Origin: Acidobacteriota bacterium
GTDB taxonomy: Bacteria; Acidobacteriota; Thermoanaerobaculia; Thermoanaerobaculales; Thermoanaerobaculaceae
NCBI GenBank assembly: GCA_004298115.1
Contig: SCRJ01000047.1
Span: 1-40,706 of the forward strand
Length of the DNA: 40,706 nucleotides
Direction of reading: 5' to 3'
Shown here: piece after piece, positions 1-40,706 of the stretch
How positions within the stretch are numbered: the stretch's first letter is position 1
Layout: every line of letters starts with the position of its first letter
The notes under the pieces: model-generated
The model's database searches: none
The model's input: only the letters and a program-made list of their open reading frames with translations
What the model was told of the DNA's origin: nothing
Program-made: the position numbers and the translations under genes

Positions 1-1755
1 ATTCCGACGGGGGCGCACTCGACGGGTGCGTTGGGGACCAACTGGCGCACGGATCTCGAGGTTCACAACCCCGGGACGACCCAGGCCAGCTACACCATCG
101 CCCTGCTCAAGCGCGATACCGACAACTCGTCGCCCGTCTCGCAGTCGTTTTCCCTCGCGCCCGGGCGCGCCGCCCGCTACACCGACGTCGTCGACTCCGT
201 CTTCCACTTCACCGGCGCCGCGGCGTTCCGCATCACCCCCACCTCCGGCTCGGTGCTCGTCACCAGCCGGACCTACAACGCCCTCGGCGACGGCAACCCC
301 TTGTACCTCCCCGCCGGCGCCACCTTCGGCCAGTTCGTCCCCGGCTTCACCACCGACCAGGCCATCGCGACCGGGCAGGAAGGCCGCCTCATCCAACTCG
401 CTCATCGCGACCCCAACTCCAAGCTCGACTACCGGACCAACATCGGCTACGTCAACACCGGCGCCGCCACCATCGCCCTGGCGACCGACCTCTACCGCGC
501 CGACGGCGTCTTGCTCGGCACCTTCAACGACACGCTGCGCCCGTACGAGTACAAACAGATCGACAAGATCTTCGAGCGCGTCACCTCCTCCATCGTGGCC
601 GACGGTTACGCCATCCTCCACTCCACCACCCCCGGCGCCACCTTCCTCGCCTACGCCTCGGTCATCGACAACCGCACCGGCGACCCCGTCTGCGTCCCCG
701 CCCAACGCCTCACCACCTCCACCACCTCGCCGACCCCAACCCCGACGACCCCGCCGCAGGCGGGCACCCAGCCGCTCGGGACGATCGAGACGATCAACGA
801 CATCATGACGGTCCTCGGCACCGCGGGCACCGGGAACAAGCCGACTGTCGAACAGATCATCACCACCCTGCAGACCTCGGGAATCGATGCGATCATCAAC
901 GATGCCGTCAGCCGGTACCCGACCCTGGTGACGCGCGTCCCCGGCGGCGGGAAAGTCGACTTCGGCGCCGGCTACACGCTCGACGACGGCTCGGTGCTGA
1001 CCGGCTCGATCACGGTCACGACCTCCAACCTCAACGTGACGTCGAGCCGGGCCGCGGGAAACTACGCTCTGACCTTCGACAACTTCACCAAGAACGGCGG
1101 CTACCCGACGGTGCAGACCGTCACCGGCGGGTTCGACGCGAGCGTCAGCGCCGCCAAGAAGGTGGTCGGCGACGCAACCATCGACGGCAGCGGCACGACG
1201 GCGATCGGCACGACGACCATCACCGGCAGCGTGCACGTGGACACCAACGTCTGCCCGAAGTACCCGGTGAGCGGGACCGTGACGATGCGGCGCGGCAGCG
1301 ACACCAGGACCGTCACGTTCACTCCGGCGTGCGACGGAACCTACGTCTACACCGGCTCCGGCTACTCCCCGTATCTCTTCGACGGCATGCTGCTCAAATG
1401 CGATGGGACGCCGCAGTCATACTCGAACAAGATCTCGCTCGCCGCCGAAGGTGATCACCTTGCCGTCAACCCCACGTGCCCGGCGACCGGCGGCCTGCAA
1501 CACCACCGCGTGACCGGCACCAAGACGGCAACCTCGGTCCGGTTCTTCTTCCGGAGCACCTACCCTGGGGCCAGCACGCACGTCTACGAGGGGATCTTCC
1601 AGGGGACCAGCTCCAATGGAGGCGTCTCGTACGACGGCACCAGCACCTTCAGCGTCACGGTCTACAACAGCTACGGCGGCGTGGCGTGCTCCAGCCCACC
1701 GTATTCCAAGCAGGGAACGATGTGGCTGAACACGGCGGCGCCGTGCTGGCCGTGA
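1..1755 (+). CDS. Secreted repeat protein, 5' end outside the window
   Basis: The reading frame is open from the first base, so the gene starts upstream; at least 584 residues are present. The N-terminal part holds two related modules of about 95 residues. The first starts at a WRTDLEVHNPG motif (bases ~43-270) and the second at YRTNIGYVNTG (bases ~430-690). Both are rich in beta-strand-like Thr/Ser/Val alternation. A Pro/Thr linker (bases ~715-770) leads to a C-terminal region of about 320 residues with a few cysteines (CPKYP, CDGTY, LKCDG, CSSPP) and no recognised domain. The 'WRTDLxVHNPG' modules are typical of large extracellular proteins in Acidobacteriota-like genomes, from memory. Export is inferred from composition and family, since the signal peptide is not in view. 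The function is unknown; a surface or adhesion role is possible. Confidence 0.8.
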   Translation: MPTGAHSTGALGTNWRTDLEVHNPGTTQASYTIALLKRDTDNSSPVSQSFSLAPGRAARYTDVVDSVFHFTGAAAFRITPTSGSVLVTSRTYNALGDGNPLYLPAGATFGQFVPGFTTDQAIATGQEGRLIQLAHRDPNSKLDYRTNIGYVNTGAATIALATDLYRADGVLLGTFNDTLRPYEYKQIDKIFERVTSSIVADGYAILHSTTPGATFLAYASVIDNRTGDPVCVPAQRLTTSTTSPTPTPTTPPQAGTQPLGTIETINDIMTVLGTAGTGNKPTVEQIITTLQTSGIDAIINDAVSRYPTLVTRVPGGGKVDFGAGYTLDDGSVLTGSITVTTSNLNVTSSRAAGNYALTFDNFTKNGGYPTVQTVTGGFDASVSAAKKVVGDATIDGSGTTAIGTTTITGSVHVDTNVCPKYPVSGTVTMRRGSDTRTVTFTPACDGTYVYTGSGYSPYLFDGMLLKCDGTPQSYSNKISLAAEGDHLAVNPTCPATGGLQHHRVTGTKTATSVRFFFRSTYPGASTHVYEGIFQGTSSNGGVSYDGTSTFSVTVYNSYGGVACSSPPYSKQGTMWLNTAAPCWP

Positions 1756-1899
1756 CGGCGATCGGAGAGAGCGCCGGCACCATCGGGGTGACGTGGGAGG
1801 AAGAACGGATCCACGGCCGTGGCCGCCGAAGGCCGAGCCCCTGCGCGGTTCGTACCCGGCAACTCTCTGGCGTGGCTGTTTCGACGCGGATGGACGACC

Positions 1900-2583
1900 A
1901 TGCGAGTTAGGCGGTTCGATCTCTTCGCGTTGGCCAACTTCACGCTGTGGGCTTGGATGGCCTGGTCCGTGCACCGCAAGCGGCTCGCGTTCTTCCGTGG
2001 CGAGCCCGGCTTGGCCGAGTTCTTCTTCTACGCCAGCCTCATCACGGTGGTGCTCGCCCTGACCTGGGCCAGCCTGCGCCGCTTCGCCTGGCACCCCGTG
2101 CTGCTCGGCGTGGTGGAGGTCGTGATCGTGGTCGCCATCGCCGCCGGGGTGGTCACCGCGGACGGCACCCGCCTGTACGACTGCGTGGTGCTCTCGATCC
2201 GGTTCGACAAGTACGTCCACCTGTGCGGCTCCCTCGTCGCCGCGCTCGGAGTCGGCGCGATCCTCAACGCCTTCGGGGCCCGGCCCCGACGGCTGGCGGG
2301 AGCGGCCATCGTGCTCGTCGTCCTCGGGGGCGGAGCGATCTGGGAGATCGTCGAGTACCTCGTGGTCAGGACCTTCCCCGATGCGGGGGTGGGGGCGTAC
2401 GACAACAACATGCAGGATCTCATCGCAAACCTGGCCGGCGGGCTGCTGTCCCGGGCGTTGCCGTGCCGGTGGCGGGAGGCGCTCGAGCGGGTGCCGGGCG
2501 TCGCGCCGCGGCCACACCCCGCGGCGGCGATGGAGCCCGGCGTCGGGTACCGGGCCGACCGGGTTCGCGGCGAGGCCGGTTAG
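1900..2583 (+). CDS. YjdF-like (DUF2238-type) integral membrane protein
   Basis: This 227-residue polytopic membrane protein has hydrophobic segments near residues 5-22, 35-55, 65-85, 105-125 and 132-155. The C-terminal half carries the family pattern: DKYVHLCGS (an Asp/His pair at a helix start), then IWEIVEYLVV, then YDNNMQDLIANLAGG. These polar residues inside membrane helices are what define the YjdF/DUF2238 group, whose function is not known. The frame is open further upstream to 1819, but the ATG at 1900 starts right at the MRVRRFDLF membrane segment and avoids a non-conserved Arg/Pro leader. The stop is one base before the GTG of the next permease, so it is translated with the ABC transporter genes. 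Substrate unknown. Confidence 0.72.
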   Translation: MRVRRFDLFALANFTLWAWMAWSVHRKRLAFFRGEPGLAEFFFYASLITVVLALTWASLRRFAWHPVLLGVVEVVIVVAIAAGVVTADGTRLYDCVVLSIRFDKYVHLCGSLVAALGVGAILNAFGARPRRLAGAAIVLVVLGGGAIWEIVEYLVVRTFPDAGVGAYDNNMQDLIANLAGGLLSRALPCRWREALERVPGVAPRPHPAAAMEPGVGYRADRVRGEAG

Positions 2584-2584
2584 C

Positions 2585-3697
2585 GTGTGGCTCGCGCTCC
2601 ACGGCCTGCGGCGCCACCCGCGCCGCACCGTTCTCACGGCGTCGGGCGTGGCGGCCGGAGCCTGCGCCTACGTGCTGCTGGTCGGTTCGGCACAGGGGCT
2701 GCTGCGGCACTTCCACGCCGTGACGACGTTCTTCGGCGCCGACTTCGTGGTCGAACAGGCTGGCGCGACCTCGCCGTGGGGTTCGGTGCTCTCGGAGACG
2801 GATGTCAGGGCGATGCGCTCGGCGCGGGGCATCGCCCACGCCTCGCGCATCGCCCTCGGCAAGACCAGGTTGATCGGGACACCGTACTTCCTCGTCTTCG
2901 GCCTCGACCCCGGCGAGCCGCTGCTCGCTCGCATGCCCGTCGTCGCCGGCCGGCCGCCGCGGCCGGACGCCGACGAGGTCTTGCTCGGCGAGCAGGCCGC
3001 CGCTCGTTTGCGCGCGGGCGTCATGCAGACGTTGGACGTGCGCGGCCGCCGTTTCATCGTGTCGGGCATCTACCGGACCGGCCACGCGGTCCTCGACGCC
3101 GGCGGCATCCTCGATCTGACCGTCACGCAGCGGCTCTTCAACCTCCGCGATGCCGTCAACCTCGTCTTCCTCGAGCTCACGGGCGATGTCGGCGCCCGGA
3201 CGGTCGCCGGCGAGCTGGCCCGGGCACGGCCCGGGCTCGAGATCATGCCCGCCAGGGTGTGGGGGGAGAGTTACGGCCAGTTCGAGCTGATCGACGCCTT
3301 CGCGCACTTCCTGGCGGGTCTCGCGGTGCTGATCGCGGCGTTCGGCGTGTCGAACGTGTTGCACATGTCGATCGCCGAGAGGTCGAGCGAGCTCGCCGTC
3401 CTGCGGGCGATCGGGTGGACCCGCCAGCGGGTGGCGGCGCTCGTCCTCGCCGAGAGCGCCGCGGTGGTCGTGCTGGGCGTGGTCATGGCTTTCGTCGTGT
3501 CCGAGCTGCTCCTCGTCCTGGCCCGCTCGGCCGCGGTCGGGTCGACGTTCACCGCCACCTTCCTGCCGCCTCACGTTTCCGCCGGCCTGTTCGCCGAGGC
3601 CGTCGCGGTTTCATTCATCGCGGCACTGCTCGGAGCGGTGGCGCCGCTGACCCGGGCCATCCGCATCCATCCGGCGACGGTGCTGCATGGAGTGTAG
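2585..3697 (+). CDS. ABC transporter permease, MacB/FtsX type (first of a pair)
   Basis: This 370-residue permease has one membrane helix at residues ~13-35, a long extracytoplasmic MacB-type domain, and three C-terminal helices (residues ~240-260, 288-310, 338-358). The cytoplasmic coupling motif ERSSELAVLRAIGW is the hallmark of FtsX-like permeases. The GTG at 2585 is chosen because it follows the upstream stop by one base and begins the WLALHGLRRHPRRT leader shared with its paralogue; the frame upstream of it overlaps a real gene. It is similar along its whole length to the permease at 3846-4958, which has exactly the same length, so the two probably arose by tandem duplication and form a heterodimer served by the ATPase at 4970. 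No adaptor (HlyD) gene is next to it. Substrate unknown; lipid or lipoprotein handling is common in this superfamily. Confidence 0.85.
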   Translation: MWLALHGLRRHPRRTVLTASGVAAGACAYVLLVGSAQGLLRHFHAVTTFFGADFVVEQAGATSPWGSVLSETDVRAMRSARGIAHASRIALGKTRLIGTPYFLVFGLDPGEPLLARMPVVAGRPPRPDADEVLLGEQAAARLRAGVMQTLDVRGRRFIVSGIYRTGHAVLDAGGILDLTVTQRLFNLRDAVNLVFLELTGDVGARTVAGELARARPGLEIMPARVWGESYGQFELIDAFAHFLAGLAVLIAAFGVSNVLHMSIAERSSELAVLRAIGWTRQRVAALVLAESAAVVVLGVVMAFVVSELLLVLARSAAVGSTFTATFLPPHVSAGLFAEAVAVSFIAALLGAVAPLTRAIRIHPATVLHGV

Positions 3698-3784
3698 AAA
3701 CCATTGAGGCCCCCAACCGACACCAGGTTCGACGCAGCGGACCGGCATGGTCTGCCGCGTGGCGCGACCGGCTCGCGGCGGTCT

Positions 3785-3812
3785 CCACGGCCTCCGGTCC
3801 ACGGCCCACGGC
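3785..3812. repeat. Degenerate heptamer repeat (GTGGNCC family, reverse)
   Basis: Four consecutive 7-bp units, three reading CCACGGC and one CTCCGGT, lie between the two permease genes. They are the reverse complement of a degenerate form of the GTGGTC(C/A) heptamers found at 17457, 21149, 27789 and 34692. The match is weaker here than at those loci. Confidence 0.45.
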
Positions 3813-3845
3813 CTGCCTTTTCCGGGCCGGGGGGACGGCTCCAGG

Positions 3846-4958
3846 ATGAACGCCGCGCTGCGTAGCCTGACCCGCCGGCCTCGCCGCACGATCCTCACCG
3901 TCGCCGGGGTGGCGGCCGCAGCGTGCGCATACATGCTCCTGGTCGGGTCGGCGCAAGGCTTCCTCGCCCAGTTCCGGAAACTGTCCACCCTCTTCGGTGC
4001 CGATCTCGTGCTGCTGCAGGCCGGCTCCACGTCGCCGTGGAACTCGGTGCTGCCCGTCCAACCCCTCGCGAAGCTGGGCGAAATCGGCGACATAGCCGGC
4101 GTTTCGCGGCTCGCGCTCGGCAAGGCAAGGATCGTGGGCGCCCCGTTCTTCCTGCTCTTCGGGCTGGATCCCGCCGAACCGCTCCTTGGCCACCTGGCGA
4201 TCGTCCGCGGGCGCACGCTGCGGCCCGGCGCCGACGAAATGCTCCTCGGGTCTCTGGCGGCGACACGGCTTGGAATCGGGTGCGGCGGCGAGATCGACGT
4301 GCGCGCCCGGCGGCTCCGAGTGGTGGGCGTCTACCGGACGGGTCACCGGGTCGTCGATGCGGGAGGCGTGCTCGATCTGGCCACGACGCAGCGTCTCTTC
4401 AACCTGCACGACGCCGTGAGCCTCGTGTTCCTCGACCTGGCGGCGCCCTCCGCGGCCGGGTCGGCGGCCGCTCGGATCACGGCGCGCGTCCCGAACGTCG
4501 TGGTCGCGAGCGCCGGCGAGTGGGTCGAGAGCTACGGCCAGTTGGTCGTGGTCGAGGACTTCGCCCGCTTCCTCGCGGTCCTGGCGTTGCTGATCGCGGT
4601 TCTCGGCGTTGCGAACGTGCTCCACGTCTCGGTGGGGGAGCGCACCCAGGAGCTGGCCGTTCTCCGAGCGATCGGCTGGCGCCGGCAGCGTGTGGCGGCG
4701 CACATCCTGACCGAGTGCGGGCTGGTGACGCTGCTGGGCGCCGCGGTCGCGGTGCCGATGGCCGAACTCATCCTCCTGCTGATCGACTCGGCGTGGTTGG
4801 GGTCGTTGGAAACCGCCGGCTTCCTGCCGCCGCACCTGTCCGGCGGTGTGATCCTGGAAGGAATTGTGGTTGCGTGTCTCGCGGGGCTGCTCGGGGCGGC
4901 GGCACCGCTGCTGCGTGCGATCCGCGTGCGGCCGGCGGACGCGCTGCGCGGCGCATAG
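3846..4958 (+). CDS. ABC transporter permease, MacB/FtsX type (second of a pair)
   Basis: This 370-residue FtsX-like permease starts at an ATG with a purine-rich GGGGG stretch about 10 bases ahead. It has an N-terminal helix (residues ~13-35), a periplasmic MacB-type domain, and three C-terminal helices. The ERTQELAVLRAIGW motif lies at the start of the cytoplasmic loop. Sequence blocks shared with the first permease include LLVGSAQG, FGAD, GSTSPWNSVL (GATSPWGSVL in the first), LFGLDP, YRTGH, DAGG and TTQRLFNL (TVTQRLFNL). Divergence is spread evenly, so this is not a very recent copy. The ATPase gene follows after 11 bases. The two permeases plus the ATPase make a complete 1:1:2 exporter or lipid-extracting complex by analogy with LolCDE and MacB-like systems; that function is inference. 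Confidence 0.85.
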   Translation: MNAALRSLTRRPRRTILTVAGVAAAACAYMLLVGSAQGFLAQFRKLSTLFGADLVLLQAGSTSPWNSVLPVQPLAKLGEIGDIAGVSRLALGKARIVGAPFFLLFGLDPAEPLLGHLAIVRGRTLRPGADEMLLGSLAATRLGIGCGGEIDVRARRLRVVGVYRTGHRVVDAGGVLDLATTQRLFNLHDAVSLVFLDLAAPSAAGSAAARITARVPNVVVASAGEWVESYGQLVVVEDFARFLAVLALLIAVLGVANVLHVSVGERTQELAVLRAIGWRRQRVAAHILTECGLVTLLGAAVAVPMAELILLLIDSAWLGSLETAGFLPPHLSGGVILEGIVVACLAGLLGAAAPLLRAIRVRPADALRGA

Positions 4959-4969
4959 GAGGTGCGAGG

Positions 4970-5704
4970 ATGAACGCAGATCCCCAGACCCGCTCGAAAC
5001 CCGACGGCGAGCGCGAGGCGTCCGCTCTTGAAGCCGGGGTCCGCCGCGGCATCGCGGTCGTCGCCCGTGGCCTGCGCAAGTCGTTCGACGGCGGCCTCGT
5101 GCGTGCCCTGGACGGCGTCGATCTGAACGTTCGCGCCGGGGAGACCGTCGCGCTTTCCGGGCCGACCGGCTGCGGGAAGACGACGCTGCTCTCTCTCCTC
5201 GCACTGCTCGACGAGCCCGACGAGGGGGAGCTGGAGCTGGGGGGCGTGCCGGCGACGCGTCTGCGGCCGGCCGAACCGTGGCGCGCGGCCAATGTGGGCA
5301 TCGTGTTTCAGCTCCACCACCTGCTTCCCCACCTCACCGTCGCGGAGAACGTCGCCCTGCCTCTCGCCGTTCGGACCCTGTCGCGGCGGGACCGGCGGGA
5401 CCGTGTCGCCGGCATGCTCGATCGCCTCGCCCTTTGCCACCGCGCCGACACCCTGGCGGCAAAGTTGTCCGGCGGGGAACGACAGCTCGCGGCCGTCGCC
5501 AGAGCGCTGATTGCGCGCCCCGCCCTGCTGTTCGCCGACGAGCCGACGGGCAGCGTCGATTCCGCGACCGGTCAAGTCATTCTCGACCATCTGCTCGGGT
5601 GGTGCCGCGATACCGGCGCCACCCTCGTGCTCGTCACCCACGACGCGGCGATCGCCGGCGCGATGGACCGGACCATCACGATGCGCGACGGTCGCATGAG
5701 ATGA
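4970..5704 (+). CDS. ABC transporter ATP-binding protein, MacB/LolD type
   Basis: This 244-residue nucleotide-binding subunit has every expected motif. Walker A GPTGCGKTT is at residues 64-72, the Q-loop glutamine is at 114, the signature LSGGERQ is at 166-172, Walker B LLFADEPT is at 186-193, and the switch histidine is at 224 (VTHD). Closest families by eye are LolD/MacB ATPases, which pair with FtsX-like permeases. An extra polar N-terminal tail of about 28 residues precedes the domain. The ATG at 4970 has an AGGAGGTGCGAGG ribosome-binding stretch and lies 11 bases after the permease stop. It is the last gene of the operon that begins at 1900; the neighbouring mutarotase gene points toward it. 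Confidence 0.92.
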   Translation: MNADPQTRSKPDGEREASALEAGVRRGIAVVARGLRKSFDGGLVRALDGVDLNVRAGETVALSGPTGCGKTTLLSLLALLDEPDEGELELGGVPATRLRPAEPWRAANVGIVFQLHHLLPHLTVAENVALPLAVRTLSRRDRRDRVAGMLDRLALCHRADTLAAKLSGGERQLAAVARALIARPALLFADEPTGSVDSATGQVILDHLLGWCRDTGATLVLVTHDAAIAGAMDRTITMRDGRMR

Positions 5705-5732
5705 GGGTACCAGGTACCGCAACGTTACAGTT
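5705..5732. repeat. 28-bp palindromic repeat, inverted copy
   Basis: This copy starts on the base after the ATPase stop codon. Its core is the 13-bp palindrome GGTACCAGGTACC, two GGTACC sites around one base, followed by an AACGTTACAGTT arm. Its reverse complement matches the repeat upstream of the mutarotase gene (6661-6688) at about 23 of 28 positions, so the mutarotase gene sits between inverted copies. It also occupies the convergent gap where a terminator would be expected, but there is no T-run. Confidence 0.7.
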
Positions 5733-5741
5733 CGGCGGACC

Positions 5742-6605
5742 TCAAAGAAGACGGATCGCGAGGGTACGGGCGAACGTCGCGCCTGGGGGGAGGCATACGA
5801 TCGCTTCCTTGTCCTCCAGGCGGCCGGACGCGTCCGGCGGGTCGGCGACGCCGCACCACGGTTCGAGGCAGACGAACGGCGCGCCCGGTTTCGACCAGAT
5901 CCCGAAATATGGAAACCCCTCGAATCCAACCTCGACGCCCCGCCCCGACCGACGGCTGACGAGGCGGGCGCGACGCGAGACCAGCTCCTTGAACACCAAG
6001 GCCCCACCCTCGAACGTTCGCGGCCCGAGGGGGATGGCGTTCTCGCCGTTGAGACAGGGCTCGCCGCGCCGGCTCACCAGACCGCCTTCGACGGGGTAGC
6101 GGTTCGCCGTCTCGGCGTGCTCGAACTCGACGACGTACTCCTGGAGTCGCTCGCCGCCGGTCAAGGGGCAACGGAAACCGGGGTGAGCCCCGAGCGAGAA
6201 CGGCATCCCGTCCCCGCTCACGTTCGCGACCTCATACGCGATCTCCACGCCCCCGCCGGCAAGGCGGTACGTCACGGTGAGGCGGAACCGGAACGGGTAG
6301 AGCGAGCGCGTGCCGGCGTCGTCGTGCAGCACGAAGGTCGCGCTCGTCGCCGTCCGCCCTTCCACGGCGAACTCGCGGTCGCGGGCGAAGCCGTGTTGGC
6401 CCAGCGTGTAGGTCTTACCCCCGTGGACGAACGTGTCGCCCTTGAGCCGGCCGACGATCGGGAACAGGTGAGGGGCGCGCCGGTCCCAGAACGCCGGGTC
6501 GCCCTGCCACAGGTACTCCACCGGCGAGTCGGCCCGCCGCAGGCTCCGCATCTCGGCGCCGAGCCGGTCGACGTTCAGTCGCAGCGAGCCGTCGTCGAGC
6601 GTCAT
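5742..6605 (-). CDS. Aldose 1-epimerase family protein (LacX-like mutarotase)
   Basis: This 287-residue protein belongs to the galactose-mutarotase superfamily, which interconverts alpha and beta sugar anomers in the cytoplasm. Family motifs are in order: EYLWQGDPAFWDRRAPHLFP near the N-terminus, then QHGFARDREF, the LGAHPGF block with the likely catalytic histidine, and the CLEPWCG block with the likely catalytic glutamate. These place it with the LacX/YihR-like branch rather than classical GalM. The ATG at 6605 is preceded by an AGGGGTGG ribosome-binding stretch; a 13-residue upstream extension (MAGRSVGYDAGVA) is unlikely. The gene stands alone, converges on the ABC operon, and is flanked on both sides by copies of a palindromic repeat. 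The sugar substrate cannot be told from sequence. Confidence 0.85.
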   Translation of the reverse strand: MTLDDGSLRLNVDRLGAEMRSLRRADSPVEYLWQGDPAFWDRRAPHLFPIVGRLKGDTFVHGGKTYTLGQHGFARDREFAVEGRTATSATFVLHDDAGTRSLYPFRFRLTVTYRLAGGGVEIAYEVANVSGDGMPFSLGAHPGFRCPLTGGERLQEYVVEFEHAETANRYPVEGGLVSRRGEPCLNGENAIPLGPRTFEGGALVFKELVSRRARLVSRRSGRGVEVGFEGFPYFGIWSKPGAPFVCLEPWCGVADPPDASGRLEDKEAIVCLPPGATFARTLAIRLL

Positions 6606-6660
6606 CGCCACCCCTGCATCATACCCAACCGAACGACCAGCCACTTACCGCGGCCATCAC

Positions 6661-6716
6661 AACTGTAACAATGAGGCACCTGGTACCGGTGTAACAATGA
6701 GGTACCTGGTACCGGT
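6661..6716. repeat. Tandem copies of the palindromic repeat
   Basis: Two adjacent 26-bp units (6665-6690 and 6691-6716) differ at one base only. Each contains GTAACAATGAGG followed by an ACCTGGTACCGGT core. Degenerate GGTACCGGT and GATACCGGT pieces follow at 6719-6727 and 6730-6738. They lie 56 bp upstream of the mutarotase start and match the inverted copy at 5705-5732. Confidence 0.8.
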
Positions 6717-6738
6717 GTGGTACCGGTGGGATACCGGT

Positions 6739-7070
6739 GCGGGATTGGAACGCCACCACCAAGACCGGGCGTCGAGATGACGAGGGCGGGCCGCCCGTCG
6801 CAGGGGACGCCCCGAGATCGGGAGGGGACGCCGTGAGGGCCGTGGCCGGCGCCGCGAGTCGTAGCGCCCGGCACGTGTCTTGCACAATTGTCGTCAGACC
6901 ATCGGGGCGTCCCGTCGTTCGTAACCGGGAGACGTGTGGGAGGCTCGGAGCCGACATGTCATCGCCAACCCGGGGGTCGGGGCGCCCCGAGAACGACGCC
7001 GGCGCAAGGGCGCGCTCGCGCGGCGCCGGGATCGGTTCTCGGTGGCGCGAAAACCGGAGAGGAGAGTCGC
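6739..7070. other. Intergenic stretch without a recognised gene
   Basis: About 330 bases lie between the repeat cluster and the lipoprotein gene. Open frames cross it on both strands, but their translations are Arg/Pro/Ser-rich with no recognisable motif, as expected for GC-rich non-coding DNA. One AT-richer spot (TTGCACAATTGTCG near 6880) could belong to a promoter for the lipoprotein gene, but no convincing -10 box is seen at the right spacing. Confidence 0.5.
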
Positions 7071-7424
7071 ATGAGGGGGATCACGGCAGTCATGGCGGCG
7101 GGCGTCATCGCGGTCGCGGCCACGGGGTGCGCCCACACCCAGCTGACGCACTGGACGGGCGTGAACATCTCGAGCGTCGTGAAGGAACTCGGCCCGCCGA
7201 CGAAGACCGTTCCGCTCGACAAGGGGACGATCTACGTGTGGGACAAGACGAGGGACAACCTGGCCGTCACGACGTGGCCGGCCCAAGGGTCCACGGTCGG
7301 AGTGGCGTGGCAGTACATGCGATGGACGTTCCTCGTCGACCGCGTCGGGACGATCGAGAGCTGGGGCTACTCGGAGGCGGCAAAGCCGGACCTGCTGCAA
7401 CGCACGGCCATAGGCCCGAGCTAG
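7071..7424 (+). CDS. Small lipoprotein of unknown function
   Basis: This 117-residue protein starts at an ATG with a GGAGAGGAG ribosome-binding site 6 bases ahead. The N-terminus is a lipoprotein signal: MRG, a hydrophobic stretch (ITAVMAAGVIAVAAT) and a lipobox ending in cysteine at residue 20 (VAATGC). The mature part is short and soluble, with Trp- and Tyr-containing strands (IYVWDKTRDNLAVTTWP, AWQYMRWTFLVD, IESWGYSE). Its VKELGPPTKTVPLDKGTIYVWD segment resembles small outer-membrane-assembly-like lipoproteins (SmpA/BamE-like 'G.P....' patterns), but this is too weak to name it. It converges with the kinase gene at 7489. Probably anchored in the inner or outer membrane. Confidence 0.72.
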   Translation: MRGITAVMAAGVIAVAATGCAHTQLTHWTGVNISSVVKELGPPTKTVPLDKGTIYVWDKTRDNLAVTTWPAQGSTVGVAWQYMRWTFLVDRVGTIESWGYSEAAKPDLLQRTAIGPS

Positions 7425-7488
7425 ACGGGGCCGGGACCCCGCGAATCTCGGGCTGGCCCGGTCCGCAAGGCGGGATGGCGCGCCGCTC

Positions 7489-9117
7489 TCAGCAGCACTC
7501 GGGAACGGCGTTGTCCGACGTCAACTCCGGGCTCGACGCGGGTTCGTCCTGCCACGCGGGCGGGAGCACGGCCGCGAGCTCGTGGAGGAGCTCGTCCACC
7601 GGCTTCGAGCGGTCGAGGACGACGCGCTCGTCGCCCGCGATCTCGTCCGGCGGCTCGAACTCCGCGAGCTGCCCGCTGTAGATTTCCCAGCGGCCGTCGG
7701 AAACGGTGCCGTTCTTTTTGGCGCGGCGATCGAGCCGCTCGCGGATGACCTCCTCCGAGGTCCTGCACTCGAGCAGGAGGAACGGCACGCCGAGCCGCCG
7801 CGCCAGGTCGAGCGCCCCCCGCCGCTGCGCGCGCTTGATGAAACACCCGTCCAGCACGACGGATTGGCCGGCGTCCAGCAACCCTTCGGCGCGCTCCAGC
7901 ATCGCCGCGTACGTGCGCTCGGTCATCTCGGGCGCGTACTCCCCCTCGTCGAACGGCAGCCACCGGCGCTCCTGCGGCGCGATGCCGATGAGCTCCTTGC
8001 GCACGACATCGGAGCGGACGAGCTCGAGGGCGTACTTCTCGCCGAGCTTGCGCGCGAGCGTGCTCTTGCCGCTGCCGGTGAGGCCGCAAGTGACGAGCAG
8101 GCGGCGCGGGTTGCAGGCGCCGGCGAAGTGGGCCGCGAGTTCGTAGTAGCGACTCGCGGTCGCCCGGCTGGCCGCCTGGGCCGCCGCGGGGATGTGCGGG
8201 TCGTCGGCCGAGAACGAGTTGACCTTGGCGCGCACGTAGGCCCGGTACATCTTGTAGAACGCCAGCAGCTGCAGGAGCTCGGAGTCCGCCGACGCCTCGA
8301 CGTACGCGTCCACGAACGCCCGCGCGAACGGGGCGTAGCCGTGGAACTCGAGGTCCATCGCCAGGAACGCGACCTCCTCCGCGACGTCCTGGATGCGGAA
8401 GCGCTCGTTGAACTCGATGCAGTCGAAGATGCACACGGGCTCCGTGGCGCAGATCGAGTCGAGGTGGAGGTCGCCGTGTCCGTCGACGATGTGCCCCTGG
8501 CGCACCCGGCGGCCGAACAGCTCGGCGCGGCGCCGGAAGAACAGGTCCGTCGAGTTCCTGATGAACTCGAACGTAGCGCGCGGCACGAGCGTCCCCACGT
8601 ACTTTTCCGTCTGAGAGAAATTCTCGTCGCAGTTGAACTTGACCCCGTCGAACCCCTTCATGATCGCGGTCGCGGGCGGGGCGGCCGCCCGGCGGTGGAA
8701 ATCGGCGACGATCGCGGCGATGCGCTCGAACAACGCGTCGTTCCCCTCGCCGCGCGCGAGCACCTGGCGCAGCATGCGGTCGTGGGGAAGGCGCAGCATC
8801 CTGACCGCGACCTCGACGGTCTCGCCCGGCCCGTCGATGGCGAGCGCCCCGCCGTGCTCGCGCAGCTCGACGACGCCGAGGTACGCGCCCGGACAGAGGC
8901 GCGAGTTGAGCGCGACCTCGCGCTCGCACATCGTCCGGCGGCGCTCGAGCGTGGTGTAGTCGAGGAAACCGAAGTCGACGGCCTTTTTGACCTTGTACGC
9001 GTATCGATCGGTCAGGAAGATGTAGGAGATGTGGGTCTGGACGACCTCGACTGCGGTCGTGGGTTCGGGATAGAAGGCAGGATTCGACAACTGCTCGACG
9101 AGCCGCGCAAGGTCCAT
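7489..9117 (-). CDS. Bifunctional APH-like / P-loop (AAA) kinase-fold protein
   Basis: This 542-residue protein has two domains. The N-terminal part (residues ~20-330) is an aminoglycoside-phosphotransferase/choline-kinase-like fold, with the catalytic-loop motif GHGDLHLDS at 213-221 and the metal-binding FDCIEFN at 231-237. The C-terminal part (residues ~338-520) is a small P-loop kinase domain with Walker A GLTGSGKST at 345-353, as in gluconate-kinase-like AAA_33 proteins. This exact fusion is a known widespread family of unproven function; it is not an antibiotic-resistance call. The ATG at 9117 has a GGGAG ribosome-binding site. It is the last gene of the minus-strand run that begins with fabL, and it probably also has its own promoter (perfect TATAAT at 9138-9143). 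Confidence 0.85.
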   Translation of the reverse strand: MDLARLVEQLSNPAFYPEPTTAVEVVQTHISYIFLTDRYAYKVKKAVDFGFLDYTTLERRRTMCEREVALNSRLCPGAYLGVVELREHGGALAIDGPGETVEVAVRMLRLPHDRMLRQVLARGEGNDALFERIAAIVADFHRRAAAPPATAIMKGFDGVKFNCDENFSQTEKYVGTLVPRATFEFIRNSTDLFFRRRAELFGRRVRQGHIVDGHGDLHLDSICATEPVCIFDCIEFNERFRIQDVAEEVAFLAMDLEFHGYAPFARAFVDAYVEASADSELLQLLAFYKMYRAYVRAKVNSFSADDPHIPAAAQAASRATASRYYELAAHFAGACNPRRLLVTCGLTGSGKSTLARKLGEKYALELVRSDVVRKELIGIAPQERRWLPFDEGEYAPEMTERTYAAMLERAEGLLDAGQSVVLDGCFIKRAQRRGALDLARRLGVPFLLLECRTSEEVIRERLDRRAKKNGTVSDGRWEIYSGQLAEFEPPDEIAGDERVVLDRSKPVDELLHELAAVLPPAWQDEPASSPELTSDNAVPECC

Positions 9118-9124
9118 GAGCTGT

Positions 9125-9149
9125 CTCCCGTTACGGGATTATACGGGAG
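9125..9149 (-). promoter_or_regulatory. TATAAT -10 box and hairpin over the ribosome-binding site
   Basis: On the minus strand a perfect TATAAT lies at 9143-9138, which predicts a start site near 9131, only about 14 bases before the ATG at 9117. No good -35 is seen. The same bases form an inverted repeat (CTCCCGT at 9125-9131, ACGGGAG at 9143-9149) that includes the GGGAG ribosome-binding site. A read-through transcript from the aquaporin gene could fold it closed, while a transcript from the local promoter could not. Confidence 0.4.
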
Positions 9150-9169
9150 TCCCGCCCGCGACGGGACGG

Positions 9170-9991
9170 TCAGGCCTCCGCGCGCGGCGGTGCGCGGTGG
9201 AGAACGCCGTGCGGATCGTGGCGGAAGTGGTACAGCTTCGCGACCCGGATCTCGAAGCGGCGCAGCCACGTGCCGCCGTGGACCCCGACCGCGGCCACGG
9301 CGCCGGCCACCGGTCCCACCAGGTACACCCACCATCCCGTCCACACGTCCGCCACCACCGCCGGACCGAGGCTGCGGGCCGGGTTGGTGCTGGTGCCGGA
9401 GATCGGGCCCTCGAGCCACACCATGAACGCGTACAGAAACGGGAAGAGCAGCGGCGTGAACGGCTGCAGCCGCCGGGACCCGAGGAACGCGAACAACCCC
9501 AGCACCAGGGCAAAGGTGGTCACGACCTCGCCCACCAGCGCGGGCGCCGTGCCGAAAGCGGCGCCGGGGACGGTGGCGCCGAACCCGATCGATCGCCCGC
9601 ACCGACCCCAGGCGAGCAGCGGGAGCGCGCCCACCACGCCGCCCGCGAACTGCGCGGCGACGTAGCCGAGCGCGTGCCGCCCGGCGATCACGCCCTTGCA
9701 CCAGAACGCCAGGGTCACGACCGGGTTGATGTGGGCGCCGCTGACCTTCCCGAGGACGGAAACCGCGATCAGCGCACCGACGCTGCCGAAGCCGAAGCCG
9801 GTCAGCGCGCGGCGCAGCGCGGCCGACGGGATCGCGGCCGCGACCGGGCTCCCGGCGCCGAAGTCCACGATGACCAGCGAGACGCCGGCGGCGACCAGCA
9901 GCGCGGTGCCGGCGAACTCGCAGGCGAACAGTAGCCACGGGACTCCCGCGGACGCCAGCCGTTGCGACACGCCGCGGGCCCCCGTGGGCAT
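9170..9991 (-). CDS. MIP-family aquaporin / channel protein
   Basis: This 273-residue channel has six membrane helices and the two half-helix NPA signatures of the aquaporin family. The first is altered to NPV (AHINPVVTLA, residues 89-91); the second is intact (STNPARSLGP, residues 203-205). Arg206 after the second motif is the usual selectivity-filter arginine. The family passes water, glycerol or small neutral solutes. The Val in the first motif is unusual but known among divergent bacterial MIPs. The C-terminal tail (about 30 residues, His/Arg-rich) is longer than usual. The gene starts at an ATG 10 bases after the stop of the small gene upstream. A glycerophosphodiesterase gene in the same run suggests, weakly, glycerol rather than water as substrate. 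Confidence 0.88.
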   Translation of the reverse strand: MPTGARGVSQRLASAGVPWLLFACEFAGTALLVAAGVSLVIVDFGAGSPVAAAIPSAALRRALTGFGFGSVGALIAVSVLGKVSGAHINPVVTLAFWCKGVIAGRHALGYVAAQFAGGVVGALPLLAWGRCGRSIGFGATVPGAAFGTAPALVGEVVTTFALVLGLFAFLGSRRLQPFTPLLFPFLYAFMVWLEGPISGTSTNPARSLGPAVVADVWTGWWVYLVGPVAGAVAAVGVHGGTWLRRFEIRVAKLYHFRHDPHGVLHRAPPRAEA

Positions 9992-10000
9992 CCCCCGCGC

Positions 10001-10360
10001 TCAACCTTCGCGGCCGGGGCCGAGCACCGCGGCGAGCAGCTCCGGCAGGCGCTGCAGGAACACCGAGCGGGGGAGCACGACGGCGCCGGCGGCGCGCGCA
10101 GCGGCCAGCCGCTCCCCCTGCACGTGCGGCCCGAACGCCAGCACCGCGGCGCCCGTGGCGGCGAGGGCGGTGATCGCCGGGGCGGGGTCGGGACCGAGCG
10201 CATCGAGGTCGACGATCACGGCGACGCAGCCGGCCGTGGCCGCGGGCGCCGGATCGGACAACCCAAGCACCTGCCCGCCGCCCGCCTGCACCGCGGCGTC
10301 CACCCCGACGCGCAGGAACAGGTTGGGCACCAGCACGCCGACGCGCGGGTTCTCAGCCAC
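10001..10360 (-). CDS. Small alpha/beta protein, receiver-like, function unknown
   Basis: This 119-residue protein has a regular strand-helix alternation: VGVLVPNLFL, GGQVLGL, VAVIVDLDAL, AAVLAFG, AGAVVLP. That layout resembles a CheY-like receiver or small Rossmann-type domain. The VDLDAL strand would place an Asp near the phosphorylation site, but the flanking acidic pocket and the conserved lysine of true receivers are not evident. The GTG at 10360 is chosen because it overlaps the end of the glycerophosphodiesterase gene by 8 bases, which suggests translational coupling; the frame upstream is an overlap shadow. A 10-base gap separates it from the aquaporin gene. It may be a pseudo-receiver partner of a neighbour, but this is speculation. 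Confidence 0.6.
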   Translation of the reverse strand: MAENPRVGVLVPNLFLRVGVDAAVQAGGGQVLGLSDPAPAATAGCVAVIVDLDALGPDPAPAITALAATGAAVLAFGPHVQGERLAAARAAGAVVLPRSVFLQRLPELLAAVLGPGREG

Positions 10361-10982
10361 GCACCACCCCGGCGGCGAGCGCGGGATCGTTGCTGGTGAT
10401 CGAGGCGACACCGAGCTCGACCAGCGCGCGGATGCGGCCGGGCCGGTTGACGGTCCACGGGTGGAGGGGGCGGCCCTCGCCGAGCAGCGCCTCGACCAGC
10501 GTGTGCCTGGGCGAGAGCTCGAGACCGTTGGGCAGCCAGTCGGGCAGCTCGCCGAACACCCACGATCGGGAAACCCCGGGAAGCGCGTCCTCGATCGCGG
10601 CGAGCGCCGGCAGCGAGGAGGAGATCACCCGGGTGCGGGCCGCTCGCGGCGCCAGCGAATCGACGAGACGGCCGAGGTAAGCGGCGAGTTCGCGCGCCGG
10701 AAGCGGCTTGACCTCGACGAACAGCCAGCCGCCGTCCGGCACGGCGGCGACCACCTCGGCGAGCGTCGGCACGCCGTCGCGCCGCAGCGCCGCCAGCGAC
10801 CACAGCGCCACCCGGCGGCCGCCGCGCAGGCGGTCGTGGTGGCACACCCAGGCGCCCCCGGCGCACGGCCGGACGTCCACCTCGACGCCGTCGGCTCCGA
10901 CGGCGAACGCGGCCCGGACGCCCGCGAGCGAGTTGTCCGGGAAGCGGGCCGCGAAGCCGCGGTGGCCGATCACGAGGGGCAT
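10353..10982 (-). CDS. Glycerophosphodiester phosphodiesterase family protein
   Basis: This 209-residue protein is of the GDPD (UgpQ-like) family, which hydrolyses glycerophosphodiesters to glycerol-3-phosphate and an alcohol. Motifs seen are GHRGF (HRG at residues 7-9), DGVEVDVRP with the metal-binding Glu and Asp, HHDRLRG with the second catalytic histidine, FVEVKP, and the C-terminal WTVN...SNDPAL block. It is slightly short for the family (usually 230-250). There is no signal peptide, so it is cytoplasmic. The ATG at 10982 begins the domain exactly and lies 2 bases after the fabL stop. Probable role: phospholipid head-group salvage, fitting the lipid-synthesis gene upstream and the MIP channel downstream. 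Confidence 0.87.
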   Translation of the reverse strand: MPLVIGHRGFAARFPDNSLAGVRAAFAVGADGVEVDVRPCAGGAWVCHHDRLRGGRRVALWSLAALRRDGVPTLAEVVAAVPDGGWLFVEVKPLPARELAAYLGRLVDSLAPRAARTRVISSSLPALAAIEDALPGVSRSWVFGELPDWLPNGLELSPRHTLVEALLGEGRPLHPWTVNRPGRIRALVELGVASITSNDPALAAGVVRG

Positions 10983-10984
10983 CG

Positions 10985-11743
10985 TCAGGCCAGAATCGAG
11001 TAGCCGCCGTCCACGACGACGGTCTGCCCGTGGATCATCGAGGCATACTCGGTGCACAGGAACACGACGACGTTCGCGACGTCCTGCGGGGTGATCAGCC
11101 GGCCGGCCGGCGTGCGCCGCGCCGACTCGTCGAGGAGCTGCTCGCGGTTGGGGAAATGCTTGAGCGCGTCGGTGTCAACGGTCCCCGCGGAGACCGCGTT
11201 GACGCGAACCCCTTGCGGGGCCAGCTCCGCGGCCAGGTGCCGCACCATCGACTCGAGCGCCGCCTTCGATGCGCCCACGGCCGCGTAGTTCGGAATCGCC
11301 CGGATGGCGCCCAGGGAGGACACCGCGACGACGCAACGGGGCCCCTGCGCCGGCGGGTGGAGGAAGTGTTGCACGAGCGGAAGCAGCGCGCCCGCGTTGA
11401 TGTCCATCGTCCAGTGGAAGTGGTGCAGCGTCAGCTCGGAGACGGGTTTGAGGACGCCAGACGCGGCGTTGGACACGAGGATGTCGAGCCCGCCCCAGGC
11501 CGATTCGATCTCGTCGAACATCCGGCCGACGTGGGCTTCGTCGGCGACGTTGCCGCGAACCAACAGGGCGCGGGCCCCGCGCGCTTCGATCTCCTTCGCG
11601 ACCGCTTCGGCCGGCGCGCGGTGGCGGAAGAAGTTGATTGCGACGTCGACCTTGAAGTCGGCCAACGACAGCGCGATCGCGCGACCGATTCCGCGCGAGG
11701 AACCGGTGACCAGCGCGCGCTTGCCCCGCAGTCTCAAGTCCAT
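10985..11743 (-). CDS. fabL: Enoyl-ACP reductase, FabL type (SDR family)
   Basis: This 252-residue short-chain dehydrogenase closely resembles Bacillus FabL, the NADPH-dependent enoyl-acyl-carrier-protein reductase that completes each round of fatty-acid elongation. FabL-specific blocks are visible: SNAASGVLKPV (residues 91-101), TMDINAGALL, VSSLGAIR, TDALKHFPNREQLL and TPAGR. The cofactor loop is GSSRGIG (14-20), and the active-site pair is Tyr153 and Lys160 (YAAVGASK), matching Tyr151/Lys158 of Bacillus FabL. The ATG at 11743 has a GGAGGA ribosome-binding site and a promoter just upstream; the longer frame would run across that promoter. A generic SDR remains possible, but the shared blocks are too many for chance. 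Confidence 0.85.
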   Translation of the reverse strand: MDLRLRGKRALVTGSSRGIGRAIALSLADFKVDVAINFFRHRAPAEAVAKEIEARGARALLVRGNVADEAHVGRMFDEIESAWGGLDILVSNAASGVLKPVSELTLHHFHWTMDINAGALLPLVQHFLHPPAQGPRCVVAVSSLGAIRAIPNYAAVGASKAALESMVRHLAAELAPQGVRVNAVSAGTVDTDALKHFPNREQLLDESARRTPAGRLITPQDVANVVVFLCTEYASMIHGQTVVVDGGYSILA

Positions 11744-11761
11744 CGTGGTCCTCCGGGCGCA

Positions 11762-11790
11762 ACGATACCCGGATTTCGTCTCAGCGACAA
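11762..11790 (-). promoter_or_regulatory. Promoter of fabL
   Basis: On the minus strand a -35 box TTGTCG (11790-11785) and a -10 box TATCGT (11767-11762) are separated by 17 bp. This predicts a start near 11755 and a short leader of about 12 bases that just includes the GGAGGA ribosome-binding site. Confidence 0.5.
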
Positions 11791-11849
11791 GCGATCGCCG
11801 CGGCCGGTCTCCTGCCGACATCGAGCCGCGCGGAGCCGCACTCTCCCGG

Positions 11850-11858
11850 TGCTATACT
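11850..11858 (+). promoter_or_regulatory. Extended -10 promoter of efp
   Basis: TGCTATACT is an extended -10 element (TGn followed by TATACT at 11853-11858) 39 bp before the efp start codon. No clear -35 is present at 17 bp, which is acceptable for extended -10 promoters. An identical TGC-TA spacing is seen at the tRNA-Thr promoter. Confidence 0.5.
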
Positions 11859-11897
11859 TTCTCCCCCTCGGCGCGCGCCGGGGACGGAGGCATTTAC

Positions 11898-12458
11898 ATG
11901 CAGTTGGTGGCGACCGAACTTCGTGCCGGCAACATCGTGGTCTACAACGGCCAGCTGCACCGGGTTCTCCAGGTGGTGCACGTGACGCCAGGGAACTGGC
12001 GGGGCATGGTCCAGTGCAAGCTGCGCAACATCAAAACCGGCAACCAGATCGAGCATCGGTTCCGTTCCGAGGACCGGGTCGAGAAGGCAAGCCTGGACAC
12101 GCACGACATGCAATACCTCTACTCCGACCCCTCGGGGCACCACTTCATGAACACCGAGACGTTCGACCAGCTCTCGCTCGCCGACGAGGTGCTCGGCGAG
12201 GCGATCGGATTCCTGTTGCCGGATACCGTCATCACCGTGGATTTCTACGAGGGGCTACCGGTCGGGCTCGAGCTGCCGAACACCGTCGTCCTCGAGGTCG
12301 TGGAGACCGACCCGCCGCTCAAGGGCGCGACCGCCGCCGGCGGCGCCAAGCCCGCCAAGCTCGAGACCGGGATCACGGTCAACGTGCCGCAGTTCATCGG
12401 CACGGGCATCAAGATCGTCGTGGACACCCGCACCGGCGAATACCTGTCGCGCGCCTAA
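11898..12458 (+). CDS. efp: Translation elongation factor P
   Basis: This 186-residue protein is full-length EF-P, which enters the ribosomal E site and relieves stalling at consecutive prolines. The three OB/KOW domains and the C-terminal signature (ETGITVNVPQFIGTGIKIVVDTRTGEYLSRA region) are intact. The domain I loop that reaches the peptidyl-transferase centre reads TPGNWRGM at residues 30-37. The position of the modified lysine of E. coli (Lys34) or arginine of Pseudomonas (Arg32) is therefore asparagine (Asn33), and no lysine, arginine or proline stands at the tip itself. No EF-P-modifying gene lies nearby. The ATG at 11898 has a GGACGGAGG ribosome-binding site. It is monocistronic and divergent from fabL. 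Confidence 0.96.
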   Translation: MQLVATELRAGNIVVYNGQLHRVLQVVHVTPGNWRGMVQCKLRNIKTGNQIEHRFRSEDRVEKASLDTHDMQYLYSDPSGHHFMNTETFDQLSLADEVLGEAIGFLLPDTVITVDFYEGLPVGLELPNTVVLEVVETDPPLKGATAAGGAKPAKLETGITVNVPQFIGTGIKIVVDTRTGEYLSRA

Positions 12459-12473
12459 CCTCGCGTCACCGAT

Positions 12474-14030
12474 TCAGAACAACGAGTCCCCGGACACCAG
12501 GTAGAGCGGTTTTCCGCCGCCGTCCGGAAACGCCACCTCGATCCTGATCACGCGCACCAGCGACGCGCGCGTGGACTCGACCAGCAAGCCCACACCGGCG
12601 TCCTTGCGCACCCCGTCGGTCCCGGGACCGACGCGCGGGCTCCAGGTCTTGCCCGCATCGGCGAACACGACGCCGCCGATGATGCCGAGGTGCAGCACCT
12701 CCCCGGTGAGCACGTGCCGCCACTCGAGGTTCGTGACCACTCGCGAGGTGCCGTCGAAAGTGTCCGGGTTCCAGCCCCGCAGGCCGGTGTCGGCCCCCAG
12801 CGTCAACTGCCGGTCGCCGTCCAGGTTGTGGCCCAAATCGAGCGCGACGCGACCGCGCCAGCCGACCGGGCCGGTGCGCGCCGTCCCGAAATCCACGTGG
12901 GTCACGGCGTTGCCGACCCCCCCGCGCTCGATCCTCCCGGAGGCCGCGAGGTTGAGCCACGAGTACTGCCGCCCTCGCAGCATCCCCACGTTGAACAGGC
13001 CGTCCAGCTTGACGCGGGTGCGGTCGCCACCGAACGCCGGCAGCGAGAACCCGGCCGACACCGTCCAGTTGGGGCCGAGCGGCACGTCCTCCTGGCGCTC
13101 CCACGCACGGAAGCCGCGGACGACCTCCCAGCGATCCACCTCGTGGTCCCAGCCGACCTGGACACCGCGCATGTCGTGCCCGGCCGGCGTCGGGTACGCG
13201 CGCCCGTCGGACCACTGCCACTTCGAGAACTCGGCCCGGTCGTAGAACACGCCGAGGGTCAGCCGGTTGGTCGTGACGGCGTCGCCCGGGAGGCGCAGCC
13301 CGCCCCAGAGCAGGAACGACCGGGTTCGGGCGGCGCCGGAGACGGCCTTGTCGCCGTTCGCGTACAGGTAGTCGGTCAGGGTGACGCTCTGCCAATCCAC
13401 GGCCGCGGCGCGCGGGGTCGCGAGCGCGAAGAACGGGTACTCGAGGCGGAACCCGTCGCTCTTGCCGTCGGATGCGTTCTTGTGCAGGAGCTTGAGCTGC
13501 CACCGGCTGCCGAGCAGGAGGCTGTCCTTGTACTGGAACGTCGTCGTCGTCCGCTCCGAGGTCGAGTCGTACTCGACGTCGAGCTCTTTGCCCCACCCCA
13601 GGAAGTTCTCCTCGGTGAGGCTACCGCCGGCGTGTTTGCGCTTGCCGAACGCGCCGAAGGAGAGCCCCACCTCGGTGGTCCACTGGTCGTGCGTGCGCAC
13701 GACCACCTCGGCCCCACCCGGGGCGGCCCGGGCCGTGATCGTGACCGGGCTCAGGAAGCCGGTGCTGCGCAGCAGCCTTTCGCTCTCCGCCAGGAGGGCC
13801 GGGTCGACCGGGTCGCCGACCTTGAACAACAGCAGCGAGCGGATGAAACGCTCGCGTGTGAGCACGTGGAGGTGGTTCGCCCAACGGTACGGCCACGCCG
13901 CCGTCCCCGGCTCCGAGGTGTCGAAGATGTCCGTGCGGATGATCGTGATCGCCACGATCGGAGTGCCGGCGGCCACCTCCGGGACGGGCGCGGAGGCCGC
14001 CGCGGCGAGCAGGGCGATCGCGAGGACCAT
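12474..14030 (-). CDS. BamA/TamA-like outer-membrane beta-barrel protein
   Basis: This 518-residue protein has a short signal peptide (MVLAIALLAAAASA), one or two POTRA-like modules (residues ~25-115, with LTRERFIRSLLLFKVGDPVDPALLAESERLLRS near 55-90) and a beta-barrel (residues ~120-518) of alternating aromatic strands. The ESERLLRSTGFLSPVTI stretch is the usual end of a POTRA repeat, and the chain ends in Phe (SGDSLF), as outer-membrane proteins often do. At 518 residues with so few POTRAs it is smaller than BamA, closer to the TamA/ShlB-like surface-antigen group. The ATG at 14030 follows a CGGGAGGC ribosome-binding site; the larger frame that continues upstream runs through the NO-reductase gene out of frame and is not real. 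Its substrate or partner is unknown. Confidence 0.8.
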   Translation of the reverse strand: MVLAIALLAAAASAPVPEVAAGTPIVAITIIRTDIFDTSEPGTAAWPYRWANHLHVLTRERFIRSLLLFKVGDPVDPALLAESERLLRSTGFLSPVTITARAAPGGAEVVVRTHDQWTTEVGLSFGAFGKRKHAGGSLTEENFLGWGKELDVEYDSTSERTTTTFQYKDSLLLGSRWQLKLLHKNASDGKSDGFRLEYPFFALATPRAAAVDWQSVTLTDYLYANGDKAVSGAARTRSFLLWGGLRLPGDAVTTNRLTLGVFYDRAEFSKWQWSDGRAYPTPAGHDMRGVQVGWDHEVDRWEVVRGFRAWERQEDVPLGPNWTVSAGFSLPAFGGDRTRVKLDGLFNVGMLRGRQYSWLNLAASGRIERGGVGNAVTHVDFGTARTGPVGWRGRVALDLGHNLDGDRQLTLGADTGLRGWNPDTFDGTSRVVTNLEWRHVLTGEVLHLGIIGGVVFADAGKTWSPRVGPGTDGVRKDAGVGLLVESTRASLVRVIRIEVAFPDGGGKPLYLVSGDSLF

Positions 14031-14115
14031 GCCTCCCGATTGTACGTGGGTGTCGTTCCGACCGGTTGCGATCTCGGTCACGCGGGCCGCGTCGCGGTCC
14101 AGGGCGTCGGGATCC

Positions 14116-14161
14116 GGCGGCCGGCCGCCCAACCCGGCCGCGGGGTGGGCGGCCGACCGCC
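14116..14161 (-). terminator. Strong hairpin after the NO-reductase gene
   Basis: A 15-bp inverted repeat (GGCGGCCGGCCGCCC at 14116-14130, GGGCGGCCGACCGCC at 14147-14161, one mismatch) with a 16-base loop follows the norZ stop by 24 bases. It has no T-run, so it is a likely but not classical intrinsic terminator. Confidence 0.45.
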
Positions 14162-14185
14162 ACAAGGACTCCTGACCGGCGCGGC

Positions 14186-16498
14186 CTACCTCGGCGGACC
14201 CACGGGACGGCGGTCGAGGGCCGCATCCCGCTTCCCGGTCACCGACCATCCGGTCGCCAGGCCGAGGATGAACCAGGCCAGGGCGAGCACGCCCGCGGCG
14301 AAGACCGTGTCGCCGACCACCCGCAGCCAGCGGAACAGGTGCATCGCCGGCGTCTGGCTGAACTCGGCGGAGCGCGCGTACCACATGCCGTGCGAGACGC
14401 TCGCCCAGGTCTGCATCAGCCCGACCGGGAGCAGGCTTATGAGGCACATGAGGGCGAGGCCGGCGTTGATCGCCCAGAACGCGAACTTGAGGGCCCCGGT
14501 CCGCCACACGTTGTGGCCGGAGAGCCCTTTCATGCAGAAGAGCATGAGCCCGATCCCCAGCATCCCGTAGACGCCGAACAGCGCGGCGTGCCCGTGTAGC
14601 GGGGTGGTGTTGAGGCCCTGCATGTAGTACAGGGCGATCGGCGGGTTGATGAGGAACCCGAACAGACCGGCCCCGACCAGGTTCCAGAACGCGACAGCGA
14701 CGAAGAAGTAGATCGGCCACCTGTACGCCGCCACCCACGGCCGCGCGGTGGAGAGGGTGAAGTTGCCGTACCCTTCGAAGCCGATCAGGACCAAAGGCAC
14801 GACCTCGAGGGCGCTGAAGCTGGCGCCGAGGGCCAGGATCGCGGTCGGGGTGCCGGCGAAGTAGAGGTGGTGGAACGTCCCGATGATCCCGCCGCTGAGG
14901 AAGATGGCGGTGGAGAAGAGCACGGCCGCGGTCGCCGACTCGACGCGCAGCAGCCCCATGCGCGTGAACAGGAAGGCGATCACGACGGTGGCGAACACCT
15001 CGAAGAACCCCTCGACCCAGAGGTGCACGACCCACCAGCGCCAGTACTCCGCGATCGCCAGGTTGGTCTGCCGGCCCCACATCAGGCCGGCGCCGTAGAA
15101 CACCGCGATCGCGGCCGTCGAGATGAAGAACAGGCCGAGCAGCGAGCGGTTCTCCCCGGGCTTGGCGAGCGCCGGCGCCATCGCCCGCCCCATGAGCGCC
15201 AGCCAGATCAGGAGGCCGGCGAAGAGGAAGATCTGCCAGAAGCGCCCGAGGTCGACGTACTCGTACCCCTGGTGGCCGAACCAGAAGTTCGTGACGAGGC
15301 CGAGCCGCTGCCGGATCCCGAGCCACTGGCCCACCATCGAGCCGACCACGATCACGAGCAGGCACACCCAGAGGACGTTGACCAGCGCGCGCTGTCCCCG
15401 CGGCTCGCGGCCGGATACCGCGGGCGCCATGAACAGGCCGGTGGCGAGCCACGCGGTGGCGATCCAGAAGATCCCGAGCTGCAGGTGCCATGTCCGCGTC
15501 ACCGCGTACGGCAGCCAGCGAGCGAGCGGGATGCCGTAGAAGCCGCTCCCCTCGACCGCGTAGTGGGCCGTGACCGCGCCCAGCACGATCTGCACCACGA
15601 GCAGCGCCGCGGCCGTCCAGAAGTACTTGAGGGTGGCACGCATCGACGGGGTCGGCTCGAGGGCGAGGAGCGGGTCGGAGTCGGGCAACGGGTGGTCGTC
15701 CTCCCCCTTGCGGCGCTGCACCGCGAGCCACCACGACAGCGCGCCGACGCCGGCGAGGAGGGCGATCACGCTCACCCCCGTCCAGATGATCAGCGACGGC
15801 GTCGGCCGGTTGCCGACGAGCGTCTCCGGCGGCCAGTTGTTCGTGTAGGTGACGGCAGAGCCCGGCCGATCGGTCGTGCACGCCCACGCGGCCCAGAAGA
15901 AGAAGCCGCTGAGCTCGTGCCGGCGCCTCGGGCTCGGGATCGCGTCGGCCGGGATCGCGTAGGCGTCGCGCAGCCGATCGAGCGCCGGGTCATCGCCGAA
16001 CAGCGCGGCGTAGTGCGCCGCCACCGCCGCGATCGCCGCGGCCCGGTCGCGGGACACGACGAGGTCGCCGGTCGCGGGATCGTACGTGTTGGCGCGCTCC
16101 TCCCCGGCCAACCTCGCGCGCAGCGCGGCCTGTGCCTCGGGGTCGAGGGCCGCGTACGGCTTGCCGTGCGCCGCCTGCGCCCAACCGTCGAGGATGAACG
16201 TGGCCTCGCGGTGCAGCCAGTCCGCGGACCAGTCGGGGGCGACGTAGGCGCCGTGTCCCCACACCGTCCCGACCTCCTGGCCGCCCATCGACTGCCAGAC
16301 GTTCTGGCCGTCCTTGATCTCGGCCCCGGTCCACAGGACCCGGCCGTCGGCCGCCACCACCCGGGTCGGGACCGGCGGCGCCTGCAGGTAGATCTCGCGG
16401 CCGAAGTAGCCGAGCACCGCGAACGAGCCGACCACGACCGCGCCCAGCGCCAGCCACAGCCGGCGCGTGCTGCTCACCCTGTCCGCGTGCGATGACAT
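14186..16498 (-). CDS. norZ: Quinol-dependent nitric oxide reductase (qNOR)
   Basis: This 770-residue single-chain enzyme reduces two NO to N2O using quinol, in the cytoplasmic membrane. The N-terminal part (residues ~15-265) is the NorC-like extension of qNORs, with a first helix at 14-32, a periplasmic domain (GQNVWQSMGGQEVGTVWGHG near 64-83) and a second helix at 236-260. The NorB-like core follows with 12 helices. Ligands are visible: His338 (HLQLG) for heme b, His492 with Glu496 and Glu500 (HLWVEGFFE), His543/His544 (TFHHLYFAG) for the non-heme iron, and His635/His637 (HGHAAL) for the two hemes. No heme-c CxxCH motif is present, which fits a quinol- rather than cytochrome-dependent enzyme. 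The ATG at 16498 has a GGAGGAGGGA ribosome-binding site. It is the last gene of the DUF1858-hemerythrin-norZ set. Confidence 0.95.
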   Translation of the reverse strand: MSSHADRVSSTRRLWLALGAVVVGSFAVLGYFGREIYLQAPPVPTRVVAADGRVLWTGAEIKDGQNVWQSMGGQEVGTVWGHGAYVAPDWSADWLHREATFILDGWAQAAHGKPYAALDPEAQAALRARLAGEERANTYDPATGDLVVSRDRAAAIAAVAAHYAALFGDDPALDRLRDAYAIPADAIPSPRRRHELSGFFFWAAWACTTDRPGSAVTYTNNWPPETLVGNRPTPSLIIWTGVSVIALLAGVGALSWWLAVQRRKGEDDHPLPDSDPLLALEPTPSMRATLKYFWTAAALLVVQIVLGAVTAHYAVEGSGFYGIPLARWLPYAVTRTWHLQLGIFWIATAWLATGLFMAPAVSGREPRGQRALVNVLWVCLLVIVVGSMVGQWLGIRQRLGLVTNFWFGHQGYEYVDLGRFWQIFLFAGLLIWLALMGRAMAPALAKPGENRSLLGLFFISTAAIAVFYGAGLMWGRQTNLAIAEYWRWWVVHLWVEGFFEVFATVVIAFLFTRMGLLRVESATAAVLFSTAIFLSGGIIGTFHHLYFAGTPTAILALGASFSALEVVPLVLIGFEGYGNFTLSTARPWVAAYRWPIYFFVAVAFWNLVGAGLFGFLINPPIALYYMQGLNTTPLHGHAALFGVYGMLGIGLMLFCMKGLSGHNVWRTGALKFAFWAINAGLALMCLISLLPVGLMQTWASVSHGMWYARSAEFSQTPAMHLFRWLRVVGDTVFAAGVLALAWFILGLATGWSVTGKRDAALDRRPVGPPR

Positions 16499-16600
16499 CA
16501 CCGTCCCTCCTCCTCTCGCCGCCGGCCGGCGCCTCCCGACCGCGGCACTCGCGCAACTCCGACCCGGCGCGGCCCGACTCGCGCCGGCGATGGCGACGCC

Positions 16601-17146
16601 CTACCGCCCGGCGAGCTCGTGCGCCAGCCGGTGGTAGCGCTCGTGCACCCCCGGGCCGATCTCCTCCCGCTCGACCTCGTCGAAGGCGCCCGCGAGTCGC
16701 GCCTGCTCCTGGGCCGGCAGCACCTGGTCGGCCATCGGGAACAGGACGTTGTCCTCCTTGAAGATGTGCCCGCGCAGCAGCTCCGCGTAGCCGAGCAGCG
16801 CGTCCGCCAGCTCGCGCGCCGCCTTGGGCTCGCCGGCGCGCGCCCCCGGCAGCGCGGCGGCGATCGCCCGCACTGCGGCTCGCCCCTGCTCGTGCTCGTG
16901 GAGCATCACCGCGACCGGCCCCGACTCCGGCGGCAGGCCCTTCGCCGCGAGCGCCGGGAACAGGTGCTTTTCCTCCTTGGCGTGGTGGCAGCGGTCGACG
17001 AAGTTCTTGAAGAACTCCACCATCAGCTCGACCTTCTCGCCGTTCACGGCCGCACCGGACTTGATCGCCGCGGCTTCGCGTTCGGCCCCCTCCAGCACCA
17101 TGAGGACGATCGTGTGCTCGTGCTTCAGCGTTTCAGTTGGGGACAT
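16601..17146 (-). CDS. Hemerythrin HHE domain protein
   Basis: This 181-residue cytoplasmic protein has the four-helix hemerythrin/HHE fold, which binds a di-iron centre. Likely ligands are His9 and His11 (LKHEHTIV), His54/His55 with Glu58 (CHHAKEEKHLFP), His82/His84 (MLHEHEQGR) and the His and Glu of the last helix (LRGHIFKEDNVLFP). Related proteins bind or sense NO and O2, or deliver iron for Fe-S repair. It lies between the DUF1858 gene (12-base gap) and norZ (102-base gap) on the same strand, downstream of a perfect NnrR-type operator. A role in NO scavenging or nitrosative-stress repair is therefore likely by context. The ATG at 17146 has an AAGGAGAT ribosome-binding site. Confidence 0.9.
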   Translation of the reverse strand: MSPTETLKHEHTIVLMVLEGAEREAAAIKSGAAVNGEKVELMVEFFKNFVDRCHHAKEEKHLFPALAAKGLPPESGPVAVMLHEHEQGRAAVRAIAAALPGARAGEPKAARELADALLGYAELLRGHIFKEDNVLFPMADQVLPAQEQARLAGAFDEVEREEIGPGVHERYHRLAHELAGR

Positions 17147-17158
17147 CTCGATCTCCTT

Positions 17159-17374
17159 TCAGGGCCGCCGACTCGCGCCGGCGGCGCGCCCGACCTCGTC
17201 GAGCAGCCGGGCGACGTCGAGGCCGTAGGCCTGGGCGACGTCGCGCAGCGTGTCGAACGGCGCCATCGCGCACCCCGGGCAGGCGAGGCGGCGCCGCAGG
17301 AAGACCCCGGCCAGCTGCGGCCAGCGCCGCAAGGCTTCGTCCACCGTCAACGTGGGGCTGGGGGCGTCGGGCAT
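17159..17374 (-). CDS. DUF1858 domain protein (CPGC motif)
   Basis: This 71-residue protein consists of a single DUF1858 domain: a TVDEALRRWPQLAGVFLRR helix pair, the RLACPGCAMAPFDTL block with its Cys-Pro-Gly-Cys pair, and a DVAQAYGLDVARLLDEV helix pair. The same domain forms the N-terminus of ScdA/YtfE-type iron-sulfur repair proteins, whose C-terminal part is a hemerythrin domain; here the two parts are encoded by adjacent genes. That supports a joint role in repair of NO-damaged Fe-S or iron centres. The ATG at 17374 (GCGGAGGAACGC before it) is preferred over the longer frame, because the operator and -10 box lie upstream of it. It is the first gene of the NO operon. Confidence 0.85.
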   Translation of the reverse strand: MPDAPSPTLTVDEALRRWPQLAGVFLRRRLACPGCAMAPFDTLRDVAQAYGLDVARLLDEVGRAAGASRRP

Positions 17375-17392
17375 TGCGTTCCTCCGCAGGCG

Positions 17393-17434
17393 ACCGTAGG
17401 GGAACGCGCCCGGCCCGTCGTTGCGCCAGCGCAA
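17393..17434 (-). promoter_or_regulatory. NnrR-type operator and promoter of the NO operon
   Basis: A perfect inverted repeat TTGCG-CCAG-CGCAA lies at 17421-17434 and equals the classical NnrR half-site arrangement (TTGCG-N4-CGCAA, the 5-4-5 layout of FNR-family boxes). On the minus strand a -10 hexamer TACGGT lies at 17398-17393. The start site expected from that hexamer (near 17386) puts the operator centre (17427.5) at -41.5, the standard position for class II activation by FNR-type proteins. The DUF1858 start codon is about 12 bases further on. Confidence 0.7.
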
Positions 17435-17456
17435 AGAGACAGAGCCCGGAAACGAC

Positions 17457-17484
17457 GTGGTCCGTGGTCAGTGGTCCGTGGTCC
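17457..17484. repeat. Heptamer repeat (GTGGTC[C/A])x4
   Basis: Four perfect 7-bp units (GTGGTCC, GTGGTCA, GTGGTCC, GTGGTCC) lie between the NO operator and the NnrR-like gene's 3' end. They are the same unit as the 13-copy array at 21149-21239. Confidence 0.8.
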
Positions 17485-17514
17485 GCGCAGGAACGATCGC
17501 CCGGCGCCAGGGGT

Positions 17515-18258
17515 TCACTGGCGGTCGTCGCCGGGCTGGGAGGGGGGAAGGTCCTCGGCGAGCGCGACGAGGCCGTGCGGGCGCTTGACCACGACCCGCT
17601 CGCGAGCGCTCTCGACGATCCCCTGCGACTCCCACTCCGAGAGGACGCGACTCACGGTGAACAGGGTCGTGCCCGTCATCGCGGCCAGGTCCTGGCGCGA
17701 CAGCGGCATGTCGATCAGGACCCCGCCCTCGACCTTCCTCCCGGCCTGGCGGACGAGGCGCAGGAGCGCCCGGGCGATCCGTTGGGCGACGCGCTCGGTG
17801 GCGAGCTCCCGGAAGCGCTCCTGCACCTCGCGCAACCGCCCGGACACCAGCTCGAGCGCGTTGAGCGCCAGGGCGGGGTGCGCGCGCAGCAGCGCCTGCA
17901 TCGTCTCGCGGGACCAGAGCAGCGTGCGGGTGCCGCGCTCGGCCCAGGCCGTCGCCGGGTAGACCGCGCCCTCGAACACGGCCAGGGCCGCCGCCGCCTC
18001 GCCGGGGCCCACGAAGCGAAGGATGACCTCGGTGCCGTCGAGCCCGAGCTGGGTCAGCTTGAGGCGGCCCGTCACGACGACGCAGAACCAGGCCGCCGGT
18101 TCGCCCTCGGTGAACACCGCTCGATCCGCCTCGGCGCGCTGCTCCCGGGCGCGCGCGACAACCTCTGCGAGCACCTCGCGTTCGACCCCATGGAACAGCT
18201 GCGACGCGCCCAGGAGATCGAGCAACTGCACATCGGCCGACGGTCCCACCGCCGCCAT
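17515..18258 (-). CDS. Crp/Fnr-family regulator, NnrR-like
   Basis: This 247-residue transcription factor has a cyclic-nucleotide-binding-type sensor (residues ~12-130), a long dimer helix (~130-160) and a C-terminal winged helix-turn-helix. The HTH reads [25 protein letters not shown] (residues 186-210); the TTxxTVSR pattern is that of NnrR-like regulators, which act on TTGCG-N4-CGCAA sites. The only cysteine (Cys59) is in the sensor, so no 4Fe-4S cluster is possible as in FNR. The matching operator lies 80 bp beyond its 3' end in front of the DUF1858-hemerythrin-norZ operon. It is therefore the likely NO-responsive activator, presumably heme-based by family. The ATG at 18258 fits the domain start; an in-frame ATG at 18333 would add a Gly/Arg-rich tail and overlap the rpmE promoter. 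Confidence 0.88.
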
Positions 18259-18304
18259 GGTGCCACACCCGCCGCGCCCCCGGCGGCCGCTCCCGCCTCC
18301 GCCC

Positions 18305-18333
18305 TTGTACTCGCCGGCCGCATGTTGTATCAT
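18305..18333 (+). promoter_or_regulatory. Promoter of rpmE
   Basis: A -35 box TTGTAC (18305-18310) and a -10 box TATCAT (18328-18333) are separated by 17 bp and predict a start near 18340, 28 bases before the rpmE ATG. It is divergent from the NnrR-like gene. Confidence 0.6.
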
Positions 18334-18367
18334 CCTGCGCCCCGCCGTTTGGGGCGTGGAGGCACCG

Positions 18368-18601
18368 ATGAAAGAAGGAATCCACCCCGCGTACCAGGAA
18401 GTCGAGGTGCGGTGCGCGTGCGGCAACGTCTTCAAGACGCGCTCGACCAAGAAGGACATCCGGCTCGAGATCTGCTCGGCGTGCCACCCCCTGTTCACCG
18501 GCAAGCAGAAGCTCATCGACTCCGCCGGCATGGTGGAGCGCTTCCACCGCCGCTACGACAAGGTCGAAGCCAAGACCGACGCCAAGACCGAAAAGGCGTA
18601 A
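18368..18601 (+). CDS. rpmE: Ribosomal protein L31 (zinc-binding form)
   Basis: This 77-residue protein of the large ribosomal subunit has the type A, zinc-binding pattern with Cys16, Cys18, Cys36 and Cys39 (RCACG and ICSAC). The core is canonical ([16 protein letters not shown], then [23 protein letters not shown]). A Lys-rich C-terminal tail of about 12 residues extends beyond the usual end. The ATG at 18368 has a GTGGAGG ribosome-binding site. It heads the rpmE-prfA-prmC cluster found in many bacteria. The four cysteines imply Zn2+ binding; no zinc-free paralogue is in the window. Confidence 0.96.
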
Positions 18602-18627
18602 GACGCCATCTGACGCGTGCGACTGCT

Positions 18628-18659
18628 GCCGGCCGGGGGAACGTCCCCCGGCTGGCGTT
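18628..18659 (+). terminator. Intrinsic terminator after rpmE
   Basis: A 13-bp stem (GCCGGCCGGGGGA at 18628-18640, TCCCCCGGCTGGC at 18644-18656) with a 3-base loop and one mismatch is followed by GTTGTCTTC. It lies between rpmE and prfA, so rpmE can be expressed above its downstream neighbours. Confidence 0.65.
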
Positions 18660-18716
18660 GTCTTCGGGCGGGCGGCGCGGCTTGCCGGAACTGGTTGCGA
18701 AAGGTAGGCTTGCGAC

Positions 18717-19805
18717 GTGAACGGGATGATGCAGCGCCTCGAAGAGGTGACCCGCCGCTGGCAAGAGCTGCGCGACGAGCAAGCCAGCCCCGATGTCCTC
18801 GCGGACCGCAAGCGCCTGCTCGAGGTCAGCAAGAAGCTCGCCGAGATCGAGCCGGTCGTCGAGGCGTACCAGGCGTACCGCAAGCTGGTCGATGAGGAGC
18901 GCGGCGCGAAGGAGATGCTCGCCGGCGAGAACGATCCCGAGATGAGGGCGATGGCCGAGGACGAAGTCCGCCGCCTCGCCTCGGAACTGACCGAGGGCGA
19001 GCGCGCGCTCAAGCTCCTGCTGCTCCCTCCCGACCCCAACGACACGCGGAACGTGATCCTCGAGGTCCGCGCCGGCACCGGCGGCGAAGAGGCGGCGCTG
19101 TTCGCGGCCGAGCTGCTGCGCATGTACACCCGCTACGGCGAGGGCCGGCGCTGGCGTGTGACCGTCACCGACCTCTCCGAGGCCGGGATGGGCGGGATCC
19201 GCGAGGCCGTCGCGCTGGTCGAGGGCGACGGCGCCTACTCCCGGCTCAAGTACGAGTCGGGCGTGCATCGCGTGCAGCGCGTCCCCGCCACCGAGGCCTC
19301 GGGGCGCATCCACACCTCGGCGGCCACCGTCGCGGTGCTGCCCGAGGCCGAGGAGGTGGAGGTCCAGGTCGACCTCAAGGACCTGCGCATCGACACGTTC
19401 TGCTCCTCGGGGCCCGGCGGTCAGTCGGTCAACACCACCTACTCCGCGATCCGCATCACGCACCTGCCCACCAACATCGTCGTCCAGTGCCAGGACGAGC
19501 GCAGCCAGCAGCAGAACCGCCTCAAGGCGATGCGCATCCTGAAGGCCCGCCTGTACGAGATCGCGCAGCAGGAGCAGCGGGACCAGCTCGCGGCCGAACG
19601 GCGCTCGATGGTCGGCAGCGGCGACCGCTCGGAGAAGATCCGCACCTACAACTTCCCGCAGTCGCGCGTCACCGACCATCGCGTCGGCCTCACCAACCAC
19701 CGTCTCGCCGAGATCCTCGACGGAAACCTCGACCTCCTCCTCGACCCGCTCATCGCCCAGCTGCAGGCGGAGCGGCTGGAGCGCGAGCTGGCCTCCGCCG
19801 GATGA
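18717..19805 (+). CDS. prfA: Peptide chain release factor 1
   Basis: This 362-residue RF1 terminates translation at UAA and UAG. The stop-codon-reading tripeptide PAT is at residues 190-192 (RVPATEASGRIHTS), and the peptidyl-tRNA hydrolysis motif GGQ is at 234-236 (SSGPGGQSVNTTYSA). The C-terminal RTYNFPQSRVTDHR block is canonical. The GTG at 18717 follows AAAGGTAGG; an in-frame ATG at 18726 is an alternative. The stop overlaps the next start (ATGA). PrmC, which methylates the GGQ glutamine, is encoded two genes downstream. Confidence 0.97.
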   Translation: MNGMMQRLEEVTRRWQELRDEQASPDVLADRKRLLEVSKKLAEIEPVVEAYQAYRKLVDEERGAKEMLAGENDPEMRAMAEDEVRRLASELTEGERALKLLLLPPDPNDTRNVILEVRAGTGGEEAALFAAELLRMYTRYGEGRRWRVTVTDLSEAGMGGIREAVALVEGDGAYSRLKYESGVHRVQRVPATEASGRIHTSAATVAVLPEAEEVEVQVDLKDLRIDTFCSSGPGGQSVNTTYSAIRITHLPTNIVVQCQDERSQQQNRLKAMRILKARLYEIAQQEQRDQLAAERRSMVGSGDRSEKIRTYNFPQSRVTDHRVGLTNHRLAEILDGNLDLLLDPLIAQLQAERLERELASAG

Positions 19806-20311
19806 GCGCCCGCGACGACCGCCGGGGCGTCGCGGACGCCGCGCCGTCACCGACCCAGGGCGGCCCCGCGCCGGCCCGGGGCGGTCTGCGGGGACTGTTC
19901 CACCGCCCGCGGATCCTCGGCGAGGTGAGGTTCGCGTTCGGCGCCGCCCTGATCATGGGGGTGGCCGGCGCGGCGGTGGCGTTCGGAATGCCGCCGCTCC
20001 GGCTGCTCGCGACCGATACCCCGGCGGCGCGGCTGTTCGTCCAGGGCTCCGTCGGGTTCGGCCTCGGCTGGTGGGGCGGGCTGTTCTGGAGCACCGCGCT
20101 CGTCTTCCACGCGCGCCGTTTCCGCCCGTTGCCGCCGCTCGCCGCGATGACGACGGCCACCTGGGTCGCCGGGACCCTTCTCGCCGCGACGGCGCTCGTG
20201 CTGCGCGCCGCGGGGGCCACGGTGGTGCTGAGCATCGGCGCCGGCGTGGTCGCGGCGACCGTCGCGGCGCGCCTCGTCGTGGCGCGCGCCGCCCGCCGGG
20301 CGGGTCGATGA
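19802..20311 (+). CDS. Small membrane protein of unknown function between prfA and prmC
   Basis: This 169-residue protein has a polar N-terminal region (residues 1-38) and then four predicted hydrophobic segments near 43-62, 80-98, 110-130 and 135-155. Its start overlaps the prfA stop (ATGA) and its stop overlaps the prmC start (ATGA), so all three should be translationally coupled. No family motif was recognised. The LALIMGVAGAAVAFG-like helices have no charged residues, so a transport or enzymatic role cannot be read from the sequence. The composition and coupling make it real coding sequence rather than a shadow. Its placement between a release factor and its methylase is unusual. Confidence 0.8.
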   Translation: MSARDDRRGVADAAPSPTQGGPAPARGGLRGLFHRPRILGEVRFAFGAALIMGVAGAAVAFGMPPLRLLATDTPAARLFVQGSVGFGLGWWGGLFWSTALVFHARRFRPLPPLAAMTTATWVAGTLLAATALVLRAAGATVVLSIGAGVVAATVAARLVVARAARRAGR

Positions 20312-21144
20312 CGATCGCCCAGCTGCAGGCGGAGGGGGCGGCGGCGCTGACCGCCGGCGACGGCCTGCCCAACCCGCGCCGCGAGGCGCGCTGGCTGCTC
20401 GCCCGCGCGCTGGGACAGACGGAGGCGTGGTTGCTCGCGCACGCGGAGGAACCGGTCGCCGCGGCGACGGAGGCGCTCTTCCGCACCTGGCTGTCGCGCC
20501 GCGCGGCGGGGGAGCCGGCGCACTACATCGTCGGCTCCTGCCCGTTCTGGGGCCGCCTGTTCGCTGTCACGCCCGCCGTCCTGATTCCCCGCCCGGAGAC
20601 CGAGCTGATCGTGGAGTGCGCCCTCACGGTTCCGGAGCCCGAGCGCCCTCGGATCCTCGACGTCGGCACCGGCTCCGGCTGCCTCGCGGTCACCCTCGCC
20701 CTCGAGCTGCCCGGCGCCAGCGTCGCCGCCACCGACGTGTCCCCGGAGGCCGTCGCCGTCGCGGCCGCCAACGCCCGCGCCCTGGGGGCGAGCGTCCGCT
20801 TCACCGCCGGCGACCTCGCGGCCCACGTGCGCGGGGAGTTCGACCTCGTGGTCGCCAACCTCCCCTACGTCCCCGCCGACGAGATCCCGGGGCTCGCCGT
20901 CGAGATCCGCGCGCACGAGCCGCACGTTGCTCTCGCCGGCGGGGAGGACGGCGCCGACCTGCTGCGGACGTTCATGGCCGACCTGCCGCGGCTGCTGGCG
21001 CCCGGCGGCCACGCGATGCTCGAGATGGGGCCGCGGCAGCGCGCGGGGCTGCGGGCCGCCGTCGCCGCGAGCGGCCTCGTCGAGATCCACCGCGGCCTCG
21101 ACCACGCCGGGATCGAGCGCGTCCTCGTCCTGCGCAAAGCCTGA
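20308..21144 (+). CDS. prmC: Release-factor glutamine N5-methyltransferase
   Basis: This 278-residue SAM-dependent enzyme methylates the GGQ glutamine of RF1 and RF2, which speeds peptide release. The N-terminal helical domain (residues ~1-80) binds the factor. PRPETE (94-99), the SAM loop DVGTGSG (118-124) and NLPY (184-187) follow. The catalytic motif is NLPY rather than the textbook NPPY, a substitution that I believe also occurs in other members. The last part (ALAGGEDGADLLR, EMGPRQ) is canonical. The ATG at 20308 overlaps the upstream stop. With prfA next door, substrate and modifier are co-transcribed. Confidence 0.94.
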   Translation: MTIAQLQAEGAAALTAGDGLPNPRREARWLLARALGQTEAWLLAHAEEPVAAATEALFRTWLSRRAAGEPAHYIVGSCPFWGRLFAVTPAVLIPRPETELIVECALTVPEPERPRILDVGTGSGCLAVTLALELPGASVAATDVSPEAVAVAAANARALGASVRFTAGDLAAHVRGEFDLVVANLPYVPADEIPGLAVEIRAHEPHVALAGGEDGADLLRTFMADLPRLLAPGGHAMLEMGPRQRAGLRAAVAASGLVEIHRGLDHAGIERVLVLRKA

Positions 21145-21148
21145 GACC

Positions 21149-21239
21149 GTGGCCCGTGGTCCGTGGTCCGTGGTCAGTAGTCAGTGGTCCGTGGTCAGTG
21201 GTCCGTGGTCAGTAGTCAGTGGTCAGTGGTCAGTGGTCA
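21149..21239. repeat. Heptamer tandem array (GTGGTC[C/A])x13
   Basis: Thirteen exact 7-bp units (91 bp) start 5 bases after the prmC stop. Units are GTGGTCC, GTGGTCA or GTAGTCA, with GTGGCCC first. The order of variants itself repeats (…TCA-GTAGTCA-GTGGTCC/TCA…), which suggests slippage or unequal exchange. It is far too short-unit for a CRISPR. Confidence 0.9.
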
Positions 21240-21268
21240 GAGCCGGCCGCGCCGGCCGCAGGCCGCGC
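21240..21268. repeat. 29-bp GC-rich module shared with 27803-27831
   Basis: The 29 bases directly after the heptamer array (GAGCCGGCCGCGCC… ending …GGCCGCGC) recur at 27803-27831 with a single base change, again directly after GTGGTCA. The two loci therefore share a composite heptamer-plus-module element. Confidence 0.8.
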
Positions 21269-21339
21269 GACCTCGAGCACCACGCTCGAAGACGAACACC
21301 CCACCGAAGGCAGGGCCTCGCCACTTGCGGCGTGTAGCC

Positions 21340-21463
21340 GCGCCGCCGAGAGTGGGCCAGATGCTAGGAGGGCAAGGCGGTCGGACCGGAGCGTAGCCGG
21401 AGGCTACGTGAGGACCCGAACCGCCGCAGCCCGACAACGCAGATGGTCCGCTATCGGCGGCGC
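21340..21463. other. Large foldable intergenic element
   Basis: This 124-base element can form one long hairpin with nested stems. The outer stem pairs GCCGCCGAGAGTGGGCCA (21342-21359) with TGGTCCGCTATCGGCGGC (21444-21461), 15 of 18 paired, extendable by 2 bp. The middle stem pairs GGCGGTCGG (21376-21384) with CCGAACCGCC (21416-21425). The apex pairs CGTAGCC with GGCTACG (21392-21408) around GGA. It lies in the convergent gap of prmC and the exporter operon. From memory, very similar sequences occur between genes in unrelated bacteria, so it may be a mobile palindromic unit or a terminator-like structure. Confidence 0.6.
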
Positions 21464-21474
21464 CCGGCGAACGC

Positions 21475-22707
21475 CTAGCCGCGGAGGGCTTCGACGGGGG
21501 TCAGGCGGGCGGCGGACAGCGACGGAAACACCCCCGCGAACAGCCCGACCGCCACGGCGAAGGAGATCCCGAGCACGAGGCCGAGCGGCGCCAGCGGCAG
21601 GCCGGCCTCGAACGACCCCGAGACCAGCCGTGTCACCACCACCCCGAGCCCGCACCCGAGCAGGCCACCGAGCGCGGACAGACTCGTGGACTCGACGAGG
21701 AACTGCAGCAGGATCGCCCGGTCGGACGCGCCGATCGCCTTGCGCAGGCCGATCTCGTACAGGCGCTCGGCGAGCGAGATCTTGAGCACCGAGTAGATGC
21801 CGACGCCGCCGACCAGCAGCGAGATGCCGGCGATCGCCGCCATGACGATCGTCCAGTTGCGCAGCATCTCCCGGATCCTGGCCTCGGCCTTGAAGATCTC
21901 GTCGGCGACGTTCTCGACGTGGAAGTCGCTGACGCCGTGGTGGGCGCGGCGCACGAGCCGCTCCGTCTCGGACTGCACGGCCGAAAAGTGCGTCTCGTCC
22001 GAGCTCTTGATCATCAGGAGGGCGATCCGGTCGCCGCCGCGCAGGTAGGCGCGGAACGCCTGGAGTCCCACCAGGACTCCGTTCATCTCCCGCCGTCCCG
22101 AGCCGCCGTCGTTGACCTGGTTGTTGCCGATCCTGGCCTCGACGCCGATCACCCGGAAGATCGCGTCGCCGAGCCGGATCTCGCGACCGATGGGATCCGA
22201 CGACCCGAACATCGCCTCGGCCAGCTCAGCGCCGAGCACCGCGACCCGCCGCCGCGCGGCCTCGTCGCGGGCGTCGAAGAAGCGGCCCGAGCTGACCTTC
22301 CGGTTGCGCACCTCGGCGTAGGACGGGGTGACGCCGTACACCCGCACCCGTCGCTCCTCGCCGCCGCCTTTCGCGATCGTGTCCAGCACCGACAGGGCCG
22401 CCACCGCGTCGTAGTCGCTGCCCCACGCGGCGAGGGAGTTGACGTCGCTGATCGCGAGGCCGTTGGAGAACTGCACCTTCTTGCGCTCGAGCGGGGTCTG
22501 CGGCGCCCGCTGCGAGATGAACATGACGCCGTCGTAGCCGAGGCCCTTGATCCCCTCCCACACCATCACCTTGATCGCCTCGATCATCGTCACCATCACG
22601 ACGACGGCGAGGGTGCCGAGGACCACACCGACGAGGGTCAGGCCGGAGCGCATCTTGTGGCCCCAGATCTCGGCGAAGGTCGTGCGGACGGCTTCCCAGA
22701 ACGCCAT
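21475..22707 (-). CDS. ABC transporter permease, MacB type (second of two)
   Basis: This 410-residue FtsX/MacB-like permease has an N-terminal helix (residues ~20-42), a periplasmic MacB domain (~50-285) and three C-terminal helices. The loop motif ERLYEIGLRKAIGA lies between the first two C-terminal helices. There is no fused ATPase. The ATG at 22707 overlaps the previous permease stop by one base (TGATG), which indicates coupled translation. It has exactly the same length as that permease and shares the fold, but the periplasmic domains differ enough to expect a heterodimer. It is the last gene of the adaptor-ATPase-permease-permease operon. Confidence 0.9.
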   Translation of the reverse strand: MAFWEAVRTTFAEIWGHKMRSGLTLVGVVLGTLAVVVMVTMIEAIKVMVWEGIKGLGYDGVMFISQRAPQTPLERKKVQFSNGLAISDVNSLAAWGSDYDAVAALSVLDTIAKGGGEERRVRVYGVTPSYAEVRNRKVSSGRFFDARDEAARRRVAVLGAELAEAMFGSSDPIGREIRLGDAIFRVIGVEARIGNNQVNDGGSGRREMNGVLVGLQAFRAYLRGGDRIALLMIKSSDETHFSAVQSETERLVRRAHHGVSDFHVENVADEIFKAEARIREMLRNWTIVMAAIAGISLLVGGVGIYSVLKISLAERLYEIGLRKAIGASDRAILLQFLVESTSLSALGGLLGCGLGVVVTRLVSGSFEAGLPLAPLGLVLGISFAVAVGLFAGVFPSLSAARLTPVEALRG

Positions 22708-23939
22708 CACTCGTACCTCAGCGCGACGACCGGGTCGAGCCGCGCGCCCCGTACGGCGGGGTAGAACCCCGCGACCAGGCCGACGACGGCCGCGGCGGCC
22801 ACGGAGACGACCAGCATCGCCGGGGTGAGGGCCGCGGTCTGGCCGAGCAGCGCCGCGATGCCGTGCACGAACCCGATGCCCACGGCGAGGCCGAGGACCG
22901 CCCCGATGCCGGTCACCACCAGCATCTCGCACATGAACTGCACGGCGATGTGCCACCCCTTGGCGCCGAGCGCCTTGCGGACGCCGACCTCGCGCATCCG
23001 TTCGGTGAACGACGCGAGCAGGATGTTGGCGTTCACGATGATGCTCACGATCAAGGAGATCAACCCGCAGATCATGAAGGTGAGGTCGTACACCTTGCCC
23101 TGCTGGTCCATCTGTTGCAGGCGGTCGACGCGGGCGTAGACCTGGAAGTCCTCGGCGCCGTGGCGAGCGAGCAGCAGGCGCTTCACGGCGGGCACCGCCG
23201 CCTTGGCCGCCTCGCGGTCCTTCAGGCGCATCGAGATCTCGTCGATGGCCTTCGAGCCGGCCCCGACCTGACGGACCTGCAGCGCGGTCACCGGGACGAG
23301 GATCAGGTCGTTCATCCAGTCGAGCGAGTTGTAGGTCTCCGCCTTGTTCCAGTAGAACTCGCGGTACGTGAGGACGCCCGCGACGCCGTACATCGTGTCC
23401 CCGAGCCGGATCGTCCGACCGATCGGGTCGTCGCTGCCGAAGAACTCGCGGGCCCGGTTCGCGCCGAGCACGCATACCGCGCTGCGGGTGGCGACGTCCT
23501 CCGCGCCGATGAAGCGGCCGCGCTCGACGAGGAGCTCGTGCAGCTCCTGATAGCGGGGCGCCACGCCCGAGACGCTCTCGTTGCGCGTCAGCCGGGCCGT
23601 GCGCACCGGCAGGTAGCGGTCCACCGTGGGTTCGACCAGGTCGAACCCCGGCACCGACGCGCGCACCGCCACGACGTCGTCCATGGTCAGGCCGAGACTC
23701 GCCTTCTCGCGCGCCGACGTGCGGACGTTCTCCAGCGGCTTCGACCACACCATGCACTTGAGCACCCCGCCCGACTCGGCGTAGTACTTCAGGCTCTGCT
23801 GCTTGCCGCCGGCGGTCAGGCCCATCGTGCCGATCACGGAGCCGACGCCGAGCACGACCCCGAGGGTCTGCAGGGCGGTGCGACCGGCGTGCGCGCGCAC
23901 CTCGGCGAAACCGTCCGCGACGGCCATCGCGAGGTTCAC
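22707..23939 (-). CDS. ABC transporter permease, MacB type (first of two)
   Basis: This 410-residue permease has an N-terminal helix (residues ~18-40), a periplasmic domain, and three C-terminal helices with the MREVGVRKALGAKG coupling motif. The C-terminus reads AVRGARLDPVVALRYE, typical of MacB-type proteins. The GTG at 23939 overlaps the ATPase stop (GTGA). With the HlyD-type adaptor and separate ATPase it forms a MacAB-like tripartite exporter in which two half-size permeases replace the MacB homodimer. Family members export macrolides, peptides or lipopeptides; the substrate here is unknown, and no outer-membrane TolC gene is in the operon. Confidence 0.9.
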   Translation of the reverse strand: MNLAMAVADGFAEVRAHAGRTALQTLGVVLGVGSVIGTMGLTAGGKQQSLKYYAESGGVLKCMVWSKPLENVRTSAREKASLGLTMDDVVAVRASVPGFDLVEPTVDRYLPVRTARLTRNESVSGVAPRYQELHELLVERGRFIGAEDVATRSAVCVLGANRAREFFGSDDPIGRTIRLGDTMYGVAGVLTYREFYWNKAETYNSLDWMNDLILVPVTALQVRQVGAGSKAIDEISMRLKDREAAKAAVPAVKRLLLARHGAEDFQVYARVDRLQQMDQQGKVYDLTFMICGLISLIVSIIVNANILLASFTERMREVGVRKALGAKGWHIAVQFMCEMLVVTGIGAVLGLAVGIGFVHGIAALLGQTAALTPAMLVVSVAAAAVVGLVAGFYPAVRGARLDPVVALRYE

Positions 23940-24628
23940 GCGGCCGCCCTCTCCCCGGTCTCGACGAGCCCGTCGACGATCCTCACGATCCGCTTGGCGT
24001 GCCCGGCGACCATCGGGTCGTGGGTCACCAGGATCACGGTCTGGCCGGCCCGATTCAGCTCGTCGAACAGCTCCATCACCTCGCCGCCGGTGTTCTGGTC
24101 CAGGTTCCCGGTCGGCTCGTCGGCCAGGAGCAGCGCGGGACCCGTCACCAGGGCGCGGGCCACCGCCGCGCGCTGGCGCTGGCCGCCGGAGAGCTGAGTG
24201 GGCAGCGACCGCCCGCGGTCGCCGAGGCCGACCCGGGTGAGGATTTCGCGCGAGCGCGCCCGCCGCTCGTCGCCGCCGACCCCGCCGTACAGCAGGGGCA
24301 GCTCGACGTTGCGCTGGAGGCTCGCCCGCGGGAGCAGGTTGAACGCCTGGAAAACGAAGCCGATGAACCGGTTGCGCAGCTCCGCCAGACGCCCGCGGGA
24401 GAGGTCGGCGACCTCCTCGCCGGCGAGGCGATAGCTGCCCTTCGTGGGCGTGTCGAGGCAGCCCAGGATGTGCATGAGCGTGGACTTTCCCGAGCCCGAC
24501 GGCCCCATGATCGCGACGTACTCGCCGCGCGCCACCTCGAGGTCGATGCCGCGCAGGGCGTGGACCGCGACGTCGCCCGCGTCGTAAGTCTTCCAGACCC
24601 CGGCGAGCTGGAGCAGGGGATCGCTCAC
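23936..24628 (-). CDS. ABC transporter ATP-binding protein, MacB type
   Basis: This 230-residue ATPase has Walker A GPSGSGKST at residues 42-50, Q-loop Gln94, signature LSGGQRQ at 146-152, Walker B LLLADEPT at 166-173 and the switch histidine at 203. The CLDTPTKGSY segment is characteristic of MacB/LolD ATPases. The GTG at 24628 overlaps the adaptor stop by 4 bases (GTGA). A longer in-frame extension would overlap the adaptor gene and is rejected. It powers the two permeases encoded directly downstream. Confidence 0.94.
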   Translation of the reverse strand: MSDPLLQLAGVWKTYDAGDVAVHALRGIDLEVARGEYVAIMGPSGSGKSTLMHILGCLDTPTKGSYRLAGEEVADLSRGRLAELRNRFIGFVFQAFNLLPRASLQRNVELPLLYGGVGGDERRARSREILTRVGLGDRGRSLPTQLSGGQRQRAAVARALVTGPALLLADEPTGNLDQNTGGEVMELFDELNRAGQTVILVTHDPMVAGHAKRIVRIVDGLVETGERAAA

Positions 24629-25818
24629 GACTGATCCTCCTTCTTCTTCGGCTTGCTCGGATCCTCGAGCGCGACCTCTTCGCCGGCGACGAGGCCGGAG
24701 ACGATCTGCACGTTGGCGAGCGAGGCGATCCCGGTCTCGACCTTGCGCTCCTCGAACCGCTGCTTCCACGCCTCGCGCGGGTTGGGTGTCGCCTTGGGGG
24801 CCGGCGGCTTGCCGTTGCCGGCCGCGAGCGCGGTCCTCCTGACGTACACGACCTCGCCGTCTTCGCGGTGGAAGACCGACTCCACGGGAACCGCGAGCAC
24901 CTTGACCGCCTTGTCGCCCTTGATCGACACGTTGGCGGTCATGCCGGTGCGCAGCTCCTTGCCCTGCGAGTCGAGGGACACCTCGACGTCGAACACCTTG
25001 ACCTGGTCCTCCAGGCGCGCGGCCGGGGCGATGCGCGACACCTTGGCCGGGAAGCGGACCTTCGGGTACGCGTCGAGGGTCACCGTGACGGGAGCGCCGA
25101 GCCGCACCTTGCCGATGTCGACCTCGTTGACGCCGGCCTTGACCAACATCGTCGAGAGGTCGGCGACGGTGGCGATCACCGTCCCCGCGTTGAACGACCC
25201 CGCCCCGGTGACCGCCTCGCCGAGCTCGACCGGACGGGTGATCACCACGCCGTCCATCGGGGCGGCGATGTTGATGCGCTGGTCGGCCGTCGTGCTGACC
25301 GGCACGCCCGACGACGCCATGATCGCGGACTTCTCGCGCGCCGCGTCGAGCTCCTCGCGCATGGTCTTGTAGCGCGTCTCGGCCTCCCGGTGCGCCTCCT
25401 CCGAGATCAGGCCGTTCTTGAGCAGCTCCTGCTTGGCGATGTAGTCCTTGCTGGCGTCGGCGAAGTCGATCTCGGCCTGGTTGACGCCGCGGCGCACGCC
25501 GGCGAGCGTCTGCGCCTGGTTGACGTCAGGCTCGATCGCGGCGATGAGCTGACCCCTCTTGACCACGTCGCCCTCGCGGACGGGCAGCTCGACGACCTTT
25601 CCGGAGAGCGCCGACTTGACGTCCACCTTGACCTCGGGCTCGACGGTGCCGACCTCGAGCACCTCGACCTGCACGTCGGCGAGCGCGACCTTGCCCAAAG
25701 GGGTGTCGTCCTTGACCGGGTCGGTATTCCTGGCCCGGGCGGCCAGCGCCACCGCCGCCCCGACCACGACCACGCCCACCGCCGTCCCGATCACCCAACG
25801 CTTCCGCTTCGCCGTCAT
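24625..25818 (-). CDS. HlyD/MacA-type periplasmic adaptor protein
   Basis: This 397-residue membrane-fusion protein has an N-terminal membrane anchor (residues ~8-28), a lipoyl-like half (KVVELPVREGDVVKRGQLIAAIE), a long alpha-hairpin (~95-165), the second lipoyl half (ITRPVELGEAVTGAG), and beta-barrel and membrane-proximal domains. It links the inner-membrane exporter to an outer-membrane channel. The C-terminal tail is Lys-rich (SKPKKKEDQS). The ATG at 25818, with GGAGG 7 bases ahead, is preferred over a GTG seven codons upstream. It is the first gene of the four-gene exporter operon. Confidence 0.92.
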   Translation of the reverse strand: MTAKRKRWVIGTAVGVVVVGAAVALAARARNTDPVKDDTPLGKVALADVQVEVLEVGTVEPEVKVDVKSALSGKVVELPVREGDVVKRGQLIAAIEPDVNQAQTLAGVRRGVNQAEIDFADASKDYIAKQELLKNGLISEEAHREAETRYKTMREELDAAREKSAIMASSGVPVSTTADQRINIAAPMDGVVITRPVELGEAVTGAGSFNAGTVIATVADLSTMLVKAGVNEVDIGKVRLGAPVTVTLDAYPKVRFPAKVSRIAPAARLEDQVKVFDVEVSLDSQGKELRTGMTANVSIKGDKAVKVLAVPVESVFHREDGEVVYVRRTALAAGNGKPPAPKATPNPREAWKQRFEERKVETGIASLANVQIVSGLVAGEEVALEDPSKPKKKEDQS

Positions 25819-25906
25819 GACTGCCTCCACGCGTGACACCTTTCACTACGCACAGACACGTGACAAAGTTCTCCCCCGGCACCCCGCCCGGCCCGGCCGC
25901 GAGCGG

Positions 25907-26329
25907 CTATTCCTCAGGGAGGAAACGCTCGAGGCGGGCCTGGCCGAGAGCCGCAAGCGCCCGGCCCAGGGTCTCGTCGGGCACCAGGAAGTGATCCGTG
26001 CCGTAGCTCGAGAGCACCATGAGCGGGATGCCGACGTCGGCGAGCGCGCGACTGACGACGGCCAGCAGACCGACGGTCGTCAGGGGGAACGTCGCATCGA
26101 GCGTGAGCGCCCGCCACCCCTTCCCGACCCGCTCGACCAGGCCGCCCTGCGCCTCCACGACCTCCTCGGGCGCCACCAGGCTCACCTCGTCGTGGTCGGC
26201 GATCAGCGCGATCGGGGGACCGCCGGCCGGGGACGTCGGAAACGGATCCGGAACCGCGAGCAGGCGGGCGATCGCGTAGCGCTGCGGCCACAGCCGCACA
26301 CCGACCGCGGCCCGGGCGTGTGGCGCCAT
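25907..26329 (-). CDS. ACT-domain protein (ACT_7 / CASTOR-like)
   Basis: This 140-residue protein ends in an ACT-type domain of the family that includes CASTOR-like regulators: WRALTLDATFPLTTVGLLAVVSRALADVGIPLMVLSSYGTDHFLV (residues ~75-120). The N-terminal half carries the linked strand-helix part (PIALIADHDEVSLVAPEEVV). ACT domains bind amino acids or small metabolites, but the ligand cannot be named. It lies 23 bases after the M23 peptidase stop on the same strand. The ATG at 26329 has a poor ribosome-binding site, so expression may depend on coupling to the upstream gene. Confidence 0.78.
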   Translation of the reverse strand: MAPHARAAVGVRLWPQRYAIARLLAVPDPFPTSPAGGPPIALIADHDEVSLVAPEEVVEAQGGLVERVGKGWRALTLDATFPLTTVGLLAVVSRALADVGIPLMVLSSYGTDHFLVPDETLGRALAALGQARLERFLPEE

Positions 26330-26352
26330 CGTCTGCTCGTCGGGGACTGCCG

Positions 26353-27231
26353 TCAGAACGCGTCGAGGATGTAGTACAGCGGGTTTTCCTTCTCGCCGTC
26401 CTTCCACACCTCGTAGTGCAGGTGCGGGCCGGTCGTGCGGCCCGACATCCCCACCTTGCCGATCGGCTCGCCACGCGTCACCCGGGCGCCCTCCTTGACC
26501 AGGAAACGGTCGAGGTGCCCGTACATCGTGGTGTAGCCGTATCCGTGGTTGATCTTCAGCAGCCGGCCGTAGCCGGCGTCGCGAGCGGCGTACACCACCA
26601 CCCCGTCGGCCGGCGCCGTGACGACCGTGCCGTACGCGACCGAGATGTCGAGGCCGTCATGGAACGCCGGCCGGTGCGTCAGCGGGTCCATACGGGGACC
26701 GAACCCGTCGGTGATCACCCCGACGACCGGGGCCACCACCGGCGTGTGCGAGAGCATCAGCGCCTGGTCGGAGAGCCGTTGCTCGACCTTGGCGAGCTGC
26801 TTGTCGAGCTGGTCCTGCCGCTTCAGCAGGGTGCCGGGCTCGGCCGCCAACTTGTTGAGCGGGCCACCGCTGCCGACCACCCCCGTGCTCGTGGGGGTGC
26901 TGTCGGAGAACAGGTTCGCGACGCCGGCGGCGATCGCCAGAGCCTTGGTGCGCTGCTCGAACTGGGCCAGGCGCACCTGCACCTGGCCGACCGTCTCCTC
27001 GAGGCGCTGGTTGTTCTTCTTGAGCTGCTTGTTCTCACTCTGGAGGGCGCGGTACATCGCCCGTTGCCGCAGGAAGGTACCCGACGCGACGAGCGAGACG
27101 ATGGCCAGGAACCCAAGCGTTACCCCTAGGAACATCAACGACTTGAGCAGCACCGGCGAGAGCTGGATCTTGAAAACCTTGCCGTGAGCGTGGGGGACGA
27201 TGATGATGGTGCTGTGCCGTTTTTCAGCCAC
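26353..27231 (-). CDS. M23-family peptidoglycan endopeptidase with coiled coil
   Basis: This 292-residue protein has one membrane anchor (residues ~30-50), coiled-coil segments (~58-105 and 135-160), and a C-terminal LytM/M23 zinc metallopeptidase domain. Zinc and catalytic residues are present: His191 and Asp195 in FHDGLDIS, and the HxH pair His270/His272 in GPHLHYEV. All are intact, so it should be an active D,D-endopeptidase that cuts peptidoglycan cross-links during growth or division. It resembles the MepM/NlpD-like proteins with an N-terminal inner-membrane anchor. The GTG at 27231 is chosen for its AAGGAGGT ribosome-binding site. It is divergent from the thiamine-binding-type gene. Confidence 0.92.
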   Translation of the reverse strand: MAEKRHSTIIIVPHAHGKVFKIQLSPVLLKSLMFLGVTLGFLAIVSLVASGTFLRQRAMYRALQSENKQLKKNNQRLEETVGQVQVRLAQFEQRTKALAIAAGVANLFSDSTPTSTGVVGSGGPLNKLAAEPGTLLKRQDQLDKQLAKVEQRLSDQALMLSHTPVVAPVVGVITDGFGPRMDPLTHRPAFHDGLDISVAYGTVVTAPADGVVVYAARDAGYGRLLKINHGYGYTTMYGHLDRFLVKEGARVTRGEPIGKVGMSGRTTGPHLHYEVWKDGEKENPLYYILDAF

Positions 27232-27427
27232 GCCTCGCACCTCCTTCAAGGTAGCATCGAACTGCAGCCCACGCACCCGAGCACGCTGGACCTGTTGCGG
27301 GGCCAAATGCTGTCACACGCCTGCGGGCGCTGTCAAGGCGACGGGCGTAAACTGCACATGGATCTCAACAAGGCGGCGCCGCGGCGGTCGCTGCACGGTT
27401 CGCGGGCGGGCGTCTGCCGGGAGGACG

Positions 27428-27739
27428 ATGATGCTGCTGGCCGAGTTTTCGATCTCTCCGTTGGACAAGGGGGCGAGCCTGTCGCCCTGGGTCTCCCGCG
27501 CGCTCGACCTCATCGACCGGTCGGGCCTGCCCTACCGGCTCGGCCCGATGGGCACCACGGTCGAGGGCGAGTGGGACGAGGTGATGGCCGTCGTCAAGGC
27601 GTGCTTCGAGCGCATGGCCGAGGATAGCGGCCGCATCAGCATCGCCTTCAAGGGCGACTGGCGCCGCGGCGCCTCCGGCCGCCTCACCACGAAGATCGAG
27701 AAGGTGGAGGCCACCCTCGGCCGGAAGCTCAGCACCTGA
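27428..27739 (+). CDS. MTH1187-family thiamine-binding protein (DUF77)
   Basis: This 103-residue protein carries the family pattern: MLLAEFSISPLDKG at the start, YRLGPMGTTVEGEWDEVMAVVKACFERM in the middle, and RISIAFKGDWRRG near the end. Family members are small tetrameric proteins that bind thiamine or a related ligand. The start could be either of two adjacent ATGs (27428 or 27431), both behind GGGAGG. It is monocistronic, and is followed by a repeat-rich gap. No thiamine-synthesis or transport gene is nearby, so the physiological ligand is uncertain. Confidence 0.82.
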   Translation: MMLLAEFSISPLDKGASLSPWVSRALDLIDRSGLPYRLGPMGTTVEGEWDEVMAVVKACFERMAEDSGRISIAFKGDWRRGASGRLTTKIEKVEATLGRKLST

Positions 27740-27745
27740 GAGACC

Positions 27746-27773
27746 GGGGTTCGGGGTTCGGGGCTCGGGGCTC
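27746..27773. repeat. Second heptamer family (GGGG[T/C]TC)x4
   Basis: Four tandem 7-bp units (GGGGTTC, GGGGTTC, GGGGCTC, GGGGCTC) lie 6 bases after the thiamine-binding gene. The unit differs from the GTGGTC family but has the same period. Confidence 0.8.
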
Positions 27774-27788
27774 GGCCACAGCGAAGCC

Positions 27789-27831
27789 GTGGGCCGTGGT
27801 CAGAGTCGGCCGCGCCGGCCGCAGGCCGCGC
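27789..27831. repeat. Heptamer pair plus shared 29-bp module
   Basis: Two units (GTGGGCC, GTGGTCA at 27789-27802) are followed by the 29-bp module (27803-27831) that also follows the long heptamer array at 21240-21268, with one base difference. Confidence 0.75.
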
Positions 27832-27842
27832 AGCCTTCCTTG

Positions 27843-27926
27843 GTCGTCGTTCCCGCGCAAGCGGGAATCCAGCCACCGACTCACCAGGGGCGACGCCTGG
27901 ATCCCCGCTTGCGCGGGGATGACGAC
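27843..27926. repeat. Inverted-repeat pair of 'TTCCCGC…GCGGGAA' hairpins
   Basis: The left arm (27843-27872) contains TTCCCGCGCAAGCGGGAA, a hairpin in itself. The right arm (27897-27926) contains TCCCCGCTTGCGCGGGGA. The arms are inverted copies of each other (GTCGTC…CCAG and CTGG…GACGAC), 24 bases apart. The layout resembles the widespread dRS3-like (ATTCCC-N8-GGGAAT) intergenic repeats. It lies at the 3' ends of two converging genes, where it may act as a bidirectional terminator. Confidence 0.75.
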
Positions 27927-27968
27927 CGGACGATGGGGTCCGACGCCGGCGGCGCCCTCAGCAGCCCT

Positions 27969-29390
27969 CTACATCGTAGGTAAGTAGAAGCAGATGACCT
28001 TCGGCTCCGTCATCTCCTGCAGCGAGAACTTCACCCCCTCGCGGCCGAGCCCCGAGTTCTTGATCCCGCCGAACGGCATCGAATCGAGGCGGTAGTCGGT
28101 GGAGTCGTTGATCATGACCCCTCCGGCGTCGAGGCCGAGCGCGAGCTTGAACGCCATGTCGACGTCGCGGGTGAACAGCGCCGCGTGTAGCCCGAACGGC
28201 AGCGAGTTCGCCTCGGCGAGCGCATCCTCGACGGTCGCCACCGGGTAGAGGTTGACGGTGGGCCCGAACACCTCCTCGCGGTGGATCGTCGCCGTCTTGG
28301 GGACGCCTTCGAGCACCGTGGGCTGCACCAGCGCCCCCGAGCGGCCGCCACCGATCAACACCCTGGCGCCGGCCTGTGCGGCGTCGGCGACCCAGCGCTC
28401 GACGCGCGTGGCCTCGCCCTCGGTGATCATCGGCCCCATATCCGTGTCTTCCTTCATCTTGTCGCCGATCCTGTACCTCGCGGTGAACTCGACCATCCCG
28501 TCGCGGAACGCGTCGTACACGTCCCGGTGGACGTAGATGCGCTGGACGCCGATGCAGTTCTGCCCCGCGGCCCAGAACGCCCCCGACACGCACGTCTCGG
28601 CCGCCCAGCGGACGTCGGCGTCGCGCCACACGATCACCGGCGAGTTGGAGCCGAGCTCCATCCCGATCTTCTTGATCCCCGCGAGCTTCGTGATCCGCTG
28701 CCCGGCCTCGAGGCCGCCGGTGAACGAGATCATCCGCACGCGCGGGTCGGCCACGAGCGCGTCGCCGACCTCGGCCCCGTGGCCCGTGAGCGTCTGCAGG
28801 ACGAGCGAGGGCAGCCCCGCCTCGACGAACGCCTCGGTGAGCTTGAGCGCCGACAGCGGCGTCACCGTCGCGGGCTTGAGCACGACCGCGTTGCCGGCCG
28901 CGATCGCCGGTCCCAGCTTGTGCGCCACCAGGTTGAGCGGGTCGTTGAACGGGGTGATCGCGAGCACCACCCCGATCGGCACCCGCTGGTAGTACCCCAC
29001 CCGCTTCTCGCCGCCGGGGAACGAGTCGAACGGGATCGTCTCGCCCACGATGCGCTTGGCCTCCTCGGCGGAGACCGTCAGCGTGTTGACGCAGCGCCGC
29101 GCCTCCTTGCGCGCCTCGCGGATCGTCTTGGAGCCCTCCCGGGCGATCGTGGTCGCGAACTCCTCGAGGCGGCCCTGCACGATCGCGGCGGTCTTGAGCA
29201 GGACCTGCGCCCGCTCGTAGACCGTCATCCTGCGCGCGATCTCGAACCCCTGGACCGCCGCCGCGAGTGCGGTTTCCACGTCCGCGGCGGACGCGCGCGG
29301 CACGGCGTCGATGAGGGAGTCGTCGAACGGGTCGCGGACCTCGATCGTCTTGTCGCGGTCCACCCACGAGCCTGCGAGCAACATCCTCAT
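27969..29390 (-). CDS. Aldehyde dehydrogenase, lactaldehyde/GapN-like
   Basis: This 473-residue NAD(P)-dependent enzyme of the ALDH superfamily has all catalytic residues: Asn149 (TPFNDPLN), Lys172 (LKPAT), Glu245 (MELGSNSP) and nucleophile Cys279 (GQNCIGVQR). The C-terminal block INDSTDYRLDSMPFGGIKNSGLGREGVKF strongly resembles archaeal lactaldehyde dehydrogenase and GapN-like enzymes rather than betaine or proline types. The start ATG overlaps the homoserine dehydrogenase stop (ATGA), so the two are translationally coupled. A role on an aldehyde linked to aspartate/homoserine metabolism is conceivable, but the substrate cannot be read from sequence. Confidence 0.88.
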   Translation of the reverse strand: MRMLLAGSWVDRDKTIEVRDPFDDSLIDAVPRASAADVETALAAAVQGFEIARRMTVYERAQVLLKTAAIVQGRLEEFATTIAREGSKTIREARKEARRCVNTLTVSAEEAKRIVGETIPFDSFPGGEKRVGYYQRVPIGVVLAITPFNDPLNLVAHKLGPAIAAGNAVVLKPATVTPLSALKLTEAFVEAGLPSLVLQTLTGHGAEVGDALVADPRVRMISFTGGLEAGQRITKLAGIKKIGMELGSNSPVIVWRDADVRWAAETCVSGAFWAAGQNCIGVQRIYVHRDVYDAFRDGMVEFTARYRIGDKMKEDTDMGPMITEGEATRVERWVADAAQAGARVLIGGGRSGALVQPTVLEGVPKTATIHREEVFGPTVNLYPVATVEDALAEANSLPFGLHAALFTRDVDMAFKLALGLDAGGVMINDSTDYRLDSMPFGGIKNSGLGREGVKFSLQEMTEPKVICFYLPTM

Positions 29391-30412
29391 GAGCGCCTCC
29401 GCACGATCGTCAGCAGGTCGGTGAGCATCGCGAAGCCGGTCTGCGCCTTCCCTGCCCCCGGGCCGACGATGGTGACCTCGCCGAGGGCGTCGGTGCGGAT
29501 CGCGACCGCGTTGGTCGCGCCCATCACCCCCGCGAGCGGCTGGGCGAGGTCCACCAGGCGCGGGGCGACCGCCGCCCTGACCTTTGCGCCCTCGCGCCAG
29601 ACCCGGCCGATCAGCTTGTAGCGCTTGCCCTCGGCCTTGGCCCTGGCGATGTCGGCCGCGGTGATCTTGGTGATCCCCTCGCACGGGCTGTCGCCCGGCT
29701 CGAGCGCGGCGCCGAACACGACGTTGGCGAGGATCGTGACCTTGGCGAGCGCGTCCCACCCCAGCACGTCGGCGTCGGGGACCGCCTCGGCGTAGCCAAG
29801 CTCCTGCGCCTTGGCGAGCGCGTCCTCGTAGGAGAGGCCCTCCTCCATCCGGGTCAGGATGTAGTTCGTCGTCCCGTTGAGGATCCCCTGCATCTCGAGA
29901 ACCTCGGCGCCGGCCAGCGTCTCGCGGACGAGGTTGAGCACCGGGGTGCCGCTCATCACGGTCCCCTCGAACAGGAACTCGGCGCCGTGCGCCTCGGCGA
30001 GCGCCGCCAGCTCGCGGTAGTGGAGGGCGAGCGGCCCCTTGTTGGTCGTCACCACGTGGACCCCGCGTTCCAGCGCCGCCCGGATGTGGCTGGTGGCGGG
30101 CTCGCCGGTCGTGATGTCGGTGAAGGTCGCCTCGAGCAGCGCGTCGGCCTCGGCGTGCCGCGCCATCCCGAGGGCGTCCCACCCTTTCCCGCCGCGGTCG
30201 AGCGCCGCCAGCGATTCACCCTTGGCCGCCAGGGCGAGCGCCCCGGCGAGGTCGATCCCCGCCGGGTCGTAGGCGCTCCCCTTCACGGTGTCGGCGATCC
30301 CGGTGACCGTCCACTCAAGGCCGTACCGCCGGGCCAGCTCCTCGCGCCCGGCGAGCAGCAGCTCCGCGAGCCCCTGCCCCACCGTCCCGAATCCGATGAA
30401 TACCAATCGCAT
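29387..30412 (-). CDS. hom: Homoserine dehydrogenase
   Basis: This 341-residue enzyme reduces aspartate semialdehyde to homoserine, the branch point to threonine and methionine. The dinucleotide loop is GFGTVGQG (residues 7-14). Substrate motifs are VVTTNKGP, FEGTVMSGTPVL, GILNGTTNYILTRMEEG and DVLGWDALAKVTILAN. It ends after the catalytic domain: the C-terminal ACT regulatory domain is missing, so allosteric threonine control is not expected through this protein. The ATG at 30412 has a GGAGGGTGAC ribosome-binding site. The MetY-like gene is 118 bases upstream on the same strand. Confidence 0.93.
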   Translation of the reverse strand: MRLVFIGFGTVGQGLAELLLAGREELARRYGLEWTVTGIADTVKGSAYDPAGIDLAGALALAAKGESLAALDRGGKGWDALGMARHAEADALLEATFTDITTGEPATSHIRAALERGVHVVTTNKGPLALHYRELAALAEAHGAEFLFEGTVMSGTPVLNLVRETLAGAEVLEMQGILNGTTNYILTRMEEGLSYEDALAKAQELGYAEAVPDADVLGWDALAKVTILANVVFGAALEPGDSPCEGITKITAADIARAKAEGKRYKLIGRVWREGAKVRAAVAPRLVDLAQPLAGVMGATNAVAIRTDALGEVTIVGPGAGKAQTGFAMLTDLLTIVRRRS

Positions 30413-30530
30413 GTCACCCTCCTGCGAATTGCGTTTCAGACACCCGTCCAGATTGTCCCAACCTGATGGCCCAGTCGATCCGGGACCTCCGAGTCGGCAT
30501 GGGTCGCCACGAGCAGCCTGTCCCCGAATC

Positions 30531-31904
30531 CTAGATCCGCGCCAGCGCCTGGTCGAGGTCGGCGATCACGTCGTCGGGGTGCTCCCCGCCCACGCACAGC
30601 CGCACCATCGTCGGCGGGATGCCGGCGAGCCGGCGCCCCTCCTCGCCCTGCTGGTGGTGGGTCGAGATCGCCGGGATCGTCGCCACCGACTTGATCCGCC
30701 CCAGGTCGGTGGCGCGGTAGATGCGCTGCAGCGCGTCGAAGAACCTCCTCGCGTCGGCGGCCGAGCCTGCGATCGTGAACGACATCAGGTGGCCGAACGT
30801 CGGCGTCCCGTCGTCCACCAGCGTCATGTACCGCGACGCGAGGGCGTGCAGCGGGTGCTCCGGCAGCCCGAGGTAGTCCACCCGCGCCACCTTCGGGTGC
30901 CGCGCGAGGACGCGCGCCACCGCGACGGTGCTGGCGGACATCCGCTCGACCTTCATCCGCAGCGTGCGCAGCTCGTTGAGGAGGAAGAACGCGGAGTGCG
31001 GGGCCATGCACGGCCCCGAGTCGCGGAACGGCCACAGCTTCAGCCACGTCGCGTAGTCGCCCCTCGCATCCTCGGCCAAATGCCGGCTGGTGAGGCCGTG
31101 GCGGGCGATCACCGCGCCGCCGACCGCGAAGCCGCCGGCGCCGACGGTCTTGGTGAGCGAGTGCACGACGACGTCGGCGCCGTGCGCCAGCGGCCGCATC
31201 AGCGCCGGCGTCGCGATCGTCGCGTCGACGAGGAGCGGAATCCCGTGCGCGTGCGCCAGCTCGGCCAGCGCCGCCAGGTCGACGCACGCCTGCTGCGGGT
31301 TGGACGGCATCTCCGCGTAGAGGAAGCGGGTGTCCTCGTCCACCAGCTCGCGCCACGCCTCGATCTCCCACGGCTCCGTCACCCAGCGTACCGCGGCGCC
31401 GCGCTCGCGCATCCTTACGTTGAAGAGCTGGAAGGTGCCGCCGTACACCTGCGCCGCCGAGACGAAGTTCACCGCCTCGCCCGGCGCGCCGGAGAGCGCC
31501 AGCAGCGGCTCGACCGCCTGCTTGATCGCCGCCATCCCCGAGCTCGTGCACAGGCACGACGCGTCCCCGGGGCACCCGTACGACTCGAGCAACGCGAGCG
31601 TCTCCTCGAGGTAGAACACCGTCGGGTTGTGGATGCGGGAGTAGCACCAGGTGGGGATCAGGTAGCCGAGGCCGGCCTCCATCTCGTCGCTGTCGCGGTA
31701 CGCCTGCGAGGTCGACGGGAAGATCGGCTCGACGATGCCGCCCTGGCCGGCGGCGAACGCCTCCTCGATGCCGTAGGTGCCGTGCACCGCGATGGTGTCG
31801 AACTTGAGCCTGCGCACCTGGGCGCGGAACGCCCGGCGGCGGGCGGTCAGCTCGTTGGCCCTGTCCACGTGGCGCTGGATCCCGGCCGAGACTCTCTGCT
31901 CCAT
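30531..31904 (-). CDS. Cys/Met-metabolism PLP enzyme, O-acetylhomoserine sulfhydrylase-like
   Basis: This 457-residue PLP enzyme of the gamma-family (fold type I) probably makes homocysteine from an activated homoserine ester and sulfide, as in MetY. Key features are the TSSGMAA phosphate-binding region, Tyr154 (AAQVYGGTFQLF) stacking on PLP, an acidic LLVDAT aspartate and the Schiff-base Lys252 (VHSLTKTVGAGG). The C-terminal ATIPAISTHHQQ block is as in MetY-like enzymes. An N-terminal extension of about 45 residues precedes the domain. The ATG at 31904 has GGAGGAG. Together with hom, and a second gamma-family enzyme upstream, it forms a methionine block. Cystathionine-gamma-synthase-like activity cannot be excluded. 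Confidence 0.85.
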   Translation of the reverse strand: MEQRVSAGIQRHVDRANELTARRRAFRAQVRRLKFDTIAVHGTYGIEEAFAAGQGGIVEPIFPSTSQAYRDSDEMEAGLGYLIPTWCYSRIHNPTVFYLEETLALLESYGCPGDASCLCTSSGMAAIKQAVEPLLALSGAPGEAVNFVSAAQVYGGTFQLFNVRMRERGAAVRWVTEPWEIEAWRELVDEDTRFLYAEMPSNPQQACVDLAALAELAHAHGIPLLVDATIATPALMRPLAHGADVVVHSLTKTVGAGGFAVGGAVIARHGLTSRHLAEDARGDYATWLKLWPFRDSGPCMAPHSAFFLLNELRTLRMKVERMSASTVAVARVLARHPKVARVDYLGLPEHPLHALASRYMTLVDDGTPTFGHLMSFTIAGSAADARRFFDALQRIYRATDLGRIKSVATIPAISTHHQQGEEGRRLAGIPPTMVRLCVGGEHPDDVIADLDQALARI

Positions 31905-31991
31905 CGGCTCCTCCGCTTTCCGGATCGCTTGACCGGCGCTGCTTCGAAGGTGCGGCCCAAGGCGGCCTCACGGGAAGTGATCGATACGCGA

Positions 31992-32020
31992 TTTGTACCA
32001 CCGAACTTGTGAAACCTCAA
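31992..32020 (-). promoter_or_regulatory. Promoter of the MetY-like gene
   Basis: On the minus strand a -35 TTGAGG (32020-32015) and a -10 TACAAA (31997-31992) have a 17-bp spacer. The predicted start near 31985 gives a leader of about 80 bases, long enough for an RNA control element. Confidence 0.5.
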
Positions 32021-32040
32021 CACAAGCTGGTCCCTCCGAG

Positions 32041-32411
32041 CCCCGACCCACCCGGAGCCCGGATTATTCGGGACGGGACCGTCGGGGAAGTTGGCAGGCA
32101 AATGTGGGGCGCGATCTCTGGGCGCGCCGTCCTTGAATCCGTAGCGCCGTTTGCTCGCAAACGCCGGCCCTGTCCGTACCGTTGGTCTCCGTGTGCGGGC
32201 GGCCCTTGCGGCCGCCCGCGCGTGGCGGGCAACGTCACGGGAACCAGCACGGGCGGGGGCAAGCTGTACGACCTCGGGACATGGGTCACAGATTGACCTC
32301 GGGACACCGGTAACAGGTTGGGCATGCCGGTGGGTAGGGAGGTGGGGCATGCCCTGGCAGGAGACCGATGCGAGCGTCGGCCGCTACACAGAGGCTTGGC
32401 CGGGTGGGCCC
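32041..32411. other. Intergenic stretch with IS-end-like repeats, no gene
   Basis: About 370 bases upstream of the MetY-like promoter hold no supported gene. They contain a 7-bp palindromic hairpin (CGTTTGC and GCAAACG at 32148-32163), a 10-bp hairpin (GCGGGCGGCC and GGCCGCCCGC at 32195-32219) and the direct repeats described next. Base composition around 31980-32180 is less GC-rich than the neighbours. The mix looks like a scar of a mobile element. Confidence 0.5.
32270..32316. repeat. Two direct repeats resembling an IS terminus
   Basis: Two 22-bp copies (32270-32291 and 32295-32316) share GACCTCGGGACA followed by (T/C)(G/C)GGT(C/A)ACAG, at a 25-bp period. On the minus strand they read as CTGT(G/T)ACC-(C/G)(A/G)TGTCCCGAGGTC, the style of repeated binding sites at the ends of IS481/IS21-like elements (family resemblance from memory). 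No transposase reading frame is left nearby. Confidence 0.55.
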
Positions 32412-33623
32412 TCAGCGGGCGAGGGCGGGGGTCGCGGCGGCGACGGCGGCGAACGCCTGCTCGAGGTCGGCGCGCACGTCCTCGAGGTCCTCGCAGCCGA
32501 CGGCGAGGCGGACCAGGCCGGGCGTGATCCCCTGCCGGAGCTGCTCGTCCGCCGCCACCTTCGAGTGCGTCATCGAGGCCGGGTGCTCGATCAGCGACTC
32601 GACGCCGCCGAGCGACACCGCCAGGGTGATCATCTTGACCGCGTTCATCAGCCGCCGCCCGGCATCGACGCCGCCGCGCAGCTCGAAGGCGAGCACCGCG
32701 CCGGGGCCGTCCATCTGCCGCTGCGCGAGCTCGAACTGCGGGTGCGACGGCAGGCCCGGGTAGCGCACCCACTCCACCGCCTCGTGCCCTTCCAGCCACG
32801 CCGCGAGCGCCTGCGCGTTGGCCTGCGCGCGCTCGACCCGCATCCCGAGGGTGCGGATCCCGCGCAGCACCAGCCACGCCTGGTGCGGGTCCATCGTGAA
32901 GCCGAACGTGCGCGCGGCGTCGGCGAGCGCCGCCAGCACCTTGGGCTCGCGCGCCACCACGATCCCCGCCACCACGTCGGCGTGCCCGTTGAGCGACTTC
33001 GTCATCGAGTGCAGCACGACGTCGGCCCCGAGCTCGATCGGGCGCTGCAGGTGCGGGCCGGCGAACGTGTTGTCCACGACCAACAGGGCGCCGGCCGCGT
33101 GCGCCGCCTTGGCGGCGGCCTGCACGTCCACGAGGTCCAGGGTCGGGTTCGCCGGGGTCTCGACGAACACCATCTTCGTCTCCGGCCGGATCGCGGCGGC
33201 GAGCGCCGCGGGGTCGGCGGCCGGCACGAACGTCGAGGCGACGCCGAGCCGCGTGAAGTACTTCTCGAGCAGGCCACGCGACGGACCGTAGAGCGGGTGG
33301 GTGCCGACGACGTGGTCGCCGTTGCGCAGCACGGCGAGGAACGCCACGCTCACCGCGGCCATCCCGGTCGCGGTCCCGACCGCGCCGCAGCCGCCTTCGA
33401 GGTGGGCGACGCACTCCTCCAGCGCCGCGACGGTGGGGTTGCCGAGGCGGGTGTAGATCGGCCCGGCCGAGGTGCCGGCGAAGCGCGCGGCGCCCTCTTC
33501 GGCGGTCGGGAACGCGAACGTGGACGTCTGGTAGATCGGCACCGAAACCGCGCCGCGGTGGTCCGCGGGATCGAGCCCGCCGTGGATCTCCTTCGAGTGC
33601 CGCCCCTTGAGCTTGGATGCCAT
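32412..33623 (-). CDS. Gamma-family PLP enzyme (cystathionine gamma-synthase / gamma-lyase / methionine gamma-lyase-like)
   Basis: This 403-residue enzyme has the fold-type I gamma-family hallmarks: the IYTRLGNPTVAALEE block, Tyr112 (THPLYGPSRGLL), the FVETPANPTLDLVD stretch, LVVDNTF with the PLP-N1 aspartate, and Schiff-base Lys209 (LHSMTKSLNGHADVV). The C-terminal SLGGVESLIEHPASMTHS block is canonical for CGS/CGL/MGL. Synthase and lyase cannot be separated without alignment; Tyr-Gly-Pro-Ser-Arg in place of the usual Tyr-Gly-Gly-Thr is a notable variation. The ATG at 33623 has GGGGAGGACG. It is separated from the MetY-like gene by the mobile-element scar, so the two may be independently transcribed. 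Confidence 0.87.
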   Translation of the reverse strand: MASKLKGRHSKEIHGGLDPADHRGAVSVPIYQTSTFAFPTAEEGAARFAGTSAGPIYTRLGNPTVAALEECVAHLEGGCGAVGTATGMAAVSVAFLAVLRNGDHVVGTHPLYGPSRGLLEKYFTRLGVASTFVPAADPAALAAAIRPETKMVFVETPANPTLDLVDVQAAAKAAHAAGALLVVDNTFAGPHLQRPIELGADVVLHSMTKSLNGHADVVAGIVVAREPKVLAALADAARTFGFTMDPHQAWLVLRGIRTLGMRVERAQANAQALAAWLEGHEAVEWVRYPGLPSHPQFELAQRQMDGPGAVLAFELRGGVDAGRRLMNAVKMITLAVSLGGVESLIEHPASMTHSKVAADEQLRQGITPGLVRLAVGCEDLEDVRADLEQAFAAVAAATPALAR

Positions 33624-33690
33624 ACGTCCTCCCCGGCGCAATTTAGCACTGCCGGCGCCCCCGCGTCATGCGGGGTCGAGCGACGGCGTC

Positions 33691-34584
33691 TCAGGCCCTG
33701 GCGACGGCCTGCTGGTCGCGCAACACCAGCGTCACCCCGGCGAACACGACGATCGCCCCCGCCACCATGCTCCAGGTGACCGCTTCGCGCAGCAGCAGCG
33801 CGCCCAGGATCACCGCCACCACCGGGTTGACGTACGTCGAGGTGGCGACCCTGGTCGCGCCCCAGTGCTGCAGCAGGTAGAAGTACGCCGCGAACGCGAT
33901 CACCGACCCGACCACCACGAGGTACGCGAGCGAGGCCGCGGCGCGCACGGTCAGCGGCCCGACCATCGCGCGCCCCTCGACGAGCGAGACCGCGAGCAGC
34001 ACGGCGGCGCCCGCCCCCATCTGCACCACCGAGATCCCCATCGGCGCGAACGACCCGCGGATCCGCCGCGCCCACAGCGAGCCCGCCGTCCACGTCACCA
34101 CCGAGAGCTCCGCCGCGACCGCCGGCAGCAGCGGCACGGCGCCCGCGCGCCACGGCTCGAGCATCACCACCGTCCCGGCGAACCCGACCACGATCCCGAC
34201 CCACCCGAGCGCGCGCGGCCCCGGTTCACCGGGGAACAGCGGCGACAGCAGCGCCGACCACAGCGGGCTCGTGGTCAGCAGCAACGCGGTGAAACCGGAA
34301 TCCAGGCGCGTCTCCGACCAGAACACGAGCCCGTTGCTCACCGCGATCAGCAGCACCCCGATCCCCGCCACCGGCAGCCAGCGCCGCAGCGGCCCGGCGA
34401 ACGTCACCCCCGACGCCCGCGCCACCGCGAACGCGAGCGCCGTCGCCAGCGTGTACCGCACCCCGGCGTAGAACAGGGGCGAGAAGCTCTCGAGGCCCAC
34501 CTTGATCGCGAGGTAGGTGCTCCCCCAGATGACGCAGATCGCGCCGTACGCGAGACCGAGGCGAAAGCGCGAGGGTTCGCTCAC
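33691..34584 (-). CDS. EamA-family DMT transporter
   Basis: This 297-residue exporter-like protein has ten hydrophobic helices and two EamA repeats. The first repeat opens with AICVIWGSTYLAIKVGLESFSPL, the second with AELSVVTWTAGSLWARR. Motif ATSTYVNPVVAVILGALLLREAVT (near the C-terminus) is diagnostic. Members export amino acids or other metabolites; given the neighbouring methionine genes, threonine, homoserine or methionine is possible but unproved. The GTG at 34584 begins the domain; the longer frame runs through non-coding DNA with a heptamer repeat. Confidence 0.9.
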   Translation of the reverse strand: MSEPSRFRLGLAYGAICVIWGSTYLAIKVGLESFSPLFYAGVRYTLATALAFAVARASGVTFAGPLRRWLPVAGIGVLLIAVSNGLVFWSETRLDSGFTALLLTTSPLWSALLSPLFPGEPGPRALGWVGIVVGFAGTVVMLEPWRAGAVPLLPAVAAELSVVTWTAGSLWARRIRGSFAPMGISVVQMGAGAAVLLAVSLVEGRAMVGPLTVRAAASLAYLVVVGSVIAFAAYFYLLQHWGATRVATSTYVNPVVAVILGALLLREAVTWSMVAGAIVVFAGVTLVLRDQQAVARA

Positions 34585-34691
34585 CGCCGCGCATCGTACG
34601 CCCCCGGAAGCCAGCCCGAGCGCCGCCCGGCGGCCGAGCGCGGGCGCCCGGACGACGTTCGCGGCGCCAACGATAGGCCCGTGTCGTTCTC

Positions 34692-34719
34692 TGACCACGG
34701 ACCACGGACCACTGACCAC
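34692..34719. repeat. Heptamer repeat, reverse orientation, x4
   Basis: Four 7-bp units (TGACCAC, GGACCAC, GGACCAC, TGACCAC) are the reverse complement of the GTGGTC(C/A) family. They lie between the DMT gene and the tRNA promoter. Confidence 0.8.
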
Positions 34720-34772
34720 GTCTTCGTTCTGCCCCGCTCCCGGCCACGCGACCCCCCAGGGGGCCTTCCCTC

Positions 34773-34801
34773 TTGGCGGCCGCCCGCCCCTGTGCTACCT
34801 T
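34773..34801 (+). promoter_or_regulatory. Promoter of tRNA-Thr
   Basis: A -35 TTGGCG (34773-34778) and a -10 TACCTT (34796-34801, with TG one base ahead, extended type) are spaced by 17 bp. The start would be near 34808, about 6 bases before the mature tRNA 5' end. Confidence 0.55.
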
Positions 34802-34813
34802 TCGCCGGCTGGG

Positions 34814-34889
34814 GCCAACGTAGCTCAGCTGGTAGAGCAGCTGATTCGTAATCAGCAGGTCCGCGGTTCGATCCCGCGCGTTGGCTCCA
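34814..34889 (+). tRNA. tRNA-Thr (anticodon CGT)
   Basis: A complete 76-base cloverleaf with encoded CCA. The acceptor stem GCCAACG pairs with CGTTGGC, and the D-stem GCTC pairs with GAGC around AGCTGGTA. The anticodon stem GCTGA/TCAGC encloses TTCGTAA with anticodon CGT (reads ACG). The T-stem CGCGG/CCGCG encloses TTCGATC. The discriminator base is T. It stands alone with its own promoter. Confidence 0.97.
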
Positions 34890-34930
34890 ATAAAAACAAA
34901 CACTCACGAAAATTGAAACACACCATTTCG

Positions 34931-34950
34931 GCCGCTGGTAGTGCAGCGGC
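34931..34950 (-). terminator. Possible terminator of the phosphatase gene
   Basis: A 6-bp stem (GCCGCT and AGCGGC) with an 8-base loop lies 58 bases beyond the phosphatase stop. On the minus strand it is followed by a T-rich stretch running towards 34890 (for example TTTCAATTTTCG and TGTTTGTTTTTATT), though not immediately. Confidence 0.35.
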
Positions 34951-35008
34951 AGTACCGCGGATCAATTTCGCCCGCCGCGACCGCTGCACGGCGGAGCGCC
35001 GCCGGGTT

Positions 35009-36997
35009 CTACTTCCCTTGCGGCAGCCTCGTCCCGGTGGCGTCGGGAAGGTGGACACCGAGCAGCGCGGCCAGGGTCGGCGCCAGGTCGTAGGGCGCCA
35101 CCGGTTGGTCGGATACGCCCTGGCCCATGCGCCCACCCCACAGCACGAGCGGCACGTGGATGTCCGGCTCCCACGGTGAGCCGCACGACGTCCCGCGACC
35201 CGGGTCCCGGCTCATCACCACGTTCTCGCGGCCGATGACGAACGCCTGCCCCGAGCGCTCGCGGTCGTGGTCGTTGCGGGCGAACGCCACCATCGCGTCG
35301 TTCGGGCGCGGCCCTGCGAACGGCCGGCCGGGCGGCGGCACGGGCGCGTCCGCGGTCAGCTGCGCGGCGGGGATGATCTCCTGGATCTCCGGAGAAAAGA
35401 AGCGCGACGCGACGCTGCGGACCGCCCGGTCGATCTCGGGGACGCCGGAGGTGGCAAGGTGGTCCGGACAGGCCAGGCAGTTGGTCTGGAGGGGCAGCGC
35501 CGCGAGGTTATAGGTGAGCGTCCAGCCGGAGGCGCCGAGCACGGGCGCAACCCGCGTCTCGACGCACAGCTCGCCGGCGAGCATCAGATTCAGCCGTGCC
35601 ACGAAATCGGTGAACGTCCTCGGTCCAACCACCAGTCGGCCTCCGGCGGCATCCTTGTTGCGCAACCTCGCCGCCTCGGGAATCGGCGTGGTCCCGTGGT
35701 CGCTCGCCAGCGCCACCACGGCCTCGCCCTTGCCGACGCGCTCGGAGACGACGGCGAGCAGGCGCCCGAGGTGCAGGTCGATGCGCCGCAGTGCGTCGAG
35801 CGCCTCCTCCGAGCCGGGCCCGTAGGCCGCCGCGACCTCGCCGTAGCCTGAGAAGGAGACGGCCAACATGTCCGGGACGCTGCCGCGGCCGAGCGCGACG
35901 GCGTCATCGGCGAGCAGCCGTTCCGCCAGCTCGCTCACCGCCTCGTCGACGAACGGCGAGACCGCGACGCCGGCGAACACGCCGTCGGCGTGCCGCGACA
36001 CGTCGTGGTCGAAGCCGAGCCCAACCGTCGGGACCTGGAAGTCGGCAAGGTCCGCGAGCGGACGCGGGACGTCTTCCCCGAGGCCCTTATCCGGCGTGGG
36101 GAGACGGCGCCAAACCGTGCCGAGGCGCTGCGTCAGCGACCGCCCGGCATGTGTTTCGTTGAACTTCTTGACGAGCTTGCGGATGTCCTCCCCGGGGCCC
36201 GACACGAGATCGTACGCTCCCGAGGTGGTGAACTTCCCGCTCTCACGGTCGAACCAATACACGATGTGCGACCGGCTCTTGCCGGCGAGCAGAACGCCGG
36301 GCGTGTCCGCTCCGGCGATCGAGACGACGCGCGAGCCGGGCTTCTCCTGGAGGAGGCGGTCGCCGACGGTCTGAACGCGCAGGTGCGCCGGCCCAGGCAT
36401 GGTCCCCTGCGGGAACGGCTCCGCCGGCCGGCCGTGGCGCACGTTGAAGAGGTCCCTGGCGTCACGGCTGTCGAACACGACCGTCTCGCCGTTGTCCCCG
36501 TAGCGCTCGCGGCGCGCCCATCCCGACCATCGCTTGTCCTTCGCCCACTGGTCGAGCTCGTACTGGATGGCGAACACGTACACCACGCCGTCGCGCTTGA
36601 CCTCGCGATAGAACAGCGGCGGGGACCCGGGCGCCGGCGCCCACGGCTGGTCCGTGGCGCCGACGTCGCGGATGCCGCCGGGGCCGGGCTCGAACCAGCG
36701 GTCGGACACGATGCCGTGGATACTGGGCGGCGCCCCCGTCGCCAACGAGGCGTTCCCCGACGCGGTGTCGGCGTTGAGGTGCCGGTAGCGGCACTGGGTG
36801 TAGACCATCCCCTCGTCGAGGACGGCCTTGAGGCCGGACGTGAACCAGGGGCGGAACGTCGCGAGCTCATCCCACGACAGGCCGTCGACCACCACCACGA
36901 CCGCGAGGCGCGGGGGCGTGCCCGCGCTTGCCGCCAACGAGGAAACCGGCACGAGCACCACGGCGCCGAACAACGCGAGGACCCAGATCCGTCTCAT
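35009..36997 (-). CDS. PafA-like alkaline phosphatase superfamily protein, altered active site
   Basis: This 662-residue exported protein has a signal peptide (residues 1-25, ending near LAASAG) and an alkaline-phosphatase/nucleotide-pyrophosphatase fold. Metal ligands appear intact: VVDGLSWDE (Asp38), nucleophile Thr78 (NADTASGNASLATG), a distal LASDHGTTPIP Asp/His pair, and DIHVPLVLWG with the last histidine. The residues that give PafA its monoesterase preference look changed. The Asn of the GNxW motif is Asp here (HGIVSDRW), and the Lys-Asp-Arg stretch (GIAxKDRxxxL in PafA) reads GADTPGVL, lacking the Lys and Arg. A phosphodiesterase or different ester specificity is therefore likely. The ATG at 36997 has GGGGAGAG ahead. 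Confidence 0.85.
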   Translation of the reverse strand: MRRIWVLALFGAVVLVPVSSLAASAGTPPRLAVVVVVDGLSWDELATFRPWFTSGLKAVLDEGMVYTQCRYRHLNADTASGNASLATGAPPSIHGIVSDRWFEPGPGGIRDVGATDQPWAPAPGSPPLFYREVKRDGVVYVFAIQYELDQWAKDKRWSGWARRERYGDNGETVVFDSRDARDLFNVRHGRPAEPFPQGTMPGPAHLRVQTVGDRLLQEKPGSRVVSIAGADTPGVLLAGKSRSHIVYWFDRESGKFTTSGAYDLVSGPGEDIRKLVKKFNETHAGRSLTQRLGTVWRRLPTPDKGLGEDVPRPLADLADFQVPTVGLGFDHDVSRHADGVFAGVAVSPFVDEAVSELAERLLADDAVALGRGSVPDMLAVSFSGYGEVAAAYGPGSEEALDALRRIDLHLGRLLAVVSERVGKGEAVVALASDHGTTPIPEAARLRNKDAAGGRLVVGPRTFTDFVARLNLMLAGELCVETRVAPVLGASGWTLTYNLAALPLQTNCLACPDHLATSGVPEIDRAVRSVASRFFSPEIQEIIPAAQLTADAPVPPPGRPFAGPRPNDAMVAFARNDHDRERSGQAFVIGRENVVMSRDPGRGTSCGSPWEPDIHVPLVLWGGRMGQGVSDQPVAPYDLAPTLAALLGVHLPDATGTRLPQGK

Positions 36998-37345
36998 CTG
37001 CACTCTCCCCGGGGCCGCCGGCCAAACGCTCCTGCGCTCCCTCCGCCGGACGACCCCACATGCGGCCCATGAGCCACCGATCGAGTGACACCCGCTTGAA
37101 CGATTCCTACGATCTCGTCGTTGCCGAGGCTAGTGAAGACCGACCCGGTTGGCAAGTTCGCCGGGCTACCGTTCCCCCGGATAGGGTCCGGCTCAGTTGA
37201 CAAGTTTTTGGGAAACCTTGAAGTGTTGCGCGGCGGTCGTCATGCCGCGCGGGCCGCGAGTCACGGTCAGAGCCCGTTACCACGCGAGTTCACTGGGGGC
37301 ACGAATGCTCCGACCACGCGTTATGGGAGGGCGGCTACACGCGGT
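36998..37345. other. Intergenic stretch with a lower-GC segment, no gene
   Basis: About 350 bases between the phosphatase gene and the hydrolase remnant have no supported gene. The central part (about 37090-37330) is visibly less GC-rich than its surroundings. The open frame that enters the hydrolase from position 37121 is Arg/Ser/Thr-rich with no family residues. It includes GGTTGGCAAG and TTGACAAGTTTTTGGG motifs of unknown meaning. The pattern fits a recombination or insertion scar. Confidence 0.5.
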
Positions 37346-37900
37346 GTGGCCTACCTCGGCGACCTGGGCGGGCTGTTTCGGCAGCTGGGAATCCCCGACG
37401 CGCTCCTGCTCGGCAACTCCCTCGGCGGCGTGAACGCCTACCAGTTCGCCGCCCGCCACCCCGAGCGCGTCCGCGGCCTCGTCGTCGAGGACATCGGCGC
37501 CGTGCTGGCGGACGACACCTCGTTCACGCTCCCATGGGCCGGGGTGTTCCCCAGCCGGGAAGCGCTCGCCGAGCGGGTCGGTCCCCGCTTCCTCCCCTAC
37601 CTCGAGGACGCATTCCGCCAGACCGCAGCCGGCTGGCGGCTCGCGTTCGACCCGCACGACATGCTGGCCTCGCAAGCCCAGCTCAACGGCGACCACTGGG
37701 CCGACTGGCTGGCGACCGCATGCCCGGCGCTCCTCGTCCACGGGCGCGAGAGCCGCGTCACGACAACCGCGATGGTCGAGGAGATGGCCGCAAGACGGCC
37801 CAACACGCGCCTGGTCACCCTCGACGGCGGTCACGTCGTGCACCTCGACAACCCCGCGGGCTTCGCCGCCGCGGTGAGGTCGTTCCTGCAGGAGCTTTGA
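37346..37900 (+). pseudogene. 5'-truncated alpha/beta-hydrolase
   Basis: From a GTG at 37346 the frame encodes about 184 residues of the C-terminal two-thirds of an alpha/beta-hydrolase. It contains the nucleophile elbow GNSLGG, the following VRGLVVEDIG strand, the cap region, the ALLVHGRESRV strand of the acid region, and the final GGHVVHLDNP with the catalytic histidine. The missing part is the N-terminal sheet with the oxyanion-hole HG motif and the 'RGHGxS' segment. The frame stays open further upstream but that sequence does not resemble any hydrolase. It is probably a deletion remnant, although a short, folded product cannot be excluded. Confidence 0.6.
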
Positions 37901-38003
37901 GCGCGGCGCGTCTGGGCCGCCGGCGGGCCGGCCGGCGCCCCCGCGTTCGCGTGGCGGGCGTCACGACCGCGACGGCCCACTGCCCGCGGGGATGGCGCCG
38001 GAC

Positions 38004-39251
38004 CTACTGGGACGCGGCGCCGCCGAGCTGCTCGAACGTCGGGAGCTTCTCCAGGGTCTCCACCAGCGCCCGGAAGGCGACCATGTCCGCGCCCGCGGCC
38101 GGTTGCAGCTGCTCCGGGCGAATGACCTCGAGGTCGCCGGCGTCGGTGAGGCTGAAATCCTCGTAGGCGAGCGTCAGCGACGGCGCGTCGAGATCCTGGT
38201 TGCTCAGGTAGTACACGATCCGCCACGTCCCGCAGGTCGGGAGCGAGGTCACGATGTACCCCTGCGGGTAGAACGATCCGACGGCCGACGGGCGGGTGCG
38301 GTCGATCGTCCGCCACAGGAGCCCGGGAACGAGGAACGTGATCGGGTCGGCATACCACGACTGGTGGTCGTTCAGGCACGCCCCGTCCACCGCATCGATG
38401 TGGTACTGGATCGCGACCCGCTGGTCCGGCTGCCCGTCGGCGACGAACAGGTGCGTCGCGGCGTCGTAGTACAAGAACTCGTTGGTCACCGGGAACGCCA
38501 CCTTGCCGTACTCCAGCCCGATCTGCGAGAGCTTGGCCGCCTCGTCGATCGGCTCGTTGCTGAACAGCGTGACCGAGTCGACGGGCGCATCGGTGCCCGG
38601 CATCTCGACGTCGTCGAGAGCCAGCAGCGGGCGCTCCTGGAACGCCGGGACGACCGAGGGATCGTCGGGCTCGTAGATGCGTGCCGGACCGGAGTTGTCC
38701 GGGCTCAACGGCGTCGCGTCCGCCACGACCCAGTGGTCCCCGACGTAGGCACGCACCGCCACATGGGCGTTGTTCCAGGTGCTGAAGCGCATCGCGGGTA
38801 TCCCGGCGAGGCGCAACATCGCGGTGAGCAGGAACGACGCTTCCTCGCACTGGCCCTCGCGAAACCCCCAGATGTCGATGATGGAGGGCGGCCACGTGGC
38901 GTAGGTGTGCGGTGCCGAGACCTTGGATTGCTTGACCCAGTCGGCGATCGCGGTCACCTTGTCGAGATCGGAGGTGAGGCCATCCGTCAACGACGTAACC
39001 TCGTCGCGCAACGGGGCGAAGTCGCGCCAATCGCTGGGCCGCTCGTACGAGATGACGTTGCCGAGGTACAGCGACGGGTCGGTGGGGGCCTCCAGGCGGT
39101 GAATGGTGGGCACTTGCTCGCACCATGGCGCCGGGCAGTCGGTCCTCCCGGTCGGGTTCAAGTGCCGTCGCGCCTGGCTCACGACCGCGGCGGGTGCAGC
39201 GGCGGCGGCCACGGTCCAGATGGTGAAGCTGGTGAAGATGAGCCTTTTCAT
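38004..39251 (-). CDS. Secreted transglutaminase-like protein
   Basis: This 415-residue protein has an N-terminal signal peptide (MKRLIFTSFTIWTVAAAAAPAA) and a transglutaminase/cysteine-protease-like core. The catalytic triad is visible: Cys135 (REGQCEEASFLL), His163 (NNAHVAVRAY) and Asp178 (HWVVADATP). Before it lies the helical segment DKVTAIADWVKQ typical of the fold. The C-terminal half (residues ~200-415) has no recognised domain, and contains further cysteines. Family members are usually cysteine proteases or peptidoglycan-modifying enzymes rather than cross-linkers. The ATG at 39251 has GGAGGTGAAGG. It is divergent from the GNAT gene, with a 557-base gap. Confidence 0.87.
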   Translation of the reverse strand: MKRLIFTSFTIWTVAAAAAPAAVVSQARRHLNPTGRTDCPAPWCEQVPTIHRLEAPTDPSLYLGNVISYERPSDWRDFAPLRDEVTSLTDGLTSDLDKVTAIADWVKQSKVSAPHTYATWPPSIIDIWGFREGQCEEASFLLTAMLRLAGIPAMRFSTWNNAHVAVRAYVGDHWVVADATPLSPDNSGPARIYEPDDPSVVPAFQERPLLALDDVEMPGTDAPVDSVTLFSNEPIDEAAKLSQIGLEYGKVAFPVTNEFLYYDAATHLFVADGQPDQRVAIQYHIDAVDGACLNDHQSWYADPITFLVPGLLWRTIDRTRPSAVGSFYPQGYIVTSLPTCGTWRIVYYLSNQDLDAPSLTLAYEDFSLTDAGDLEVIRPEQLQPAAGADMVAFRALVETLEKLPTFEQLGGAASQ

Positions 39252-39808
39252 CCTTCACCTCCTCGACGGCGAGGCTTGGGGGCGGCCCCGGGTGCAGGGC
39301 GCTGCGGCTCGTGCGACGTGAGCGACACCGCTCTGCTCCGTCACGCCCGGCCGGTGCAACAGAGATGCCATCTCATTTGCGCCCGCAAGTCCACGCCGGC
39401 GGAGGGTGTTACGGGATGGCGGTGAGATTCTTATTGAATCATTGGTGATGAATTCGAGAATTGGCGCCTTGGCCTGACCCCGTCAGGCTCGCTGCGCCGG
39501 CTCCCCGCCCGTCGCGGGTCGCGGCGGCCGGGAAAAGCGCCCGGGCAGGGAAAGTCACCCCGCCGTTCGTCGGCGGCCGCAGGCGCCCTGCGATGGCAGG
39601 CAGGAGGGCGCTGGGCCCCGGAACCAGCCGGGTCGACAGGGTTCCGCAAGGCCCCTGCGACGCGCACAGGGATCGCCGCGACCCGCGCGGCGCGAGGCAT
39701 CGCAGTCTCGTGTCGCACACGCGCAGAACCGTGAGGCCACGCCCGCGAGAGACGCCGGGCACCGGCCGGCGCCGCGGCGCCGCTGACGGTGGGCGGGGAG
39801 GCAGTAGG
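39252..39808. other. Long intergenic stretch, AT-rich patch at 39423-39467
   Basis: This divergent gap of 557 bases holds no supported gene. A clearly AT-rich patch (39423-39467) contains the hairpin GATTC-TTATT-GAATC and the GAATTC site, and stands out against about 75 % GC around it. It could be a promoter region or an integration scar. The remaining 340 bases give only Arg/Pro-rich frame shadows. Confidence 0.5.
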
Positions 39809-40360
39809 ATGGATCCGATGGCCGATCCGAGTCTCCGGTTCCCCGCGGCGGGCGACACCGAAGCGCTCGTGGACGCGGTCCGCGAGTCGCTCCCCGCGCT
39901 CGAGCGCTGGATGCCCTGGTGTCACGCCGCCTACTCGACCGCCGACGCCGCCGAGTTCATTGCGTCGCGCGCCGCGGCGCGCGCGGCCGGCGACGCGTTC
40001 GACTTCTTCATCATCGGCGACCAGGGGCGACTGCTCGGCGGCTGCGGCATCAACGCCGTCAACCGCGACCACCGCTTCGCCAACCTCGGCTACTGGGTGC
40101 GCGCCTCCGCGACCGGCCGGGGCGTCGCCGTCACCGCGGTGGGCCTCCTCGCGGGCTGGGTGTTCGAACACACCGATCTCGCCCGGCTGGAGATCGTCGT
40201 CGCCGCCGGCAACGAGGCCAGTCGGCGCGTCGCCGAGAAGGCGGGCGCGCTGCGCGAGGGGACGCTGCGCTCGCGCCTCTGCCTCCACGGGTCGATGCAC
40301 GATGCGCTCGTTTACTCGCTCATCCGGCCGCCCGGGAGCGGACCGGCCGGTGCGGACTGA
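39809..40360 (+). CDS. GNAT-family N-acetyltransferase (RimJ/RimL-like)
   Basis: This 183-residue protein has the RimJ/RimL-type GNAT pattern: RWMPWCHAAYS near residues 33-43, a strand DFFIIGDQGRLLGGCGI, the pair NLGYWVRASATGRGVAVTAV with the acetyl-CoA-binding R-x-x-G-R-G variant, and the EIVVAAGNEASRRVAEKAGALREG block. Members acetylate protein N-termini or small amines; the substrate is unknown. The ATG at 39809 has GGGGAGG ahead; a second in-frame ATG three codons later is possible. It converges on the incomplete gene at the right edge. Confidence 0.87.
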   Translation: MDPMADPSLRFPAAGDTEALVDAVRESLPALERWMPWCHAAYSTADAAEFIASRAAARAAGDAFDFFIIGDQGRLLGGCGINAVNRDHRFANLGYWVRASATGRGVAVTAVGLLAGWVFEHTDLARLEIVVAAGNEASRRVAEKAGALREGTLRSRLCLHGSMHDALVYSLIRPPGSGPAGAD

Positions 40361-40500
40361 CCGCGGCGAGCCCACCGCTCCCCCGGGCCAGGCCGGCGAC
40401 GGGGCGCAGCGGCTCGCGGGCGGCTGCGACGACCGCTCGAGGTGTCGGTCGCGGGCGGCCGCGGTGGGGCTCCCGCCCGCACCGGCACCGGCGCCGGCGC

Positions 40501-40706
40501 CTAGCCCGGTTTGATCCGCTCGCGGACGGCCTTGCCGCCGCGCAGCGCCACGCCGAGCAGCTCGACGTACCTCACCTTGAGCGGGTGGTCCTTCTCGGTC
40601 CGCACGAAGACGCGGCGCAGCACCGCGTCCCGGCCGGCGATCCGGGTCACGGCGACCGCCCGCGCGCCGCTCGCCCGGATCTGGATCGGGCGGTCCTTGA
40701 GCGCCT
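40501..40706 (-). CDS. 3' end of an unrecognised gene running off the right edge
   Basis: The minus strand is open from the right edge to a TAG at 40503-40501, giving at least 68 C-terminal residues. The translation contains LKDRPIQIRASGARAVAV, VFVRTEKDHPLKVRYVE and LLGVALRGGKAV. It alternates charge and hydrophobicity like a beta-rich soluble domain, and it shows codon use like its neighbours. No family is recognised. A GC-rich hexamer-like stretch (CCGGCAC and CCGGCGC units, about 40480-40500) lies just after its stop. Confidence 0.6.
   Translation of the reverse strand, partial: ALKDRPIQIRASGARAVAVTRIAGRDAVLRRVFVRTEKDHPLKVRYVELLGVALRGGKAVRERIKPG

Follow-up and report, generated by a model that had tools for sequence, protein, structure and literature searches.

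The window, a 40,706-nt stretch of Acidobacteriota DNA (contig SCRJ01000047.1), carries one copy of a ~145-base imperfect palindrome, or DNA hairpin repeat. With moderate confidence, we read it as a genus-wide interspersed palindrome of the REP/MITE type that acts here as a stop-proximal hairpin at the 3' end of a gene and whose core belongs to a family found across several phyla.

A nested hairpin repeat between prmC and a permease gene

A previous sequence-only reading of the window had described a nested-stem element in a convergent gap. An inverted-repeat search of the window recovered the outer arms exactly as claimed (21340-21364 and 21439-21463; 25 nt, 80% complementary). Furthermore, the predicted fold of positions 21320-21480 contains the nested stems (9+9 bp in the outer part, a middle part and an 8-bp apex), with a paired region of 124 nt. 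This fold has an energy of -102.3 kcal/mol, compared to -71.5 +/- 4.0 for shuffled sequences (z -7.7), and 0 of 200 dinucleotide shuffles were as good. The gap is also convergent, as described: prmC ends at 21144 on the plus strand, and the stop codon of a permease gene lies at 21475-21477 on the minus strand, 11 nt from the stem. The permease resembles MacB/ADOP and scores below both curated cut-offs. The features of the region are:

20308-21144, plus strand: prmC (TIGR03534 over the cut-off), across the convergent gap from the permease gene
21147-21240, plus strand: tandem array of heptamers of the GTGGTCC/GTGGTCA type, between prmC and the element
21250-21333, plus strand: extra repeat blocks, common to many but not all copies in the same genome
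21334-21337, plus strand: GTAG at the stem foot, shared by 33 of 45 copies (9 of 45 have GCAG)
21340-21463, plus strand: the palindrome, short form of the element (columns 25-152 of alignment A1); plus is the better-folding strand
21340-21359, plus strand: 5' arm of the outer stem (9-bp blocks 21340-21348 and 21351-21359), pairing with 21444-21463
21360-21441, plus strand: core hairpin, homologous to a hairpin in other families and phyla
21391-21409, plus strand: apex hairpin (21391-21398 with 21402-21409); its counterpart in congener G002 directly precedes a group II intron
21444-21463, plus strand: 3' arm of the outer stem, in two blocks (21444-21452 and 21455-21463); it is the end nearest the stop codon and the sole remnant in congener G007
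21475-22710, minus strand: gene of the MacB/ADOP-like permease, with its stop codon (21475-21477) toward the right end of the element

The sequence shared among copies reaches to the left of 21340 and includes the GTAG (21334-21337), the blocks that extend to about 21250 and the heptamer array (21147-21240). Among the 36 copies of the same genome that have enough flank, 18-19 carry the motifs of the 21250-21333 blocks that we looked for and 22 are adjoined by heptamers.

Copies in the genus covary and fold preferentially on one strand

A 161-base query of the element had 56 matches in its own 3.97-Mb genome, at about 40 separate places. Ten of the 59 genomes searched had matches, namely the element's own, all eight congeners and one of the 50 genomes outside the genus. 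These further copies bear out the suggestion that the element is more than a local structure. The copies are modular: a ~115-nt hairpin may stand in for the left pairing strand and, independently, a long G-rich block for the right one. The alternative hairpin module, TAGGGGCC..GATCACACTTTG..CAAAGTGTGAT.., is present in L015, L016, L020, L026, L028 and other long copies. Alignment A1 consists of 45 short copies, all from within the genus (44 of them from the genus work set and the prmC sites), with the long modular forms left out.

RNAalifold predicted 44 pairs for the 45 copies, 25 of them with double compensatory changes, which is the kind of change among homologues that the sequence-only reading had called for. 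The arms of the outer stem correspond to columns 25-44 and 133-152 of A1, and double changes affect the column pairs 36/141, 37/140 and 44/133. With the consensus structure, which was taken from the same alignment and for that reason alone is favored over versions with slid partners, 97.5% of the pair cells were paired, compared to 86.4% in shuffled alignments and 28.6-47.9% with partners slid, and double-change cells numbered 202, compared to 58.8 and 9-24, respectively. As proposed, the mismatches of the outer stem are of the G.T type on the plus strand (146 G.T versus 18 A.C cells in 45 copies), an excess that is itself favored because the structure was that of the plus strand. The plus strand was the more stable in 45 of 45 genus copies and in 21 of 22, 62 of 68 and 36 of 37 copies of further sets. 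Thus, 164 of 172 copies have a one-strand folding preference.

In the window genus the element is placed at stop codons

The right end of the element is set by the neighboring stop codon and not by the middle of the gap. Genes were called with our own codon model on draft genomes, and 71 elements were placed using one of each pair of duplicate loci; copies at orthologous sites were counted separately and are not independent. The right-hand gene points at the element in 62 of the 67 elements that have one called. Among copies with the right end present, 51 of 55 have the right-hand gene pointing in and 49 of 55 have their right end within -20 to +30 nt of its stop codon, compared to 55% and 13.6%, respectively, for positions drawn at random in 115 gaps from these loci. 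Only 1 of 56 left ends is next to a stop codon. In 36 of 45 copies, no more than 15 nt separate the stop codon from the start of the stem (in one of these, the stop is inside the stem), and the median spacing between stem and stop is about 5 nt in the window genus. At locus L013, the stop codon of the gene is a TAG within the element. Reading by eye, we also found remnants that resemble older right ends between the stop codon and the element at L009, L016, L075, L077 and L085. The better-folding (plus) strand is antisense to the gene that the element abuts.

Placement at stop codons in a fixed orientation is a trait of the window genus rather than a general one. For example, the 22 copies in five other Acidobacteriota genomes have their nearest right-hand gene at least 185 nt away, and 8 of them lie between divergent genes. 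In a Desulfobacteraceae genome, 17 of 37 copies are stop-adjacent, counting either end and either orientation, versus 26% for random placement.

Sites last while their contents turn over

For 17 of 18 orthologous pairs, a copy elsewhere was closer than the orthologue. Core identity in these pairs was 0.69-0.83 in 16 and 0.95 and 0.98 in the other two, and the neighboring gene was 72-92% identical. Orthologous sites keep the element with its core exchanged in 17 of 18 pairs and, therefore, the sites last while their contents turn over. The prmC-permease site itself holds copies in congeners G008 and G005 (on two contigs in G005), another core variant in G003 and only the stop-proximal end in G007; it is empty in G004 and has other sequence in G001 and G006. 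In G002, the same site (L072, about 2955-4915) carries a group II intron with a maturase, identified by RF02003, RF00029 and TIGR04416, directly behind the apex hairpin. Rfam and NCBIfam matches to the intron and its maturase ruled out an IS110 insertion as the identity of this insert. The site orthologous to L035 has no element in either G004 or G006.

Relatives beyond the genus share the core hairpin

The sequence-only reading had proposed a covariance search with the stems. A model built from the 45 genus copies (R1) indeed matched genomes of other families and classes and records titled as other phyla. In the class, R1 matched 26 of 148 genomes: the element's own, eight congeners, one genome of another genus of the same family and 16 of other families. 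In an even sample of the phylum, it matched 22 of 297 genomes (own included) in a patchy pattern. Copy numbers from R1 are lower bounds, with up to 21 (class) or 10 (phylum) candidates scored per genome, and several genomes of the phylum sample reached that limit. The best scores reached 91 bits in family f19, of another class, and 69 bits in other families of the same class. The core is retained in distant members, whose outer stems are unrelated but still paired. In one f19 genome (G149, loci L313-L320), the core is within a ~500-nt repeat with other ends (CTGTCCAAAA../..TTTTGGACAG).

A pattern of the core matched at least 119 stretches. Among the 80 matches listed, record titles name Deltaproteobacteria/Thermodesulfobacteriota, Nitrospirae/Nitrospirota, Acidobacteriota, Gemmatimonadetes, Proteobacteria/Pseudomonadota and, in one record, Hydrogenedentota; nearly all are metagenome-assembled. 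Independently of the pattern, R1 recovered 49 of the 80 (E <=0.01), which cover five of the six titled groups, and missed 31, including the single Hydrogenedentota record, which is a member by the pattern only. Because the set was picked by an exact pattern, the letters fixed across phyla are partly a product of selection. A Burkholderia match (L212) lies inside a predicted gene, was missed by R1 and was not counted as a member. Across phyla, the common part is the core hairpin and the architecture, and the outer arms differ. The earlier claim of near-identical blocks in other phyla is therefore correct as to a related core in records titled as such but not as to near identity: searches by DNA similarity found a match in just one of the 50 genomes outside the genus.

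Relatives are mobile in a Desulfobacteraceae genome

Searches for the arms in four Desulfobacterota genomes returned 255, 562, 55 and 229 matches at up to 2 mismatches, numbers that do not equal copies one to one, whereas reversed-pattern controls returned 0-1. We examined 182 kb of the Desulfobacteraceae genome RAAP-1, in regions chosen for holding matches, and found 37 core-bearing copies. Target-site duplications were assessed in the 35 copies with both flanks, the other 2 being left out for short flanks. Duplications of at least 6 bp were present in 17 of 35 (1.6 expected) and of at least 7 bp in 14 of 35 (0.4 expected). They vary in length. For 15 of the 17 copies, the left duplicate stops 23-28 nt short of the inner arm, which places it immediately ahead of the outer arm. 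These duplications show that the relatives in this Desulfobacteraceae genome are mobile. The Desulfobacterota arms also occur without the core. Locus L300 (about 930-1070) has a Desulfobacteraceae copy with the same arms and an AT-rich interior replacing the core.

The 48 copies tested in the window genus gave no signal of target-site duplication (mean 4.25 versus 4.11; at least 7 bp in 8 versus 8.5). Hence, of the idea that the element is a mobile palindromic unit, the part concerning relatives stands for that Desulfobacteraceae genome, and the window genus has no detectable duplications. A flank test across phyla, which leaves out L212 and one L194 match and is not registered to element boundaries, found that 16 of 66 share at least 8 bp, compared to about 7.3 expected, several of them not at the ends.

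No autonomous partner with the same ends was found in the 182 kb of RAAP-1. As for a parent transposon, the one arm pair looked into, of two listed at 0.2-4 kb, encloses ordinary genes. Plasmids and phages were rejected as vehicles, since only short scraps or nothing matched in them, and the apex word is absent from viral contigs. Seven viral-contig stretches (L333-L339) hold the generic core pattern.

A proposed stop-proximal hairpin and its alternatives

We infer both a mobilizing enzyme and a host function for the element. The relatives would be moved in trans by an enzyme and, within the window genus, the contents of a site would be exchanged when copies recombine with one another or when an element re-inserts there. 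In two genomes, REPs are mostly less than 20 bp from the 3' ends of ORFs, and GTAG REPs often supply the TAG (excerpt of PMC3733652). In E. coli, REPs that lie no more than 15 nt from a stop codon are said to stall terminating ribosomes (excerpt of PMC12306157). The stop spacing of the element, which is that of the stalling E. coli REPs, and the location of REPs near ORF 3' ends therefore suggest by analogy, as far as these excerpts go, that the window copy acts as a hairpin at the 3' end of the permease mRNA, close to the stop codon. Such a hairpin could delay the terminating ribosome and/or block 3'-to-5' decay and read-through, as is reported for these E. coli REPs, and would thereby keep the convergent transcripts of prmC and the exporter apart. 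Overall, the sequence-only interpretation is partly supported.

The element could instead be a purely selfish MITE-like repeat without a host function, whose stop adjacency reflects target preference and the removal of harmful insertions. We consider this possible and somewhat unlikely. It would explain why, in the Desulfobacteraceae genome, many insertions lie in other settings and target-site duplications occur, as well as the arms that lack a core, the patchy distribution (22 of 297 genomes of the phylum sample) and the empty sites in G004 and G006. However, purifying removal alone would predict a looser arrangement than the fixed orientation and ~5-nt median distance to the stop codon seen in the window genus, and sites outlast their contents.

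The strand preference bears on function too. A better-folding strand that is antisense to the abutting gene is not what is predicted for a hairpin selected for that mRNA, and it leaves room for a role of the plus strand as RNA or single-stranded DNA. The core hairpin itself might be a traveling, strand-specific unit (RNA or single-stranded DNA) that lodged in unrelated inverted-repeat frames in several phyla, accounts for hundreds of arm matches in some genomes and, in some lineages, settled permanently behind stop codons as a 3'-end device used throughout the genome; we regard this as unlikely. The variable length of the duplications, together with one-strand folding in 164 of 172 copies, would permit an RNA-copied, SINE-like route.

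It is improbable that the element is a bidirectional terminator for convergent genes, spread by gene conversion and not mobile in the window genus. When both neighbors were called, 35 of 58 elements were between convergent genes, as such a terminator would be, but the other 23 were between co-directional genes. The exchange of cores at fixed sites and the lack of duplications in the window genus would agree with spread by gene conversion, but target-site duplications do occur elsewhere. Likewise, the Desulfobacterota arms have A5 and T5 runs on opposite sides, yet a terminator test of one Desulfobacteraceae copy gave no match. In the window, no T-run follows the stem, and the only terminator-like match (minus strand, 21316-21298, downstream in the permease sense) is outside the palindrome.

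Still less can be said for an oversized REP that depends on a RAYT (Y1 transposase) for its movement, which we hold to be very improbable. The GTAG at the foot of 33 of 45 copies, the presence of Y1_Tnp in 9 of 9 genomes of the genus and the preference of one strand for folding would all be in line with it. However, 19 of the 20 Y1_Tnp loci examined (20 of 29 matches listed) had no significant match to the element, and the one locus that has the element does not have it arranged as a flanking pair; RAYT mobilization was set aside on this count. Many of the Y1_Tnp (RAYT-like) genes of the genus (L104-L123) instead have inverted repeats of the GGTACCTGGTACC type on their flanks, which form a REP system of their own. 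Furthermore, the GTAG is not kept in relatives with other arms, outside the genus, and REPs, at 20-40 bp (excerpt of PMC3733652), are several times shorter than the element. Finally, an integron attC-like recombination site behind cassette genes has next to no likelihood: an imperfect, strand-specific palindrome right after stop codons and a group II intron in one copy would suit it, as some such introns insert at terminator or attC motifs (excerpt of PMC4424553), but neither strand of the window element has a GTTRRRY or RYYYAAC box, and the copies are scattered over many contigs beside ordinary genes.

Comparison with known systems

The Rfam check proposed in the sequence-only reading returned no family for the window element at gathering score: the window gave only a tRNA, and the loci of 20 relatives gave only tRNAs. 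Permissive scans added one match (E 1.2), far below its gathering score, and otherwise none. We also found no recognized description of the hairpin family in the open-licence literature that we searched by sequence words and topic. Hence, an abundant repeat of mostly uncultured members of several phyla is missing from Rfam and from the open literature that we searched. Its many natural copies with known compensatory changes make two old questions testable: what moves palindromic repeats without a RAYT, and whether hairpins just after stop codons serve genome-wide control or are parasites that the host tolerates. In addition, core exchange at fixed sites is a natural setting in which gene conversion between dispersed repeats can be studied cleanly.

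Integron attC sites carry the boxes GTTRRRY and RYYYAAC. Like them, the element is a strand-specific imperfect palindrome directly behind a stop codon; unlike them, it lacks attC boxes and its copies are dispersed rather than in cassette arrays. MITEs and ERIC/RU-type repeats are non-coding, intergenic sequences of 100-200 nt with inverted-repeat ends. The element resembles them in being non-coding and intergenic, in its size, in its inverted-repeat ends and in the duplications of its Desulfobacteraceae relatives. It differs in having a conserved core inside lineage-specific arms, in the lack of detectable duplications in the window genus and in that no parent transposon was found in the 182 kb of RAAP-1.

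The likeness to the GTAG- and CGTC-tagged REPs and BIMEs, as described in the excerpt of PMC3733652, lies in the high-copy extragenic palindromes, mostly downstream of genes and often less than 20 bp from the stop codon, in the GTAG at the foot of window-genus copies and in that some REPs have no known transposase. In contrast, the element has ~145 nt and a multi-part stem where REPs have 20-40 bp (same excerpt), is not associated with a RAYT at 19 of 20 loci, shares its core among families with unrelated arms and does not keep its GTAG outside the genus. As in the stop-proximal REPs of E. coli (excerpt of PMC12306157), its stem is within 15 nt of the stop codon (36 of 45 copies); unlike in those REPs, its better-folding strand is antisense to the abutting gene, and an effect on translation is only what we infer. 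The best reading of these comparisons is a new REP/MITE-like family, which departs from REPs in length and in RAYT association and is REP-like in its stop-proximal place.
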